NCBI GenBank assembly: GCA_937928165.1
Contig: CALFVT010000020.1
Span: 64,001-128,000, forward strand
Length of the DNA stretch: 64,000 nt
Reading direction: 5' to 3'
DNA from: an uncultured Caulobacterales bacterium
GTDB taxonomy: Bacteria; Pseudomonadota; Alphaproteobacteria; Caulobacterales; Maricaulaceae
A program made the position numbers and the translations under genes. The notes under the pieces are model-generated. The model had not been told where the DNA came from. It searched no databases and worked only from the letters and a program-made list of their open reading frames with translations. Below, piece after piece: positions 1-64,000 of this stretch; position 1 is the first letter of the stretch, and the number at the start of each line of letters is the position of its first letter.

Positions 1-43
1 CTGTAATAGCAGCGAAGAGTGATATGTAGATATGCTTTTGCAT
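1..43 (-). CDS. Start of a putative secreted protein (partial)
   Basis: An ATG at 43 on the minus strand opens a frame that stays open to the window edge and reads MQKHIYISLFAAIT, which looks like the start of a signal peptide. Only 14 codons are visible and no clear Shine-Dalgarno sequence precedes it. It would lie directly downstream of the dnaJ-like gene on the same strand. The call is tentative. Confidence 0.3.
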   Translation of the reverse strand, partial: MQKHIYISLFAAIT

Positions 44-99
44 AGTCGTGGTGTAGTCTGACGCCCCTGAACCTAAGCTGAACATATGACTTTTAGGCT

Positions 100-1020
100 T
101 TACTGAAATAGATTTGCGCGAATGTCATGATCGGTTTCTGTCCTTTTCGGCAAATCAACCCCTTTAACGGCATTTACGGTCATGGAATCAAGCTGAATAA
201 CGGGCTGAACGATCAAATCACCGCCCTTAATGCCCTTACCGCGCAGCCTAAGCTTTTGGCCAATACGCTCTCCAGACGGTAAGGTAATACTAATATCACC
301 AAGTGGTATGTTTAATCGTATTTTTGCCGCCGACAAAGCTTCATGAAGTGTGACAGGCAGATCAAGATAAATGTGATGGCCCGAGCGGCGAAAATGTTTA
401 TGCGGATCAACACTAATTTCAATTCGGGCGTCCCCCGCCGTGCCGCCATATTCGCCAGGCTTTCCTCTACCTTTAATCGTTATAACATGGCCGGTCTCAA
501 CCCCCGCCGGAATAGAGACTTTTAACGGCGCACCTGTTTTAGGCTTAAGAGTTTTACTAAGGCCACTCCAAGCTTCGAAAAAGGAAAGTTTAACGCGGTA
601 ACGAATATGGCCGCCGTTTTTGACGCGGCGCGGAGCTTGGCGGCGCTGCTGAAACGGCGAGTTACCGCCCATTTGCATCCCAAATAAGCTTTCGAGCATG
701 TCGCTCATATCCGCCCCACCGGCTACACCCTGTCCAAAAGGATGTTGCCCAAAGGGATTGCCGCCTCTCCCACCACTAAATCCAGCATGAGCATTTTGCT
801 GTCCATTGGCATCGACGCGGCCATTATCATATTGCACTTTAAGTTGCGGATTAGATAAAAGATTATAGGCCGCCGTAATCTCTTTAAACTTTTCTTCCGC
901 TGCTGCGCCCGAATTAACATCAGGGTGATATTTTTTTGCCAGCTTACGATAAGCCGAGCGAATATCGGCCTCATCTGCATCACGGCTAACGCCAAGAAGT
1001 TTATACGGGTCTTTTGCCAT
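100..1020 (-). CDS. CbpA-like DnaJ co-chaperone
   Basis: A 306-residue type II J-domain protein that should stimulate a DnaK-type Hsp70 in the cytoplasm. The N-terminal J domain (about residues 4-66) carries the HPD motif at 32-34. It is followed by a Gly/Phe-rich linker (about 75-125) and the two beta-sandwich substrate-binding domains (about 135-290). The four CxxCxGxG zinc repeats of true DnaJ are absent, so this is CbpA/DnaJ-class II rather than DnaJ itself. AAGG lies 10-13 bases before the ATG. It is downstream of the GTA cluster on the same strand, separated by 50 bp; no functional link is implied. Confidence 0.9.
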   Translation of the reverse strand: MAKDPYKLLGVSRDADEADIRSAYRKLAKKYHPDVNSGAAAEEKFKEITAAYNLLSNPQLKVQYDNGRVDANGQQNAHAGFSGGRGGNPFGQHPFGQGVAGGADMSDMLESLFGMQMGGNSPFQQRRQAPRRVKNGGHIRYRVKLSFFEAWSGLSKTLKPKTGAPLKVSIPAGVETGHVITIKGRGKPGEYGGTAGDARIEISVDPHKHFRRSGHHIYLDLPVTLHEALSAAKIRLNIPLGDISITLPSGERIGQKLRLRGKGIKGGDLIVQPVIQLDSMTVNAVKGVDLPKRTETDHDIRANLFQ

Positions 1021-1070
1021 TCAATTACCACCTTTACGCCCTATGTGGGCGTGAAGATTATGATTGCAAG

Positions 1071-4000
1071 TTAAACACCCATAGGAATCTGCAGCTTACT
1101 ACCAAAACCATAGGCTTCAGACCCTTGAGCCACTTCGGCGTAATCAATATTTATGCCTAAATCTGGCGGCACATCAAAAACAGGCGCAGACGTCACATTG
1201 TTAAAAACTTCATTTCCGTCTTGAAACAACCGTATTTCATAAATTTCTTCACTCTCCCCTAAGGGAATCTCAAGCCCCGTCCAGCGGTCACTATCTATGC
1301 GGCCGCGGCGTATCCATGATAAGCGCCTGAGGTCACTATCATAATGGCCATGAACAGGCGCAAAAGGCCGAAGATGCTGCGCGCGGTATAAGACATCTAT
1401 AGGACGGCTTTCCCGCCCCCCCGCAAAGGCTTGTAAGCTTAGCTCCGTATCAATAACGTCATTAGGTAAAGCCAAGCGGTCAAGTCCGCCGCCGGCCCCG
1501 TCGCCCAAACCTCTTGGGCCAGAGAGCAAAATGATCTGCCCGCCTGGCATAATATTATCCACCATCTCTGCATCAGACCCGGCAAGGCCGCGCAAAAGAA
1601 CAGATAATTCATAACGGCGGGGCGCGCTTAAAACGGCGTCCATCGCCGCAATAATTTCCCAGCCTAAATCTGTCTGCACCGCAAAATGGTTTGCCCCACT
1701 TAAAAACGCCGCCTCATCAACGGATGAAAGTGTACCATCCATTAATGTGATCTCACATTTATTGCCGTAATCTTTTCGCCCCAAAGGCCCGCGCGCCAGA
1801 CTGCTCTCAAGTTGTCCAATTATCAGTGGCGTTTGCACCGTAAGGCTTGGCTCCCCGAGCTTAATTTCAGTGGGCGAAAACGGAACTAATCGCGCGCCCA
1901 CAAGCGGGCCCGATTGATCCCTCGCAGTTAAATGACGACCCTTTATATCGGCGATGTCTAAAACAACAGGGTGGGGGCGCGGCCTTAGCGGAATGGGCTG
2001 TACGGGCATTGGCATAGAGCCACTTGGCGGTAGCCCTCGGCGAGGTTCCGCCCGGGCGGCGCGAATGTTCATCTGCCCCGCCTCAGCTTGCATATCCCCA
2101 ATCAGCCATAAACTATCATCTTGCGGCAAGCGGATAATATCACCGACTTCCAAATCAAGACGGCTAGGGGAGAGGCTGATTGATAAACGCTCTCGCCCCA
2201 AACTTGATTTAGATAGCAAGGTTTCCGCCGCAAAACTCGCAAGCGGTAAAGACAAGACAATCGGCGCATTTAAATCAAGAACCCGCACTGTCTCTGCTTG
2301 GCGGCTCCGCGCCGATAATGACCCGAGTTGGTAATCCTGCGCGCCATCAATAAATTGTAGGCGAACATCTAAAAGCTCTGCCTCCGAATCCGCCCGCAAA
2401 ATTAGCGCGCCGTTTTCCTCACCTTCAATAATATCTCCTATTTCAATATCCGTCACAACTTCAAAACCGTCGGAGACAAAACTAAGAGCCTCGGCCTGTT
2501 CAACCACATTAAAGCCGTAAATCAGCGCCAGCGGCTCAAGGGCGGCGCGGGCGGTCATAGGGCGGTCAATCACATAGCCTTCCACCAAGCCCGTAAGCCG
2601 CGTCACATCTACCGCATCAACGCCAGAGCTTTGGGAAATCTCATCAACCACATCCGCAAGGGGAACAAGCCCCGTTCGCCCAGTAAGCCAGTGACCAAGT
2701 TCCCAATTCTCTCCATCAGCCCATATATCTTGGCGCGCAGGAAAGTCCGGAAATGGCCGCGCATCCCATGTCCAAATACTCGTTCGGCTTAGATCAATCA
2801 TCGGCCCACCGTAAATAACAGAGTTTGGGTTACGCCCATGTTCAGGCGACCAGAAATCTAAATAGGCCTCAATATAGCGCCGCTGCATGAGATCATCACG
2901 ACTACCTGATGAAAAATAAGGAAAAAAGCTTTCACTACTTTTAGGGTCTACAAATACATTTGGTTGGTTTGCCCCTTTATCAATAGCTGGACAACCAAGC
3001 TCTGTAATCCAAAAGGGCTTAGATTGTGGCTCCCACGGCGATCGTATTAACTCATCGCCAATGCGGTTGTAATGATGGTTACGCCACCAATTCCCTATGT
3101 CTTTAAAGCGAAACACCCAATCTTCACCGCGCAAGCTATCTCGTATAGTTTGGCGGCGCTGAAACATGCGGTCTTCCTCTGAGCCGTAAAACCAATCATA
3201 GCCTTCCCCGCCCAAAACATTAGATTGCAAGTAAGCGCGGTCATATATGTCGTCATAATTTTGCGCATCTCGGTGGCTATCCCCATCACGCCAATCCGAC
3301 AGGGGCATATAGCTATCAATACTAACCGCGGATATAGCGGGGCTCGCCCAAAGCTCATCAAGATGGAAAAATACATCTCCGCTTCCGTCTTGAGGATGAT
3401 AGCCAAAATACTCCGACCAATCTGCGGCATAGCTTATCTGAACCTCTGGCCCAACAACTTCGGCGACATCATCAGCCAGCACAGAAAGCGCTGTGACAAA
3501 AGGAAACGCATTATCATTGCCGCGTAATTGTGTAAGACTACGCAGTTCAGAGCCAATAAGAAAATTATCAACATCCCCAGAGAGCCTCGCCAAATGAGCA
3601 TAGTGCAGGATAAAGCGCCGATAGCCAAAATTATCCTGCGGCGTCATAAGACTGTCGTCTAAGAGCGTAAAATCTGCGGGCTGTGTTGTCCCCATAAAGC
3701 TATCAACAAGCCCGTTCATAGCCGCTGTTTGGTCGGGGCTATCGATATGCCCTGGCGCAGGCGCGCAGGTTATACGCCCTCGCCACGGAAATGCGGGCTG
3801 GGAAGGCTCTTCATCATAAGGGTTCGGCCGCGCATTATCGGGCGGAATATCCATTAAAATAAACGGATATAAGGTCACAGAAAACCCGCGGGATTTTAGT
3901 GCCCGAATAGCTTGCAAAATTGATTCGTCCGATGGCGTGCCCCCAAAAACTGGCCGATCCTCCGCGTCTCGGCTAATAAGATAAGCCGAGTCCCGTTCTA

Positions 4001-4907
4001 TACCGCCAACTGACCATGTGAGCGGGTCTGTATTACGAAGGCTTTGTTCAATACCCGGACGCAGCGCACAATGATCCAGCCGTAAATCTGTACCAAACCA
4101 GCTAATGATAATGGAGACATGACGGCAATTCGGAAGCTGCGCTTCTAACTGATCGAGGGCCCGCTCTATATCCGTTAAGCCCGTAAGATTATTCACATTC
4201 ACCGTAGAAGATTGCCCCGCTCCTAATATATCTTCAACAGGCTGGGAGGCATAGGCAAACTCCCCAGATGAGGGTAAAAGACACACGCTTTGCACAAGGT
4301 CTTCAAGGCGCGGTTCACCGTCTCTGATGTTTGGGACTCTTTGCACTTCAAAAGACATTTGCGGCAAGCGGCCACCAAATTCATCAAGCGGAAAGTCTTC
4401 AAAAACCACATAGGCCGTATCTCTGAAGGCGGGCACATCCCCGCCTTCAATCGCTTCGATAACCGGGTCGGGTTGTTGATCTGCGCCGCCTTTATGCACT
4501 CGCATAGTAATATCAGAGATTGGCAATATCGCACCGTTCACCCAAATACGGTCAACGGATAAAATCTCGCCTTCACACAGGCCGACGGCAAAACTAACGC
4601 TATAGCTGAAATTTGTTTGGGTCGGGCCTCCGCCTTTGCCGCCAGCGCGTTCTTCTGTCGCAGTTTCTAACACCCGCGAGGCCCAGATCACTTGCCCTGC
4701 AAGGCGAGAGCGTCCGTAAATACGCGCCATTGGCGCACCATCGCGGGAGGTTTGGATATGAAAACTATCAAGGCGCGGCCCTTGGATGTTTCGGTTATCA
4801 AAAAGACCAGCAACGGTTTGTACCGCATAATTTTGCGCATATTGCCCAGCGGCTTGAATGAGGTTTGTCCCAATCTGCCGCGCACCATTTACAAGAAGTG
4901 TTGTCAT
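1071..4907 (-). CDS. GTA g15: host-specificity/tail tip megaprotein
   Basis: A 1278-residue protein matching the RcGTA g15 family (about 1300 residues), the large baseplate/tail-fibre protein that contacts the recipient cell. Around residues 255-700 it carries the GTA TIM-barrel-like domain: a WFGTDLR segment near residue 270, a TPSDESI/YPFILMD block and a WITELG segment near 640. A phage-tail_3-type domain and beta-rich C-terminal region follow. It is the last gene of the GTA operon; the preceding peptidase gene ends right at its start codon (4908 against 4907). Length is normal for the family, so the gene looks intact. Confidence 0.93.
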   Translation of the reverse strand: MTTLLVNGARQIGTNLIQAAGQYAQNYAVQTVAGLFDNRNIQGPRLDSFHIQTSRDGAPMARIYGRSRLAGQVIWASRVLETATEERAGGKGGGPTQTNFSYSVSFAVGLCEGEILSVDRIWVNGAILPISDITMRVHKGGADQQPDPVIEAIEGGDVPAFRDTAYVVFEDFPLDEFGGRLPQMSFEVQRVPNIRDGEPRLEDLVQSVCLLPSSGEFAYASQPVEDILGAGQSSTVNVNNLTGLTDIERALDQLEAQLPNCRHVSIIISWFGTDLRLDHCALRPGIEQSLRNTDPLTWSVGGIERDSAYLISRDAEDRPVFGGTPSDESILQAIRALKSRGFSVTLYPFILMDIPPDNARPNPYDEEPSQPAFPWRGRITCAPAPGHIDSPDQTAAMNGLVDSFMGTTQPADFTLLDDSLMTPQDNFGYRRFILHYAHLARLSGDVDNFLIGSELRSLTQLRGNDNAFPFVTALSVLADDVAEVVGPEVQISYAADWSEYFGYHPQDGSGDVFFHLDELWASPAISAVSIDSYMPLSDWRDGDSHRDAQNYDDIYDRAYLQSNVLGGEGYDWFYGSEEDRMFQRRQTIRDSLRGEDWVFRFKDIGNWWRNHHYNRIGDELIRSPWEPQSKPFWITELGCPAIDKGANQPNVFVDPKSSESFFPYFSSGSRDDLMQRRYIEAYLDFWSPEHGRNPNSVIYGGPMIDLSRTSIWTWDARPFPDFPARQDIWADGENWELGHWLTGRTGLVPLADVVDEISQSSGVDAVDVTRLTGLVEGYVIDRPMTARAALEPLALIYGFNVVEQAEALSFVSDGFEVVTDIEIGDIIEGEENGALILRADSEAELLDVRLQFIDGAQDYQLGSLSARSRQAETVRVLDLNAPIVLSLPLASFAAETLLSKSSLGRERLSISLSPSRLDLEVGDIIRLPQDDSLWLIGDMQAEAGQMNIRAARAEPRRGLPPSGSMPMPVQPIPLRPRPHPVVLDIADIKGRHLTARDQSGPLVGARLVPFSPTEIKLGEPSLTVQTPLIIGQLESSLARGPLGRKDYGNKCEITLMDGTLSSVDEAAFLSGANHFAVQTDLGWEIIAAMDAVLSAPRRYELSVLLRGLAGSDAEMVDNIMPGGQIILLSGPRGLGDGAGGGLDRLALPNDVIDTELSLQAFAGGRESRPIDVLYRAQHLRPFAPVHGHYDSDLRRLSWIRRGRIDSDRWTGLEIPLGESEEIYEIRLFQDGNEVFNNVTSAPVFDVPPDLGINIDYAEVAQGSEAYGFGSKLQIPMGV

Positions 4908-5363
4908 TTAAATATCCATGTCAGGAAAAGCAAAACTATAAACCCAGCGGCGGCGCCAATAGGGAATGAGAGAGCTTTCAACCACAGCTCGCCCCCAATA
5001 GGCATGAAGCATGGTTGTCGGCGAAATCAGAATAGCCACATGTTTACAAAGAGCTTGCGGCTGCATACGAAACATCAGCACGTCTCCGGGCCGCGTTTCA
5101 TCCATCACAATCGGTCGCAGATATGTTTGTGCGGCCTGAAGCAAGGTTTCTACGCCGCCGGTTTCAGCCCAGTCCACTGTATAGGGCGGCAGGAGCGCAG
5201 GCTCTGGGCCGTAAAGCTCGCGCCACACCCCACGAATAAGACCAAGACAGTCACAGCCCGCAGCCTTAACGCTAGATTGATGCTGATAAGGGGTATCCAG
5301 CCAGCTTAACGCCGTTTCTATAATCTTTGCGCGGGATAGATCACCGCCGTCCGAGGCCCTCAT
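4908..5363 (-). CDS. GTA g14: NlpC/P60 cell-wall peptidase
   Basis: A 151-residue NlpC/P60-fold peptidase of the phage tail type, expected to open the recipient's peptidoglycan during GTA DNA entry. The catalytic cysteine is in the GCDCLGL motif (Cys39) and the catalytic histidine is His108 in CKHVAIL. The start ATG overlaps the end of g13 by 4 bp, the usual translational coupling in this cluster. It is downstream of the hub gene g13 and upstream of g15, the canonical order. Confidence 0.92.
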   Translation of the reverse strand: MRASDGGDLSRAKIIETALSWLDTPYQHQSSVKAAGCDCLGLIRGVWRELYGPEPALLPPYTVDWAETGGVETLLQAAQTYLRPIVMDETRPGDVLMFRMQPQALCKHVAILISPTTMLHAYWGRAVVESSLIPYWRRRWVYSFAFPDMDI

Positions 5364-6019
5364 AAATAGCGAGAGCCGCCGTCGAGAACTTCGCCGGTTT
5401 GCGGGCCGCGCGACAAAGCATCATCCCCGAGCAAATAAGGAAACCCTCGAAAGTTTTTGAAATTATCAAATTGATTACGGCACGCTTGCACAGTGCGCGG
5501 ACAAGTGCTTCCGTTTGGAAAGGCCGCTAAATTCACCCCGCAACGACTATCCCCAAACTCTGCATCACAGCGGCGAGAAAATACGCGCCCTGTAGAACGG
5601 TCAAGCTTTGCTGTGCGCCCAATCAGCTCCGCTTCAAACCCTACCTCCCCAAAGCTCACATCGCCCAATGTCCAATTCGCGATATGCAGCGCGCTTGAGG
5701 GATTTTGCCAATTCACGCGAAATAAATCGACGCTAGCCCCATCATATAGCCCCGCCCGCAAGTCTTGCGGGGTGATCGCCTCGGATGAAAATAAACCATC
5801 CGCCCGAGCGCTATTGACAGAAAAACCAATATCTTGTTCCAAAGACCCTGCGTCAAAACCGCTTTTAGCTTCATAGCGAAGGCCGCCAAAGGCAATATCC
5901 TCATCATGGTCGGTAAAGCCAAGGCGGACACCATCTTTGCGGATTAATCGCCACGCCCAGCATAATGTGCTCACCGTGCTGCGAAATTCTGCGTCTTGCT
6001 GCGCTGTTAATTTACGCAT
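5360..6019 (-). CDS. GTA g13: DUF2163 tail hub protein, internally shortened
   Basis: A 219-residue DUF2163/BR0599-family protein, the tail hub in RcGTA. The N-terminal part (residues 1-150) aligns with the family pattern: TDHDEDI, AKSGFDAGSLEQD and the YDGA motif. The C-terminal core retains four cysteines (Cys151, 160, 173, 180) and the NFRGFPYLLGDD ending. In RcGTA-like proteins of about 290-300 residues the second and third of these cysteines are separated by some 80-90 residues; here only 12 residues separate them. The frame is clean across the junction. The family's hub is reported to hold an iron-sulphur cluster, and the cysteines are kept. The start overlaps g12 by 8 bp. Confidence 0.88.
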   Translation of the reverse strand: MRKLTAQQDAEFRSTVSTLCWAWRLIRKDGVRLGFTDHDEDIAFGGLRYEAKSGFDAGSLEQDIGFSVNSARADGLFSSEAITPQDLRAGLYDGASVDLFRVNWQNPSSALHIANWTLGDVSFGEVGFEAELIGRTAKLDRSTGRVFSRRCDAEFGDSRCGVNLAAFPNGSTCPRTVQACRNQFDNFKNFRGFPYLLGDDALSRGPQTGEVLDGGSRYL

Positions 6020-6641
6020 GGTCTAACACCTCTATAAGGGGAATTGACGGGATTTCGCCTGCGCCAAAGTTATCAAAGGAGATTTCAAGCTGCGGCGTAT
6101 CAAAGCGCACCGGAATATCAAATTCATATCCAGCCGTAATCACCGCACCCGCAGGCGGGGCCGTCTCAAAATTTATCCGCCCCCTTAGTCTATCAACCGA
6201 AAATTCAGATATAACATCACCGTCAACGGCGATAACAACGCTCTCACCTATGGGCTTCGTAATCGGGCGGTTGATCTCCCCTGCCGCATCGCCATAGGTT
6301 TTAAACAGTTGAAACTCTCTTTGCTGGCCTGTCCCAACCCCAACACCCTGATCGAGTGCGGTAATAGGCGTGCCGATAGCTGCAGATTGATAATCCACCG
6401 GATCACGAAAGCGGAAGCCAAATAAAGGCCCTTGGCGGGCTTCAAAAAAATTGAGTAAAATATAAATGTCATCGATTGATTTAAGCGCCGTTCCCGCGTC
6501 ATAAACGCGCCGTGAAAACCGCTGGGCCGTATTGCGCCGCTCTGTTCCGTTTGACAAAGCCGTAATCGTAACTTGCCGCCGAGGCCCACCTCGCGCCCCA
6601 AAAGCAAGGCGCACAGGAAAGCGTATGTCGTGAAAATCCAT
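6012..6641 (-). CDS. GTA g12: DUF2460 distal tail protein
   Basis: A 209-residue DUF2460 protein, the distal tail component in RcGTA. It begins MDFHDIRFPVRLAFGARGG, typical of the family, with the conserved RNTAQRFSRRVYDAG and GFRFRDPVDY segments. Length is normal (about 210). AAAGGA 7 bases before the ATG supports this start. It follows the tape-measure gene g11 by 22 bp and overlaps g13. Confidence 0.93.
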   Translation of the reverse strand: MDFHDIRFPVRLAFGARGGPRRQVTITALSNGTERRNTAQRFSRRVYDAGTALKSIDDIYILLNFFEARQGPLFGFRFRDPVDYQSAAIGTPITALDQGVGVGTGQQREFQLFKTYGDAAGEINRPITKPIGESVVIAVDGDVISEFSVDRLRGRINFETAPPAGAVITAGYEFDIPVRFDTPQLEISFDNFGAGEIPSIPLIEVLDHA

Positions 6642-6663
6642 TTTATGTCCTTTAGATATAACG

Positions 6664-7092
6664 CTAGATATAGCGTTGTCCGCTGGCGACGGCGCGGGCC
6701 ACTGCCGCAGAAATTTGTCCTTGAGAGCGCTGTAAGCCCTGCGGATTATTCATCCCAGTGACATTGAGGTTTACCGTTGTATTACGCCCATTGGAATTAC
6801 CGCCAAACGCACCGCCCAAAGCCCCGCCAAGCGCGCCGCCCAGCGTATTCGTTAGGGCATTTGTAATCGGCCCCGTAATAAATTGATCCACGGTTAAGCG
6901 GGTTAAATCCTGCGCGACAGAACTAGCGAGCGCGTTAAAAGAAAACTCCCCGCGCTGCGCCGCTCGCTCTAGGGAATTAGCAATACGGTCCCCGGCTTGC
7001 TCAAATACGCGGGCTAAATTATCCGCAGCTTCGAGCCCCGCCCCATCCACAAAGTCACTAAGAGCCTGCGCTGTTGTTTCAAATTCATCCAT
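6664..7092 (-). CDS. GTA g11: short tape-measure protein
   Basis: A 142-residue protein in the position of the GTA tape-measure gene. Residues 1-75 are amphipathic helix (NLARVFEQAGDRIANSLERA). A glycine-rich stretch with repeated GGAL units (about 98-112) follows, then the TVNLNVTG-type strand typical of lambda-family tape-measure C-termini. RcGTA g11 is about 219 residues, so this copy is short, which would fit a shorter tail. GAGGCG lies just before the ATG and the previous gene stops 3 bases upstream, so no longer start is available in this frame. Confidence 0.82.
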   Translation of the reverse strand: MDEFETTAQALSDFVDGAGLEAADNLARVFEQAGDRIANSLERAAQRGEFSFNALASSVAQDLTRLTVDQFITGPITNALTNTLGGALGGALGGAFGGNSNGRNTTVNLNVTGMNNPQGLQRSQGQISAAVARAVASGQRYI

Positions 7093-7095
7093 ATT

Positions 7096-7320
7096 TTACG
7101 CCTCATTTATATTTATAGTCACATCAGGAAACTGATCCATCATGTCCGATAGGGCCGCGCGGGTGACAGGCTGCACAGCGCCCTCGCCTGCTCGCTGCGA
7201 GATTAAAGTCAGCCAATCAAATAGGCTGAGGCTCCAAAATGCTTGAGGAGAGAGGCCGAAGATACGCACCGCAATATCGAGCCATGCTGCAAAGGGCCAA
7301 TCCTCATCATGACGGCGCAT
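7096..7320 (-). CDS. GTA g10.1: tail assembly chaperone (DUF2376-like)
   Basis: A small protein (74 residues from the chosen ATG) with the phage TAC_6/rcc01693-type core PFAAWLDIAVRIFGLSPQAFWSLS. These chaperones load the tape measure during tail assembly. The chosen start MRRHDEDW overlaps g10 by 14 bp; a longer form could begin at 7359 inside g10, but its extra residues look non-conserved. No good Shine-Dalgarno is visible, so translation is probably coupled to g10. Confidence 0.75.
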   Translation of the reverse strand: MRRHDEDWPFAAWLDIAVRIFGLSPQAFWSLSLFDWLTLISQRAGEGAVQPVTRAALSDMMDQFPDVTININEA

Positions 7321-7621
7321 TTTTACGGCCCACATATAAAGCTTTAAAACTATCTTCAAAAATCAAAGCCACTGCCTTAAAGAGCTCTGGGCTAAGATCA
7401 GGCTGGCGAACATCTGGCATATTAGCGCTATGACAGGGCCGTAAAAGCGCCGTTAAAATAACCGCAGCCGCTTGAGGGGTTAAATTTTTCATTTGAGCAC
7501 TTAACGCCTTTGGCCCCTGCGCGTTTAGCCTTTGCGAAATTTCTGCCAAGGCTCCAAGGGTTAACCTAAGCGTATATGAGCTTGCACCAATATTAACATG
7601 CTGATCTACGGGCTGAAACAT
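7307..7621 (-). CDS. GTA g10: GTA family tail protein (TAC_11)
   Basis: A 104-residue member of the GTA-gp10 family (phage TAC_11). It has the typical YTLRLTLGALAEISQRL opening helix and the PQAAAVILTALLRP block. It likely acts as a tail assembly chaperone together with the overlapping g10.1 product. AAGG lies about 12 bases upstream of the ATG. It lies between the major tail protein g9 and g10.1, as in RcGTA. Confidence 0.87.
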   Translation of the reverse strand: MFQPVDQHVNIGASSYTLRLTLGALAEISQRLNAQGPKALSAQMKNLTPQAAAVILTALLRPCHSANMPDVRQPDLSPELFKAVALIFEDSFKALYVGRKNAPS

Positions 7622-7635
7622 TGTTGTAATGTGCC

Positions 7636-8046
7636 TTAAATCGCCGTAAAATCGGCGGCACCTGCGGAGGTGAAGCTAATCTCATAGGTCGCTTCACCGG
7701 CAAAATTTCCGGCAAAATTTAGACGGTTAATAAGAAACTCACCTTCAATATGCCCAAATCCCGGCAATATAAAGCGGCATTCCAAAGCCGTTTGATCAAA
7801 AAAGGCTTGCCGAACAAGACTATCACTTTGGGCATCTTTAAATATACCGGAGCCAGAGATATCCGCAGATTTAACCCCACTTCCTGGTAAAAGCTCCCGC
7901 CACTGATCAGCAGAATCATGGTCGGTAATATCAATCGTTCGAGCATTAAAGGTGAGGTTTTTACTCCGTAAACCCGCCACAGTGATAAATTCGCCGGCTT
8001 GATTTCTAAGTTTAACGAGCATATCTCGTCCGCGCTGCGCCGTCAT
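7636..8046 (-). CDS. GTA g9: major tail protein (TP901-1 family)
   Basis: A 136-residue tail tube protein of the TP901-1/GTA g9 family. It starts MTAQRGRDMLVKL and carries the family blocks TIDITDHDSADQWRELL, KSADISGSGIFKD and GEATYEISFTSAG. Hexamers of this protein build the GTA tail tube. Length is normal. The ATG overlaps the g8 stop by 4 bases. Confidence 0.93.
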   Translation of the reverse strand: MTAQRGRDMLVKLRNQAGEFITVAGLRSKNLTFNARTIDITDHDSADQWRELLPGSGVKSADISGSGIFKDAQSDSLVRQAFFDQTALECRFILPGFGHIEGEFLINRLNFAGNFAGEATYEISFTSAGAADFTAI

Positions 8047-8477
8047 GGGTTTGTCTCCATCTCTAGGGTTTCGGTTTGAACAGACAGACGGATAAGCCCA
8101 TGCTGCGTTCGGTTGTCACGGGCGCGAAAGACATCCGTGTAAAGAATATTTAATCCAGCAATGCGGTGATCACCTTGCGTCTTTGGAATGGCCTCTAAGC
8201 GGTCTGATAGGCTAGCTAAAAGATCAACAATCTCCGCCCGCCCGCTATAACGCGACCAAATATGTAAAGTGACCGTATGAGATAAAATCTCAATATCATC
8301 ACCGCTACGGTCTTCACTGCGCACAGTGCCGTAACTGAGGTAAGGATAAATAGGGTCCTCTGGCGCATAGTCATAAAGCCGCGCAGGCGATCCGAAGACA
8401 TCCTCAATAACGCTATCTTGTGACAGATAATCATGTAAAATAGCCGATATAATTGCCGGCCCTTTTGCTGCGCTCAT
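8043..8477 (-). CDS. GTA g8: DUF3168 tail terminator
   Basis: A 144-residue DUF3168 protein, the tail terminator that joins the tail tube to the head neck. The core includes FGSPARLYDYAPEDPIYPYLSYG and THTVTLHIWSRY-like strands. The start at MSAAKGPAII was chosen because AGGAGG lies 7 bases upstream and the ATGA overlaps the g7 stop codon; an upstream in-frame start at 8495 lacks such a site. Confidence 0.9.
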   Translation of the reverse strand: MSAAKGPAIISAILHDYLSQDSVIEDVFGSPARLYDYAPEDPIYPYLSYGTVRSEDRSGDDIEILSHTVTLHIWSRYSGRAEIVDLLASLSDRLEAIPKTQGDHRIAGLNILYTDVFRARDNRTQHGLIRLSVQTETLEMETNP

Positions 8478-8791
8478 TGCTGTTCCTCCTCGCAAATAAA
8501 GTGAAGCCGGCTGCCGCGCGCATCCGGGTCAGACACGGCGATGACGCGCAAGATACGCTCACCCCATAAAATTCGTAGCCGCTCGGGCAAGTTCGGATAA
8601 AACCGCGTCACCACCTGATAAGCTTGCGTCACCGTTCGGCGTCCATTACGATCCATCTCGCGGGAGATACGCGGCTCAATATGAGCCCAAAGGCGGGTAT
8701 GAAAAATCCAGCGCGTTTCAAATCCACCCCGGCCATCAGGCGTTTCTTCTGCTCGGTAAAGGCCAATCGGCGTTCGTAATTGCCCAATCAT
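8474..8791 (-). CDS. GTA g7: head-tail adaptor (head closure)
   Basis: A 105-residue phage head-tail adaptor/stopper protein. It starts MIGQLRTPIGLYR and has the FETRWIFHTRLWAHIEP and GERILRVIAVSDPDARG segments typical of the SPP1 gp16-like family. It overlaps g6 by 4 bp upstream and g8 by 4 bp downstream. In RcGTA this protein seals the neck below the portal and adaptor. Confidence 0.9.
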   Translation of the reverse strand: MIGQLRTPIGLYRAEETPDGRGGFETRWIFHTRLWAHIEPRISREMDRNGRRTVTQAYQVVTRFYPNLPERLRILWGERILRVIAVSDPDARGSRLHFICEEEQQ

Positions 8792-9336
8792 AACCGCAGC
8801 CCCCGGTAAGGCATAAGCAGAGCCTGAACCATCAACGGAATATCAGTTGGCGGCATATTTCCGCGTTCATAAAGCTGCGCGGTTAGCAGTAATATAGCTT
8901 GGGTAAACGGCGCAGGAACATCACTTTCAGACGGTCCATAACCCGCTATGAAATCAACAGATAAACTCTGATTTGTTGCAATATTATACGGCGTTTCTAC
9001 ATGTAAATATGCGGGGCGAGCCCGTAAATTAACGCTATATTGATCTGCCGTTAATATCGTGTCTTCACCGGACTCATCAATGAGGCGGACGGTGTTTACT
9101 TCACGTAAAGGATAGTGATTAATTACAATATCCTTAGGCCGCATTATGTCAAAACTAACGCGCCGTTGCCGCGTTATTAAACTTACGCCGCAGTAATTTT
9201 CTATTTGAAGCCGCGCCGAAGTTATCATGTTTAAAATTAAATCATTCTCATCCTCGTGATCGACACGCAGAAAAAGCTTTGCCTGTGTCAATGAGACAGG
9301 CTCAATGACCGGGCTCGTGAGGTCTATCACGTCCAT
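8788..9336 (-). CDS. GTA g6: head-tail connector (gp6-like adaptor)
   Basis: A 182-residue phage gp6-like connector with the family opening PVIEPVSLTQAKLFLRVDHE, the IENYCGVSLITRQR segment and the FIAGYG...AILLLTAQLYE ending. The dodecameric ring binds under the portal. The chosen start MDVIDLTSP matches the usual N-terminus of the family; a longer form starting at 9375 is possible. Neither has a strong ribosome binding site. Confidence 0.88.
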   Translation of the reverse strand: MDVIDLTSPVIEPVSLTQAKLFLRVDHEDENDLILNMITSARLQIENYCGVSLITRQRRVSFDIMRPKDIVINHYPLREVNTVRLIDESGEDTILTADQYSVNLRARPAYLHVETPYNIATNQSLSVDFIAGYGPSESDVPAPFTQAILLLTAQLYERGNMPPTDIPLMVQALLMPYRGLRL

Positions 9337-9427
9337 AATATAGTCTCGTTTTAAAGGTGGGATGGCCGCGTCCATTCCAAAACGCAGCCAAGGGGGAGCC
9401 GTTTAGCTGTCAGGCTATAATTCAGGC

Positions 9428-10633
9428 TTAGGCTTCAGAACAGCGCAGTAATTTAATCGCGCTAAAGTCCTGTACGCCCCCGCCAACGCGCTTTGTTGTA
9501 TAAAATAAAACAAAGGGCTTGGCGGAGTAAGGGTCACGGAGAACACGCACCCCTTGGCGGTCTGCAATCAAATAACCTCGGCGGAAATCACCAAAGGCAA
9601 TCGGCGTAGAGTCCGGAGCGATATCCGGCATGTCCTCAATCTCGACAACAGGGAAACCTAAAAGCGTTGACGGTTGGCCCGCTTGGCTTGCAGCTTGCCA
9701 AATATAATTACCATCTGCGTCTTTAATTTTACGAAGCCGCCCTAAGGTACGGCGGTTCATAATAAAGCTTGCATTACTACGGTAGCGGGTTTCCGGCGCA
9801 TAGGTCAGGTCAATCAAAGCATCAATAGGCGCATCAGCATCAAGATCACCATCAACGCCTGTGGGAACATAGCCAATCTCACCTTTAGCTTCACTCCCGT
9901 CCGCCGCTTGCGGGTAATTTAAAATACCGCGCGGCTTATTAATGCCATCACCAATCACAAAGGCGGTGGTTTCTTGGGCTGAGAAGACATCTTGAACTTC
10001 TTCTGCGAGCCATTGATCGACATCGGCTACGCTATCATCAAGCAGTGTTTGCGTGGCCGCTGGCATGGCGTAAAGCTCGCCGGCTGGGAATTCAATTAAA
10101 TCCAAATCAGGCGCCGTAGTTTCCGTACGTGCTTGCGCCTCTCCAGCCCATCCCGCAACGGCGCCGCCGGCGCTAACAGGTTTTGTGAAATTAGCCGTAC
10201 TGACAGCACGAATAGTCGCGAGGTTACGAAAAGGCGAGACTTGGGCCAAAGCACTATCGATAACGATTTCTGTTTCGACCGGTACAATATAACCGCCATT
10301 ATCATCTCTTGCCGTAAGAGATTTTCCCTCAATTTGGCTTAAGGCAGTTGGGTCACCAGAACGAAAATAACTCGCCCAAGCTTTACGCATTGGACCATCG
10401 GATTTAACACTCAACTTCGCTTCACGCCCGTCTGTCGCCGCAAGGGTTAAGCGTTCAATCTGTCCTGATTGTCGGGTTAGTTTTTCATTTAATTGGTCGA
10501 TATGGCTTTGCTTTTGCTCAAGATCCGCAAGACGCGCATCATTCGCCGTTTTAAAGGCCATAAAGTTTTTTTCAAATTCACCATGACGCCGCACAGGTGC
10601 AGCTTTGGTTTCTTTACGCACAGCTTTCGTCAT
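9428..10633 (-). CDS. GTA g5: HK97-fold major capsid protein
   Basis: A 401-residue HK97-family capsid protein. Residues 1-60 form a charged coiled-coil delta/scaffold region (DARLADLEQKQSHIDQLNEKL). The mature domain starts near 95-105 after the SLTARDDNGGYIVP region and contains the family blocks SPFRNLATIRAV, MPAATQTLLDDS and FGDFRRGYLIADR. The N-terminal region is expected to be removed by the g4 protease. AAGGAG 7 bases upstream sets the start. Confidence 0.95.
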   Translation of the reverse strand: MTKAVRKETKAAPVRRHGEFEKNFMAFKTANDARLADLEQKQSHIDQLNEKLTRQSGQIERLTLAATDGREAKLSVKSDGPMRKAWASYFRSGDPTALSQIEGKSLTARDDNGGYIVPVETEIVIDSALAQVSPFRNLATIRAVSTANFTKPVSAGGAVAGWAGEAQARTETTAPDLDLIEFPAGELYAMPAATQTLLDDSVADVDQWLAEEVQDVFSAQETTAFVIGDGINKPRGILNYPQAADGSEAKGEIGYVPTGVDGDLDADAPIDALIDLTYAPETRYRSNASFIMNRRTLGRLRKIKDADGNYIWQAASQAGQPSTLLGFPVVEIEDMPDIAPDSTPIAFGDFRRGYLIADRQGVRVLRDPYSAKPFVLFYTTKRVGGGVQDFSAIKLLRCSEA

Positions 10634-10644
10634 AAACTGACTCC

Positions 10645-11223
10645 TTATATTTCATTAGCTTGTGGGAAGGAATTAACATCGTCTAAAATCGTGCTTTCCA
10701 TATCCACCGAGCCAATTTCGGTCAGGCGGGCATTAGGCAGCATTGGGAAGGCAACGATGGAAACCTCCCACAATTCAATATCAAATAAATCACGGCCCCA
10801 ATCCGCAGAGGTTTCAAAACGGCGAGTTCTAAATCCAATGGATAAACCACTCACACTCCCGTTTATAATTAATCTCGCAGCGCGGTCAGCTTCGGGGGTT
10901 CCAAGACATAAACGCCCCCTGACAAATAACCCAATATCATCCTCAAACACTTCATCCCATACGCCAATTGGCATATCGGTTTCATGGTTGAACAGCATGG
11001 GAAGCTTGTCTTGACGGGTTAAAAGGCTTGCCGAAAATGCACCGGGGTGAACGCGGTCGCCGGATAGATCCGTAACGCCAAAACGGCTGGCATAACCCGC
11101 AAGCTCTAGCTCTTGAGACGATATAAACTCGCTCACAAACATTGACCTATTTGAAGCCAATAAGCGTTGCGCAGGGGGCATTACGTCTTGCACGCCGCTG
11201 CGCGCAATGGTGATTATATCCAT
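10645..11223 (-). CDS. GTA g4: HK97-family prohead protease
   Basis: A 192-residue prohead serine protease that should trim the capsid protein during head maturation. The catalytic-type His is in LFNHETDMPIGVW and the Ser in SVSGLSIGF, both placed as in the HK97 gp4 family. An LAGYASRFGVTDLSGDRV segment opens the domain. AAAGGA lies 7 bases upstream of the ATG. It sits 11 bp before the capsid gene on the same strand. Confidence 0.94.
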   Translation of the reverse strand: MDIITIARSGVQDVMPPAQRLLASNRSMFVSEFISSQELELAGYASRFGVTDLSGDRVHPGAFSASLLTRQDKLPMLFNHETDMPIGVWDEVFEDDIGLFVRGRLCLGTPEADRAARLIINGSVSGLSIGFRTRRFETSADWGRDLFDIELWEVSIVAFPMLPNARLTEIGSVDMESTILDDVNSFPQANEI

Positions 11224-11281
11224 TGGATGTCCTTTTAAGTTAATTAATTAGAGGCCACGTCTCTCAGGGCCATTTTAAGTT

Positions 11282-11527
11282 TTAAGGCTTCGCGTCGAGA
11301 CGTTTCTCAATGCGCAGCACCGTTTGCCGCGTAAAATCCACTTTCTCTTCAAGGCGGGCTAAACGCTCATTAACGGGCGGTACCTGGGAGACTTCTGTTT
11401 CAAGCATTTTAATACGGGCCTCTGCGGCTCCGGCCCAAATAAGCGCACTAGCTGTTTGGAGGCAAAAGGCTAAAATGAAACTTAATGTAAATTTTTTTTC
11501 TAAGTAAAAACCATCTTTACCGCTCAC
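11282..11527 (-). CDS. GTA g3.5-like small membrane/coiled-coil protein
   Basis: An 81-residue protein with one N-terminal membrane segment (FTLSFILAFCLQTASALIWAGA) and a C-terminal coiled coil (NERLARLEEKVDFTRQTVLRIEKRL). It sits between portal and protease, the place of the unnamed g3.5 in RcGTA. The start is a GTG overlapping the portal stop region: GGAGG lies 6 bases before it. An ATG further upstream (11575) would extend it by 16 Arg/Trp-rich residues deep inside the portal gene and is less likely. Function is unknown. Confidence 0.75.
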   Translation of the reverse strand: MSGKDGFYLEKKFTLSFILAFCLQTASALIWAGAAEARIKMLETEVSQVPPVNERLARLEEKVDFTRQTVLRIEKRLDAKP

Positions 11528-12728
11528 CCTGCGCCTCCAGCGGCGGGAGGTCAGCCATTTGTCGCCGCTCATCATCCGTCAAAAAACTAGCATTTGAAAG
11601 CCGCGACCAGAGGGCGGCGCGTTCTTCGAACAGAGCCGGAATAGCGTCCATATCCACGCTAATCTTTACGTCATCACCAAAGTGGGGCCGCATCCAACGC
11701 TCAAGCCCTTGGGCCGTCTTTTTCACCAAGGGCAAAATAACGATACGCCAAAACGCTAGATTAGCTTCACGGTAGTTGGAATAAGTATTATCCCCTGGAA
11801 TACCGAGCAGCATGGGCGGCACGCCAAAGGCCAAAGCAATCTCCCGCGCGGCTTCACGGCGGGCATTGAGAAAATCCATATCAGTGGGCGAAAGGCTCAT
11901 CGCTTTCCAGTCAAGGCCGCCTTCTAAAAGCATGGGACGGCCCGCTCTGTCTGCGCCGCTATGAGCCTGTTCAAGCTCATCTTTAAGCCGGTCAAATTGA
12001 TCACTTGATAAGCGCTCGCTTCCTTGTGCCCCTTGATAAACAAGCGCGCCGCTTGGGCGGGCAGAATTATCCAGCAGGGCTTTAACCCAGCGTGCGCCTT
12101 CATTGTGAATATCAATGGCGCGGCCCGCCGCCTCCATCGGGGCATAGCCGTAAATATCATCATGCGGATGAAATAACCGCAAATGATAAAGCCCGCAGCG
12201 CCCCGTTGCGATATCATTTTCAATAAAGCGCTTTCTGTTATTTAGGCTATAATTATACCCGGTCTTATAGCCCTTTGCACTTGTTACGGCCTCAACGCGG
12301 TCGGGGCGTAAGGCACGAAATCCAATCACTTGTTCATCCAGCCTTACCGCTTCAATATAGCCATTACCGCAGACTTGAAGATGACCATAAAAGCTCTCTA
12401 ATATGTCTGTAAAAGACTGCTCACTATGGGTTTGGCAAAAAGCGCGCTGTAAGGGATCATTGGCTAAAACCTCCCCGCCCCGCGTCACGCAAAACCCGAC
12501 AGAGGCAGCTGCTTCTGAGATAAATCTAACGCAGCGATAGGCGATTGCATTTGATTTAAATCCGTCCTGCGAAAGCCCTTCATAACTCCGGCTCCCCCAT
12601 TGTGCGCGCTGCGCTAATTGCAGGGCAATTAAAGGGCGGCCATTATCGGTTTTAGCTGATAAATTCCTATGTGAGGCTTGTTTTGTCTGCGGCTTTAAAC
12701 GGCGCGCACGCTTCGTCCAGTTTTTCAT
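11517..12728 (-). CDS. GTA g3: HK97-family portal protein
   Basis: A 403-residue HK97-type portal protein that forms the DNA passage ring at the capsid vertex. Family blocks are visible: NAIAYRCVRFISEAAASV near residue 60, YGHLQVCGNGYIEAVR near 120, and FGVPPMLLGIPGDNTYSNY near 300. Length is normal. The upstream ribosome binding site is weak. A 174-bp gap and two non-canonical genes separate it from terminase g2. Confidence 0.95.
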   Translation of the reverse strand: MKNWTKRARRLKPQTKQASHRNLSAKTDNGRPLIALQLAQRAQWGSRSYEGLSQDGFKSNAIAYRCVRFISEAAASVGFCVTRGGEVLANDPLQRAFCQTHSEQSFTDILESFYGHLQVCGNGYIEAVRLDEQVIGFRALRPDRVEAVTSAKGYKTGYNYSLNNRKRFIENDIATGRCGLYHLRLFHPHDDIYGYAPMEAAGRAIDIHNEGARWVKALLDNSARPSGALVYQGAQGSERLSSDQFDRLKDELEQAHSGADRAGRPMLLEGGLDWKAMSLSPTDMDFLNARREAAREIALAFGVPPMLLGIPGDNTYSNYREANLAFWRIVILPLVKKTAQGLERWMRPHFGDDVKISVDMDAIPALFEERAALWSRLSNASFLTDDERRQMADLPPLEAQGER

Positions 12729-12902
12729 AAATTACATCTATCTTTGCCAAGATCAGTTTACGCGGCTGTGAAAAGCCCGTAAAATAATCGCTGTTGGAAA
12801 TCTTCAAGGTCATTTCTGACGATGAATGAAAGATAGCGTGTAATGAGTGGGGTGAGGATTTAACTCACAAGCTTTAGAAAAAACTGATTATTATCAAGGT
12901 GC

Positions 12903-13349
12903 CTAAGCTGCGCCTTTGCGGGATGGGTTTCTGCCGATCTCGCGGTTGTAGTTTTTTGCAGCCGTATAATCCTTTCGGATACGGGCACGTAGTTTTTCAT
13001 TTCCCGTGACAGAGGCCAACGTAATGGCATGACGATATTCACTCATGGCTTGATGTAAAATATCAATATCATGATTAGTCTTAGCAATTTGAAAAAGCGT
13101 TCCGGCAAGAATGAGATGTATCTCGGCATTTTCTTGCGGGGTGTTTTCAGGGCTATAGCGTTGTTGTGAACGGCGCAGCATATCAGCCGATTGGGTCAAC
13201 GCATTTACATCGCCCGTTTGACTCGCAAGCACGATCATTTGCGTCGCCAGTTCACGGTTAAGTGCTGCAAGTTCTTTGGAGACTTGCTTCAATCCTTGAC
13301 GGGACTTTAAACTACCCGATAAATTTTGACTGTCCGACACTCTTGCCAT
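12903..13349 (-). CDS. Small helical protein inserted in the GTA cluster
   Basis: A 148-residue, nearly all-helical soluble protein that I do not recognise. The C-terminal half (AEIHLILAGTLFQIAKTNHDIDILHQAMSEYRHAIT) has the spacing of tetratricopeptide-like helix pairs. The N-terminal half is a Gln/Ser/Leu-rich helix (KQVSKELAALNREL). The start MARVSDSQ is chosen because GGAG lies 7 bases upstream; an ATG 15 bases earlier includes that site. It lies between DUF2726 and the portal gene and has a TTAA-N7-TTAA CtrA box 43 bp upstream. No assigned function. Confidence 0.7.
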   Translation of the reverse strand: MARVSDSQNLSGSLKSRQGLKQVSKELAALNRELATQMIVLASQTGDVNALTQSADMLRRSQQRYSPENTPQENAEIHLILAGTLFQIAKTNHDIDILHQAMSEYRHAITLASVTGNEKLRARIRKDYTAAKNYNREIGRNPSRKGAA

Positions 13350-13391
13350 ATTTCTACTCCACATTGCAGCTATAATATGCAGCTATTACGG

Positions 13392-13406
13392 TTAATAGGT
13401 GTTTAA
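13392..13406. promoter_or_regulatory. CtrA box inside the GTA cluster
   Basis: Perfect TTAA-N7-TTAA (N7 = TAGGTGT) in the 59-bp gap between the DUF2726 gene and the helical-protein gene, 43 bp before the latter's start codon on the minus strand. This is the full CtrA recognition motif of Caulobacter-type alphaproteobacteria. Its position suggests direct CtrA control of the helical gene and possibly of the capsid and tail genes downstream. Binding is inferred. Confidence 0.55.
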
Positions 13407-13408
13407 GA

Positions 13409-13957
13409 TTAATGCAGTTCACTCATTATTTTTCGCGTAAAACTATGAAAATCTTGCCCCACAGCTATGCGGTGTAACGGTAAACCTACAGATTTCGCTA
13501 ATCCATTTTTGAAAGAATCTGGCCGCTGTGCTAACGCTGTATGGTGAGAAGCCCCGTCGAGCTCAATCATCATAAGCGGCTGGCCTTGCGGGGTTGTAAT
13601 CAGGAAATCAACATGGCGGCTTTTAACTCGCCCCCGTAAGGCCCATTTAACCTCAGCGTTTTTAACGCTAGCCCTAACGGCAATGATATCTTCAAGACGA
13701 ACCTTAGAAAACACATGGTATTTTGGCGTAAGGCACTCATATAATATAAAGAATAAAGCCTGTTCAGAACTATTCACAAAAAGATTGGGTTTTGCGTAAA
13801 AGTTTTTAAATATGCCCGGATTAAAAGCTTTTGTCTCCGGTGTTTTAAACGCTGGTTTTGGCTTTAGACACCATAAAATCCATAGTGAAATCAGCGCAAA
13901 TCCCGCAGTTATAAATATGAATATATTAGCCATAGGCTGTCTTGGCAGAGCTTCCAT
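13409..13957 (-). CDS. Membrane-anchored DUF2726 nuclease-fold protein in the GTA cluster
   Basis: A 182-residue protein with one N-terminal transmembrane helix (FIFITAGFALISLWILW), a 60-residue linker and a C-terminal DUF2726 domain. The domain has the restriction-endonuclease-like core: HVDFLI, then MMIELDGASHH, then GLPLHRIAV, which supplies the Asp and Glu of a PD-(D/E)xK-like site. The start at 13957 is used; ATG at 13933, just before the membrane helix, is equally possible. It sits between terminase g2 and portal g3, where RcGTA has no gene. A DNA-related role is inferred only from the fold. Confidence 0.8.
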   Translation of the reverse strand: MEALPRQPMANIFIFITAGFALISLWILWCLKPKPAFKTPETKAFNPGIFKNFYAKPNLFVNSSEQALFFILYECLTPKYHVFSKVRLEDIIAVRASVKNAEVKWALRGRVKSRHVDFLITTPQGQPLMMIELDGASHHTALAQRPDSFKNGLAKSVGLPLHRIAVGQDFHSFTRKIMSELH

Positions 13958-13997
13958 CTCAGAGCAAGCCCCGCTTTAAACCCAGAACAAGCCTATC

Positions 13998-15272
13998 TTA
14001 AACGCCCCGTATGGCAGGCCTGACGGCTTGTCGGAGCAATAAATCTGTGACCGCCCAAATCAAAGCGTCCGCACGGTCAGGGCTTTTCATCAAGCTTTGG
14101 GTGCCCATAAGGCAGAGCTCATCTTCAAGATGAGACAACCCTGCTCCTACATGATGCACGCGGCCTTGGCCATAAAGGGCCGCCACAGGTTCTGCCCGTA
14201 GGCGTTTTCCTTTATGGGCAAAGACCGTATGAACAGGCACCCCAGGATTGACCATGTGTAAAACTGTAGTCACCAGATCACCCCCTTGATTGGTTTCGGC
14301 CAAGATATAATCCGCTTGCCAACTCTCATAAAGGCCCACGGCCAATGCTGCCCAGTTTTCGGGGCTTACCCCTTGGATGCTCGCATCTTCCAAAATAAAA
14401 GCGCGGGCTTGCCGCCCATAACCTATACGCCCCGCAACAATCATTCCGCATGCATCAGAGTTTTTATGCCCCGTCACAGGCGGATCAAGGGCGATGATGA
14501 TTTTATCACATTCAGGCCGCTGCTGCACGCGGCAGGCCTCAATCAAACTACGGCTCCATAAAGCGCCGGGCAAATCTTCGATAAATTCCCCTGCAAGTTC
14601 TTGTCGCCCAAGCCGTGTGCCGCCGTAGCTTTCTTCCATCGCGCTTATAAATCCTGGCGCAAGGAAGCCCGTATTATCTTGGGTTGTCATTTGGCTCATA
14701 ACAAGCCCCTTCGCTTGCATGAGTTTCTTGAGGGCCGGTAGAGGCCGCGGTGTGGTTGTCACAACTAATTGCGGCTGCGTACCCAGCCTTAAACCAAGCC
14801 GCAAATTTGCAAGCGTGTCGGCCGGATAGCTCCACGCACAAAATTCATCAGCCCAAGCATATTCAAATTGCGGCCCGCGAAGGCTATCCGGATCTTCGGA
14901 TGAAAACACCTGCCCAACAGCGCCGTTTGGCCACTCCAGCCGTCTGCGGGAGGAAATAAACGTCGGACGCTCACCAGGGTAGCCAATATGGCGAAGACCA
15001 CTTTCGCCCTCGATCATCACTTCACGGGCGTCATTAAAAGTCGGAGCCACCAAAGCAATACGGCCCGCCCCTTGGCTTATTTTTTGGCGTATCCATTCAG
15101 CCCCAGCGCGGGTTTTACCGGAGCCGCGCCCCCCCAGTAGAAGCCAAATAAGCCATGCCTCTTCCGGGGGCCATTGATCCGCCCGAGCATATAATGCCCA
15201 AAGGTAATCGAGGTGGGCCATATCATGCGCCAAAAGACCATTAATCAGCGCTTGGTAACGGGGCCTGTTCAT
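13998..15272 (-). CDS. GTA g2: large terminase (TerL)
   Basis: The DNA-packaging motor, 424 residues from the chosen start. The ATPase domain has Walker A GGRGSGKT and a Walker B-type AWADEF. The RNase H-like nuclease domain shows IIALDPP and ILAETNQGGD acidic motifs. ATGs at 15350, 15272 and 15221 are possible; 15272 (MNRPRYQAL) gives the usual distance of about 45 residues to Walker A and overlaps g1 by 32 bp. GTA terminases package host DNA by headful without sequence specificity. Confidence 0.93.
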   Translation of the reverse strand: MNRPRYQALINGLLAHDMAHLDYLWALYARADQWPPEEAWLIWLLLGGRGSGKTRAGAEWIRQKISQGAGRIALVAPTFNDAREVMIEGESGLRHIGYPGERPTFISSRRRLEWPNGAVGQVFSSEDPDSLRGPQFEYAWADEFCAWSYPADTLANLRLGLRLGTQPQLVVTTTPRPLPALKKLMQAKGLVMSQMTTQDNTGFLAPGFISAMEESYGGTRLGRQELAGEFIEDLPGALWSRSLIEACRVQQRPECDKIIIALDPPVTGHKNSDACGMIVAGRIGYGRQARAFILEDASIQGVSPENWAALAVGLYESWQADYILAETNQGGDLVTTVLHMVNPGVPVHTVFAHKGKRLRAEPVAALYGQGRVHHVGAGLSHLEDELCLMGTQSLMKSPDRADALIWAVTDLLLRQAVRPAIRGV

Positions 15273-15564
15273 TGAGGCGATTGTAGAGATGTGTAAGCCG
15301 CTTAACAAATCGCGCTCTATCTTCGGGGCTTGGCGGTGGGAGATCGTCATAGCTTAGGTGTTTTCCATCCTCCTCTTGCGCAGCATGGCGCGCATTATGG
15401 GCGGTAATATCCTGTACAGCTTTCACATAGAGGCTAATCACTTTGGCGCGTTTTTCAGACCGTAGGAAAAAAGCCTCATCGTCTAAACTCAGAGGCTCAT
15501 CTGTTATCTGGTCAACCATTTGGCGAATAGCCCGCTCTAGCGGTGCAGGGTCTATAAATGTCAT
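15241..15564 (-). CDS. GTA g1: small terminase-like protein (TerS)
   Basis: A 107-residue protein at the head of the GTA cluster, directly upstream of and overlapping g2. It has an EKRAKVISLYVKAVQDITAHN helix followed by an acidic linker and a DRARFVKRLTHLYNRL helix. This matches the g1/TerS pattern of RcGTA-type clusters. No Shine-Dalgarno sequence is visible before the ATG. It starts 57 bp after the ycgN-like stop codon on the same strand. The call rests on position and helix pattern. Confidence 0.72.
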   Translation of the reverse strand: MTFIDPAPLERAIRQMVDQITDEPLSLDDEAFFLRSEKRAKVISLYVKAVQDITAHNARHAAQEEDGKHLSYDDLPPPSPEDRARFVKRLTHLYNRLNEQAPLPSAD

Positions 15565-15621
15565 GATAGTTATTATGGAGGGCCTTAAGACGGCGTGGAT
15601 TTATATCCGCTTTTTACACTG

Positions 15622-16131
15622 TCATGCCTCGTTAATATCCGGCTCACCGGGCCAAATAACAATATGGTTTGGGATGTCATCAGGATCAATATCAGATTCG
15701 GAATAAACCGCCTCTTGTACGCTCATACCCGCATCATGAATGGTTTGCCGAGAGCCGCTAACAAGGTGATGATATTCGGGTAAATCCTCCCCATTAGCCA
15801 CAAGGCGGTAGGCGCAAGTTTGAGGCATCCAGTGAAGCTGCGCGACATTTCCCGGAGTCAAAGTTACGCAATCCGGCACTTTTTTCGACCGGTTAGGATA
15901 GTCAGAACATTGGCATTGTTCCGAATCAAATAGCTTACAGGCCACATCTGTAATATAAATCGCGGCTGTATCTTCATCCTCAAGCCGTATGCAGCAGCAT
16001 TTTCCGCAGCCATCACATAGGCTTTCCCACTCATCACGGCTTAATTCTGCCATATTTTTGGTTTTCCAGAAGGCTTCGGACTGCAGTGAGCCCTTGGATG
16101 GTTTTTGTGGTGAATCTGTCATGCAAGACAT
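15622..16131 (-). CDS. YcgN/UPF0260-family cysteine-cluster protein
   Basis: A 169-residue UPF0260 (YcgN) protein. Family hallmarks are [19 protein letters not shown] at the start, the metal-binding cluster [34 protein letters not shown] and CAYRL. The many cysteines suggest a bound metal or iron-sulphur cluster; the role is not established. It is transcribed divergently from the PBP1A gene with about 35 bp between start codons. ATG at 16122 is an alternative start. Confidence 0.92.
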
Positions 16132-16166
16132 CTAGCTTTGAAAGCGGAATTAGGCTAGCGAGAATT

Positions 16167-18161
16167 ATGCCAACATATCGTGCTGACATTAATGCTGCTA
16201 ATGATAACGCCCTGCGGCGCAGGCGGGCGATATGGTTATCTATCTTGACCTTATTAATAACATTTACGGCGATTGCCTATATCTTTGGGCGTCAATTTGT
16301 CTTGCAAGGCATTCCGCAACTACCCGACAAAGCCAAAATGTGGGAGCTTAACCTCGAAACCAATTACACTTTGGTTGATCGTCAGGGCCATATTATTGGC
16401 CACCGCGGCCCTTATATCGGGCGGCCCCATAAAATCAGCGAGTTACCGCCCTATCTACCGAATGCGTTTTTAGCGATTGAAGATGAGCGGTTTTATACCC
16501 ACCCCGGTATTGACCGTAAGGCCATATTACGCGCCTTTTTTGAAAATACCAAGTCTGGCCGTAAGGCACAGGGCGGTTCCACCCTCACCCAGCAGCTCGT
16601 TAAAAACCTCGTTTTAACCCGTGAGCAGACTTATAAACGCAAAGTTCAGGAAATGTGGCTCGCCTATGAGATGGAGCAAATCCTCTCAAAACAGGAAATC
16701 CTTGAGCTTTATCTCAACCGCATTGATTTAGGGCGGCGCATTGTCGGCATTGAAGCCGCCTCCCAGCGCTATTTCGGCAAATCCGCCAAGCAAATCACCC
16801 TTGCCGAAGCGGCAGTGCTCGCCAGTATCCCGAAAGCGCCAAGCACATATGATCCCATTCGCAATTTTGATGCCGCATGGACACGGGCACGGCTTGTGCT
16901 TGAGCGAATGCGCGTTAATGGATTTATCACCACTTTGGATATGTCCGAAGCGCTCACTCACCCGCCTCGCATTATAGACACGAGCGAAACCTATATAGAT
17001 GACAGCCTTATTGGACATGTCTTCGATTACGCCGCAGAACGGGCCCATGACCTTGTCGGCTATAAAAACCCAGATCTTGTTATTCAGGTGACTGTTGACC
17101 CTGAAATGCAAAAATGGGCTAAGGAGTCCACTGAGGCAGTTTTAAGTCAAGAACATAAGCGTAAAAAAGTTTCCGAAGCGGCTTTAATATCAACAGACAA
17201 TCAAACGGGCGCGATACTCGCCATGATTGGTGGACGAGATTACGGCCAAAGTAAATTTAACCGCGCCGTACAGGCTAAACGCCAACCCGGATCATCATTT
17301 AAGACTTTTGTTTATGCCGCAGCCCTTGAAAACGGCTTTACGCCAGGAACAATTCGTATTGACCGCCCGACGACAATTAATGGTTGGACCCCTGAAAACT
17401 ACACGAAACGCTACCAAGGGCCTATGACCCTACGGGAGGCTTTAAAACTTTCTATCAATACCATTGCCGCGAGTGTCTGCGCGGAAATTGGCCCAAGTAA
17501 AGTTGCTGATTTAGGCCGCCGTTTTGGCCTTAGAACCGAGCTTCGGCCAACATATTCTTTGGCACTAGGGGCGTCTGAAGTCACCCTAGACGATATGGTC
17601 GGCGCTTATATGGTCTTTCCAAACTCTGGGCGGAAGATTACGCCTTACTTAATTGAGAACATCAAAAACACAGCAGGCGACGAACTTTATACGCGCCGCC
17701 AAAGAGAGCCAGAGCGGGTTTATTCCAACCGTAACAACCGGCAAATGAGCCGTCTTTTACAAGACGTAATTGATAGCGGAACAGGGCGCGGCGCAAAACT
17801 TGGCAAACGCCCGGCCGGAGGGAAAACAGGCACGTCACAAGATTACCGCGATGCGTGGTTTATCGGGTTTACCGCTGACTATACAACAGGCGTATGGATG
17901 GGCAATGATGATAACGCCCCCACGCGCAAGATAACCGGCGGCTTACTCCCCGTTGATATTTGGAAATCCTATATGCTCAAAGCCCATAAGGGCCGAAAAA
18001 TACGGCCTATACTGGCCGATGAAGACCCTAAGCTTAATGATAAACGCCAAGCGGTGACTGCATTTTATCAAGACCTAGTTGATGCCATGATAACAGAACG
18101 TAATCTTGCCAGCGGCTTAACACCGCCGCCAAAAATTAGCGCAGCAGCGGCGCAAAATTAA
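16167..18161 (+). CDS. mrcA: Penicillin-binding protein 1A
   Basis: A 664-residue bifunctional class A PBP that polymerises and cross-links peptidoglycan at the inner membrane's outer face. Order: short cytoplasmic tail, one membrane anchor (WLSILTLLITFTAIAYIFG), GT51 glycosyltransferase domain (EDERFYTHPGID, KAQGGSTLTQQL, RKVQEMWLA), then transpeptidase domain with SSFK, SIN and KTGTS motifs. The start MPTYRADINAAND was preferred because the 27 codons upstream run into the divergent ycgN-like gene. All catalytic motifs are intact. Confidence 0.94.
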   Translation: MPTYRADINAANDNALRRRRAIWLSILTLLITFTAIAYIFGRQFVLQGIPQLPDKAKMWELNLETNYTLVDRQGHIIGHRGPYIGRPHKISELPPYLPNAFLAIEDERFYTHPGIDRKAILRAFFENTKSGRKAQGGSTLTQQLVKNLVLTREQTYKRKVQEMWLAYEMEQILSKQEILELYLNRIDLGRRIVGIEAASQRYFGKSAKQITLAEAAVLASIPKAPSTYDPIRNFDAAWTRARLVLERMRVNGFITTLDMSEALTHPPRIIDTSETYIDDSLIGHVFDYAAERAHDLVGYKNPDLVIQVTVDPEMQKWAKESTEAVLSQEHKRKKVSEAALISTDNQTGAILAMIGGRDYGQSKFNRAVQAKRQPGSSFKTFVYAAALENGFTPGTIRIDRPTTINGWTPENYTKRYQGPMTLREALKLSINTIAASVCAEIGPSKVADLGRRFGLRTELRPTYSLALGASEVTLDDMVGAYMVFPNSGRKITPYLIENIKNTAGDELYTRRQREPERVYSNRNNRQMSRLLQDVIDSGTGRGAKLGKRPAGGKTGTSQDYRDAWFIGFTADYTTGVWMGNDDNAPTRKITGGLLPVDIWKSYMLKAHKGRKIRPILADEDPKLNDKRQAVTAFYQDLVDAMITERNLASGLTPPPKISAAAAQN

Positions 18162-18172
18162 ATCATCCTTAA
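18158..18172. promoter_or_regulatory. CtrA box before the CAP/PAN gene
   Basis: Perfect TTAA-N7-TTAA (N7 = ATCATCC) overlapping the stop codon of the PBP1A gene, 66 bp upstream of the CAP/PAN gene start. A TTAACC half-site follows at about 18191. It suggests cell-cycle control of the secreted PAN proteins. Binding is inferred from the motif. Confidence 0.5.
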
Positions 18173-18237
18173 TCACCTTTACTATGATTTAACCAAAGCT
18201 CTATTGATCAAGCCCATAAATTATGCAGGGTGAGCAC

Positions 18238-18915
18238 ATGAATATATTCCGCCGCATTTGGCCTTTCTTTATCGCCATAGTCTTTTACATGCCGCCTGCG
18301 GGCTCAGATGACGATTTTGGTCAGCGGCTAGCCAATGACGGTACTTATAAAATTATTATCGTCGACTCGCCCCAAGCTTGCACAGCCCTCTGCCAAGCAG
18401 AAACAGACCATATTTGCCGCGGCCATATATTTTACCAAGCAGATATTTCAAAACCGGAAGGCGAATGCCGCCTTAATAGCGGAATTGGTGAAAACTCTGC
18501 TTTTCAAATCCCTGAACCTGCGCCAATCGATAGAGCCATAGTCTTGCGCGATGTCAATAATTACCGCGCAGACTATGGGCTTGCGCCGCTCACATGGGAC
18601 GATCAACTTGAAAGTGCAGCCAAGGCCCATAGCGCCGATATGGCCTTTCACGGCGTCATTCAACATGAAGGTACGGATGGCTCCCATCACGGCACTCGAA
18701 TCCGCCGCCAAGGTTATCTCTATTCCATCGCTCTTGAAAACGTCGCCGCCGGACAGCGAAGTTGGGAGGGTGCCCTACAGGGCTGGAAAGACAGTAAGGC
18801 ACATAACGAGGCCCTTTTAAGCGCAGATGTAAGTGAATTTGGCGTCGCGATTGAGTTTAACGACGCCACCCGGCTTGCAACTTATTGGACAATGGTGCTT
18901 GCAAAGCCGCTTTAA
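18238..18915 (+). CDS. Secreted PAN-CAP domain protein
   Basis: A 225-residue exported protein. A signal peptide (RRIWPFFIAIVFYMPPAGS) is followed by a PAN/apple-like domain of about 60 residues with four cysteines (CTALC, HICRG, ECRL). A CAP/SCP domain runs from about residue 100 to the end: AKAHSADMA, IALENVAAG and DSKAHNEALL give the conserved His/Glu/His set. The start MNIFRR has AGGGTGAG 7 bases before it. CAP domains in bacteria are cell-surface proteins of varied or unknown activity. The next gene also begins with a PAN domain. Confidence 0.85.
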   Translation: MNIFRRIWPFFIAIVFYMPPAGSDDDFGQRLANDGTYKIIIVDSPQACTALCQAETDHICRGHIFYQADISKPEGECRLNSGIGENSAFQIPEPAPIDRAIVLRDVNNYRADYGLAPLTWDDQLESAAKAHSADMAFHGVIQHEGTDGSHHGTRIRRQGYLYSIALENVAAGQRSWEGALQGWKDSKAHNEALLSADVSEFGVAIEFNDATRLATYWTMVLAKPL

Positions 18916-18995
18916 TAGCCAAAATTAGTTATAGTTAACCAATCGCTAATACCCATCGGGCATAATTCCCTCACATTATAGCTTTGAGGCCCCTT

Positions 18996-20057
18996 ATGCA
19001 GCGCGTTACGACAGTTTTATTTTCACTTCTTTCCTCTGCGGCATTCAGCATAACCGCCCTAGCCACAGACCCCGGAACTTACCGGCCTGGACAACCCTAT
19101 GCGGCCTCACAAGCGGCCTCACATTCCCAATGCCAAGCTCAGTGCCAAGGAGACGCAGCGTGTAAAGGCTGGAATTTTGTCCGCGCAAATCCGCGTCAAA
19201 AAGGCGGAATATGTGAATTTAATAGCCAAGCTGTGTCGCCTATTCAAAGCAACATAAGTATTAGCGCTAATCAAAGCCCAATCGTAAATCCAACAGGCCA
19301 AAGCCATGTTATACAAACCGGCGTTCGGACAACTCGTATTGGCGCACCGCAGGTCGCAACAAAGGCTCAAACTAACGCAGCTCAAAACCAAGCCTCTAAC
19401 TCTAGAAGCCCGCGAACACAGCCATCAGTCAGACCTGCGCCGCGCCGCATAGTGCGCCAAGCTGTTCCCAATCAAATCAGGCCGCAAATAGGTATTTATC
19501 GCCACAGTCTTGGCGGGACTCCACAACGGTTAAATCAACAGCCCATAGCGCCGCAGCCATTCCAGCAACGCAAACAAGCCGCGCCCAATCAATTTACCCC
19601 CAATAACCCGCAGCTTAATCCTGCTGCATACCGAACGCCGCGCACAGCCGGGCCGCAAGCTTTACAAGCAGACCCCAGACTGCAACAGCAAGGATTAGGG
19701 CAAAACCGGCCCGCCGCACAAAGACCGCAAGCCCATCAAAATCAGCAAGCTGCTGCGCCCCGTCCCGGGAGTCTATTACACGCGCTAACGGCTCCAAATA
19801 ATCAAATAGCGCCGGCGCAACGCCCCGCAGCACAGCAAAAACAGCGCCGCCCGCAACCGCAAGAAACGCGGCGCTTATCAGCCGAAGAAGCAGGGCAAAA
19901 AAGCCTATATGGCCATTTAAACGATGATGTCACCGCGCCAAAGATCTTAACCCAGGAGGATTTAAACATTCCAAACGACCAAGCTATACCGACCGTACAA
20001 TCTGTTCCAGTTAAGCCCGTTGATCGCCAAAATTTCTCTGGACTTGCAGGCGGTTAG
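18996..20057 (+). CDS. Secreted PAN-domain protein with Pro/Gln-rich tail
   Basis: A 353-residue exported protein: signal peptide (RVTTVLFSLLSSAAFSITALA), one PAN-like domain (about 25-75) with CQAQC, ACKGWNF and ICEFN cysteines, then some 250 residues of low-complexity Gln/Pro/Ala/Arg sequence and a short acidic C-terminus with the VTAPKILTQEDL segment. GAGG lies 7 bases before the ATG; an in-frame TTG lies 12 bases upstream. The tail may span the periplasm or bind peptidoglycan, but that is a guess. It ends convergently with the next gene, overlapping by 3-4 bases. Confidence 0.75.
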   Translation: MQRVTTVLFSLLSSAAFSITALATDPGTYRPGQPYAASQAASHSQCQAQCQGDAACKGWNFVRANPRQKGGICEFNSQAVSPIQSNISISANQSPIVNPTGQSHVIQTGVRTTRIGAPQVATKAQTNAAQNQASNSRSPRTQPSVRPAPRRIVRQAVPNQIRPQIGIYRHSLGGTPQRLNQQPIAPQPFQQRKQAAPNQFTPNNPQLNPAAYRTPRTAGPQALQADPRLQQQGLGQNRPAAQRPQAHQNQQAAAPRPGSLLHALTAPNNQIAPAQRPAAQQKQRRPQPQETRRLSAEEAGQKSLYGHLNDDVTAPKILTQEDLNIPNDQAIPTVQSVPVKPVDRQNFSGLAGG

Positions 20058-20401
20058 TTTTTTTTTACAAGACGGAACTTCTTGAATGTGGCTGTACCAA
20101 CCCCCCAAATGGTCACCCACATTAGGCGAAACCAGGCAAAGACAACAAATGTAATATAGGCAGCCGATAAGCCGGCCAAGTAGAACATGGATGCTTTTTC
20201 AACATCAATGCCGGCCAGTTTTAAAATCTGCTCACCGCCTGCAAAAGCAGAAATCAAGGCTAAAAATATCCAAAACCCGCTCCAATAAAACTGCGTGAGA
20301 TCATTTTTCAAACGAAGGCGTAAAATGGGCATGATAAACAAAGCCGTAAACAGAGCCGTTGCAGCAAACATTATGAAGGATGGGGTTAGGCTTTGTAACA
20401 T
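20054..20401 (-). CDS. Small inner-membrane protein
   Basis: A 115-residue protein with three predicted membrane segments (SFIMFAATALFTALFIMPIL, FWIFLALISAFAGG, FYLAGLSAAYITFVVFAWF) and a basic C-terminus (KKFRLVKKN). I do not recognise the family. It lies 87 bp downstream of prfC on the same strand, with a strong hairpin in between, so it probably has its own transcript start or is expressed by read-through. Confidence 0.65.
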   Translation of the reverse strand: MLQSLTPSFIMFAATALFTALFIMPILRLRLKNDLTQFYWSGFWIFLALISAFAGGEQILKLAGIDVEKASMFYLAGLSAAYITFVVFAWFRLMWVTIWGVGTATFKKFRLVKKN

Positions 20402-20417
20402 TATGGCACGGGGCTCC

Positions 20418-20437
20418 GGTATAAACGAATTTATACC
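20418..20437. terminator. Hairpin between prfC and the small membrane protein
   Basis: A perfect 8-bp inverted repeat (GGTATAAA / TTTATACC) around a CGAA tetraloop. It lies 50 bp after the prfC stop and 17 bp before the next minus-strand start. There is no T-run after it, so it may act as an mRNA 3'-end stabiliser, a weak terminator or a leader hairpin. Confidence 0.4.
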
Positions 20438-20488
20438 CCTTACAGAGCAAGGGCCACGCCATATTCAGCATAAAGAATAAACGACAGC

Positions 20489-22087
20489 TTATTTTCTTTC
20501 TTTCGTTGTCAAAAACCGAATATCAGGGTTTTTCTCCTGAGCATAGCCAACATCCCATGTTGATTTGGCGAGAAATACAGGCGCGCCGTCGAGGTCTTCA
20601 CCTGAGTTATTACGGTTTTTTGATAAAAACGCATCTAACATAACCGGGTCATCACAAGATAGCCATCGGGCTGTACTATAAGGCGGCACTTCAAATAAAA
20701 CTTCGAGGTTATATTCTGTTTTAATCCGCTCGGCCATGACATCAATTTGCAAAGCTCCAACGGCACCGACAATCATATCAGAGCCAATGGCAGGCCGGAA
20801 AAGTTGCGTTACGCCCTCTTCGGCGAGGCTTTCAAGGGCTTTACGAAGATGTTTAGCCTTAAGCGGGTCAATCGGACGTGCGCGGCGCAGGATTTCAGGC
20901 GCAAAATTTGGAATACCCGCAAACCGAACCTTCCCGCTTTCAGATAAGCTATCACCAACCCGCAACGCCCCGTGATTAGGAATACCAATAACGTCCCCCG
21001 CATAGGCATTATCCGCAAGCTCCCTGTCTTGAGCAAAAAACAAGATCGGATTGTGAACGGACACCGTTTTATTCTCAGCCGTTTTAAGCTTCATACCCCG
21101 CTTAAACTCACCAGAGCATAGCCGTAGAAATGCGACTCTATCGCGGTGGTTAAGGTCCATATTCGCCTGTACTTTAAACACAAAGCCCGCGACTTCTTTA
21201 CTGGCAGGGGTGATCTCTAAATCTTGTCCCGCTTTTTTTACTTTTTCCGCCTGCGGCCCCGGCGCAAATTGAGCCAGTGCATTAATAAGTTCAAGTACGC
21301 CGAAACGGCGAAGAGCAGAGCCAAAATAAACGGGTGTCATATGGCCTTCATAATAGGATTGCGCGTTAAACTCGCCATATTCCACCGCCAGCTCAACCTC
21401 TTCGCGGTATTCTTCTAGGAAGTCGTCATCATCAAAAAACGAATTAATTTCATCCCCGGCAAGCGGTGTTTTATTGGCAATAAAGCTAAGGTCTTTAAGT
21501 TCTTCCGGGCGCTCAAACCGTAGAAAATCACTACTGGCGAGATCTGTCACCCCTTTAAACCGGCGGCCTGACCCTGCTGGCCATTGCATCGGCACCACAT
21601 CAAGGGCGAGCTTATCTTCTATCTCGGCCAATGTGTCAAAAGGGTCACGGGCTTCACGGTCAAATTTATTGATAAATGTAATAATAGGAATATCCCGAAG
21701 GCGGCACACTTCAAATAATTTAAGCGTTTGCGGCTCAATCCCTTTGGCCGCATCTAAGACCATAACCGCGCTATCCGCTGCCGTTAAGGTACGGTAGGTA
21801 TCTTCGGAAAAGTCTTCATGGCCCGGCGTATCCAGCAGGTTAAAGATAAGTTCCATATGTTCAAATGTCATCACGGATGAGGAGACAGAAATCCCGCGCT
21901 CTTGTTCGATCTTCATCCAGTCAGAGCGCGTTCTTCGGGCTTCCCCCCGCGCGGCGACTTGCCCGGCTTGATGAATAGCCCCCGCAGCTAAGAGCATATT
22001 TTCCGTCAGCGTGGTTTTACCCGCATCAGGATGAGAGATAATCGCAAAGACGCGCCGGCGGGTCGCTTCAATTTCAATTTTAGCCAT
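20489..22087 (-). CDS. prfC: Peptide chain release factor 3
   Basis: A 532-residue translational GTPase that recycles RF1/RF2 after peptide release. GTPase motifs: G1 SHPDAGKTT, G3 DTPGHEDF, G4 NKFD. The RF3-specific segments RTRSDWMKIEQERGISV and SCDDPVMLDAFLSKN are present. Length equals E. coli RF3 (529). No strong Shine-Dalgarno precedes the ATG. A hairpin lies about 30 bp upstream. Confidence 0.96.
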   Translation of the reverse strand: MAKIEIEATRRRVFAIISHPDAGKTTLTENMLLAAGAIHQAGQVAARGEARRTRSDWMKIEQERGISVSSSVMTFEHMELIFNLLDTPGHEDFSEDTYRTLTAADSAVMVLDAAKGIEPQTLKLFEVCRLRDIPIITFINKFDREARDPFDTLAEIEDKLALDVVPMQWPAGSGRRFKGVTDLASSDFLRFERPEELKDLSFIANKTPLAGDEINSFFDDDDFLEEYREEVELAVEYGEFNAQSYYEGHMTPVYFGSALRRFGVLELINALAQFAPGPQAEKVKKAGQDLEITPASKEVAGFVFKVQANMDLNHRDRVAFLRLCSGEFKRGMKLKTAENKTVSVHNPILFFAQDRELADNAYAGDVIGIPNHGALRVGDSLSESGKVRFAGIPNFAPEILRRARPIDPLKAKHLRKALESLAEEGVTQLFRPAIGSDMIVGAVGALQIDVMAERIKTEYNLEVLFEVPPYSTARWLSCDDPVMLDAFLSKNRNNSGEDLDGAPVFLAKSTWDVGYAQEKNPDIRFLTTKERK

Positions 22088-22110
22088 GATAAACTCTGAA
22101 AACTTACCCT

Positions 22111-22126
22111 CGCGGCTTTAACCGCG
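22111..22126 (-). terminator. Hairpin downstream of the DUF1491 gene
   Basis: CGCGG / CCGCG stem with a 6-base loop between the DUF1491 stop (22192) and the prfC start (22087), on the minus strand. No convincing T-run follows, so termination is uncertain; it could separate the two transcripts. Confidence 0.3.
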
Positions 22127-22191
22127 CGAAACCATAGCTGCAAGGGCTATCATGAAGTTTTACGCAAAAACCGATCCCCTGAGAGACACTT

Positions 22192-22527
22192 TTATACCTC
22201 TAAAATCGGTTCATCAATAAAATGACGCCCCATTTTATCCGTGATTTCAATAACCCACATATCGCAGTCCATTTGCTCCAGTGCTGCAATACGCGGCTGC
22301 GCGCGTTCCGGACTTAGGCCGCTTTCTTTATACCAAGCACGTTGCCCGTTCATTTGCGTTTGAGCCGTGTAAATATCCACCTTGCGGTCTTGATTTTCTA
22401 CCCAAATAACAAGGCTACCGCCGTCGGGATCACCTCTTTTTATAATCATCACAAATGCCCCAGCCGCTTCGGCGCGGCGGCGCAAAGCCTCGATCCAAAT
22501 ATAAGGTTTTACCCGAAATTCAATCAT
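22192..22527 (-). CDS. DUF1491 family protein
   Basis: A 111-residue cytoplasmic protein of the alphaproteobacterial DUF1491 family. Recognisable features are KPYIWIEALRRRAEAAGAF, KRGDPDGGSLVI and DMWVIEITDKMGRHF near the C-terminus. Function is unknown. It is upstream of prfC on the same strand with a 104-bp gap. An in-frame ATG and normal family length support completeness. Confidence 0.85.
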   Translation of the reverse strand: MIEFRVKPYIWIEALRRRAEAAGAFVMIIKRGDPDGGSLVIWVENQDRKVDIYTAQTQMNGQRAWYKESGLSPERAQPRIAALEQMDCDMWVIEITDKMGRHFIDEPILEV

Positions 22528-22629
22528 CTTATGGCGCTTAATTCAAAGATTGATATTTTCTCATAACTCTACAGCTTTTGGCACTTTTCTTGCTCCCACA
22601 ACACTGAATTAACCAAAAGGTGTCCTGCA

Positions 22630-25248
22630 GTGGGTCATAACAAATTAAGCATAACACCATTAAGCTGTTTAGTTTACCGTTTTATAGCGCTTAGCTTCGC
22701 TGTGATTGCTTGTGCATTATCTCCTTTAGCACAACCTAGCGCATCTGCGCAAAGTCATATTAGCAAGGTCAGCATTGACAATCTTGTCGGTAATAACACA
22801 ACGACTTTGGATTGGAAGACAAATGAAGTCGTCATTCCTTTTGATCTGCCCGATACAGTATGGGTTGATCAAGTCGAGTTTCTTGTCTCCGCACAGCCAA
22901 CAGGACAACTCCGCCAACGCCGTAATCTACAACTACGCGTCAATGGCTCTAAACCTATTATCCTCAAAGCTCAAGGACAGCGCTTTGATGCGCGGGTTCG
23001 GCTTGAAACAAAACATTTGCGCCGCCGCGGGAATAAACTTCATCTTTCGGGCATCGCCACTTCTCCTAACTGTCCCGGGCCCAATAGCGCCGGATGGGAG
23101 ATTAGCCAAGACCGCTCTATATTAGTTTTCTATGGCCGTAACATGACACGTGATCTCAACTTTCGCGATCTTGATACATTGTTATCTCAAAGCTTTAACG
23201 GCCCGGCTTTAAATCTAGGCTTAAAGGTTATAGGGGAGGAATCCTTTCGCCACGAAAGCCTCATTATGCAGGCCATGACACTTCGTACTGGAGCTGTGCC
23301 AAAATTAAATAAGGTCGCAGCAGAGAACAAGCTCAATATTATCGCTGGGCTTCGCGGCGATGTGCAGCCCTTTATACGCGGTGAAGCCGCAGGCACAGGG
23401 CGCGGCGCTGAAATTATTCTAGATGAAAAACGTCCGCCGCGCCTTATTATTACTGGCGACACAACAGAAGAGCTGCGCAAATCCGTCGACGCTTTTGCAG
23501 CCCATAAGCTGCCGGTCACGCGCAGAACCCGCACAACCGCCAATGAAGTCCGTCTACAGCCCTTTTTATCATCCAGACGATCTGAATTTAATGGCTCTCA
23601 TAAGCTATCAGAGGCGGGCGTGCTCCTGCCTATAAATAGCTGGCTAACGCCGGCGCAGAGCTTTTCTTTTGACACGTCCTATGCAGCCCAGCGGCAGGGA
23701 CAGCTTCTCCTACGCCTTAACGGGAATGAGAGGATTGCTGCAGATTCTACAGTAAGCGTTACATTAAATGGCCGCAAATTAGGCGAAACGCAGATTGATG
23801 CGGTTCGCAAATCGGTAAGGTTTGATATTCCAGAGGGCTATCTTATCGGCTCTAATAACCAGCTTAAAATACAGCCTGACCTTAAACCTGCAACTAGTCT
23901 TGATATCTGTTCAGTGGCGCAAACGCCGCCGAGTTTCAGCTTCGGTATGGGCTCAAAAGTCATATTAAGCGGCGCGGTCAATAAAGACATGAATGATATT
24001 TCAAGCCTAGCCGCCGACTCTGGTCCTTTCGCAACATCAGATAATTTCATTATATATGGAACCGCCCGTAATCATCATGAGAAACAAGCAAGCCTAAGGT
24101 TGATTGGTGGCCTCGCCCATATATCCGGGCGCGCATGGACGCAGGCACAATATATTAATGGGCAAAATGCGCTTATACCTCAAAATGGGAATTTATTAAT
24201 TGTCGGGCCTAATATTAAGGCTATGGACGGGCTGCTCGTTAATGCGCCCAAAGCTCTACGCTTAGCCCTTAACGGCAAAAACATCCCAGAGTTTGAGGAC
24301 CAGAAAATCGCGAGTATTTTACAAGTTGCTTCATTGAGTGAAAAACAGGCGTTTGAACTTGCGGCAACATCTGCGCGGCAAGATGCGCTAAATTACACAT
24401 CCGGCCTCATTGCACTATATGATGACGCAGCAAGCCGCCGCACCATCGGGGTCATTACGGCCCGTTCCGGCGCAAGCTTTAAAACAGCGGCTCTTAATTT
24501 ATTAAAGCCCTCTATCTGGAATATGCTTCAAGGTAGCGTTGCAAAATGGGACGATGAGACAGCCGTTATGCTGCAAACGGCGCAACCACAAAACTTATCG
24601 CAGAATCAAACAGCGACTCGCCTGCAAAATTTTATTGATTTTAAATTTGAAGGCTTTGGTAAATTAGAAGGTGACTGGCTCGAAAGCCTTAGAGCAAAAC
24701 GGCAGAGCTCCGGTGATGACTTTAAGCGTAAAACTGCACATATTTCAGAGCAAATAGGTGAGCGTTTAAGCGCTGTCTTTAGTCCTAAGCCAAGTCTTGA
24801 ACCAGATCTTAACCGTGTAGAAGAAGCGAAATCACCTCGTGATAGGCTTAGGCCATCAACGCCCATTGCAAAGCCAAAAAACTCTATCCCTATTCCAAGG
24901 TTAAAAACGCCAAATATAACAACACAAGAAGCGGACACAAAAAAATCTCTTGGACTTCGAGGGGCTTATGATCCCCAAAGTTTTAAAGAAACAAAGCCTG
25001 CTAAACCCAGAGACATAATCAATCTTAATGCCCTCAACTCACCACTATCTAAGGGCGTTGAGACCATTAAGTCTAAAAGCGTAAAAGCTTATAATGATTT
25101 TGAAAAATGGGGAGAGACCCTTAACGCAAACTCTAAAAACGGCCTAGGGTCTATCAATATTTCGGCGCCAATAATTGCGTTATTAGGTCTTATTTTTACA
25201 TTATTGATTTTGCTATCCATTGCCGTGCCCCATCAGCGGCATGATTAA
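22630..25248 (+). CDS. Orphan BcsB-like cellulose synthase regulatory subunit
   Basis: An 872-residue periplasmic protein of the BcsB family. It has a signal peptide (about 1-41), two carbohydrate-binding-like beta modules and flavodoxin-like repeats (TLDWKTNEVVIPFDLP, the LNGRKLGETQI segment), a charged linker (about 690-830) and a C-terminal membrane anchor (IIALLGLIFTLLILLSIAVP). BcsB normally guides glucan from the BcsA synthase through the periplasm. No bcsA, bcsC or bcsZ is within the window. The start is GTG with AAGGTG 9 bases upstream. Another beta-glucan or polysaccharide partner is possible. Confidence 0.8.
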   Translation: MGHNKLSITPLSCLVYRFIALSFAVIACALSPLAQPSASAQSHISKVSIDNLVGNNTTTLDWKTNEVVIPFDLPDTVWVDQVEFLVSAQPTGQLRQRRNLQLRVNGSKPIILKAQGQRFDARVRLETKHLRRRGNKLHLSGIATSPNCPGPNSAGWEISQDRSILVFYGRNMTRDLNFRDLDTLLSQSFNGPALNLGLKVIGEESFRHESLIMQAMTLRTGAVPKLNKVAAENKLNIIAGLRGDVQPFIRGEAAGTGRGAEIILDEKRPPRLIITGDTTEELRKSVDAFAAHKLPVTRRTRTTANEVRLQPFLSSRRSEFNGSHKLSEAGVLLPINSWLTPAQSFSFDTSYAAQRQGQLLLRLNGNERIAADSTVSVTLNGRKLGETQIDAVRKSVRFDIPEGYLIGSNNQLKIQPDLKPATSLDICSVAQTPPSFSFGMGSKVILSGAVNKDMNDISSLAADSGPFATSDNFIIYGTARNHHEKQASLRLIGGLAHISGRAWTQAQYINGQNALIPQNGNLLIVGPNIKAMDGLLVNAPKALRLALNGKNIPEFEDQKIASILQVASLSEKQAFELAATSARQDALNYTSGLIALYDDAASRRTIGVITARSGASFKTAALNLLKPSIWNMLQGSVAKWDDETAVMLQTAQPQNLSQNQTATRLQNFIDFKFEGFGKLEGDWLESLRAKRQSSGDDFKRKTAHISEQIGERLSAVFSPKPSLEPDLNRVEEAKSPRDRLRPSTPIAKPKNSIPIPRLKTPNITTQEADTKKSLGLRGAYDPQSFKETKPAKPRDIINLNALNSPLSKGVETIKSKSVKAYNDFEKWGETLNANSKNGLGSINISAPIIALLGLIFTLLILLSIAVPHQRHD

Positions 25249-25320
25249 TTAATTGACCGTTTTATAAACTCCTTCCACAGGGAACCATTATACTTATTCA
25301 AGAGGTGGTCTTATTTAAGT

Positions 25321-26955
25321 TTACGCGAATGGGTCCATGGGTAGGTCGATGTGGATAATTGTGCCACTGCCAATTTCACTTTCAATTTTCATTTGGCCTT
25401 TATGAAGCTCCACCAATGACTTCACGAGGCTCAGTCCCAAACCGCTACCACGGGCAGCCGATATGTTCTGGCTATCCGATGCGATATAAGGTTGGCCTAT
25501 TTGCTCGACAAGATCGGGGCTCATTCCTGGGCCTTGGTCACGAACCGAGATCCGAAGCTTATCACCAATAGGCTTAGCCTGCGCACGTACAACCCCGCCT
25601 TTAGGGCTAAATTTAACTGCATTAGATAGAAGATTAAGTAAAATTTGGCGTAAGGCACGCCGGTCTGCTGTTATTAACATATCTTCACCGTTCATCATAT
25701 CCGATTGCAGCACAACCTCCCCTGCATCGGCGGTGGGTTGCACCATTTTCAGGCTACTGCGAATAATATCTTCAGCTTGGAAACTATCATATTTCAGCTC
25801 ATATTTACCGGCATCAACCTTACTCATGTCCAAAACATCTCCGATAAGGTCGAGCATATGTTGGCCGCTATCATGGATCATATCTGCATATTCGGCATAT
25901 TTATTCGGCAACGGCCCAAATAAACGCGAGCGCATCATATCGGAAAATCCGATAATCGCATTTAGCGGCGTGCGGAGTTCATGACTTACGCCTGCAAAAA
26001 ACAAAGATTTGTGTTCACTGTCTTGTTGGACTTTTGCATTATCTTGTTGAAGCTGGGATATTTCTTCATAACTATCATTGAGGTCATATAGAGATAGAGT
26101 GACGCGGCCATCTTTAAGTGGCCGAACAATAAGGCGCAAATAAGTCGGTGTGGCCGTATTCGCGCCCATAAATAAATTACTCGTTTGCTCAGCATTCGTC
26201 TCCCGCGCCTGCGCGATAAGTTCACTAACACTATTCGTGCGGATATTATCCATTTGAAGCATTGTCGTAAACTCAGACCCACCATGTTCATAAAGATAAA
26301 AATTCTTACGCGCATTTTGATTGACACGAAGCACTTGGTTTTGCTCGTTGAGAATAAAGAAATTACCTGGAACAATATCAACGTCAACAATCGTCTCGGT
26401 TATGTTAGGCGGCGGCATCGCGTTAACGGCTTTGATGTCATTCACACTTATCTCACCCCGGCTGTAAGCCGCCATCATGAGGCTACCTACAAGGAAAGCT
26501 AAAGTTGCAAAAATTCCTAATTGTTGTCCCCAATTTTTTGATTGGCTATTGGTAAGTCCGTCAGGAATAATTCCTTGTTGGCCCGCATAAAATAAAATAG
26601 CCGCTAAAATGGCGGCCATGACCATGGCCTCAACAACCTTTTCACGTTCAAATAAAGCTGCCGCGGCTGGTGCGCACATAAATAAAATCGCCATCGGCAC
26701 AAATGAAATCGCCAAAACAGCAATAACCGCTAGAGCAAGCCACCCTAAGATTACAAGAATTTGTGCCCATTCCTTATGAATGACGGGGCTCAATATAAGG
26801 GCTAAAATAGCTGGAGCTGCCGCAATGCCCGCTATAGGCAATAAAGACATCCAATCAATATCTCTTAGCCATGCTGCAGCAAGAGCCGCAATTAAAGCGC
26901 CCAGCCACATAAGGCATACAGGGACTAAAGCATAGCGGCGTAATATCATATTCAT
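25321..26955 (-). CDS. Membrane sensor histidine kinase, DivJ-like
   Basis: A 544-residue kinase: five to six N-terminal membrane helices (residues 1-170), a PAS-like region (about 195-300; NFFILNEQNQVLRVNQNARK), a short coiled coil, a HisKA dimerisation domain with the phospho-acceptor His in SHELRTPLNAIIGFSDMM (about residue 325) and a HATPase_c domain with NLLSNAVKFS, DQGPGM and GSGLGLSLVK. The layout and the MRSRLFGPL...YAEYADMIHDSG segment recall Caulobacter DivJ/PleC-type cell-cycle kinases. There is no receiver domain. A perfect CtrA box lies 56 bp upstream. Confidence 0.85.
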   Translation of the reverse strand: MNMILRRYALVPVCLMWLGALIAALAAAWLRDIDWMSLLPIAGIAAAPAILALILSPVIHKEWAQILVILGWLALAVIAVLAISFVPMAILFMCAPAAAALFEREKVVEAMVMAAILAAILFYAGQQGIIPDGLTNSQSKNWGQQLGIFATLAFLVGSLMMAAYSRGEISVNDIKAVNAMPPPNITETIVDVDIVPGNFFILNEQNQVLRVNQNARKNFYLYEHGGSEFTTMLQMDNIRTNSVSELIAQARETNAEQTSNLFMGANTATPTYLRLIVRPLKDGRVTLSLYDLNDSYEEISQLQQDNAKVQQDSEHKSLFFAGVSHELRTPLNAIIGFSDMMRSRLFGPLPNKYAEYADMIHDSGQHMLDLIGDVLDMSKVDAGKYELKYDSFQAEDIIRSSLKMVQPTADAGEVVLQSDMMNGEDMLITADRRALRQILLNLLSNAVKFSPKGGVVRAQAKPIGDKLRISVRDQGPGMSPDLVEQIGQPYIASDSQNISAARGSGLGLSLVKSLVELHKGQMKIESEIGSGTIIHIDLPMDPFA

Positions 26956-27010
26956 AACGGCGACTCATATTCGAGGGTCAATCACCCTATATAGTGACTC
27001 AATTTTATGG

Positions 27011-27025
27011 TTAAAATCGAGTTAA
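27011..27025. promoter_or_regulatory. CtrA box between the histidine kinase and sufE
   Basis: Perfect TTAA-N7-TTAA (N7 = AATCGAG) in the divergent 201-bp intergenic region, 56 bp from the kinase start and 132 bp from the sufE start. Two GACTC sites (GANTC, the CcrM methylation motif) lie between it and the kinase start. This layout would fit cell-cycle regulation of the kinase. Inference from motifs only. Confidence 0.5.
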
Positions 27026-27156
27026 TTCTCTTTTTAGGCGCATAATTATAAAATTGGGTCTATATTGAGCATATCCACACCGCATCAATACAAAATACAC
27101 CTTGAATTTACCCTATAGCACTCTTAACTCATGCGCCCATGACACAAAGAGTTTAA

Positions 27157-27582
27157 ATGACTTACCCCGCCCATATTCAAGACCTAATTGATGACTTTTC
27201 TTTTATGGAAGATTGGGAAGATCGCTATATGCATGTGATTGATATGGGCAAAGACCTGAGCCCCCTCGCAGCGAATGAGCATAATGATATAACCCGCGTG
27301 AAAGGCTGCGTTAGTCAAGTTTGGCTTGTCAAAGATAATAATAATGCAGAGCCAAGCCGGCTGTTTTACCGTGGAGATAGTGACGCCCATATCGTAAAAG
27401 GGCTGGTCGCCATCGTGATACATATTTTCTCTGGCCAAAAAGCAGACGACATTATAAACACAAATATACAAGCTATCATGAATGATTTAGGCCTTGCGGA
27501 GCACTTATCCGCCCAGCGCTCAAATGGCCTTAAGGCCATGATTTCGCGTATCCAAGACGATGCACGCGCTACCCTTTCTTAG
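27157..27582 (+). CDS. sufE: Cysteine desulfuration protein SufE
   Basis: A 141-residue SufE that accepts sulphur from the desulfurase SufS for Fe-S cluster assembly. The sulphur-acceptor is Cys51 in the VKGCVSQVW motif, the same position as in E. coli SufE. Family length is normal (about 138). It is divergent from the kinase gene and convergent with the DUF6456 gene, with only 6 bp between stop codons. No other suf gene is near. Confidence 0.94.
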   Translation: MTYPAHIQDLIDDFSFMEDWEDRYMHVIDMGKDLSPLAANEHNDITRVKGCVSQVWLVKDNNNAEPSRLFYRGDSDAHIVKGLVAIVIHIFSGQKADDIINTNIQAIMNDLGLAEHLSAQRSNGLKAMISRIQDDARATLS

Positions 27583-27588
27583 GGCGTT

Positions 27589-28386
27589 TTACCGCTTCAA
27601 ATCTTGTCCCGGAATAGTGCCGTAATAAAGCGCTAATCTTTGGAGCGCGAGTTTAAGGATTGTTCGGCCAGCCCCACGCGCCCAAAACTGCTCCCGCTCC
27701 AACTGTGCAAAGGATTTACCTTCCCCGCAAATAACATCTGCCGCCTTTTCAAGGCCGATTCCTAATACAGCTTTTGCTGATTGATAAGCCGCACCTGCAT
27801 CTATTCGTATGACAGCCGCCATTTCTTGGCTGTTTTGCCGCATCTTATCAACTGTAACCCCTGTAAAGTTTTGCCCGCCGATAGCCGTGCCGTAAGCCTT
27901 TGCATAATCGCGTTGAAATTGCTCACCGGCCTCAAGCTCATGGGCGGAAAATAAGAGACGTCCGGCCGCATCCCGGTCATTCGCAAGCCGCCGCAATATG
28001 TGGCCGCTATGACGGCGCTTAACTTGACGCTGAACACCACTAGGAACATAAACTGTTTTTTCATCCCCTTCAATGACGGCTAGGTCAGGACGTAGACACC
28101 AGCGGTCTTCAATCAAAGCACGCTCTGCAGCATATGTAAAAACCAGACCTTTTCTACAAGGCTTTAAATGACCATTTTCATATAATGCATTCACATCGGC
28201 CTTTTGCATCCACCCTAGCGGACGGCGGCGGCGGTCCCCTTGCGCGTAGACTGCGCATAGATCTACAGGCTTGCTATTATCAATAACTGCATAGGACGCG
28301 GCAGCCGTTTTCAAAAAAGAAACATCAGCGCTTAATTTATCTGCACGGGCCTGACCCTTAGGTATAAAATATGCATGCACTGTCAC
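27589..28386 (-). CDS. DUF6456 domain protein
   Basis: A 265-residue cytoplasmic protein. The C-terminal third matches the alphaproteobacterial DUF6456 domain (GAGRTILKLALQRLALYYG, preceded by a helix with the FAQLEREQFWARG segment). The middle has a KRRHSGHILRRLAND segment. Start is a GTG overlapping the stop of the DnaA-like gene (GTGA), with AGGAG 6 bases upstream, so translation is coupled. The domain resembles proteins annotated as putative DNA-binding regulators; the function is not established. Confidence 0.8.
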   Translation of the reverse strand: MTVHAYFIPKGQARADKLSADVSFLKTAAASYAVIDNSKPVDLCAVYAQGDRRRRPLGWMQKADVNALYENGHLKPCRKGLVFTYAAERALIEDRWCLRPDLAVIEGDEKTVYVPSGVQRQVKRRHSGHILRRLANDRDAAGRLLFSAHELEAGEQFQRDYAKAYGTAIGGQNFTGVTVDKMRQNSQEMAAVIRIDAGAAYQSAKAVLGIGLEKAADVICGEGKSFAQLEREQFWARGAGRTILKLALQRLALYYGTIPGQDLKR

Positions 28387-28733
28387 AGAGAGAGCTCCTC
28401 ACTCACAGCAATGCTCCTTGACGCTTTTAAAAAGGCCTCAAGACGGGCAATTTTTCTATCCAGCTGCGGGTCTTCACGGTAATCTTCAATCACATTACAA
28501 GCATGGCTCGCAGTGCTTCGGTCGCGGTTAAAAGTGCGTCCAATCCGGCTTAGGCTAATGCCATATATAACATTCATTAAATACATTGATAACTGCCGCG
28601 CAAAACACATATCATTTGAGCCCCGCGTTTTGGACTTTACATCCATATAAGCGATGCCAAATTCCAATGTTACGGCCGCAACAATAAGCTGCGCGCGCTG
28701 CACGTCTGTTTTCGTTTTATCATTAATTACCAT
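28383..28733 (-). CDS. DnaA domain-IV-only DNA-binding protein
   Basis: A 116-residue protein that consists mainly of a DnaA C-terminal helix-turn-helix domain. The DnaA signature-like segment FNRDRSTASHACNVIED is recognisable, preceded by FARQLSMYLMNVIYGISLSRIGRTF. The AAA+ ATPase and domains I-III are missing, so it is not the replication initiator. It could bind DnaA-box-like sites as a regulator or competitor. GGAG lies 7 bases upstream of the ATG. It is coupled to the DUF6456 gene. Confidence 0.82.
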   Translation of the reverse strand: MVINDKTKTDVQRAQLIVAAVTLEFGIAYMDVKSKTRGSNDMCFARQLSMYLMNVIYGISLSRIGRTFNRDRSTASHACNVIEDYREDPQLDRKIARLEAFLKASRSIAVSEELSL

Positions 28734-28859
28734 GCTGATCTCCCTATGTCATATTACTATATACGAGTATAGAGAGGCGAGGATTATTTTCCTATATAAA
28801 ATAAGAATTCTTTGTTGAAAACCATCTAACAAAAAAGTGTTAACAAGTTAAGTCTTTGT

Positions 28860-29369
28860 TTATACAGCAATTTTTTCTTTATATGGCATATCAATTTTAA
28901 ATTGATCACGCTTCAAAAAGCTGTCAAATCCGAGGATCATTGTTGTATTTTCACCATCACAGGACAATGGTAAACGAAGCCAAAACTGTAACATATGAGA
29001 TCCGCAAGGAGTTCCGGGGTTCGTAACGCCAACCCGCGGGCGATTTTCTTTTGCCATAACGCCGTATATACGGTTCCAATATCTTTGCTTATCAGGGCTT
29101 TGAATTTCATCGAGGTAACGCCCCGTAATTTCATCAGCATAATAGTGATAAAACCCCGTCCCCGCCAAACGTAATTTATAACGTATATCTCTGGACGTAG
29201 GGCAAATTTCTGTCAAACTAATCGTTGGTAGATAAGGCGAAAGATAGCGCGGGTCGATATCCTTATAGGACGGGATACCCCCCTTTAAACATTTTTGCCG
29301 CCAGTAATCAAAGACGGCTCTTTGTTCTGGTAATAATATTTGATGCCGAACAGATCCCAACTGTGTCAT
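28860..29369 (-). CDS. PAS_5 domain protein
   Basis: A 169-residue soluble protein of the alphaproteobacterial PAS_5 (PF07310-type) family: YWRQKCLKGGIPSYKDIDPR, LPTISLTEI, YKLRLAGTGFYHYYADEITG and RYLDEIQ. These are single PAS sensory modules without an output domain; the ligand is unknown. A perfect CtrA box lies 83 bp upstream of the start. It is 146 bp downstream of mucR on the same strand. Confidence 0.82.
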   Translation of the reverse strand: MTQLGSVRHQILLPEQRAVFDYWRQKCLKGGIPSYKDIDPRYLSPYLPTISLTEICPTSRDIRYKLRLAGTGFYHYYADEITGRYLDEIQSPDKQRYWNRIYGVMAKENRPRVGVTNPGTPCGSHMLQFWLRLPLSCDGENTTMILGFDSFLKRDQFKIDMPYKEKIAV

Positions 29370-29451
29370 CGCCCATGCCCTCCAAAGCTATGAGTGCATA
29401 ATTACGACAGGGCAATTTTAGAGCAAGCGAGTAACAAGATAAAATCACTAA

Positions 29452-29466
29452 TTAATGGCTTATTAA
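29452..29466. promoter_or_regulatory. CtrA box before the PAS_5 gene
   Basis: Perfect TTAA-N7-TTAA followed by C (N7 = TGGCTTA), 83 bp upstream of the PAS_5 gene on the minus strand and just beyond the mucR 3' end. The TTAAC extension matches the Caulobacter CtrA consensus. Binding is inferred. Confidence 0.55.
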
Positions 29467-29515
29467 CCATGTTTTTCATTTCGCAGCCGATTCGTTTGCG
29501 CGCCCTATACAGGGA

Positions 29516-29914
29516 TTAAGCTTTACCGCGCCCAAGGCCGCTTACGCGGGCGATCTTTGCACGTTCCCGAGCATAAGCCGGCGCGACCATAGGATAGTCA
29601 CGAGGCAAACCCCATTTTTCTCGATAAGCATCCGGCGTTAGGTTATATTTCGTCCGCAGGTGACGCTTTAGCGATTTAAACGGTTGCCCATCTTCTAGGC
29701 AATAGATTACCTCATCGGTTACGGAGTCTTCAATAGGGTATTGCGGTTGTGGACGGTCTTCTGGGCGCATAACAGGGCGTGATAAATCAAGCAGAGTGTT
29801 GTAAATATTTTCCAAAAACCCACTCACCTGATCTGCGGAGAGTTTATTCCCGCGCACATAGGCCGCTGTAATTTGCGCGGCAAAGTCTAAGGTTCTGTCT
29901 TTATCATCCGCCAT
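29516..29914 (-). CDS. mucR: MucR family transcriptional regulator
   Basis: A 132-residue Ros/MucR regulator. The N-terminal helical region (about 1-45) serves oligomerisation, and the DNA-binding domain follows: YCLEDGQPFKSLKRHLRTKYNLTPDAYREKWGLP, given here as residues about 70-104, then DYPMVAPAYA. The second Cys of the classical Ros finger is Asp and the last His is missing, as in Caulobacter MucR. In Caulobacter MucR paralogues act with SciP in the CtrA circuit. The ATG is 8 bp after the stop of the last mrp antiporter gene, so it can be the last cistron of that operon. Confidence 0.93.
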   Translation of the reverse strand: MADDKDRTLDFAAQITAAYVRGNKLSADQVSGFLENIYNTLLDLSRPVMRPEDRPQPQYPIEDSVTDEVIYCLEDGQPFKSLKRHLRTKYNLTPDAYREKWGLPRDYPMVAPAYARERAKIARVSGLGRGKA

Positions 29915-29922
29915 ATTATCGC

Positions 29923-31653
29923 CTAGCTCGCCCCTATGTAAACGCCAATAAGGCAGATAAACAACATTGCCGCCGTCAAGACATAAGGTAGATTAACGGG
30001 TGAACCTGCACTAAATGTGCCCGCTGGGCTAAAAACCTGTTGAAGCTTACGGCCAAGACTACCCGCAAAACGGTCACGCATATTAGCGCTCACCGCATTA
30101 AGGCGCATCCACATAGCCCCAAGCCATTTAACAACCGAAAGCCCTAATTTTCGGTAAGTCCAATCAAAATCAATTATCTCCGCACGGCGCTCTGCGGGAT
30201 ATATTCTCAAGCGTTTCAACAGAGCAAAGGCAACAATCGCAGCGAATAAAAGCTGTAATTGAAAGATCACATGATCGGCCGTGTAAGGGTCATAATCCGC
30301 AGCATAAGGCATGAGGCTATAGAGGAACTGATAGCCCCCAAAAGGGAAGGCAAAGAAGAGACAAAGAGCCGAGGCTAGCCCCATAGCGACAAGCATATTC
30401 CACGGTGCTTCTTCAACCCGCCGGCCGCTATCATGGGAGAAAAATGTAAAGTAAGGAATTTTAATCCCAGAATGTTCCATGACACCAGCAGAGGCAAAAA
30501 GGAGAATAAAGGAAATCACATAATGATGTTCTTTAATAACAGCGCTTATAATCATCGCCTTTGTGACAAAGGCTGCAAACAAGGGGAATGCCGCAATAGA
30601 GGCTGCGCCAACAAGGCAAAAAACCGTCGTTAGCGGCATGGAGCGGAACAACCCACCCAACTCACTCCCTTTAATCGTACCAACGCGGTAAAGCACAGCC
30701 CCCATGGACATGAATAAAAGCGACTTAAAGATAATATGAACGGCCACTTGGCCGGCAACACCGTTCATCGCTAGACTCGTGCCCACACCAATGCCGCAAA
30801 CCATATAACCAAGCTGATTATTCAAGCTGTAGGATAAAACTCGCCGCATATCATTCTCGATAACTGCAAAGAAAACCGGAAAGACGGTCATTGCCGCGCC
30901 AATATAAATCAAAATATCTTCGCCCGCAAACCCTCGCGCCAGCGCATAAATCGCGAGCTTAGTTGTAAAAGCCGAAAGGATAACTGTGCCTGTAATCGAG
31001 GCTTTAGGATAAGCATCTTGCATCCAGTTATGCAACAGCGGGAAGCCGCATTTAATTCCCATCGCAAGCAATATAAGCCAGCCCCCTGGCGCGTTAAGCC
31101 CGATATGACCAAAAGTGAAATCCCCGCCATTTGCACGGCCATAGATTATAGCTCCCGCCAGTAAAGCCACGCCAGAAAATATATGTATGGCCAGATAACG
31201 AACGCCCGCCGCGTAAGCGCGCTCCCCGCCTTTCCATATCAGCGGCACAGACGACACTGCCGCAATCTCCCAGAATAAAAACAGTGTTAAGAGATCACCG
31301 GCAAATACGCCGCCAATCGCAGAGCCCATATAAATCAACGCCGAGCTATCGGTAATCTGGCATTTCTCGTGGAGACCGAAGATTCCGTTTAAGACGCCGA
31401 CAACACAAAATATATAACCCCATATCAGACTAAGGCTATCAATACGTAGGGTTGTAAAGCTTTGCCTGCCAACTTCAATAATACCGCCAATAACCTCTTG
31501 GTCCGTATAAAGAGTTGAGATCGAAACAATCCCTGCGATAGGCGCTGCAATAACTAAAAGTTTACGGATTTGCGACGCTGGTAAAACCGCGCAAATCATA
31601 CCTGCCAAAATAATAATAAGGCCCGGGTTTAAATTTAAAAGCAGCTCAATCAT
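29923..31653 (-). CDS. mrpD: Mrp-type antiporter subunit D (third copy)
   Basis: A 576-residue proton-conducting membrane subunit (NuoL/M/N and MrpA/D superfamily) with about 14 helices. Key ionisable residues are seen: Glu in FLFWEIAAVSS, Lys in GIKCGFPLLHNWM and Lys in VHIIFKSLLF. The C-terminal extension after the last core helix (about 480-576) is amphipathic and ends in another helix (YVLTAAMLFICLIGVYIG). It is the last antiporter gene and overlaps the small membrane gene by 8 bp. Confidence 0.88.
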   Translation of the reverse strand: MIELLLNLNPGLIIILAGMICAVLPASQIRKLLVIAAPIAGIVSISTLYTDQEVIGGIIEVGRQSFTTLRIDSLSLIWGYIFCVVGVLNGIFGLHEKCQITDSSALIYMGSAIGGVFAGDLLTLFLFWEIAAVSSVPLIWKGGERAYAAGVRYLAIHIFSGVALLAGAIIYGRANGGDFTFGHIGLNAPGGWLILLAMGIKCGFPLLHNWMQDAYPKASITGTVILSAFTTKLAIYALARGFAGEDILIYIGAAMTVFPVFFAVIENDMRRVLSYSLNNQLGYMVCGIGVGTSLAMNGVAGQVAVHIIFKSLLFMSMGAVLYRVGTIKGSELGGLFRSMPLTTVFCLVGAASIAAFPLFAAFVTKAMIISAVIKEHHYVISFILLFASAGVMEHSGIKIPYFTFFSHDSGRRVEEAPWNMLVAMGLASALCLFFAFPFGGYQFLYSLMPYAADYDPYTADHVIFQLQLLFAAIVAFALLKRLRIYPAERRAEIIDFDWTYRKLGLSVVKWLGAMWMRLNAVSANMRDRFAGSLGRKLQQVFSPAGTFSAGSPVNLPYVLTAAMLFICLIGVYIGAS

Positions 31654-32011
31654 GGGGCTGCTCCTCGGGGATATGGTCTAGGTCCATATTGGGGTCTTCA
31701 CCATAATAACTCTCTGGCCGTGCCAGAAGCTTAAATAAAGGCTTCGCGCATAACACAAGGAAACTATAAGATAAAAACCCAATCCACCCCCAAGACGCCG
31801 GCATGACGTCATAGGGCGCCGGATGGTGGAGCGGATATATAAACCCAAGCCCAATGGTTATCAGCAGGCCAATTAGGGCAATATAGATAAACTTATCTTG
31901 GAACGATTTACGGCCCAGAAATAAAAACGGGACAGCCAATGGATGCGCCTCCGCACGCTCCCGTTCTTCCAGGGTTAAATCCTCCATTGTCTTTATTTCA
32001 GCATTAGCCAT
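31646..32011 (-). CDS. Small membrane protein of the mrp operon
   Basis: A 121-residue protein with two membrane helices (FIYIALIGLLITIGLGFIY and WGWIGFLSYSFLVLCAKPLF), an acidic N-terminus (TMEDLTLEERERAEAHP) and an acidic C-terminus. I do not recognise a named family. It lies between the second and third D subunits, overlapping both by 1-8 bp, so it is probably an accessory subunit of the antiporter. Confidence 0.7.
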   Translation of the reverse strand: MANAEIKTMEDLTLEERERAEAHPLAVPFLFLGRKSFQDKFIYIALIGLLITIGLGFIYPLHHPAPYDVMPASWGWIGFLSYSFLVLCAKPLFKLLARPESYYGEDPNMDLDHIPEEQPHD

Positions 32012-33495
32012 TAAAAGGCTCCGTCTGGAAGAATTGGCATGAGGAAATCAATAATCGGGCCCGAGAAGAAAAACAGTATAAATGCCCCAAATGCTGTGAG
32101 GACAGGTGGTATAATCACCCATTTATACGCCCCTTTTTGCGCGGTAATTTTTGCATCGATATCCGGATCAGCAGGTGGTTTTAAAAACCCGCGCGCTGCA
32201 ACAGGTATAAGGTAGATCACATTTAAAATCGACGACACAATCAAGGCTGCAATTAAAATTGCTTTTCCACTGTCTAAAGCGCCGACCATTAAAAAATATT
32301 TCGGCCAAGAGCCCCCGAGCGGCGGCGCACCAATAATGGATAGCGCGCCAATAAGAAAGGCCCCAAACACCCAAGGCATGCTTCGCCCTAACCCGTCAAG
32401 CTGACTTATGTTGGTGCGGTGGGTTACTGTATAAATTGCTCCCGCGCACATAAATAGCGTAATTTTCCCCCAGGCATGCATAACAATTTGCAGAGCGCCG
32501 CCAATTATAGCTGCGGGCGCTGCAAGCATGGCTCCTAAGGTAACATAGGCTAATTGCGACACAGTCGAATAAGCAAGCCGCGCTTTTAGGTTATCTTGCC
32601 GAAGCGCAATAAGAGAGGCCACAACAATAGAGATGGCAGCCACCCAAGACAAGACCGTACTCATTGGCGTTGCTGCCGCAAGGCTTGGTCCAAATATCAA
32701 GGTTACAACTTTTATCATCGTAAACACCCCAGCTTTTACCACAGCCACCGCATGTAATAGGGCCGAGACAGGCGTCGGAGCCACCATAGCATTAGGTAGC
32801 CACGGATGAACCGGCATAAGCGCCGCCTTGCCAATGCCAAAAGCAAAGAGGAATAATAAAATAGAGGTCGTCAGTAGGCTCGTACCGCTTGGAAACACAC
32901 CGCCGACTTGAAAATCCGTTGTTCCTGCAATGACATGGGTGCCAATCACGGCAGGTAAGAGAAACGCCAAAGATGTTCCCATGAGGATAAGCCCATAAAT
33001 CGTTCCGCCTTTACGGGCTTTAGCGTCTCCTTTATGGGCCACTAGCGGTAGTGTTGATAAGGTCAGCACTTCATAAAAGATAAATAACGTAATGAGATTA
33101 CCGGACGCCGCAATGCCCATAACAGCGGCAATAGCAATGGCAACAAATAGGAAAAACCGTGTTTGGTTTTTTTCATTATTGCCGCGCATATAACCCATTG
33201 TGAATAGTGAATTTAATATCCACAGAGAACTCGCAATCGCCGCAAAAACTGCGCCGAGTGGCTCGAGGATGAGTTTAAATTCGAAATCACCCGCGAAGCT
33301 ACCCAGATATAGTTCAGGGCGCTGGCCGGCAGCAACAAAGCCAATCAGGTGAATAACAATGGCCAATAGCGCAAAGCTGGCGATAAAGGTTATAGCTTCG
33401 CGCAGGTTTGGGCGCTGCCCACATAGTCCGGTTAAACCCGACGCCGCGAGCGGTATAAGCAATAAAAGCGCTAGTGATATTTCAGGTGAGACCAT
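32011..33495 (-). CDS. mrpD: Mrp-type antiporter subunit D (second copy)
   Basis: A 494-residue proton-conducting membrane subunit. Conserved charges: Glu in IFYEVLTLSTLP, Lys in GIGKAALMPVHPWLPNAM and Lys in MHAWGKITLF. The ATG (MVSPEISLAL) was chosen over a TTG 18 bases upstream because GGGAGAGGG lies about 8 bases before it. It starts 2 bp after the first D subunit stop. Confidence 0.9.
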   Translation of the reverse strand: MVSPEISLALLLLIPLAASGLTGLCGQRPNLREAITFIASFALLAIVIHLIGFVAAGQRPELYLGSFAGDFEFKLILEPLGAVFAAIASSLWILNSLFTMGYMRGNNEKNQTRFFLFVAIAIAAVMGIAASGNLITLFIFYEVLTLSTLPLVAHKGDAKARKGGTIYGLILMGTSLAFLLPAVIGTHVIAGTTDFQVGGVFPSGTSLLTTSILLFLFAFGIGKAALMPVHPWLPNAMVAPTPVSALLHAVAVVKAGVFTMIKVVTLIFGPSLAAATPMSTVLSWVAAISIVVASLIALRQDNLKARLAYSTVSQLAYVTLGAMLAAPAAIIGGALQIVMHAWGKITLFMCAGAIYTVTHRTNISQLDGLGRSMPWVFGAFLIGALSIIGAPPLGGSWPKYFLMVGALDSGKAILIAALIVSSILNVIYLIPVAARGFLKPPADPDIDAKITAQKGAYKWVIIPPVLTAFGAFILFFFSGPIIDFLMPILPDGAF

Positions 33496-33496
33496 A

Positions 33497-35038
33497 TTAA
33501 AGCCCTCTCCCAATCATCTGTGTTGGGATCAAAAGCTCTGCCGCGCGGCCTGCGGCATCTACAACCCACCCTGCGTTGATTCCGATGACAATGGATAAAA
33601 TAGCCAATATCCACATGGGGATCAGCATTATCAAGGGCGCTTCATTTTTCAGCACCTCCACGCCGTTAATTTGAGGCGGCGTTTCAAAATAGGCCACGCG
33701 CAAAATACGGCCAATATAGACGAGTGCCAAGATAGAGGAAAAAAGTATAACGCCAACTGCCCAGCCATAACCGCGCTCCCATGCGGCAGTCGCAAGCTGA
33801 AGCTTAGACACAAAGCCTGCTGTGAGCGGCACGCCAATTAAGGATAATCCCGATATTGTAAAAGCCGACATCGTCCACGGCATCGTCTTTGACAAACCAC
33901 GAAAATCGGCCACCCGCGTGATACCAAAACGGTACCACATGGCCCCAACCGCAAGAAATAGTCCGCCTTTGATAAAGGCATGATTGATTAAATGCACATA
34001 TGACGCCGTTAACCCGCTCAGGGTTAAGAAACTTAAACCCAATAATATATAGCCGACTTGCGCAATGGAGGAAAACGCCAAAACCCGGCGTACATCTGTC
34101 TGAAAAATTGCCTGTATAGATGCAAACACCATCCCAACAACGGCGAGAACTAAGACAAATTGACTTAATATCGTCACCACATAATCAAAACTCAGGTCAA
34201 ATATTGTAAAGGCAAAGCGTAGCAATAAATAAAGCGCTGCTTTGGTGGCGGTCGATGCAAGAAAGATCGTTACAAAACTCGGCGCATGAGCATAAGCACC
34301 CGGCAGCCACATATGCAGCGGAAACATTGCGAGCTTTAGGCCCAAACCAATAACGATGAAAGCAAAACCGACTTGGGCAACGCGGCTCCCCCCGTCCAAA
34401 CCATCTAAGATATTTGACATATCTGCCATATTGAGCGTGCCCGTTTCCATATAAAGAAAGCCAATGCCGATAACAAAAAACGTCGCCCCGATAGAGCCAA
34501 GAATAAGGTAATCATAAGCCGCCCGTAAAGCACGGCGGTCACGGCTATGGCCCATAGCAACAAGCACATAAGTCGAGATAGATGACACTTCGAGGAAGAC
34601 AAACACATTAAACGCATCCCCCGTCACAACCATGCCCAAAAGTCCTGCCGCACATATAAGAAACGCCCCGTAAAAGGCTGCGCGTTTCTTGGGTTCCACT
34701 TCGGCTTTGACGCTCGGGCTTGCGTAAAACAGGCAAATAACAGCCATAGCGCTAATCAGCAATAAAACCGGCGCACTTAAAGCGTCGACAACATATTCAA
34801 TACCATAGGGCGGCTCCCATCCTCCCATTTTATAGCTAAGCCGTCCTTGGTCGATAACTTGAAGCGCTAAGGTTAAGGCACAGAGCATGCATATTAACAT
34901 AACCATAAAAGTTATAGTCCAAGCTATACGCTCACGCGGTATCACGGCCATGGCCGCCCCAGCCAAAAGCGGTAAAACGACTAATAGTGCTACCCCATGA
35001 GTTAATAGCCATGGAGGAAGGAGTGAGAGGATATCCAT
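33497..35038 (-). CDS. mrpD: Mrp-type antiporter subunit D (first copy)
   Basis: A 513-residue proton-conducting membrane subunit. Conserved charges: Glu in VFLEVSSISTYVL, Lys in GLKLAMFPLHMWLPGAY and Lys in NHAFIKGGLFLAVGAM. This copy is the closest of the three to classical MrpD. Its ATG overlaps the mrpC stop by one base (TAATG). Confidence 0.92.
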   Translation of the reverse strand: MDILSLLPPWLLTHGVALLVVLPLLAGAAMAVIPRERIAWTITFMVMLICMLCALTLALQVIDQGRLSYKMGGWEPPYGIEYVVDALSAPVLLLISAMAVICLFYASPSVKAEVEPKKRAAFYGAFLICAAGLLGMVVTGDAFNVFVFLEVSSISTYVLVAMGHSRDRRALRAAYDYLILGSIGATFFVIGIGFLYMETGTLNMADMSNILDGLDGGSRVAQVGFAFIVIGLGLKLAMFPLHMWLPGAYAHAPSFVTIFLASTATKAALYLLLRFAFTIFDLSFDYVVTILSQFVLVLAVVGMVFASIQAIFQTDVRRVLAFSSIAQVGYILLGLSFLTLSGLTASYVHLINHAFIKGGLFLAVGAMWYRFGITRVADFRGLSKTMPWTMSAFTISGLSLIGVPLTAGFVSKLQLATAAWERGYGWAVGVILFSSILALVYIGRILRVAYFETPPQINGVEVLKNEAPLIMLIPMWILAILSIVIGINAGWVVDAAGRAAELLIPTQMIGRGL

Positions 35039-35511
35039 TACTCCCCTGCCCCTTCAAGATTATATTGGTAATCAAGACGGTCAATAACGTCTTCTTCAAT
35101 CGAACCGTAAACTTCTCTGATGCGCACAGTCAGCGCCAGCCCAATGGCCAAAGTCGCTACACCGACAACAATCGCCGTCAGTATAAGAACATGAGGCAAA
35201 GGATTTGAATAAAGAACCGCCTCTACGTGATGAAGGCTATGTATGGCCGCGATATCATCAGAGGCTGCCACCTGCACAATAGGGCTTGCCGCATGATCCG
35301 TTTTCTCAAGGCCGCGGCTATCGACTAATATGGGCGGTTGTCCACCTGAAACTTTGCCAAGGGAAATATAAAATAAAAATACAGACGTTTGAAATACAGA
35401 TAACCCTACAAGGCGCTTAATCAGGTTTCGCGCCGCAAATACAACATAAAGCCCAAGCATCATTAGGATGATAATCACCCCGTAATTAAAACTACTAAAT
35501 AAGTCTGTCAT
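35038..35511 (-). CDS. mrpC: Mrp-type antiporter subunit C
   Basis: A 157-residue NuoK-like membrane subunit: three helices (YGVIIILMMLGLYVVFAA, LVGLSVFQTSVFLFYISLG, LTAIVVGVATLAIGLALTV) with the PLPHVLILTAIVVG family motif. About 40 extra residues sit between the second and third helices compared with short MrpC proteins (about 113), including SRGLEKTDHAASP. It is 3 bp after mrpB. Confidence 0.92.
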   Translation of the reverse strand: MTDLFSSFNYGVIIILMMLGLYVVFAARNLIKRLVGLSVFQTSVFLFYISLGKVSGGQPPILVDSRGLEKTDHAASPIVQVAASDDIAAIHSLHHVEAVLYSNPLPHVLILTAIVVGVATLAIGLALTVRIREVYGSIEEDVIDRLDYQYNLEGAGE

Positions 35512-35514
35512 GGG

Positions 35515-35952
35515 CTAATCCTCACCCGGATGATTGACAGGGCGGCTACCAAAGGCATAAAAAATTGCGAGCATAACACTGGCCACGGCCAAAAGGACAC
35601 CAAGTTCAACGAGTAAAATACCGTAATGCTGCCCATGAGATGGGTGGTCGGGAGTAAAGACACTATAGTTTAAAAACTCACCTCCGAGTAGCCATGTCGC
35701 CACGCCAGTTCCCCCGTAAAGAAACACTCCCATTGCCATGCCAAAGCGCACCCATGACGGCGGAACAGCGGATTTTGCCGCCTCAAGGCCAAATATCAAG
35801 GCGTAAAGAATAACAGATGCCGCCAGAATAACCCCGGCCTGAAAACCGCCGCCGGGACCGTAATCTCCATGGAATTGTACATAAAAAGCAAAGATTGCAA
35901 TAAAGGGGATCAAGAGCTTTGAAACAACCCGAAGAATACCATGTTCGTTCAT
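35515..35952 (-). CDS. mrpB: Mrp-type antiporter subunit B
   Basis: A 145-residue MnhB-domain membrane protein with four helices and the signature GDYGPGGGFQAGVILAAS near residue 30. Its ATG overlaps the stop of the MbhD/E-like gene by 4 bases. Confidence 0.92.
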   Translation of the reverse strand: MNEHGILRVVSKLLIPFIAIFAFYVQFHGDYGPGGGFQAGVILAASVILYALIFGLEAAKSAVPPSWVRFGMAMGVFLYGGTGVATWLLGGEFLNYSVFTPDHPSHGQHYGILLVELGVLLAVASVMLAIFYAFGSRPVNHPGED

Positions 35953-36686
35953 GACACGTCCCCCTTGGGTACTGCCTTACGCGGGCGGCCTTTTGACTGA
36001 CTTGTTTTTTTGGCTATAGTCTTTTTTTCTTTCGGCAGGTTCGTAGCAACCTCAGCCTTTGGGCTAACCTTAGGCTGATCCTCGCCTAATTGTGCGTAAG
36101 GTGATTGCCCGAGGCCAATACTCACCCCATTCGGGCAGGCTTGCCACTTTCCAGCATTCCCGTTGAGGCCAAGAAGCAATAGCACGCCCAAACCCGCCGC
36201 AAAAATAACGACAGTTTCACCAAAAGTATCAAAGCCCCGGTAGCTTGCTAGCACGGCCGTCACAACATTAGGAATATGAATATCCTTAGCCGTTTTATCC
36301 AAATAACCCGCGCCAACATGGCTGTTTGCAGGTGAGTTTGCATCCCCATAAATAGGCATATCACCAATGGCGTAAAATAACATCAACCCGGATGCAATGA
36401 CAATGATAATCGGCGCGATTTGGCGGCGTAAAGACACCTCATCTGATTGTCTATCGGCCAGCAGCATAGCTGCGAGCATTAAAACTGTGGAAACGCCTGC
36501 GCCAACAGCCGCTTCGGTAAAGGCCACATCAACCGCATCCAGTGAAACGAACCAAGCCGCACAAACAAGGCTATAAACACCCTGTAACATGACGACCGCA
36601 AATAATGACCGCATACGAATAATTGCAAAGGCAATCACTAAAAGCATAGAGATTAAACCGAGATCAAGAATAATATGCCCGCTCAT
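35949..36686 (-). CDS. MbhD/MbhE-like fused subunit (DUF4040), Lys-rich tail
   Basis: A 245-residue membrane protein equivalent to the detached C-terminal part of classical MrpA. Residues 1-75 are the MbhD/DUF4040 helix set (VVMLQGVYSLVCAAWFV, DVAFTEAAVGAGVSTVLML); about 85-175 is the MbhE-like part (VVTAVLASYRGFDTFGETVV). The last 65 residues are hydrophilic and Lys-rich, with an AT-hook-like GRPRK core, which is not usual for the family. It overlaps mrpG by one base. Confidence 0.87.
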   Translation of the reverse strand: MSGHIILDLGLISMLLVIAFAIIRMRSLFAVVMLQGVYSLVCAAWFVSLDAVDVAFTEAAVGAGVSTVLMLAAMLLADRQSDEVSLRRQIAPIIIVIASGLMLFYAIGDMPIYGDANSPANSHVGAGYLDKTAKDIHIPNVVTAVLASYRGFDTFGETVVIFAAGLGVLLLLGLNGNAGKWQACPNGVSIGLGQSPYAQLGEDQPKVSPKAEVATNLPKEKKTIAKKTSQSKGRPRKAVPKGDVS

Positions 36687-37123
36687 TATTTTGCCTCCCC
36701 ATACCCACGAAGTGTATCAATATCCGGTGATTTATAACGTCCTAACTTCGGCTTAAGGCCCCCATGATAGGCTGCATTTGCCATCGCATGGGTTGCCGTT
36801 GGACTCGTCAATAAAAGAAAAAACGCAACAAGCAAAAACTTCAAACTCAGCAAACTAAAGCCAGCTTGAAGCATCAAGCCAAGTAAAATCAACTCAACAC
36901 CTAACGTATCCGTCATACCCGCCGCATGAATACGAGAGAAAAAATCAGGCAAGCGTAATACGCCCAAAGTTCCCGCAAAAACAAAAAAAACACCCGTCGT
37001 AATAAAACCCATAGACAGGCCAAGACGTAAAAGGGCCATAATGATGGTAGTGTCAAATTTAACGCCGCCGCCAGTACTCCCATGGACTGCGCTATCTGCC
37101 GCAGCTAAGAAAAGGTCTATCAC
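36686..37123 (-). CDS. mrpG: Mrp-type antiporter subunit G
   Basis: A 145-residue MnhG-family membrane protein with the signature GTLGVLRLPDFFSRIHAAGM and FFLLLTSPTATHAMANAAY. The start is a GTG overlapping the mrpF stop (GTGA), with AAGGTGAG a few bases upstream. An N-terminal extension of about 25 residues precedes the first helix. Confidence 0.92.
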   Translation of the reverse strand: MIDLFLAAADSAVHGSTGGGVKFDTTIIMALLRLGLSMGFITTGVFFVFAGTLGVLRLPDFFSRIHAAGMTDTLGVELILLGLMLQAGFSLLSLKFLLVAFFLLLTSPTATHAMANAAYHGGLKPKLGRYKSPDIDTLRGYGEAK

Positions 37124-37446
37124 AGCTCACCTTCCGCATTTTTAGCCTCGGCAAATGAGCCATCTAACGGTAAATCTAAACTGCGGTAACGAAAGAATTT
37201 AAGCACTGCAATGGTCGCAATAAAATTCATTAAAGCATAAAGAATAGCGATATCTACCCCGTCTGGACGGTCAATAATCATACAAAATAAACATAAGAAG
37301 ATCACAATTTTCGTCCCAAAGGAGTTCACCGCTAAAAGACGATCATAAAGACTTGGCCCGGCGATAAGGCGCCCAAGCATAAGCATCATTGTAATTATCA
37401 AGAAAAACGCCGCGCTAAGGTTAAAATATTCGGTAAGTTGCTCCAT
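37120..37446 (-). CDS. mrpF: Mrp-type antiporter subunit F
   Basis: A 108-residue MrpF membrane protein with three helices and the family segment LIAGPSLYDRLLAVNSFGTK. The start MEQLTEYF is set by GAGGAGG about 6 bases upstream; it begins one base after the mrpE stop. The longer open frame upstream overlaps mrpE and is not coding. Confidence 0.92.
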   Translation of the reverse strand: MEQLTEYFNLSAAFFLIITMMLMLGRLIAGPSLYDRLLAVNSFGTKIVIFLCLFCMIIDRPDGVDIAILYALMNFIATIAVLKFFRYRSLDLPLDGSFAEAKNAEGEL

Positions 37447-37447
37447 C

Positions 37448-37951
37448 TTACACCTCCTCTTCGGGCTGTAACCTATCGCTGACTGACCAAGCCGATTGTT
37501 CGGCCATAATATCAAAATCACTTTTTGAAACATGATTAGATAGCAGGGCATGAACGATAATATCATCTCCCATTGCGGCAACACTGACTGTGCCCGGCGT
37601 AAGCGTAATTGAATTGGCAAAAACTGTCTTTCCAATATCAGTTTTATGAGCCGCTTTAATAGTAAGCATACCCGGGGTCACATCAATGCTTGGCGCAAGA
37701 ACGGCCTTAATTACATCCATATTTGCTTTCGCAATTTCACGAAACAACCATGTAAAATAAGACATCATCTTTATGCTGTGAAGATATGGAACCGTTTCTT
37801 CATCGGCAATCTTCATCCGGTTTATTAGGCCAACCACGATTAAAACAGACAAAGCACCTAATGATAAGAGTAAAGGCTTAAAATAACCGGATAAAATCAT
37901 CCAATAGGCACTCATGCCAATCGCAAGAAGAAATGAAAACCTAAACAACAC
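37448..37951 (-). CDS. mrpE: Mrp-type antiporter subunit E
   Basis: A 167-residue MnhE-family protein, first gene of the antiporter operon. Two N-terminal helices are followed by the cytoplasmic-type domain with WLFREIAKANMDVIKAVL and NSITLTPGTVSV. The start is GTG (or the next codon, TTG) just after AGGAG. Mrp complexes exchange Na+ or other cations for protons and support pH and salt tolerance. Confidence 0.9.
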   Translation of the reverse strand: MLFRFSFLLAIGMSAYWMILSGYFKPLLLSLGALSVLIVVGLINRMKIADEETVPYLHSIKMMSYFTWLFREIAKANMDVIKAVLAPSIDVTPGMLTIKAAHKTDIGKTVFANSITLTPGTVSVAAMGDDIIVHALLSNHVSKSDFDIMAEQSAWSVSDRLQPEEEV

Positions 37952-38136
37952 CGACTCCTAAGATAGTGTTGAAATGTTCTAGCAGTATATAGGCGAGAAC
38001 CAACCCTTTTATTCGTTTTAATCTGATAAATGCTTAGTCATATGATAAATCCACAGCCATATGCTGGCGGCTTAAGTTTAAAGCTTTTATCAAAATATGT
38101 ACGAAAATCAGGAAAAGTTGAAACCTAACGATACAT

Positions 38137-39372
38137 TTATGACTTTAAGTGTTTATTCCCAAACACAAGCGCCGCAGAAATAGCGGCATCCGTATATTCG
38201 CTGCCTTGCGGAACAACGCCGCGCTTAATATGTGCAATAACATCAGCATTCAGAGATGATGTGAGAGACCAATTCCAATATCGTAAGACGGTTTGTGCTT
38301 TATCCGTTGATATCGAATCATAAGTCGCGAGAACCCGTTTGAACCCATCACTATATTCGCCCGTCTCCGTTTTCAGCGGGCGGCGAAGAGCCGTCCACAG
38401 CTTCTCTAAATATTCGCGTTTAAGGCCCGGCGCTTTGCAAAAAACAGCGAGGGCTTCCCCAGTTTTATCCGTAAGCACTTGCGCGCCTGTTGCCGGTTTA
38501 ACGCCGGCCATATAAGCTATTTCTTGCGTAACTTGCCGCGTTAATCCTGCTGCCGCAGCTTTGTCAATAGCGGCTTCTAGGCTTTCAAAATCGCTTCGGG
38601 AAATTGCCGCGCGGTTACGTTGACGCCGCTCAATAAACTGCAACGCTTTTCGTGTCGCCGGATCTCCCCAACCTTCGGCCGCAGCCGCCTTGAAAAGATC
38701 TCCGCATGAATCTTGTAAAATATTTCGCGTAACAGCAAATCTTTGCAAGATTTTTATGCGTGCCGCACTATCCGCCCACCAAAACAACGTTAGCCCATGC
38801 GCTGGGCGTAGTTCAACCCGTTTCACCAAAAGCTCTACATAACGCGGGTTATGACGCGAGGCTGCCAAAATACGTTGGATCGCTGTTTCAGGAAAATTAG
38901 CCCCCTTATTCATTAGCAAACGAATAACAACATCATCATCCATAAATTCTACTAGCGCTTCGACAACACCGTCAGCCACCTTGCGGCGGCGGGCCATAAT
39001 TTCATGATGTTGTGAGAATGTAGATTTCGCAATCCCGATTAAGTCAGAATCCGTCAAGGATTTAGAATTTTCCAAGACATGCCGTGCAACGGATATATCA
39101 TCCTTCGCCAGCATAACCAGAATATTTTGCGGGGCCTCATTCAACATAGTCAAGCGCCGCGCGACACCCTCACGGATTTTAATATCTGCATCACGCAAGA
39201 GGTCAACAAGCACATCACCTGCCATATGCCGCTCTTGCGGGGTTATTTGGCTGGCCGGAATACAAATAACATCCGCAAGCCGCTTAGCGAGGCGCGCCCG
39301 TACAGAAATGCTCGCCGCCTTACTATCTAAGGGCGCCGTTTCCTCTAATGTTAACGCTGCGGGTTGTAGCAT
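38137..39372 (-). CDS. DUF2336 family protein
   Basis: A 411-residue soluble protein of the alphaproteobacterial DUF2336 family, built of HEAT-like helical repeats (DIKIREGVARRLTMLNEAP, DISVARHVLENS). The C-terminal half carries the TRQVTQEIAYMAGVKPATG segment. Function is not established. It is divergent from the oligopeptidase B gene across a 171-bp gap. No N-terminal signal. Confidence 0.85.
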   Translation of the reverse strand: MLQPAALTLEETAPLDSKAASISVRARLAKRLADVICIPASQITPQERHMAGDVLVDLLRDADIKIREGVARRLTMLNEAPQNILVMLAKDDISVARHVLENSKSLTDSDLIGIAKSTFSQHHEIMARRRKVADGVVEALVEFMDDDVVIRLLMNKGANFPETAIQRILAASRHNPRYVELLVKRVELRPAHGLTLFWWADSAARIKILQRFAVTRNILQDSCGDLFKAAAAEGWGDPATRKALQFIERRQRNRAAISRSDFESLEAAIDKAAAAGLTRQVTQEIAYMAGVKPATGAQVLTDKTGEALAVFCKAPGLKREYLEKLWTALRRPLKTETGEYSDGFKRVLATYDSISTDKAQTVLRYWNWSLTSSLNADVIAHIKRGVVPQGSEYTDAAISAALVFGNKHLKS

Positions 39373-39543
39373 TATGCTTTACCTAACCTAAACTATATAC
39401 GAATCTGAGACATATTTACCTTGAGTTTACCCAAAAGCCGTTAATGAAAGATAACTTTCTTCAATCAATAATTCTTATGACGGCCATTGAAGTTTCGGCA
39501 CTAAGACGTCATGAGGTTAAGGTAAAAATTCAAAGGCCGCAGT

Positions 39544-41646
39544 ATGACACTTCATTCGGACATAAAAAAACCTCAAATCACAAAGCGCCCACATAATATC
39601 ACCCAACACGGCATAACTAGAACCGATGATTATGCCTGGCTTCGGGCAGATAATTGGCAAGAAGTTATGCAAGACCCGTCAAAACTCGATGGTGACATCC
39701 GCGCTGTATTAGAGGCCGAGAATAAATATTATAAATCTGTCACTGCGCCAATCTCAAATCTTTCAAAGGCTATTTTTGAAGAAATGAAAGGGCGTATTGA
39801 GCCCGCAGAATCAGACGTCCCAACACCCGACGGAGACTATGCTTATTATCATGCCTACCGTGAGGGCGATCAACACGGCGCTTTTATGCGGGCGCAAATT
39901 GAAGATCGCCAAACACTTAAGCTATCCAATGAAACCTGCCTGCTTGACGCTGATGATTTATCAAAAAAATACACTGGGTTTTTCAACCTCGGCAGCGCGG
40001 AACATAGTCCCAATCATAAATATTTTGCCTATAGCGTGGATGACCAAGGGGCCGAAAATTATAAGATATTTATCCAAACCCTTGGCGGCCCGTTGTTAAA
40101 TAGCGGTATTGACCGCGCGGATGGAGGCGTGCAATGGGCCAAAGATAGCCGCACTCTGTTTTGGGTCGAACGCGATAATAATCAACGCCCTTGTTATGTT
40201 TACGCCAAAGACATCTTTGATACAAACGCTACGCCAAAACTTATTTACCAAGAAAAAGATCCTGCCTTTTTTGTCTCAATTAACGAATCTGATTCTGGGC
40301 GGTTTATTGAAATCAACGTTCATAATCATACCACATCTGAAATTTGGTTAATCCCCTCGCAGGCCCCCTATACGCCGCCTGTTTGTTTTGCGCCGCGCCT
40401 TGAGGGCTGCGAATATAGCATTGCCGATCATGAAGGTCAGTTTTTCATCCTAACAAATTATAACGGCGCGGTCGAATTTCAAATTATGACCTGCCCTCAT
40501 AATGCAACCCAGCGAGATGCTTGGATCGTCTATGAACCCCATCAAAACGGGCGGCTAATCCTATCAATGACACTCTATGAAAATCATCTTGTCACTATGC
40601 AGCGGGAAAACGCCCTGCCGGCAATTATTATTACTGACCTTAGAAACCAAAGCCGTCATCACATTGCCTTTGACGAGACAGCTTATAGCCTTGGTCTTAT
40701 GCCGGGCCTTGAATACCGAACAGATATCATGCGGTTTAACTACGCTTCTCCCACAACCCCGACCCAAGTTTTTGATTATAATATGACAAGCCGCAAACGC
40801 ATTTTTCGCAAAATGCGGCATATTCCGAGCGGGCACACAGCCAGTGATTATATCGCCGAGCGCATATCCGTCAAAGCGCGAGACGGGGCAGGCATTCCCG
40901 TCACAATTTTAAGGCATAAAAATACGGCGCTAGACGGCTCGGCCCCTTGCCTTCTTTATGGCTACGGCTCTTACGGCTATACGATTCCCGCTGGCTTTCG
41001 TACATCGCTCTTGTCCCTCATAGACCGGGGGTTTATTTATGTAATCGCCCATATTCGCGGCAGCCAAGCCAATGGCTATCAATGGTATCTTGACGGTAAA
41101 TTAGACAAAAAACTCAATAGTTTTTTTGACTTTATCGACGTTGGCCATGCCCTATGTGAGCAAAGTTACACGGGGCCCGGCCAAATTGTCGCGCATGGCG
41201 GCTCTGCCGGCGGCCTCCTCGTTGGGGCAGCGCTTAACCTCGCGCCGGAGCTTTTTGCAGGCGTTATTGCCGACGTGCCTTTTGTCGATGTGTTAACAAC
41301 CATATCCGATGACAGCCTCCCGCTCACCCCGCCAGAGTGGCCGGAATGGGGCAATCCGATCACAGATAAAAAAGCCTATGATCTTATCGCGTCATACTCA
41401 CCTTATGACAATGTCATAGCGCGTAACTATCCGCCAATTTTAATAACTGCTGGTTTGACTGACCCGCGCGTTACCTATTGGGAACCGGCTAAATGGGCGG
41501 CAAAACTACGGGAGCATCAACAAGGCGATGCGCCCGTTTTACTTAAAACTAATATGAGCGCAGGACATGCGGGGGAATCTGGGCGTTATGATGCGCTTAA
41601 AGATTTAGCCGAAGAATATGCCTTTGCGGTGGCTGTAACGGAATAA
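39544..41646 (+). CDS. ptrB: Oligopeptidase B (S9A serine peptidase)
   Basis: A 700-residue prolyl-oligopeptidase-family enzyme that cleaves short peptides after basic residues. The N-terminal half is the seven-bladed propeller; the C-terminal alpha/beta-hydrolase has the nucleophile in GGSAGG (about Ser553), the Asp in GLTDPRVTYWEP and the His in MSAGHAGESGR. GYGSYG and IAHIRGS are also typical. No signal peptide, so cytoplasmic. A terminator facing the opposite strand follows. Confidence 0.94.
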   Translation: MTLHSDIKKPQITKRPHNITQHGITRTDDYAWLRADNWQEVMQDPSKLDGDIRAVLEAENKYYKSVTAPISNLSKAIFEEMKGRIEPAESDVPTPDGDYAYYHAYREGDQHGAFMRAQIEDRQTLKLSNETCLLDADDLSKKYTGFFNLGSAEHSPNHKYFAYSVDDQGAENYKIFIQTLGGPLLNSGIDRADGGVQWAKDSRTLFWVERDNNQRPCYVYAKDIFDTNATPKLIYQEKDPAFFVSINESDSGRFIEINVHNHTTSEIWLIPSQAPYTPPVCFAPRLEGCEYSIADHEGQFFILTNYNGAVEFQIMTCPHNATQRDAWIVYEPHQNGRLILSMTLYENHLVTMQRENALPAIIITDLRNQSRHHIAFDETAYSLGLMPGLEYRTDIMRFNYASPTTPTQVFDYNMTSRKRIFRKMRHIPSGHTASDYIAERISVKARDGAGIPVTILRHKNTALDGSAPCLLYGYGSYGYTIPAGFRTSLLSLIDRGFIYVIAHIRGSQANGYQWYLDGKLDKKLNSFFDFIDVGHALCEQSYTGPGQIVAHGGSAGGLLVGAALNLAPELFAGVIADVPFVDVLTTISDDSLPLTPPEWPEWGNPITDKKAYDLIASYSPYDNVIARNYPPILITAGLTDPRVTYWEPAKWAAKLREHQQGDAPVLLKTNMSAGHAGESGRYDALKDLAEEYAFAVAVTE

Positions 41647-41666
41647 ATTAACATATAATTGCACAT

Positions 41667-41694
41667 AAAAAACCGCGCTTTCTAGGCGCGGTTT
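41667..41694 (-). terminator. Rho-independent terminator of the TonB operon
   Basis: A 9-bp GC-rich stem (AAACCGCGC / GCGCGGTTT) with a 7-base loop; read on the minus strand it runs into TTTTTT. It lies 24 bp beyond the TPR gene stop. It can also form on the plus strand after oligopeptidase B, but there it has only three T residues. Confidence 0.85.
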
Positions 41695-41717
41695 AGACCA
41701 ATCAATTCAATCAGTTT

Positions 41718-43253
41718 CTAGTTATCGTCTTCTGCAACTCTGACGCGGAAAATACTGTCATATTCCGCTTTAAAGCCTTGGCATTTCTCATCATCAAGCT
41801 CAAACCGACCTTTAAAGATCTCCGCGTCATAGGCTTGTTTAATCTTCACAAAACAAAGCTCTTTTTCGACTGTTAACTCAAATTCACAGCGGTCTTCAAT
41901 CGCTTTATATTCTGCATTAATAAAAGACACCCATTTATTGGCATTACGCTTTTCACGCGAAGATGACGGAACATTTTGAAACGCTTCTTTCGCAAAATTA
42001 CGTTTCTTATTTTTCGGGGACCCGGCCCGCTGCGCTTTAGTCGTGTCTTTACAAACTTCGCGCGGCTCTTTTTGGGCATCCTCATAGCGGCAGGTCGCAA
42101 TCAACATCCAAGACTTCCCACGGTCATAACCCCGCGTCATAGCTTCTTGGAAGGCACTCTCCGCTTTTCCGCAGTTTCCTTCATTATAAAGGGCTTCACC
42201 AAGGTCGGCATATAATTTGCCCGTCCCTGATTGCGCCGCTGCACGTTCAAGAATAGGAACAGCTTTTTTATACTCACGCGCCTGACGATATAAATCAGAC
42301 AACTGAACGAGACGATCCGCATTTTGCGCTATCTTACCCGCATTCATTTCTTTTTCAAGGATCTGCGCCGCCTGATAAGGCATATCATAGAAAGAATAAT
42401 ATTGAACAACCTTAAGTAGGTCTGACTCTGTATTCAGCGCACCACCGAGGTAAAGCATCTTATTAACTTCAAAGGCTTCTTGCTCACGGCCACCATTCGC
42501 GAGGAGCGATGACCACGCATCCCAAAGGCTTTTATCCTCCGGCCAGCGGTTGATCATTTGCTTAACGATGTCCGCCTGTTTCCCAGGTTGACCAAGATTA
42601 TTATAAAGGAAGTTTAAAAGATCAAAGTGCTTCCGCTCTTTTGGGCTAGCTTCGTTAAACCACCGTTCAGCCCAGGGCAGAGCGCGAGAATAACTTTCAT
42701 TTGAGATCCAAGCCTGAACCAATAATGTAACTTGAGGCGATTTAATCGTGTTTCCAGGTTGACGCCCCCAATTTTCAATCATCTCCGCACCGCGAACATA
42801 TTGACCTTCGCCAATAAGTAATTGTCCAATGTTAAGCCTGAGCTGGCTCGCTTCTTTTGGAAGGAGCCCCCCTGCATTAATTGAGTTTTCAAAGGCTTGA
42901 ATAGCTTCAGCTGTGCGTTTCACGTCGTACAGAGCAGAGCCTTGCATTTGGTAAATAACAGATTTTTCATATGGATTAAGGTCGGGAAGTGCAATAGCTT
43001 TTGAAAGCTCACCGATCGCAGCTTGCGGTTGGTCGGCATTCAAAAATTGAATGGCCGCATTAACAATTTCACCTGTTGTAGATGTAAATTGACGGCCCGG
43101 ATCAGGAGCTTCATCTTGCGCAAAAGCGGTAGCCATGCCTGATTGAACAGAGAAAAAACTCGCGCCACTAACCGCGACAACACCAGCTAAAACTAAGGAT
43201 TTAAAAGATTTATTCGCGCTCAAAACAGTCACACTTTGTCTCCAAATATTCAT
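41718..43253 (-). CDS. TPR protein of the TonB operon
   Basis: A 511-residue exported tetratricopeptide-repeat protein. After a signal peptide (SFKSLVLAGVVAVSGASFFS, cleavage near AFA-QDE) it has about ten TPR-like helix pairs (for example LLIGEGQYVRGAEMIENW and KLYADLGEALYNEGNCGKAE). A Cys- and Lys-rich C-terminal part follows. The ATG MNIWRQ was chosen over a TTG 27 bases upstream. TPR partners of this kind are found at the end of TtpC-type TonB operons. Last gene before the terminator. Confidence 0.82.
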   Translation of the reverse strand: MNIWRQSVTVLSANKSFKSLVLAGVVAVSGASFFSVQSGMATAFAQDEAPDPGRQFTSTTGEIVNAAIQFLNADQPQAAIGELSKAIALPDLNPYEKSVIYQMQGSALYDVKRTAEAIQAFENSINAGGLLPKEASQLRLNIGQLLIGEGQYVRGAEMIENWGRQPGNTIKSPQVTLLVQAWISNESYSRALPWAERWFNEASPKERKHFDLLNFLYNNLGQPGKQADIVKQMINRWPEDKSLWDAWSSLLANGGREQEAFEVNKMLYLGGALNTESDLLKVVQYYSFYDMPYQAAQILEKEMNAGKIAQNADRLVQLSDLYRQAREYKKAVPILERAAAQSGTGKLYADLGEALYNEGNCGKAESAFQEAMTRGYDRGKSWMLIATCRYEDAQKEPREVCKDTTKAQRAGSPKNKKRNFAKEAFQNVPSSSREKRNANKWVSFINAEYKAIEDRCEFELTVEKELCFVKIKQAYDAEIFKGRFELDDEKCQGFKAEYDSIFRVRVAEDDN

Positions 43254-43312
43254 GTCCTTGATTGGACGAAATGCGCGCAATCCAAGTTGTAGGACGACGC
43301 TTCATATTTATA

Positions 43313-43942
43313 TTACTCAGGAATTATTCTTCCACGTTCATCAGCAAGTTTGAACGTAATCTTACTCTCAACACCTTTACGCGCTGTTGCACGGCCATCC
43401 ACAATTTTGGGGTTATACTTCCACTTTTGAACTGACTTCGTAGAGGCCCGTTTGAACAAGGTTTCCGTACAAAATGTCGCAACGACATTAAAAGGTTGAC
43501 CTTCTGGACTCACGTCAAACTTAACGCGGCAATGACCTGATTTTTCTGCACGCGGCGGCATAATAGGCGGAATACGAACAAGGGGTTGCGCATCGCGGTC
43601 AGACACAGTGATTTTAAAGTTGGATCGGTCGATTTTCGGGGCTTCAAACTCCGGAATCGCGCCTTCGAGTGAGGCAATAGCTTCCGTTGGTTTTGCAGCT
43701 TGCTGCCGTTCAATTTGAGGCGGTGGTGGCGGTGTAACGACCTTTTTGATCTCTTGCACTTTTGTTTCGCGTATGACGACTTTAATATCATCAACCTGTG
43801 GGTTAATGTCAAAATTAGCCGCAGCCAGTTTCTTCTCAGGTTTAAAATCACCTGTAATCAGAGCTTTCATGCCTAGAAAAAGCATAAAAGTTAAAAACGC
43901 AGCCAGAGGAATACCAACAATCCATCTAATTAATGCAGCCAT
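43313..43942 (-). CDS. tonB: TonB family energy transducer
   Basis: A 209-residue TonB: one N-terminal membrane anchor (WIVGIPLAAFLTFMLFLGMKAL), a short periplasmic linker with a PPPPP stretch and a C-terminal TonB_C domain (CRVKFDVSPEGQPFNV, STKSVQKWKYNPKIVDG). It transmits proton-motive energy to outer-membrane receptors. It follows exbD2 by 17 bp and precedes the TPR gene. Confidence 0.93.
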   Translation of the reverse strand: MAALIRWIVGIPLAAFLTFMLFLGMKALITGDFKPEKKLAAANFDINPQVDDIKVVIRETKVQEIKKVVTPPPPPQIERQQAAKPTEAIASLEGAIPEFEAPKIDRSNFKITVSDRDAQPLVRIPPIMPPRAEKSGHCRVKFDVSPEGQPFNVVATFCTETLFKRASTKSVQKWKYNPKIVDGRATARKGVESKITFKLADERGRIIPE

Positions 43943-43959
43943 AACAAATATCCTTTATA

Positions 43960-44355
43960 TTACTGCGTTGAAACGCGCGTTGAAATTTTTAAATCGGCCA
44001 TAATATCAACCACTTGCATTACCGTTCCGGCCTCTGCGTTTTGATCGCCGATCACAATGGCCTCGGCCTTTGGGTTTTCATCCCGCATTGAGAGCAAAAT
44101 TGGACGGACTTCTGAAATATCGTAAGGACGTTTATCAATCCAAACTTCATTTTCAGAGTTTACCGCAATCAAAATGCCAGGATTCCAATCTTCATCCGTC
44201 ACCGCTTCGGGTTTTGTCGGATCAATACCCGGCGTCTTAACAAAAACTGATGTTACAATAAAAAAGATAAGCAGAATAAAGACAACATCCAACATGGGAG
44301 TCATGTTAAGTTCAATATCTTCTTGCTCTACCTGCGTGCGACTACGTCTTGCCAT
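43960..44355 (-). CDS. exbD: ExbD-type biopolymer transporter (second copy)
   Basis: A 131-residue ExbD with one membrane helix that carries the conserved proton-path Asp in MTPMLDVVFILLIFF, then a periplasmic domain ending VVDIMADLKISTRVSTQ. About 100 bp of non-coding sequence separate it from the first exbD. Confidence 0.93.
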   Translation of the reverse strand: MARRSRTQVEQEDIELNMTPMLDVVFILLIFFIVTSVFVKTPGIDPTKPEAVTDEDWNPGILIAVNSENEVWIDKRPYDISEVRPILLSMRDENPKAEAIVIGDQNAEAGTVMQVVDIMADLKISTRVSTQ

Positions 44356-44456
44356 TTTTAACTCCTATCACAAAAAGGCTTTAATTTCAACGAAACCGAG
44401 CCGTCATCCCGATTAATTCTTCGTAAGGCCTTTTAATTATTATGAGGATTTGCGCC

Positions 44457-44873
44457 CTAAGACGCAGTTTCCTTGATAATCTCCAGCTTGGATTGAAGGC
44501 CGGATTCGTCAAAACTATCTTTCATAAAGACAAGATTATTATGCGAAGCCGCTTCGTGAATCTTGAGGATAATATTCGCGCCAGGCTTATCCGCAAGCAA
44601 ACGCTCTACCCGTAGCGGAACCCGGTCACATTCAGACCGTTCTCCGTCGACAGAACAAAAATTCTTTCCGTCAACATAAACCGTAATCGCCGGCTTAGGC
44701 TGAGGGTTGTCCGGTGTATCTGGCGGCGGAGGTGGCTGTGTTAAGTCCACACCTGTTTCATCCAAGAAAGTTGCTGTTACGATGAAGAAAATTAGCATGA
44801 TAAACACAATGTCGAGCATTGGTGTCATATCGACTTCGGCTTCATCACCTTGATTTTTACGACGACGTCTCAT
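44457..44873 (-). CDS. exbD: ExbD-type biopolymer transporter (first copy)
   Basis: A 138-residue ExbD with the conserved Asp in MTPMLDIVFIMLIFF, a PPPPP-rich segment after the helix and a periplasmic domain. Two cysteines (NFCSVDGERSECDRV) could form a disulphide, a difference from the second copy. It is 19 bp after exbB2. Confidence 0.93.
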   Translation of the reverse strand: MRRRRKNQGDEAEVDMTPMLDIVFIMLIFFIVTATFLDETGVDLTQPPPPPDTPDNPQPKPAITVYVDGKNFCSVDGERSECDRVPLRVERLLADKPGANIILKIHEAASHNNLVFMKDSFDESGLQSKLEIIKETAS

Positions 44874-44892
44874 TATTTATTCACTCCCCGGC

Positions 44893-45423
44893 TCAATCAT
44901 AAGCCAGTTTTTCGGCAAAGCGCGCTGTTTCACGGCGACCTTTGCGTTCGATGTAATTACTTAAGAAAAGACCTACGAGCGCAACAGACATCCCTGCCAT
45001 AGTTGGGATCGTCGCTTTAAATACGCCGCGTGACATTTCCCGCGCATTAGATGAGCCAGAAAGGGCCATGGTATCAAACACGTCAATCATTCCAGTCACT
45101 GTGCCCAAAAGGCCAAGAAGCGGAGCAATAGCAACAAGTGTCTTAATGATATTAACATTAGACCCGGTCGCGCCTTTGACCCGCGAGATTAACTCATCGC
45201 GAATCGCATGGGCCCGCCAAGATTGATAATCCGTCCGCGCATCCCATTCTGCTGCCAAACGCTTTACGAGCGGTTTATGGCCCGTAAAGAAGTAAGCGAG
45301 ACGCTCCATAATAAAAGCAAAGAGCGCAAAAGCTGTCAGCATAATAACGTAAAGAACATTTCCGCCATCACGCAAAAGGGTTTGGATCGCTTCGAAAGCA
45401 TTAGCAGGATTTAAAAAGTCCAT
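44893..45423 (-). CDS. exbB: ExbB/TolQ-family proton channel protein
   Basis: A 176-residue MotA/TolQ/ExbB protein with three helices. The core LVAIAPLLGLLGTVTGMIDVFD and the FKATIPTMAGMSVALVGLF segment are typical. It lacks the long N-terminal extension of the neighbouring ExbB-like protein. It pairs with ExbD to energise TonB. Two hairpins, one with a T-run, separate it from the upstream gene. Confidence 0.92.
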   Translation of the reverse strand: MDFLNPANAFEAIQTLLRDGGNVLYVIMLTAFALFAFIMERLAYFFTGHKPLVKRLAAEWDARTDYQSWRAHAIRDELISRVKGATGSNVNIIKTLVAIAPLLGLLGTVTGMIDVFDTMALSGSSNAREMSRGVFKATIPTMAGMSVALVGLFLSNYIERKGRRETARFAEKLAYD

Positions 45424-45447
45424 TGAGCTACCCTATAGTTAAAAAGT

Positions 45448-45490
45448 CTCTGAAATCAGAGTGTTGTGAGGCTCCCGCTAAGAGAGCCTC
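45448..45490 (-). terminator. Intra-operon hairpins, one terminator-like
   Basis: Two stem-loops lie between the two ExbB-family genes: GAGGCTC/GAGCCTC (45468-45490) and CTCTGA/TCAGAG (45448-45461). On the minus strand the second is followed by AC and TTTTT. The pair could stop part of the transcripts after the long ExbB gene and so lower expression of exbB2, exbD, exbD, tonB and the TPR gene. Confidence 0.55.
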
Positions 45491-45503
45491 TCGATGACAG
45501 AAC

Positions 45504-46889
45504 CTAGTTTTGGCTCTCAACGTGGCGGGCAACAATACCAGCAGATTGCTCTTCCAATGTATTCTGAACATTACGGGCCATTGAGGCGCAGAAGCTATGC
45601 AGAATAAGGAGAGGAATAGCGGCAATCAGGCCAAGCATTGTTGTGACAAGCGCTTCGGAAATACCGCCGGCCATAAGCTGAGGATCACCTGTTCCGTAGA
45701 TCATCATCGCTTGGAAGGTTTTAATCATACCTGTAACCGTACCGAGCAGGCCAAGGAGCGGTGCAATACCTGCGCCGAGTTTTAGGAAGTTCAGGCCGAA
45801 CTCAAGTTTAGGCGATTCGCGTAAGATAGCTTCGTCGAGCTTAAGCTCAACCGTATCTGCATCCTTATTTTTCGCATCATCATAGGCCATCATAACGCGG
45901 CCAAGAGGATTACCCTTCGCGGCTTGCGCCTTACGCTTTTGGCCATTCACAGCCATTGACGTTAGGAAGAGGCGAATGATGTTCAGCAGACCAAAAAGCG
46001 ATCCAATCGCGGCAAGCGCCACAATAATATAACCGATTTTACCGCCCTGCGCGATACGCTCACGTGTATCGGGCACCCGTTCGAATGAAGCCAATAGGCC
46101 GCCCCGTGTGGGATCAATCGGCGCATAAACAAGTGCACCCTCGCCCGCATTATTCACATCAGAGGCCGCCGCATTAATCGCGCCGCCGGGCTGCTTGGGC
46201 AGCTTTGATAGTGAAATTGGGTTTGACTCAGATGCCGCTTTGTAACCGAGGAATTCTGAACCGTTCGATGTGAAGGCTGCAAACGGGCCAATACGGGTCA
46301 CAGACAGCTCTGCGCCGTCGTCAATATTGGCAACAGGTGCATTAAAAGTGGCAACCTGACGCTGCGCTTTAATTTCTTCAAGCATGGTCTGCCAAATCGC
46401 ATTAAGCTCATCCGTATTCGGGAGCGCTTTTGATTCTGAAACCCGGCCAAGAACTGTTGTCCGCGTTGGGTATTGCGCTGTAATCAAAGAATTATCTAAA
46501 AGCGCCTTAAATTCACCGGCTTTTGAACGCGCCAGACCAAAAACTTCGCCGAAGTCACCTTGGGCCGCCTTAAGCTCTTCTGTTAGAGCGCTGATACGGC
46601 CATCATTGGCATCAAATGTCCGTTGAACAGTGCTCGCCTGACGCTCAAGCTGGGCTAATTCAGCACGAGCTTCTCTGAGAAGGGACTCTTGCTCATTTTC
46701 CCGCGCCCGGAAGCGTTGTTCCCGCTCACGGTTTTCAGCTTCAGTTTTTGATGCATCTTGACGAATTTTATTCAAAACGTCTTGAACAGAGCTAATTTGT
46801 GCGGAGGCCATTGGCGCCGCAGACAGAAACATAGCAGAGCCAATCGCAGCCGCTGTTAGTTTTTTCATAAATGTCATTTTCATTTCCAT
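45504..46889 (-). CDS. TtpC-like long ExbB with periplasmic coiled coil
   Basis: A 461-residue protein: signal peptide (about 9-30), periplasmic coiled coil (about 35-120, AENREREQRFRARENEQE), a further globular periplasmic part, one membrane helix (IGYIIVALAAIGSLFGLLN) and a C-terminal MotA/TolQ/ExbB core (GAGIAPLLGLLGTVTGMIKTF). This is the architecture of TtpC of Vibrio/Shewanella TonB2 systems. AGGAG 7-8 bases before the ATG fixes the start. The upstream DUF3450 gene ends 17 bp away. Confidence 0.9.
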   Translation of the reverse strand: MEMKMTFMKKLTAAAIGSAMFLSAAPMASAQISSVQDVLNKIRQDASKTEAENREREQRFRARENEQESLLREARAELAQLERQASTVQRTFDANDGRISALTEELKAAQGDFGEVFGLARSKAGEFKALLDNSLITAQYPTRTTVLGRVSESKALPNTDELNAIWQTMLEEIKAQRQVATFNAPVANIDDGAELSVTRIGPFAAFTSNGSEFLGYKAASESNPISLSKLPKQPGGAINAAASDVNNAGEGALVYAPIDPTRGGLLASFERVPDTRERIAQGGKIGYIIVALAAIGSLFGLLNIIRLFLTSMAVNGQKRKAQAAKGNPLGRVMMAYDDAKNKDADTVELKLDEAILRESPKLEFGLNFLKLGAGIAPLLGLLGTVTGMIKTFQAMMIYGTGDPQLMAGGISEALVTTMLGLIAAIPLLILHSFCASMARNVQNTLEEQSAGIVARHVESQN

Positions 46890-46906
46890 GATTTATCTCC
46901 TCGACT

Positions 46907-47662
46907 CTATTTCACGACTGGCGCGTAAACGACATCGGGAGCAGCTTCACCTTTAGCCACACGAATGGCCTTCCGCATCGCAAGAGCTTGGTCACCACCA
47001 AGCGATTGCCACGCTTTATTTTCAACGTCATAACGGGCAATCTCGCTCTCATCTTTTGTCATATAAACAAATGAGGCGCGGCCAAACCGTAAGAAGTTAA
47101 CCACATTACCTGGGCGCTCGGGATGCGCTCCCTCGTAACTATCAAGACCTTGGCCGTAGGAAACTTCAATCTTAAACGCATTTAGCACGATCCGGTATTG
47201 CTCGGCAGGCGACACGTCCGGATTAGAGAGCGCGTCTTTGATCCGCTGTACGCGCTCAAGGCGCTCGTCCAAAAGGAACGGTACATCACTTTTGATACTA
47301 TCCTCTAGCGCGATGGTCATTTTAAGCATCATCGGCACCATGCCTTGCTTAATCTGCTCAACTGTCCCCAACTGATTGTTCAGTGATTCAATCTCACCTT
47401 GCTGAGAGGCCAAGAAAATGTTTTGCTGGTCGACAAAAAGTTTAATATTGTCGACTTGCTGCAAGACCGCACGATATTCACGAATAGCCGCATCCGCCGC
47501 ATCATCAGACGAGGCCACACGCTCCTGAGAGGCCGCACTGGCCGCTGTAGACGACTTAGCCACGCTAAGCGCGCTATCGAGTTGAGCATGCGCAGGCACA
47601 GCAAATGAAAGCCCAACAGCCCCCATAAGCAGCAAACGCTTTGCATTTGATAGTTTTGACAT
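46907..47662 (-). CDS. DUF3450 periplasmic protein (second copy)
   Basis: A 251-residue DUF3450 protein: signal peptide (RLLLMGAVGLSFAVPAHAQ), a coiled coil (about 65-110) and the family's C-terminal core with RFGRASFVYMTKDES and RKAIRVAKGEAAPDV. The family is a partner of TtpC-type TonB systems. GGAAGG lies 4-5 bases before the chosen ATG (MSKLSN). It is 113 bp after the first DUF3450 gene. Confidence 0.9.
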   Translation of the reverse strand: MSKLSNAKRLLLMGAVGLSFAVPAHAQLDSALSVAKSSTAASAASQERVASSDDAADAAIREYRAVLQQVDNIKLFVDQQNIFLASQQGEIESLNNQLGTVEQIKQGMVPMMLKMTIALEDSIKSDVPFLLDERLERVQRIKDALSNPDVSPAEQYRIVLNAFKIEVSYGQGLDSYEGAHPERPGNVVNFLRFGRASFVYMTKDESEIARYDVENKAWQSLGGDQALAMRKAIRVAKGEAAPDVVYAPVVK

Positions 47663-47742
47663 GGTTTCCTTCCAGTTCAGTTTCATCACATTTATCGTAG
47701 AAAAGACCTTAAACCCTCACTACGCTCTCTTAATTTAAACAC

Positions 47743-47761
47743 GAAGAGCCGAACGCTCTTC
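47743..47761 (-). terminator. Hairpin between the two DUF3450 genes
   Basis: A perfect 7-bp stem (GAAGAGC / GCTCTTC) with a 5-base loop, 15 bp after the first DUF3450 stop. On the minus strand it is followed by GTGTTTAAATT, so it may be a weak terminator or a stability element. Confidence 0.45.
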
Positions 47762-47775
47762 ATGCCCTCACCTCT

Positions 47776-48588
47776 TTATTTTACATAGACCGGCGCATTA
47801 ACAACGGCGGGAGCCGACTCGCCTTTGGCCATACGCACGGCCCGGCGAATTTCAAGGCGCTGATTACCGCCAAGCTCAATCCATTGTTTCGACGTTGGAT
47901 CAAAGCGCATAGCTTCGCTTCCGTCATGCTGCACATATACAAGCGACAAGCGGCCATAACGAAGGTAATCCCCATCAAGCAGCCCTGGCTTTAAATTTTC
48001 AAGCGGCGTGTCTTCTTCGAGCAGCTTCTTTTGATCATCATCAAGACCGCAAGCAGCGGATTCTGTATCGGCCTCGCAGGCCGCGTAACGCGCACCGGCA
48101 CGATCTTCATTGGGGTTATCCCCCGCATAAGCCTCAACCGTCGCGCCGTAACCCGCCTCAATGTCATATATACTCAATGCGCGGCGCATTTGCTCGCCCG
48201 GCGTGGCCTCGCCGCCCTCAGCTATAGCCTCCTGGAAAGCCGCGAGACGATTATACCGCTCTGCGAGCTTGAACGGAACATCCGCTGTAATTTGCTTTTC
48301 AATTTCAACAGACATTTGCTGAAGCATCGGCCCGATAGATTCTGTAACAGCGGGCACAGCTTCAATTTGGGCCTGTAAGCTATCAATTTCGGCTTGCTGC
48401 GATGCCATTTGAGCTTGTTGGAAACTAATAGCTGTCTTCAGATTACTGACCTCTTCAAGCAAAGCCACATATTCTGCAACAGGATCATTAGCATCTTGTG
48501 CAACAGCTGGACTCGCCAAAAAAGTAACAACGGACACACCAATCATTAAGCGACAAAAAGGCTGCCGCGTAGGAAACGCACGGACCAC
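47776..48588 (-). CDS. DUF3450 periplasmic protein (first copy)
   Basis: A 270-residue DUF3450 protein: signal peptide (LMIGVSVVTFLASPAVAQ), coiled coil (about 38-95, QQAQMASQQAEIDSLQAQ) and core with RYGRLSLVYVQHDGSEAM and RRAVRMAKGESAPAVV. It differs from the second copy by an inserted acidic, Cys-containing segment (about 175-205, DRAGARYAACEADTESAACG). The start is GTG; an ATG at 48546 would cut the signal peptide short. First gene of the TonB operon. Confidence 0.88.
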   Translation of the reverse strand: MVRAFPTRQPFCRLMIGVSVVTFLASPAVAQDANDPVAEYVALLEEVSNLKTAISFQQAQMASQQAEIDSLQAQIEAVPAVTESIGPMLQQMSVEIEKQITADVPFKLAERYNRLAAFQEAIAEGGEATPGEQMRRALSIYDIEAGYGATVEAYAGDNPNEDRAGARYAACEADTESAACGLDDDQKKLLEEDTPLENLKPGLLDGDYLRYGRLSLVYVQHDGSEAMRFDPTSKQWIELGGNQRLEIRRAVRMAKGESAPAVVNAPVYVK

Positions 48589-48794
48589 TCACACTCTCCA
48601 CTTTTATTGCATGGGAGCCATGCAATTTTTCATTTGTTAACGGGACGCTACACTGGAGAACAGGGATAATCAATCGCTAGAACAATAATATTTGCACTTT
48701 TTTAACTTTTTTTCACCCTAAAGCAAACCATAGGCTTGGCAGCTATAAAATCAATAGACGTATGTGAGATGCACTCTACGCTTAAAGCGAGAAT

Positions 48795-48868
48795 TGGTTG
48801 GGGCGGCTGGATTCGAACCAACGATCACGGGATCAAAACCCGATGCCTTACCGCTTGGCTACGCCCCA
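48795..48868 (-). tRNA. tRNA-Gln (TTG anticodon), CCA encoded
   Basis: A 74-nt cloverleaf on the minus strand: acceptor TGGGGCG / CGCCCCA, D-arm GCC...GGC, anticodon loop TTTTGAT giving anticodon TTG, T-arm with TTCGAAT, discriminator A and genome-encoded CCA. The gene stands alone between the TonB operon and sppA. Confidence 0.95.
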
Positions 48869-49049
48869 ATTTAAGGACAATTTCGTCGAATGGCGCATGT
48901 AGCCTCGATTATTTTGAAATGCAATGTTTAATTCAGTGAAAACCATATATTTATTGGCTATGTTGACTCGCTATAATATTTGCGGCCAGCTGGCGCATGC
49001 CTCATCATTATATTATCAACTTGCAGTAACCGCATCCACAGCCTTTAAG

Positions 49050-49071
49050 TTTACATTATATATAATGTAAA
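49050..49071. promoter_or_regulatory. 22-bp perfect palindrome upstream of sppA
   Basis: An AT-rich perfect inverted repeat with arms TTTACATTATA / TATAATGTAAA and no spacer, about 100 bp before the sppA start. It lies in the 302-bp stretch 48869-49170, which otherwise holds no gene. The size and symmetry suit an operator for a dimeric regulator or a transcript-end structure. The regulator is unknown. Confidence 0.5.
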
Positions 49072-49170
49072 TTGTATAAAATTTCAATTTACACCACGCA
49101 TCTTATTGATTAACAACAAATTTTATATATATCCCTCTGACAACCAGCCACGACCTTTAAAGGATTTAAA

Positions 49171-50955
49171 ATGCGCCAATTTTTTATGACCGTTCTTGGG
49201 ACTATAGTTGGGATGTTAATTTTCATCTTTCTTATATTTATAATTATTGGCGGCGTCATTGGCTCAGCCGCTACTAAATCCGCGAAAAAAGCCGAAGGCC
49301 CTACGGGTACAAAGATTCTAAGTCTTGACTTACGCCAGTCCATTCGTGACCACGGCGGTGAAGATACTCTTTTTGGAGGCCAGCAAGCTTCTGTTGTTAA
49401 TATTACGCGCGCCTTGGACAAGGCCAAAACCGATGATAATGTCAAAGGCCTTTTCATCCGTGCCCGTAGCGGCGGCATAGCGCCTGCGAGCGCAGAAGAA
49501 CTCCGCAGCGCTATCCATAATTTTAAATCCAGCGGAAAGTTTGTCATAGCTCACTCCCAAGGCTTTGAAAGCACCTCTATATTGGGCTATTATGCCGTCA
49601 GTGCCGCCGATGAAATCTGGCAACAATCGACAACCGGATTTGCGCCCGCTGGAATGGCCAGCGAGACCCCTTTTTACGGCGGCATCGCCGCACATTTTGA
49701 TGCTAAAACTGAATTTGTTCAGTTTCACGAATATAAGAATGCTGCCAATGTCTACACCCAAACAGACTACACTGACGCCCATAGAGAGGCGACAACCTCT
49801 ATGCTGACCTCCATATATGAAACAGCTATTTCGCAAATTGCCGAAGACAGAGGCCTTGATATTCCACAAGTCAAAGCCCTTATTGAAGGCGCACCCCATT
49901 CGGCGGAACGTGCAAAAGATGCCGGTTTTATTGATAAATTAGGCTATCTGAAAGACGCCCGCGATTATGCCCGCAGCAAGGCCGGCAATGACAAAACTCC
50001 TTTCCAAACCGTCACTTCATATGGCGCACCGGGCTTTAAATCAGGCCCGGTTATTGCATTCATCGGCGGTGAGGGCGCAGTCACAATGGGCGCATCCCAA
50101 GATGGTTCAAACCCCTTTAGCGGCGCCGTGACTATGGGCGGTGACACAGTTACAAAAGCCATTGACACCGCGATTAAAGATAAGCGCGTCAAAGCGATCG
50201 TCTTTCGCGTTAGCACTCCGGGAGGCTCTGCAACCGCATCCGATCAAATTAACGCCGCGGTACTACGTGCCAAAGATGCCGGAAAACCCGTCATCGTCAG
50301 CATGGGACAATATGCAGCCTCTGGCGGCTATTATGTGGCGGCCCACGCGGATAAAATCCTAGCGCTTCCCACAACCATAACAGGGTCTATTGGAGTCTTA
50401 GGGGGCAAAATTGCCCTTGAAGATACCTATGCCAAAATTGGCTATAATATCGAGCGCATAGCCGTAGGCGGTGAATATCTGGGCGCTTTTTCTAACGACA
50501 CCCCCTTTAGTGACTTTCAACGGGAAAAATATCGCCGCCAAATGGAAGATATTTATGTCGACTTTACGGAGCTTGTTGCCGCCGGGCGCAATATTCCAAT
50601 CGAGCGCGTGCGCGAAATTGCAAAAGGGCGCGTGTGGACGGGAGAACAAGCCAAAGAGATCGGCCTTGTCGATGAATTTGGCGGCATCTTAGACGCAATT
50701 AAGGCGGCTAAAGCGATGGCAAACATAGACTCTGATCAAGAGGTTTACCTTAAACCCTTCCCGCGCCCTAAACCCTTTGCAGAAAAAATCCAAGAGCAAC
50801 TGTCCGGCATTGCATCCATATCAAGTGATCTGGAAATGATACGCGACGTCGCATCACTACCAGAAGTTCAAGCCGCGATTAAAGCCCGTAAAAACATTGA
50901 GATGCGTGAAAACAGCGCGCTTATGGCGGATTTACCTGTGATTGCCGAAAACTAA
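49171..50955 (+). CDS. sppA: Signal peptide peptidase SppA (67-kDa type)
   Basis: A 594-residue S49 peptidase with one N-terminal membrane helix ([22 protein letters not shown]) and two tandem S49 domains. The general base Lys is in [10 protein letters not shown] (about residue 190) and the nucleophile Ser in [10 protein letters not shown] (about 383), split over the two domains as in E. coli SppA (618 residues). It removes cleaved signal peptides from the membrane. GG(A)TT purine-rich AAAGGA lies 6-8 bases before the ATG. Confidence 0.94.
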
Positions 50956-51073
50956 TGTCGTCATTAAACCTCTTAATTTAAAAACCTTGTGTTTTAAGGG
51001 GTGATATCTATAGACATCAAATTCCCTTCGCAAAAATGTCATGACTATATGTCTGGCTCTTGTGAAAACTATT

Positions 51074-51099
51074 GGCTATCGAAAGATAGTCTATTTTTA
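51074..51099 (+). terminator. GNRA-loop hairpin with T-rich tail after sppA
   Basis: A 7-bp stem (GGCTATC / GATAGTC, one G-U pair) with a GAAA tetraloop, followed by TATTTTTA. It lies 119 bp after the sppA stop and 21 bp before the next start codon. It may terminate sppA transcripts or form a leader structure of the ATP-grasp gene. Confidence 0.4.
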
Positions 51100-51119
51100 T
51101 AAGAAGGATCAGCCAAAAT

Positions 51120-52076
51120 ATGGGGTGGTGGAATGACTTTGATTGGAACTCGCGCGGCGTAACTGTCAAAAAGACAGGGGCACATGTCTCGTTTGACCGT
51201 TCTCTTTTTCGCGACGTTGCAAAATGGCTCCCTTATGGAATCATAGAGCGCATACGCGCGCCGTTAAACACAAGCCAAAGGCTGCGCGTTTACGCTATAC
51301 CTGCAATTCCGCGTTATTGGTACTTACTCCGCGTTAGCCTTAGCCGATTAGGTGTTGAATTTGTCGATAATGTCTCCGATTCTGATATAGCGCTTTACTT
51401 TGACGACTCAACCTATAGCCAGCCGCCGCATTTGTTGAACGGGCCGAACGTTCAGATAAATTTTGCCTGCCGCGATATTTCTAAATCCTATGTTCAAACC
51501 GTATTTAAAAACATCTTTGGCTATGACCTCGGCGTCAATCCGGCCCAATATAATGGGCCGATGGTAGCAAAGACTGAGACCAATGGAACCCATACGGGCA
51601 AAATTGTTCAGGGGCCGTGCCAAGCCGAAGACGGCTATGTTTATCAAAAACTTATTGATAACCGATCCAAAAATGGCCGAGTGACAGATATTCGCTGCCC
51701 GACAATTTTTGGCAAAATTCCTCTCATCTATCTTAAATCAAGACCGGAAGAGCAAAGATTTGCCAATCTCAATACCGAAGTTAAACTCTCAACGGCGGCG
51801 AAAGAGTTGTCCGAAGATGAAATCGAAAAAGTCGCATTGTTTTGTAATGCCATGAAACTTGATTGGGGCGGGCTTGACATTTTACGAGATTCAGCAGACG
51901 GACGCATATATATTGTAGATGTAAATAAAACCGACATGGGCCCACCTTTATCGCTTAGCTTGAAAGACCAATTAAAATCCACAAGCCTACTGGCAAAAGC
52001 CCTTGAGTTAGAGATAAAAAATCTGCAAAGCATGCCTCCTAACGCGCACAAAAAACAGATAGATATAATAATATGA
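51120..52076 (+). CDS. ATP-grasp-like protein of unknown function
   Basis: A 318-residue soluble protein. The C-terminal part has an ATP-grasp-like ending: DWGGLDILRDSADGRIYIVDVNKTDMGPP, cited as residues about 245-273, where the Asp and Asn would bind Mg-ATP. A KIVQGPCQAEDGYVYQKLID segment precedes it as the likely nucleotide-binding strand pair. The substrate is unknown. GAAGGA lies 11 bases before the ATG. The stop overlaps the next gene (ATGA), so the two are translationally coupled. Confidence 0.7.
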   Translation: MGWWNDFDWNSRGVTVKKTGAHVSFDRSLFRDVAKWLPYGIIERIRAPLNTSQRLRVYAIPAIPRYWYLLRVSLSRLGVEFVDNVSDSDIALYFDDSTYSQPPHLLNGPNVQINFACRDISKSYVQTVFKNIFGYDLGVNPAQYNGPMVAKTETNGTHTGKIVQGPCQAEDGYVYQKLIDNRSKNGRVTDIRCPTIFGKIPLIYLKSRPEEQRFANLNTEVKLSTAAKELSEDEIEKVALFCNAMKLDWGGLDILRDSADGRIYIVDVNKTDMGPPLSLSLKDQLKSTSLLAKALELEIKNLQSMPPNAHKKQIDIII

Positions 52077-53008
52077 GTATTCCTTTCGTAAAAACTTTTG
52101 ACTTTGAATATGGCGAAGCGGCGCAAATCAGCCCTCGCGTTCGCCGCGTTGTCGCCGATAACCCCGGCCCCTTTACCTATACAGGCACAGGTGTTTACAT
52201 CATCGGCGATAAAAACGTTGCCGTCATCGACCCAGGCCCGCAAACGCCTGCCCATATAGCGGCCCTCGACAAAGCCCTAGAAGGCCGCACCGTCACCCAT
52301 GTGCTTGTTACCCATCACCATATCGACCACTCACCTATGGCGGCCCCATTAGCCGCCAAGCATGGCTGCCAAGTTTATGGCTACGGCAAACAAATTACCC
52401 CGCCTAAAGACGGCGACATACGCCTTGAAGCCGGTGATGACCTAAGCTTTAACCCTGACATTAATATCTCCCACGGCGATATTGTCAAAGGCGATGGATG
52501 GACAATAGAGGCCATTCATACCCCCGGGCATACATCTAATCATATGTGTTACGCCCTAAAAGAAGAAAACATCCTCTTTAGCGGCGATCATATCATGGGC
52601 TGGTCAACAAGTGTTGTGAGCCCACCCGACGGCCATATGGGGGATTACCTCAACAGCCTCGAAGATATTCGCGCCCGTAAATTCGCTACAATCTGGCCAA
52701 CCCATGGCCCAGCTATCACAGAACCGGCCCCCTTTGTTGACGCCTATATTGCCCATCGCCACAGCCGCGAAGCGCAAATATTAAGCGCTTTAGACCAAGG
52801 CCTAACGAAAATCACAGATATCGTCAAAGCCCTTTATGCGAATATTAACCCGCGTCTTCATCCCGCAGCGGCCCATAGCGTTTTATCCCATCTCATCTAT
52901 CTTTGCGAAACGGGCCGCGTGACTTGCAGCGGGGAGACACCGTCCCTTAAATGTGACTATTGCGAATGTAGCGAATATAACCCCGTCCAATCCAGCGCAG
53001 TTGCTTAA
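52073..53008 (+). CDS. Metallo-beta-lactamase-fold hydrolase (LACTB2-like)
   Basis: A 311-residue MBL-fold protein. The metal motif THHHIDHSPMA (about residues 80-90) is followed by HTPGHTSNHMCYAL, LFSGDHIMGW and WPTHGPAITEP, then a C-terminal winged-helix-like region (ILSALDQGLTKITDIVKALY) as in LACTB2/YP-type nucleases and thioesterases. A Cys-rich tail (KCDYCECSEY) at the end is uncommon. The substrate cannot be read from the sequence. Coupled to the ATP-grasp-like gene. Confidence 0.88.
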   Translation: MSIPFVKTFDFEYGEAAQISPRVRRVVADNPGPFTYTGTGVYIIGDKNVAVIDPGPQTPAHIAALDKALEGRTVTHVLVTHHHIDHSPMAAPLAAKHGCQVYGYGKQITPPKDGDIRLEAGDDLSFNPDINISHGDIVKGDGWTIEAIHTPGHTSNHMCYALKEENILFSGDHIMGWSTSVVSPPDGHMGDYLNSLEDIRARKFATIWPTHGPAITEPAPFVDAYIAHRHSREAQILSALDQGLTKITDIVKALYANINPRLHPAAAHSVLSHLIYLCETGRVTCSGETPSLKCDYCECSEYNPVQSSAVA

Positions 53009-53036
53009 ATCTTAAACTCTAATTTTATGATATATT

Positions 53037-53069
53037 ACGGGATGAAAAAGTCCCGTGGATATCTTTTTT
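53037..53069 (+). terminator. Probable terminator after the MBL-fold gene
   Basis: A 6-bp stem (ACGGGA / TCCCGT) with an 8-base loop, then seven bases and a run of six T. The spacing to the T-run is a little long. It lies in the 84-bp gap between convergent genes. Confidence 0.5.
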
Positions 53070-53092
53070 AGGATTTAAACGGCTTGTCAGCT

Positions 53093-53935
53093 TTAAGTCA
53101 TAGCCTTTATAAATTTTTTAATACGCGCTGCATTCGCACCAATATCCGAACCGCCAATTCGGCTTATTGACCGCATATCAACAATGCTCCCGCCCCCTTC
53201 TGCGGGCCGAATACGGATGATAATATCATCCTTAAAACCATACCAAAATGTGGTCGCCGTCGCTTCGATAATGCCTTTATCAACATCTTCGGTATGAATT
53301 TTCCAGCCCGATTGTTTCGCAATGGTTAGAGCTTGGCCGTAAATTTGCTCCGGCATACCCGATAAAACCAATGGGCGGATCGCCGGAAATGCGCGGGTTT
53401 GTAAAACCGAATAAAGCTCATTATCACGGCTATCTTTCTTTCCCTTATAAGTCACAGGGTTAACCCCTTCGGTCTTGGCCCGCAAATCCAATATAGCCTG
53501 CGTGAACATAGGAACATTTTGCGTATCCGTCGTCACGTCATGAATAAAGGGCAGTTTTTGCACTTTTGCACTTATATTCTTCCCATGCACCATTGCCGCC
53601 GCCGGCACAAAAATCGCCAACGCGCTCACCAAAAGACCGCGCCGTTTGGCCTTAGAAAAAAATGTTAACCCAAGGCAAATAATTCCAATCAACAATACGG
53701 CCATTATAAGCTTAGGCCCAATATCACGCGACAATGTCCCAAATCCGGTTTTTAGGCTCCAAAGGCCAAAGCGCGTTCCTAGCGCTGCCACCGCAAAAAA
53801 CACAGGCAGGCTAATCATCCCGCCCCAAGCGAGGCGGCGCGCCCAAAGGCTTATAGTTTCAATAACTGGTGTTTTGTTTTGCGGGATTGATAAATCTTTT
53901 GGCCCTTCTACGGGCGGAGATGTTTGCTCTGTCAT
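53093..53935 (-). CDS. DUF1499 membrane protein
   Basis: A 280-residue protein with three N-terminal membrane helices (about 30-130; LAWGGMISLPVFFAVAALG, LIMAVLLIGIICLGLTFFS, LLVSALAIFVPAAAMVHG) and a C-terminal DUF1499 domain (PFIHDVTTDTQNVPMF, WKIHTEDVDKGIIEATATT, VDMRSISRIGGSDIGANAAR). The function of DUF1499 is unknown. The start MTEQTSPPVEG follows GGA by 7 bases; ATG at 53947 is the alternative and would overlap the upstream gene. Confidence 0.85.
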   Translation of the reverse strand: MTEQTSPPVEGPKDLSIPQNKTPVIETISLWARRLAWGGMISLPVFFAVAALGTRFGLWSLKTGFGTLSRDIGPKLIMAVLLIGIICLGLTFFSKAKRRGLLVSALAIFVPAAAMVHGKNISAKVQKLPFIHDVTTDTQNVPMFTQAILDLRAKTEGVNPVTYKGKKDSRDNELYSVLQTRAFPAIRPLVLSGMPEQIYGQALTIAKQSGWKIHTEDVDKGIIEATATTFWYGFKDDIIIRIRPAEGGGSIVDMRSISRIGGSDIGANAARIKKFIKAMT

Positions 53936-53939
53936 TATT

Positions 53940-54353
53940 TTATCCATAAAGGGCGCTTAGGCCCAAATAAATTGTTAAAACGCCCCCGCCAATAATCCCA
54001 ATCATAGCCGGAGATAATAACGCTTTATCCCCGCGCGCGCCCCAATCACTACGGCGTTTGCGGTTATTATCAACCCGGTGCTTGGATTGCCATAATCCGC
54101 TATTGGCTTTCATTTGCTGTTTATAGCGTTGTCTTTGCACTTGTTTATAGCGCTGCAACGTCGATTGACCAGATATCATACTGCGCTGCGCAGTTTTCGC
54201 CTTTTGTAGCCGCGCGCTCCACTCTTGTTCATGACTCATAGCCGTTTTGGGCGCTAGCCGGCGGCCCTTTTTCTGCACAGGCTTTTTTTTCTTAGATTGG
54301 CTTATTATGATAAAAACAACCATAAAGAAAACGATAACTATAAAGCCGTCCAT
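53940..54353 (-). CDS. Small basic membrane protein
   Basis: A 137-residue protein with a membrane helix at each end (GFIVIVFFMVVFIIIS and PAMIGIIGGGVLTIYLGLSAL) and a very basic, Gln/Arg-rich middle (TLQRYKQVQRQRYKQQMKAN). Unrecognised. It lies directly upstream of the DUF1499 gene on the same strand with 4 bp between, so they are likely co-transcribed. Confidence 0.6.
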   Translation of the reverse strand: MDGFIVIVFFMVVFIIISQSKKKKPVQKKGRRLAPKTAMSHEQEWSARLQKAKTAQRSMISGQSTLQRYKQVQRQRYKQQMKANSGLWQSKHRVDNNRKRRSDWGARGDKALLSPAMIGIIGGGVLTIYLGLSALYG

Positions 54354-54396
54354 AATCTAACCCTTTTCAATATGGCCTCCCCTTTTCACAATGACT

Positions 54397-55080
54397 TTAG
54401 GGGAAAAGCCGCTGGGTCGTCCATGGTTCATTTTTATACGCGCGCTTAAACAGTAATCTGTCATGGAGCCGAAACGGGCGGTCACGCCAAAATTCAATCT
54501 GCACAGGCTCTACCCGCCAGCCATACCAAAAACCCGGGCGCGGAATATCTCCATCCCCAAAGCGCGATTTCGCCGCGCTAACCTTGGCCTCAAGCGCTGC
54601 GCGGTCTTTAACGGGGCGAGACTGATCCGATGACCATGCGCCAAGCTGTGAGCCGCGAGCTCGTGATTTAAAATAATCATCCGCCTCTTGCCCGCTGACC
54701 ACGGCGACCGCCCCGCGAATACGGATTTGCCGCCGAAGGGATTTCCAATGAAAACAAAGAGCGGCCTTGCCATTAGTTTTTAATTGCTGTCCTTTATTGC
54801 TGTCTTCATTGGTGTAAAACACAAACCCCCGTTCATCTACGCCCTTAAGCAAGACCATGCGCACATCGGGCATGCCGCCTGCATCCACAGTCGCCAGGGA
54901 CATGGCATTGGTGTCGTTGATTTCACTGCCTCGCGCCTCGCCCATCCAATCTGCAAATAACGCAAAGGGATCGGCGCTGTTGAAAATATCATCCGCATCT
55001 TCGGCGTTCACCTCTTTATAATCATCCCCTTTCGTGTAGTCATCTTTACTGGGGGACGGCGGTATAATCGCGTTATTCAT
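54397..55080 (-). CDS. pdxH: Pyridoxamine 5'-phosphate oxidase
   Basis: A 227-residue flavoprotein that makes pyridoxal 5'-phosphate from PNP/PMP with FMN and O2. Conserved segments: [62 protein letters not shown] and the C-terminal [21 protein letters not shown]. About 35 N-terminal residues are extra and acidic. It is divergent from the mini J-domain gene, which recalls the pdxH/dnaJ neighbourhood of related bacteria. Confidence 0.95.
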
Positions 55081-55206
55081 GACTTATCCTCAAATTGCTC
55101 CTCAGGAATATAACTTATTAACCATATTTACTAGGGATTTAGTAACACCTTTTGCGCCATAAGTTACGAAAGGTTAAGCATAATAACATCAAAAGTGGGA
55201 GACAAT

Positions 55207-55422
55207 ATGACACGTCAAGACGCTCTACAGGCCCTCGGCCTCGGACTTAGCGCCCGTGAAGCCGATATTCGCTCCGCATGGCGTAAAAAGGCGAAGTTCT
55301 TCCACCCCGATAGCCCTTATGGCAATATGAAAGCCTTCATCCAAGCCAAAACCGCCTTTGAAGTTTTAATTCCTCCGGCCCCCCAAGCCTACCGCGTGCG
55401 CGCCGGCTCCCGCGCCTTTTAA
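55207..55422 (+). CDS. Minimal J-domain protein
   Basis: A 71-residue protein that is almost only a J domain: ALQALGLGLSAREADIRSAWRKKAKFFHPDSPYGN, cited as residues about 6-40, with the HPD motif, then the helix FIQAKTAFEVLI and a short basic tail. GGAG lies 6 bases before this ATG; a GTG 12 bases upstream is less likely. Such a protein could stimulate DnaK but has no substrate-binding domain. Divergent from pdxH with 126 bp between starts. Confidence 0.78.
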   Translation: MTRQDALQALGLGLSAREADIRSAWRKKAKFFHPDSPYGNMKAFIQAKTAFEVLIPPAPQAYRVRAGSRAF

Positions 55423-55641
55423 AGCCTATTTTCCAGCACAAAAACCACCGCTGCCATGTCGGCGCAGTGTGGACGAAGTGTGGACACTCGCAGCATATCC
55501 ATTTGCGATGGATACCAATTATCTTTTGTTTGACGCAAACAGATGCGAAGCGGCACTTTGACACCTCGCGGCACGGGCGAAGCCCAATGCCATGCTGCGA
55601 GATTAGTTTTTTCAACTTTGGAGGTGTTTTGCCGGGGCAAA

Positions 55642-55666
55642 ATATTTAATCCAGTGGATTAAATAT
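55642..55666. repeat. 25-nt palindrome
   Basis: Twelve-base arms ATATTTAATCCA and TGGATTAAATAT are perfect inverted repeats around a single G. Nothing in the neighbouring genes explains it; it could be an operator, a recombination site or an RNA stem. Confidence 0.55.
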
Positions 55667-55934
55667 AACCGGAAAAGGCCCCGGCAGGGGCTCCGGACAG
55701 CCATTAGGTCTAGGCCATCTTAGCTTCCACCTTGGCTATGAAACTGATCATAACCAACAGAGCGTCCGGCCGGACGAGCAGAGCGTTACATCTCCTCGTG
55801 ACCCGGCACTAATCATTCTGTCATAATGAAGTTAACGTGCACATCACCGTCCGTATGACAGAACAGAGCCAGTTTATCACAGCCCTTAAGACCGTGGATA
55901 AGTTTTGTTCTTATCAGTCCTTATCGCCCCTTCT

Positions 55935-56026
55935 GTCACTCCTGCGAAAGCAGGAATCCCGAGGGATAAGCAAGATAGGAAAGATTCCCGCATACGCGGG
56001 AATCTAAATGACCCGATATCTCGGAT
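55935..56026. repeat. REP-like palindromic repeat cluster
   Basis: Three adjacent hairpin units: CCTGC-GAAA-GCAGG (55941-55954) inside a GTCACTCC...GGAATCCC context, GATTCCCGC-ATAC-GCGGGAATC (55983-56004) with a perfect 9-bp stem, and CCGA-TATC-TCGG (about 56013-56024). The TCATTCC-type flanks and the CGAAAGCAGG core are like dispersed REP palindromes found in many proteobacterial genomes. A further CCCGAT-TTTC-ATCGGG hairpin lies at 56089-56104. Confidence 0.65.
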
Positions 56027-56152
56027 TCGCTTTGTGCCTTGGAATGACGATGTTATGGGCGGCGGAGATGCGCCCACACGAAAGAGATCCCGATTTTCAT
56101 CGGGGTAAGCGGATTAGAGTTAGTTATAAAATCCAACCCCCTCACAAACGCC

Positions 56153-57127
56153 TCATAAACCAAGGGCGTCCATGGTTTTATTACCAAAGCCCCTATAATC
56201 TTTTGGGAAGGGGGGATGGGTAAGGCCCGCATCATATATCAACACGGATAACAAGCTCCGCCCGCGAGTTGGGGTGACGGGTTCGGATTGATAGATCGGC
56301 GCGTCTAGGGCTTGCTGAGCGGGGATAATCTCCCAACCATCCTTTTTCCACGCGGTTATGACATCATCAAGGCAAAGGGCATTGAGAATATTATGGTGCA
56401 TTAAGGTCTGATGCGGCCAATCATTATAGCCCAAAACTTGAGCTTCAGCGTGGAAATGATTAGCCATGGTCACGCAGCTTTTCACATAATAATCCCGATA
56501 AGCAGAAATATCTCCTTGCGGATTAGTTTTAAGATATTTTTCAAGCCGCGCGGAGATATTCCAATCCACCGTATCAAGGCTGACGGGGGCGCGTTTATAA
56601 CCCTGCGCTTTAATTGCCGCCCGATATTGCGTGATTTTATCCGCTGTGCCCCCTTCGGCCAGAAAGGGAAAGCGAAAATAAGGCTGGAAGCCTTTATAGT
56701 CTTTGAGCGCGGCGTGATTACGGCGAAAATCATCCATCACCCAATCGACAGGTTTTTCCGTTGAATTTGCATGGCTCCATGTATGATTGGCGAGGATATG
56801 CCCTGCCGCCCCCCAGCGTTTTAAAATTACATCCCCGTCGGGGCGATCAACAAAGGCGCCGGTAACAAATCCAGCGGCCTGAATATCATGCCGCTTGAAC
56901 GCCGCTAATATCGCCGCATCCCGCTCTAGCGCGGAGAGGCGGGCTTCAAAGCCAAGGCCGAAGTCATCAAAAGTCAGTGCCATGCGCTTTCGGACTTGGC
57001 TTATAGGTTTTGGCCTTTGGCTGGCAGGTTTGAGGCGCTGCGGCGCAGGGTCTGCCCTCCCGCAGCCTGCGGCCATAAAAGGCAAAGCGAATGCTCTCCC
57101 TAATATATACCGCCGCGTCAATCTCAT
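56153..57127 (-). CDS. Polysaccharide deacetylase, exported lipoprotein-like
   Basis: A 324-residue NodB-fold deacetylase. Metal and catalytic motifs: MALTFDDFG (Asp54/55) and NHTWSH. Strand segments YFRFPFLAEGG and SLDTVDWNIS follow. The N-terminus MRLTRRYILGRAFALPFMAAGC is a signal with two arginines and a lipobox-like AAGC, so it is likely an exported lipoprotein. Codon start overlaps the upstream CoA pyrophosphatase gene by 4 bp. It should act on N-acetylated glycans; the target is not known. Confidence 0.87.
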   Translation of the reverse strand: MRLTRRYILGRAFALPFMAAGCGRADPAPQRLKPASQRPKPISQVRKRMALTFDDFGLGFEARLSALERDAAILAAFKRHDIQAAGFVTGAFVDRPDGDVILKRWGAAGHILANHTWSHANSTEKPVDWVMDDFRRNHAALKDYKGFQPYFRFPFLAEGGTADKITQYRAAIKAQGYKRAPVSLDTVDWNISARLEKYLKTNPQGDISAYRDYYVKSCVTMANHFHAEAQVLGYNDWPHQTLMHHNILNALCLDDVITAWKKDGWEIIPAQQALDAPIYQSEPVTPTRGRSLLSVLIYDAGLTHPPFPKDYRGFGNKTMDALGL

Positions 57128-57753
57128 GACTCAAACCCTCTTTGATACAGACGGTATAGCATCATCGCTGTCATCCCCCAAATATTACGGTAAATACCAT
57201 CCGCACCCGTATAGGGCATATCAACAAGAGCGTGATCTTTGCCGTCAAAAAACACATGGCGGTCAATATGGTTTTGGGGATTCATCAAAAACATTAGCGG
57301 GACTTCGAACATATCCGCCACTTCATGGGGATCTGCTGTTAAGGGGGCATCTGGATCTATCAAGCCAATAAAGGGCGTGACGCGAAAGTCTGATACCGCA
57401 TCAAAGGACGGCAAGCGGCCAATAATCGTGACATATTGACGGTCAAGGCCGATTTCTTCTTCGCTTTCCCTTAAGGCCGCTTCGAGGGTGGTTTCGCCAA
57501 ATTCGCGTTTACCCCCCGGAAAGGCAATTTGCCCCGGATGGGAGGGCATGGTCTTTGGCCGCTGTGTTAAGATCACACGCCATTCGCCGCCGCGTTTAAC
57601 AAGCGGGATGAGAACCGCCGCCACCCTTTGCCCTTTACGGCGGATTTCATCTTGGCGCTTAAGGCTACTGACGGGCAAAGCCGCCGCTAAGACTTTTTGA
57701 ATCTCGGGGTCATCATAAAACCCCGGGCGAGGATCGTGATTGTCAGGCAGCAC
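57124..57753 (-). CDS. CoA pyrophosphatase (NUDIX)
   Basis: A 209-residue NUDIX hydrolase of the NudL/CoA pyrophosphatase type. The NUDIX box is intact: GGKREFGETTLEAALRESEE then EIGL, and the preceding HPGQIAFPGG is the family's CoA-specific signature. It splits CoA into 3',5'-ADP and phosphopantetheine. It is 6 bp after the DUF1285 gene on the same strand. Confidence 0.93.
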   Translation of the reverse strand: MLPDNHDPRPGFYDDPEIQKVLAAALPVSSLKRQDEIRRKGQRVAAVLIPLVKRGGEWRVILTQRPKTMPSHPGQIAFPGGKREFGETTLEAALRESEEEIGLDRQYVTIIGRLPSFDAVSDFRVTPFIGLIDPDAPLTADPHEVADMFEVPLMFLMNPQNHIDRHVFFDGKDHALVDMPYTGADGIYRNIWGMTAMMLYRLYQRGFES

Positions 57754-57759
57754 GCGGGG

Positions 57760-58365
57760 TTAATCCTCGTGTACGCCAGGCGGGCCGAGCGGGAAAAACT
57801 CACCGCCTGTTTCAAGGCCTAATTGCGGGCCATCAGGGGTCATCCGCTCTACCGCATAATCTATCAGTTCATAAAACACGGGCCGCGTTATCAGCGCATC
57901 AAGCCGCCCGCGCACCCGCAGCAAGGGCGTTGGCTCGAATGTCTCTGGGTCGGTCCTCACGATTAAAGGCCGCGCGGCGCTGAGCTGAATGACATCATCC
58001 ATATTGGTGGTAAAGAAAAACCGCGCGCCCCTATCGCCCGTATCAACCCGAAGATCGTAGGCGGTGAAATGCGCCCGCTCAACTTTGATGGCAATTTTCT
58101 CAGCGGGCGTGACAAGATAAGTCACTCCGTCTTCGTCTTTTCGCAAAATAGAGGCAAAGAGTTTCGCAAGCGGTTTTCGCGTGATGCGCCCGCCGTCATG
58201 CCACCAAGAGCCATCGGCTTTTATCACTATATCCATTTCGCCGCAAAAGCTTGGGTTCCATTTATCAACAGGATGCTCGCCACGGCCATCTTTTTGCGCT
58301 TTGGCCGCTTCAATAAGTTGTGACATGTCAAATGTTGGCTTGCTGTCTTTTAATGAATCACGCAT
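57760..58365 (-). CDS. DUF1285 family protein
   Basis: A 201-residue soluble protein of the DUF1285 family: WNPSFCGEMDIVIKADGSWWHDG, RKPLAKLFASILRKDEDG, YLVTPAEKIAIKVE and a C-terminal VFYELIDYAVE. Function unknown. In many alphaproteobacteria DUF1285, a NUDIX CoA pyrophosphatase and the CCA-adding enzyme are adjacent and divergent from the moxR operon; the CCA enzyme is absent here. Divergent from moxR with about 85 bp between starts. Confidence 0.88.
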   Translation of the reverse strand: MRDSLKDSKPTFDMSQLIEAAKAQKDGRGEHPVDKWNPSFCGEMDIVIKADGSWWHDGGRITRKPLAKLFASILRKDEDGVTYLVTPAEKIAIKVERAHFTAYDLRVDTGDRGARFFFTTNMDDVIQLSAARPLIVRTDPETFEPTPLLRVRGRLDALITRPVFYELIDYAVERMTPDGPQLGLETGGEFFPLGPPGVHED

Positions 58366-58450
58366 GAGTTTTCTATAGCGTTAACCGCCTATCTTCCGAT
58401 AGACATTAATCCACACTATATATGCCATTTTGGTCTATAAGGACGTAAAT

Positions 58451-59461
58451 ATGAGTAAAGCTGCCAGTATGATGACGGATACCCCCCCTGCAAAAATCGA
58501 AAAACAGGCGAAAACCGCTGCAGATCGCCTCGCAAAAGCCAAAACCGCCATTGGTGAGGTTGTTTACGGCCAAGACCATGTGGTTGACCTTACCCTCGCC
58601 GCGCTTCTATCGGGCGGTCATACCTTGCTTGTCGGCGTACCGGGCCTTGCGAAAACACTGCTTGTGGAAACCCTTGGCACCGTCATGGGGCTCGATAATA
58701 AGCGGGTGCAATTTACCCCTGATCTTATGCCCGCCGATATTGTCGGCTCTGAAGTCCTCGAAGAAGGGGTAAAGGGCAAACGAAGCTTTCGCTTTATCTC
58801 CGGCCCGGTGTTTACGCAATTACTCATGGCCGATGAAATTAACCGCGCCAGCCCACGGACTCAATCCGCCCTGCTGCAAGCCATGCAGGAGCGCTTTGTC
58901 ACCATCGCCGGACAGCGCCATGACCTCCCGGCGCCGTTTCATGTTTTGGCGACCCAAAACCCAATCGAGCAAGAAGGCACATACCCCCTCCCCGAAGCGC
59001 AGCTTGACCGCTTTCTCTTGCAGGTCAATGTGGAGTTTCCCGATCTGGACACAGAGCGCATGATCTTGCTCGCGACAACGGGCGCAAGCGAAGCGAAAGC
59101 CAAAAAAGTCATTACGCCGAAACAGCTTCAAGATATGCAAATGCTTGTCCGTAAGCTCCCCATTGGCGAGAGCGTGGTCAATGCGATTTTATCACTCACC
59201 CGCAATGCGCGGCCCGATCAATCTGATTATGAGTTTATCCGTAAGCATGTCTCTTGGGGCCCCGGTCCGCGCGCCGGCCAAGCCTTAATGCTCGCGACCC
59301 GCGCCAAAGCCTTGATCGAAGGGCGCATCTCGCCATCCGTTGATGACGTGATTGCTTTGGCCGGCCCTGTCTTGCAGCATAGAATGGCCATTAGCTTTGC
59401 CGCCCGCGCCGAAGGCGAAACCATTGACGGCATAATTGCCCAGTTAAAGGCCAAGCTCTAA
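58451..59461 (+). CDS. moxR: MoxR-family AAA+ ATPase
   Basis: A 336-residue MoxR ATPase: Walker A GVPGLAKTL, Walker B LLMADEINR, sensor ATQNPIEQEGTYPLPEAQ and a C-terminal lid with VSWGPGPRAGQAL. MoxR proteins act as chaperone-like activators, usually of VWA-domain partners encoded downstream, as here. AAGGA lies 7 bases before the ATG (MSKAAS). It is first in a MoxR-DUF58-DUF4159 operon. Confidence 0.95.
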   Translation: MSKAASMMTDTPPAKIEKQAKTAADRLAKAKTAIGEVVYGQDHVVDLTLAALLSGGHTLLVGVPGLAKTLLVETLGTVMGLDNKRVQFTPDLMPADIVGSEVLEEGVKGKRSFRFISGPVFTQLLMADEINRASPRTQSALLQAMQERFVTIAGQRHDLPAPFHVLATQNPIEQEGTYPLPEAQLDRFLLQVNVEFPDLDTERMILLATTGASEAKAKKVITPKQLQDMQMLVRKLPIGESVVNAILSLTRNARPDQSDYEFIRKHVSWGPGPRAGQALMLATRAKALIEGRISPSVDDVIALAGPVLQHRMAISFAARAEGETIDGIIAQLKAKL

Positions 59462-59467
59462 CGTCCC

Positions 59468-60358
59468 ATGCCGCCTGCCAATCGCCATATATTTGAGCAA
59501 CGCCGCGATGCGGAAAGCTTAGCCGCGCCGTTTCCGTCATTATTGGTGGAAGCCGAGCGCGTGGCGGCTATTGTCGCCCAAGGGGCTCATGGCCGCCGCC
59601 GCGCTGGTCAAGGGGAGACTTTTTGGCAATATCGCCACTATGACATTTCTGACGCCGCAACTTCTATCGATTGGCGGCGCACCGCGCGGGGGCAGGATGT
59701 CTATGTACGCGATAATGAATGGGAAGCAGCGCAATCAGTTTGGCTATGGGCGGATGATAATCCGGGGATGGATTGGGGTTCATCAAATAAACTGCCGACG
59801 AAATCTGACCGCGCCAAGGTTCTCAGCCTCGCACTCGCGGCGCTTTTAACCCGCTCCGGCGAGCGCTGCGCGGTGATGGGGGCGCAAAGCCGCCCGCAAA
59901 CAGGCCGCGTCGGCATGGAACGTGTCAGCGAAGGCCTCAGCCTTAAAGCCCAAAACATAGCCTCGCTGGATCATCCTTTTCCCGCCCATGTGCGGCTTAT
60001 GCTCGCCTCTGATTTTCTGCTCCCCATCGAGACATGGACGGCGCAGCTCTCAAAGCTTGCGTCTCGTCCGGCGGGCGGCGTGATTTTGCATATTATTGAC
60101 CCGTCAGAGCGTGATTTTCCTTTTCGTGGGCGGATGGAGTTTCGCTTGCCGGGGGCGCTGAATAATCTACCCTTTATGCTGGGACGGGCAGAGCGGGCCA
60201 AAACCGAATATAAAGGTATTTTCACCGCCCATCTGGCGGGGCTTGATGATCTCGCCCGCCGCCTTGGCTGGCCGCTGATCCGCCATTATACGGATAGCTC
60301 ACCTGTTCCTGCCCTCACCGCGCTTTATGCGGCCTTTTCCGGTGAGGCCACATCATGA
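59468..60358 (+). CDS. DUF58 domain protein
   Basis: A 296-residue soluble DUF58 protein with the signature GHGRRRAGQGETFWQYRHY-like segment (about residues 38-58), DWRRTARG and VRDNEWEAAQSVWLWAD. The fold is VWA-like without a complete MIDAS. It starts 6 bp after moxR and overlaps the next gene by 4 bp. Confidence 0.93.
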   Translation: MPPANRHIFEQRRDAESLAAPFPSLLVEAERVAAIVAQGAHGRRRAGQGETFWQYRHYDISDAATSIDWRRTARGQDVYVRDNEWEAAQSVWLWADDNPGMDWGSSNKLPTKSDRAKVLSLALAALLTRSGERCAVMGAQSRPQTGRVGMERVSEGLSLKAQNIASLDHPFPAHVRLMLASDFLLPIETWTAQLSKLASRPAGGVILHIIDPSERDFPFRGRMEFRLPGALNNLPFMLGRAERAKTEYKGIFTAHLAGLDDLARRLGWPLIRHYTDSSPVPALTALYAAFSGEATS

Positions 60359-63126
60359 GTCTTTACCTCACCCTTGGCGGGCTCACCTTGCTGGCGCCTT
60401 TAACCTTGCTCGGCCTTATAAGCTTGCCGATAATCTGGTGGATTTTAAAAATTACGCCGCCTTTGCCGAAAAAGGCTATTTTTCCGCCCCTGCGGCTTTT
60501 GCAAAATGTCACCACCGAAGAAGAAACCCCCAACGCCACCCCGCTTTGGCTTTTACTGTTTAGGTTTTTACTCATTGGCCTGATTATTTTCGCCCTTAGC
60601 CTGCCGATTATTAAGCAAGCTGACGGTATTGATGATCGTCCTTTGACCTTGCTATTAGACACACATTGGGCGGCCGGAGCAAATTGGGGCGCCATGAGCC
60701 AAGACGCAGAGGCGCGGCTCGAAGATGCACGGCGTAAAAACCTCAATGTTCGGCTCATTACGACCACCCGCCCGAGTACCCAATCAGACCTGCCAAGCTT
60801 TGTGCCCGCTGACCAAGCCTTAAATGATCTTAAATCCATCTTCCCCGAAGCCCTCCCCTTTGATGCCGCCTATGTAGAAGCGTCTTTAAACCGCCCTGAT
60901 ATAAGCTTCGCCCTCGAAGATAGCGACGCCATTTGGGTGTCTGCCGGTGTTGACAGCGACGCTATGCAGGCGGCAGCAGAGCTGCTAAAAACTGCCGCAC
61001 GCCTAACCCGTATTGTGCCCGCAGAGACGACCATACCGTTGATTGCCGGTGAGGTCACGGAAACCGCCGATGGGTTTCAAGCCCAATGGCACCGCCCTGA
61101 ACATATCGGCACCCGCAGCAGCACTATTGAGGCTATTGGCCGCGATGGGCGGCTAATTGAACGCGAAGTGATTAATTTCGCCCCGGGGCAAAATAGGGCC
61201 GAGGCCCGCTTTCGCCTGCCGTCCAACCTGCGTCGGCGCATTGCCTTTCTGCGTAGCGCCGAGGCCCGCAGCGCTGGCTCTGTCAAGCTCTTTGATGATA
61301 GTTGGGGCCGCCCCGTCATTGGCCTGCTTGCCCCCAGCGAAGATACCGCCTCCCCTTTATTATCGGAGCCTTTTTACACCCAGTCCGCCCTTGTCCCTTT
61401 TGCCGATATTTTCACAGGTGACCTAGATTATTTACTCGGTCTATCCCCTGAAATTTTAATCATGCCCGACATTGCCAGAACCTCTGCGCCGGAGCTTAAA
61501 GATTATGTGGAGCAAGGGGGCCTGCTTATTCGCTTTGCTGGGCCAAAGCTTGCCCAACGCGCCGATGATCTTTTGCCGGTTCAAATCCGCGATGGAGATA
61601 ATGGCGGACGCGCTTTCGGCGGCGCGTTAACATGGGAAGACCCGCAAAATATCGCTGCCTTTGCTAATGACAGTCCCTTTTTCGGACTGAACATTCCGGA
61701 TGACATTGAAATTAATAAACAAGTTATGGCCACAGCCAGTGCAGAGACCGATAGTAAAACATGGGCCCGCCTTGAAGATGGCTCCCCGATTGTCACCGCA
61801 GCCCCGCGCGGCTTTGGGCAAATTGTACTCTTTCATATCACCGCCAGTCCCGATTGGTCTAATCTGGCGCTCAGCGGTCTTTATGTAGATATGTTACGCC
61901 GCATACTTCCTTTGGCTGGGCAATCTAGCCGCAAATCCATCACGGCCCAAGGGGATTGGTCCCCTGACCGAGTTTTAAACGGCACAGGGCGGCTGGATAA
62001 TCCGTCTATTGACGCGGCAAATCTACCCGCCGATATCGCCGATAGCGCGCCAATTACACGGCTTCATCCGTCTGGGCTTTACCGCCAAGGACAACGGCTG
62101 AATGCACGTAATATGATTAAAGACCCGTCTTTATTTGACGCAGAAACAGCGGTGGATGATATTCGCACAGAGCGGCTTGGGGGCACGCGGGATAAAAATA
62201 TTATTGGCTGGCTTTTAGGCGCTGCGATGATTCTACTCGCCGTTGATGTCATTTGTTCATTATATGCGTCTGGGCGGCTACGTCCATCGGCGCGTCGCGG
62301 GCAAATCACAGCTAATACGGCAGCCCTTATTATGGCGGCAATCCTATTGACAATACAGCCTGATACGGCCCATGCGCAAGACGCGCCCGATGTGGTGCAG
62401 AGCCTTTATGTTGGCTATGTAAAGACAGGCAATTCAGACATTGACCAACTGAGCGAGGATGCCATGCGCGGGCTATCTAACGCGCTGAACGGGCGTACAA
62501 CCATCGAGCCCGTTGGCGTTCGCGGTATTGATTTGGATAATGACCCCATTACCTTTTTCCCCTTCATATATTGGCCCGTAGAAACAGACATGACGCCGCT
62601 GTCTGCGCAGACCGCCACCAAAATAAATGAATATATGGCCACAGGCGGTACGCTTATTTTAGATACCCGCGATTATGGAGACCGAGCCTTTTTATCAGGC
62701 AGTGTCCATCCCGGCCTTGCCCGCCTTGGGGAAACCCTTGATCTCCCCAATCTGACAAAAATTCCTGAAGGCCATGTGCTGCGCAAATCCTTTTATCTAC
62801 TCGATACATTCCCCGGCCGTTGGGCAAGCGGACCGGTATGGGTTGACCGTAACACCTCCACATCCAGCCGCGATGGGGTTAGCGCTGTAATCGTTACGGG
62901 TAATGATTTATCGGCCGCATGGGCTGTAGACGGAGAGGATATTCCCTATATCGAGCTTGAAAATGATATTGTCCGCCAGCGCGAATATGCCCTTCGCTTT
63001 GGGGTGAATATCGCCATGTATGCTTTATCGGGAAATTATAAAGCCGACCAGATACATGCCGCCGCCCTTATAGAACGTCTCGGGGAGCAGCCCGAAGGCC
63101 TTGGCCCCCTTGCGCCGGATCCATAA
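60355..63126 (+). CDS. BatA/DUF4159 membrane protein
   Basis: A 923-residue membrane protein. An N-terminal BatA-type domain begins with two helices (about 1-95; GGLTLLAPLTLLGLISLPII, LLLFRFLLIGLIIFALSLPI) and includes a VWA-like part (LLLDTHWAAGANWG). Two further membrane helices lie near 620-665. A C-terminal DUF4159 domain (about 680-910; VQSLYVGYVKTGNSDID, GGTLILDTRDYGD, FPGRWASGPVW) has a glutamine-amidotransferase-like fold. It likely works with MoxR and the next membrane protein at the envelope. Confidence 0.9.
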   Translation: MSLYLTLGGLTLLAPLTLLGLISLPIIWWILKITPPLPKKAIFPPLRLLQNVTTEEETPNATPLWLLLFRFLLIGLIIFALSLPIIKQADGIDDRPLTLLLDTHWAAGANWGAMSQDAEARLEDARRKNLNVRLITTTRPSTQSDLPSFVPADQALNDLKSIFPEALPFDAAYVEASLNRPDISFALEDSDAIWVSAGVDSDAMQAAAELLKTAARLTRIVPAETTIPLIAGEVTETADGFQAQWHRPEHIGTRSSTIEAIGRDGRLIEREVINFAPGQNRAEARFRLPSNLRRRIAFLRSAEARSAGSVKLFDDSWGRPVIGLLAPSEDTASPLLSEPFYTQSALVPFADIFTGDLDYLLGLSPEILIMPDIARTSAPELKDYVEQGGLLIRFAGPKLAQRADDLLPVQIRDGDNGGRAFGGALTWEDPQNIAAFANDSPFFGLNIPDDIEINKQVMATASAETDSKTWARLEDGSPIVTAAPRGFGQIVLFHITASPDWSNLALSGLYVDMLRRILPLAGQSSRKSITAQGDWSPDRVLNGTGRLDNPSIDAANLPADIADSAPITRLHPSGLYRQGQRLNARNMIKDPSLFDAETAVDDIRTERLGGTRDKNIIGWLLGAAMILLAVDVICSLYASGRLRPSARRGQITANTAALIMAAILLTIQPDTAHAQDAPDVVQSLYVGYVKTGNSDIDQLSEDAMRGLSNALNGRTTIEPVGVRGIDLDNDPITFFPFIYWPVETDMTPLSAQTATKINEYMATGGTLILDTRDYGDRAFLSGSVHPGLARLGETLDLPNLTKIPEGHVLRKSFYLLDTFPGRWASGPVWVDRNTSTSSRDGVSAVIVTGNDLSAAWAVDGEDIPYIELENDIVRQREYALRFGVNIAMYALSGNYKADQIHAAALIERLGEQPEGLGPLAPDP

Positions 63127-63129
63127 GCT

Positions 63130-64000
63130 ATGTTTGATAACCTTCCCAATATCGGATTTGATCCTTACTTACCCCTTGGCTTTATTATCGGGTTTGCGGC
63201 GCTTGTAATTATATTTGCAGCTTACGGCGGGTATCAAAAACTTGGCAGTTTTATCCTGCGCGTCATTGGACTAACGGCCCTTTGCGCCGCCTTGCTGAAC
63301 CCGCAGACCATAATTGAAGAACGCGAGCCGCTTAGCGATATTGTCCTAGTCCTCATTGACGAATCCCAAAGCATGAGCGTCGGCACCCGGGCCAGCCAAC
63401 TAAGCGCTGCACAGACCCGCCTAACTAATGAGCTCAACGCCCTTGATGGGATTGAAACCGTGACGGCCACAATCAAACCTGACCGTAACGGAACGCAGCT
63501 TATATCTGGTATGATTGATGAGCTTACTGACCTCCCCCGTAGCCGCCTTGCGGGGATTATTGCGCTTACCGATGGGCAGGTTCATGATTTGCCCGAAGAC
63601 GTCACAGGGCTTGTCCCCGACGGGGTGCCCTTTCACGCGCTAATCATTGGCAATAACGAGGCCCGTGATCGCCGTATCCGCGCCATAAGAGCGGCAAAAT
63701 TTGGCCTCGTAGATGAAGAGGCTGATTTCTCTGTAATTGTTGATGACCCCGGCCATGAAGGCGAGAGCGCGCTTATCCGTGTGCGGCTCAATGGGGAACT
63801 TAAAGGCCGCTTTCCCGTCACAATCGGTGAGGAGGTTAAACTCCCCCTCATCATAGAGCGGCGCGGGCGCAACACGGTTGAGCTTGAGGTTGAAGCGGCC
63901 CCGAATGAGCTGACTTTAACCAATAATAGTTTCGTGTCAGAGATTTCAGGTATTCGCGACCGGCTTCGGGTCTTACTCGTCACTGGTGAGCCCCATAGGG
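63130..64000 (+). CDS. VWA-like membrane protein of the moxR operon (partial)
   Basis: The first 290 codons of a protein that runs off the window. Two N-terminal helices (GFIIGFAALVIIFAAYGG, FILRVIGLTALCAALL) are followed by a VWA-like domain with DESQSMS in the MIDAS position and IALTDGQVHDL. The last gene of this operon type normally continues into a glutamine-amidotransferase-like domain. It starts 3 bp after the DUF4159 gene. Confidence 0.88.
   Translation, partial: MFDNLPNIGFDPYLPLGFIIGFAALVIIFAAYGGYQKLGSFILRVIGLTALCAALLNPQTIIEEREPLSDIVLVLIDESQSMSVGTRASQLSAAQTRLTNELNALDGIETVTATIKPDRNGTQLISGMIDELTDLPRSRLAGIIALTDGQVHDLPEDVTGLVPDGVPFHALIIGNNEARDRRIRAIRAAKFGLVDEEADFSVIVDDPGHEGESALIRVRLNGELKGRFPVTIGEEVKLPLIIERRGRNTVELEVEAAPNELTLTNNSFVSEISGIRDRLRVLLVTGEPHR

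Follow-up and report, generated by a model that had tools for sequence, protein, structure and literature searches.

Gene transfer agents (GTAs) are domesticated virus clusters, and the one described here comes from marine stalked bacteria. In RcGTA, the genes g2 and g3 lie directly next to each other. For the GTA of Caulobacter (CcGTA), PMC11150451 describes a promoter with a −35 element AATCAT, an inverted repeat GCGCCCG-CTGGCGC and a −10 element TATCTTT, and states that the inverted repeat is required for GafZ binding. Host CtrA sites are also described in phages of Alphaproteobacteria, under the term 'lytic deferment' (PMC9437464). We analysed a GTA in which a gene preceded by a CtrA box lies between terminase and portal. 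This gene, which we call HEL, is probably an autonomous CtrA unit inside the GTA, with the GTA activator driving g3–g15 from a promoter copy behind HEL.

The terminase–portal gap

The window, that is, the whole stretch of 64,000 nucleotides that was analysed, is part of a 2.6-Mb genome. Its minus strand carries g1, the terminase gene g2, a DUF2726 gene, HEL, the portal gene g3 and then g3.5 to g15 by position. The open reading frames of the window stand in the GTA order and are co-linear in relatives (tblastn); terminase and portal were identified by Pfam, and the other g names were given by position, not family by family. By its gene order the locus is an RcGTA-like gene transfer agent. The features needed below are as follows.

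15559–15606, minus strand: first GTA-promoter-like site (weak), at the start of g1; matrix score 4.4, or 5.1 with another background
15241–15564, minus strand: g1, in the small-terminase position of the GTA, from its open reading frame and position
13998–15350, minus strand: g2, large terminase (PF03237, E 1.3e-30; PF17289, E 4.2e-13)
13409–13957, minus strand, probable start near 13933: DUF2726 gene (PF10881, E 1.8e-22, above cut-off)
13392–13406, minus strand: CtrA box TTAAACACCTATTAA, then C, from motif and conservation
12903–13364, minus strand, probable start 13349: HEL, predicted small TPR-like helical protein ending in GAA, from its open reading frame, conservation and purifying selection
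12817–12864, minus strand: second GTA-promoter-like element (ATCC ... TATCTTT ... CATCGTCA), matrix score 18.9
11517–12728, minus strand: g3, portal, first gene of the head–tail unit (PF04860, E 1.9e-79)
28383–28733, minus strand: GafY-like gene with a DnaA-type helix-turn-helix (PF08299, E 6.2e-16)
27589–28386, minus strand: GafZ-like gene, DUF6456 (PF20057, E 2.5e-17)

The family-model searches gave no convincing family match for g1. The initial annotation had placed a pair of extra genes between g2 and g3, one for a membrane-anchored DUF2726 protein of nuclease fold and one for a small TPR-like helical protein, with a perfect CtrA box before the latter; pair and box are both as it described them, on the minus strand.

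The DUF2726 protein matches PF10881 with 79.9 bits against a cut-off of 24.7 and consists of an N-terminal membrane-type helix followed by a restriction-endonuclease-like domain. In its structural model (pLDDT 92) the helix spans residues 9–30, and by eye the N-terminus is hydrophobic in all 21 aligned sequences, in which D117, E132, D134, H138 and K150 are invariant (21/21). A fold search returned TnsA first, weakly (E 0.03). PF10881 has been called a DNase of the restriction-endonuclease fold and is also found fused to AbiJ-NTD3 (PMC3710099). Judged from family match, predicted fold and conserved acidic residues, the protein of the window is a nuclease-fold protein.

We collected HEL genes from 60 relatives, a contig collection (27 loci) and 398 genomes of the order; loci with identical last 100 HEL residues were merged and the longest retained, which left 43 distinct genes. 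DUF2726 was found in 27 of these 43 loci (tblastn, E 1e-4), including four of nine without GTA genes, and at the same threshold was not found in the other 16, in 10 of which g2 is in view. Since it can be absent near g2 and yet present without a GTA, DUF2726 seems neither to be needed by the GTA nor to depend upon it. Both counts weaken the suggestion, made in the initial annotation, that it adds a DNA-handling factor to the particle.

The CtrA box and the promoter-like elements

The box is a perfect TTAA-N7-TTAA, reading TTAATAGGTGTTTAA on the plus strand and TTAAACACCTATTAA on the minus strand. It lies two bases beyond the DUF2726 stop codon and 42 bases from the likely start of HEL, which by eye is the second ATG (13349), behind GTGGAG. 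The window contains four perfect boxes, compared with 2.70±1.60 in dinucleotide shuffles (four or more in 27 of 100 shuffles), and the whole genome contains 105, compared with 97 for a reversed-pattern control, so that there is no global excess. With counts at chance level a single box in the window is no evidence by itself; its conservation before HEL is.

A perfect box lies upstream of HEL in 38 of the 43 distinct genes, and the remaining five (L095, L140, L177, L180 and L181) keep seven of its eight letters. When −160 to +40 bp around predicted starts were scanned, the box was present at 37/42 HEL genes, at 1/407 of the other GTA genes plus DUF2726, and at 4/57 flanking host genes. Among spacers of 3–14 bases only N7 was enriched; boxes of the other lengths preceded between none and seven of the 43 HEL genes. 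Over 643 kb, 44 of 58 boxes were upstream of HEL. The base after the perfect box is C in 38/38, and the CtrA consensus obtained by ChIP-seq in Hyphomonas neptunium is TTAA-N7-TTAAC (PMC7200025). Later loci from IMG/VR behaved in the same way. This set has 16 loci, two of them duplicates (L252 and L253); L246, L251 and L255, which have no upstream DNA, were left out of the box count, and among the 14 non-duplicate loci a perfect box was present in 11/11 of those holding upstream DNA. Conservation thus makes the box before HEL very probably a working CtrA site. The genome has a response regulator gene, MRVLLIEDD..., on contig C18 (L239), which we take from its N-terminus to be CtrA; the same gene is present in G011, G015, G026 and G031.

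Two other perfect boxes of the window can be mentioned here. One, at 29452–29466, is upstream of a gene for a MopJ-like cell-cycle regulator (28860–29369, minus strand; NF051868, E 8.4e-37, below its cut-off) that adjoins the gafYZ-like pair. The other, at 18158–18172, lies about 50 bp before a CAP/PAN-domain gene (18223–18915, plus strand), which has the box in 3/13 loci.

The gaps between HEL and g3 share a 48-bp element composed of ATCC, a spacer, a TATAA/TATCTTT-like hexamer and CATcGTCA; by eye, an inverted repeat often seems to be present in the spacer. We trained a promoter matrix on the g3 regions of 29 HEL-bearing loci, leaving the thirtieth, L130, outside. With both strands of the window scanned, 12817–12864 ranks first (18.9; the next scores 6.8), with TATCTTT as the −10 element. 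Before g3, a score of 8 or more was obtained in 29/30 HEL-bearing loci, the 29 being the training set, and L130 scored 3.8. In the later IMG/VR loci, two of which (L254 and L257) are closely related to loci of the training set, 11/14 scored above 12 before g3 (L247, 6.9; L250, −3.1; L249, −9.2). The element was absent before g3 in 32/32 HEL-less loci (scores at most 0.2).

The second-best minus-strand site of the window, 15559–15606, is the one at the start of g1 (shuffles of this region, −5.7±3.0). Scores of 3.6 or more before g1 were found in 10/31 HEL-bearing loci (best 14.1), in 12/21 HEL-less loci (best 18.0 and 16.4, against about −6 to −9±3.5 in shuffles) and in 0/14 loci from families f2–f5. 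L108 and L148, where the best site is far from the gene, were left out of the g1 and g3 counts. It is likely that both halves of the GTA share one promoter type; as the g1 site is weak or absent in many loci, this is not certain.

We compared the matrix with seven loci of Caulobacter-like genomes, which were recognised as such by the published promoter letters. Within up to 900 bp before the terminase, its best site fell on the published elements in all three loci where these occur letter for letter, and in the remaining four on a stretch that resembles them in the same register; the scores are low (−4.2 to 8.6), and the match rests on place, not height. The element between HEL and g3 looks like a GTA promoter and may correspond in register to the one mapped in Caulobacter. 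The candidate activator genes are adjacent at 27589–28733, the GafY-like gene overlapping the start of DUF6456, as a gafY–gafZ pair would. Among 14 control genomes PF20057 had a match in Caulobacter vibrioides only, and it is from this control that DUF6456 is taken as the mark of GafZ. Two further stretches resemble the element: by eye, ATCC...TATAG also precedes the GafY-like gene, and in L129 another copy (22.7) lies at about 11887–11934, some 150 bp upstream of g5, the gene for the major capsid protein.

The initial annotation had suggested from the box that the head and tail module could be under CtrA control. The site itself stood, but control of the module was demoted once the element at 12817–12864 had been seen between HEL and g3. 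One could still suppose that the CtrA box drives HEL and g3–g15 together by read-through, with the second promoter as an extra input, so that CtrA and the GTA activator would both be required for particle assembly. HEL and g3 are on the same strand, their gap is 78–249 bp in 25/29 loci, and in 35/42 gaps after HEL, the window's included, no terminator-like hairpin was found, so that a CtrA transcript could run into g3; in addition, CtrA control is stated for the Rhodobacter GTA (PMC11150451, PMC9632790). Hairpins were, however, found in 7/42 gaps, compared with 0.6% in shuffles, and in L129, L135 and L188 they stand between HEL and g3. A consensus scan of the window region for promoters and terminators remained at chance level. 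The box also stays with HEL where g3 is 1.9–2.6 kb off (L134 and L089) and where GTA genes are not near at all (nine loci, eight of them with a perfect box), g3 has a GTA-promoter-like element before it, and the CtrA phosphorelay is stated not to regulate the Caulobacter GTA (PMC9632790). Taken together, read-through control of the particle genes appears unlikely, and an autonomous HEL unit remains the reading that we prefer.

HEL with and without a gene transfer agent

We analysed where HEL occurs. In the order sample (398 genomes), 30 strong matches (7.6e-40 or better) were all in family f1, and the matches that followed (1.6e-11 and weaker) were to repeats of long proteins. In the class sample (385 genomes), only the window's own HEL matched at 1e-12; both sets are samples, not all genomes. 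The named records with HEL are Hellea and Robiginitomaculum, the others being labelled Caulobacterales or Hyphomonadaceae. Among the 37 f1 genomes of our first sample, of 60 relatives, HEL was present in 15/16 genomes of eight genera and in 0/21 genomes of other genera; the sixteenth genome (G019) has a completeness of 73%, and the portal gene is cut by the start of its contig. As to whether the pair is missing from close GTA-bearing relatives, HEL is thus present in them, DUF2726 is absent in several, and both are absent in the other genera of the family and order.

The terminase tree places the 31 HEL-bearing loci together (100/97, one change), and in the portal tree 28 HEL-bearing loci group together, with L121 (the G019 contig) as the one HEL-less row inside. 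Since the HEL loci cluster in both trees, a single entry of HEL into the GTA, in the kin of Hellea and Robiginitomaculum, fits best.

HEL was also found apart from the cluster. Nine loci (L133, L136 and L139–L145) have HEL without surrounding terminase or portal, and that of Hellea balneolensis DSM 19091 (L132) has g1, g2, DUF2726, HEL and g15, but no g3–g14. The portal gene was absent (E 1e-5) from 10/10 such HEL genomes and present in 2/2 controls; nine of these ten genomes have a perfect box, and L140 has seven of its eight letters. In L141, HEL is all that is found between the two host neighbours of the window's GTA; in L140, the host gene preceding the GTA is followed by DUF2726 and HEL; and in at least seven Hellea-type genomes HEL adjoins a purA-like gene (named by eye). 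On the HEL tree, rows with a GTA and rows without one are separated by a minimum of three changes, the former label taking in loci with the portal out of view (L138, L153 and L187); we read these as at least three separate losses of the GTA, one of them, in H. balneolensis, partial. The GafZ-like gene (DUF6456) was absent from 8/8 examined GTA-less genomes and present in 6/6 GTA-bearing ones and in H. balneolensis. Since relatives keep HEL after losing the cluster, HEL probably works for the cell and not for the particle. The same persistence, in 10/10 portal-less genomes and in 8/8 examined without the GafZ-like gene, speaks against tying the box to the head and tail module.

Three further observations concern the search. 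All 16 IMG/VR loci with HEL also carry the portal and other GTA genes and look like fragments of GTAs, so the presence of HEL in true phages was rejected for this set. A portal search in genus g29 (1/25) was not useful. In L095, L189, L111 and L122–L124 the GTA clusters are partly deleted or rearranged, remnants of the terminase or portal gene being left close to g15 and DnaJ, and they represent many stages of GTA decay in their family.

The protein encoded by HEL is predicted to fold into five helices (pLDDT 82). Its fold search was led by designed helical repeats, with natural TPR chains mostly below these at Z 10–11, which is within the range for which the tool gives a warning in the case of helical repeats. 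Some of 28 HEL members gave weak matches to Pfam TPR models (TPR_8 in nine members, TPR_12 in seven, best 0.0025), and the repeats of long proteins matched by its profile scored as in the order sample, 1.6e-11 and weaker. HEL had no convincing match to a known family: the best E values were 0.0062 in Pfam, which is below cut-off, 0.022 in PHROGs, 0.046 in NCBIfam and 0.014 in PADLOC. Among the families listed by the fold comparison no confident natural relative was found.

HEL ends in [AV]A in 43/43 (Ala-Ala in 26, Val-Ala in 17, from 17 codon pairs), behind a variable stretch with a preference for Ser-Leu-Phe/Met. The same ending occurs in 8/440 other genes of the loci. In the later IMG/VR loci 13/14 HEL genes have it, and the fourteenth open reading frame terminates early. 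A C-terminal tail of the Ala-Ala type can mark substrates of ClpXP. The tail of HEL is perhaps a tag for a ClpXP-type protease, which fits a product made under CtrA and then removed; as the CtrA of this genome ends in ...DRLSA, not AA, the degron reading rests on analogy.

For the 28 closest pairs of HEL genes, omega was 0.025–0.137 where computable, the value for L144/L145, a pair lacking the GTA, being 0.025; as dS approaches saturation in most of the pairs, these values are only rough. By this rough measure HEL is under purifying selection, also in that GTA-less pair.

Alternatively, HEL and DUF2726 could be accessory genes of the GTA, acting on the recipient side or in packaging, that linger after its loss. 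In the trees of terminase and of portal the HEL-bearing GTA loci do fall into a single clade, nearly every genome of the HEL genera has HEL (15/16 in the sample of 60 relatives, the sixteenth with a broken contig), and the title of one paper refers to a CtrA-regulated recipient capability in Rhodobacter. An antisense open reading frame resembling a DUF559 nuclease, of the restriction-endonuclease fold, is moreover found in the same gap in 6/7 Caulobacter-like loci (L291–L296), one of them confirmed by Pfam. Lingering genes, however, do not readily account for at least three losses with HEL kept, for the low omega of the GTA-less pair, for HEL still being there where the GafZ-like gene is gone (8/8 examined), or for the 10 loci with g2 in view in which DUF2726 was not found, and we regard an accessory role as quite improbable. 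A variant to which we give just as little credence places HEL, with DUF2726 where present, on the recipient side of the GTA, as a CtrA-timed and protease-cleared adaptor that would act with a membrane-anchored nuclease in handling incoming DNA. Lineages without particles would then keep HEL since they still receive the DNA of their neighbours, and the promoter would have been copied to the far side, leaving the recipient gene under the cell cycle and the donor genes under GafYZ.

That the two genes are neutral passengers of an insertion-prone gap, as the initial annotation had also allowed, is extremely improbable: the length of the g2–g3 gap does differ within the order, and unrelated open reading frames lie in it in other families, but HEL has low omega throughout the computable pairs, the box (38 perfect, five near) and the tail are conserved in the 43, HEL was retained through at least three losses, and the nuclease-type residues of DUF2726 are invariant in 21/21.

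A probable embedded CtrA unit compared with known systems

According to the reading that we prefer, HEL, a gene of the CtrA regulon, would have come once into the terminase–portal gap of the GTA, in an ancestor of Hellea and Robiginitomaculum. HEL would be driven by CtrA bound at 13392–13406. The genes g1 and g2, probably with DUF2726 behind them, would be driven by the GafYZ-like activator (27589–28733) from the original place before g1, and g3–g15 by the same activator through the promoter copy just downstream of HEL; because of this copy, the particle genes would stay coupled to their activator in spite of the inserted unit. HEL itself may be a cytosolic TPR-like adaptor, made while CtrA is active and removed through its Ala/Val-Ala tail by a ClpXP-type protease, and would work in some process of the cell that goes on after the GTA is lost. 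The sequences themselves show the gene order, the conservation and specificity of the box, the clustering in one clade and the conserved second promoter-like element, as well as purifying selection on HEL and its retention after GTA loss.

The findings point to a GTA in which the activator promoter is present twice and a cell-cycle gene is embedded; this arrangement would account for a cluster taking in foreign control while retaining its own. HEL is a clade-wide candidate member of the CtrA regulon, and a cultured strain, Hellea balneolensis DSM 19091, keeps HEL and box with the portal absent. For uncultured relatives, the promoter matrix offers a model of the GTA promoter sequence. As a caution, the presence of a CtrA box within a GTA does not by itself imply CtrA control of the particle.

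In the titles and abstracts listed by our literature searches we found no description of the gene pair, or of a CtrA box in this gap. As far as those titles and abstracts go, the apparently new feature is that a gene with a CtrA box lies within a GTA, is followed by a GTA-promoter copy and is kept after loss of the GTA.

CcGTA is similar in having the terminase in the first unit and GafY-like and GafZ-like genes, and its promoter PgtaT resembles the promoter-like element of the window in an ATC-type −35, a spacer able to hold an inverted repeat and a −10 TATCTTT (PMC11150451). There, gtaQ and gtaS also lie between terminase and portal, and one main promoter is followed by a terminator after gtaT that is passed by GafZ (PMC11150451); the window instead has a promoter-like copy before the portal gene and a CtrA-box gene before that copy. 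In the terminase–portal gap of the seven Caulobacter-like loci, neither a CtrA box nor a match to HEL or DUF2726 was found. Extra genes in this gap are not unique to the HEL clade, as gtaQ and gtaS of Caulobacter, the DUF559-like open reading frames and the gaps of other families illustrate. In family f2 (L125, L126 and L128), for example, the gap contains by eye an antisense ParA-like open reading frame and a small one ending in ...GRKSFRTG. A nuclease-fold gene beside the terminase occurs in two lineages, as DUF2726 here and as the DUF559-like gene in Caulobacter-like GTAs. The known DUF2726 proteins of the restriction-endonuclease fold agree with that of the window in family match, conserved acidic residues and fold, and differ from it in that the latter has an N-terminal membrane-type helix and adjoins a terminase.

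RcGTA has the same gene order, g1 to g15, and differs in being activated through GafA and others; no HEL relative was found in the class sample. CtrA matters for that system (PMC11150451, PMC9632790). The phages of lytic deferment, finally, are alike in having host CtrA sites inside phage-type DNA. Such sites are described for several phages, one of which has 12 canonical sites in a single gap (PMC9437464), whereas in the clade of the window one to three sites go with a single gene, which persists when the phage-like element is lost.
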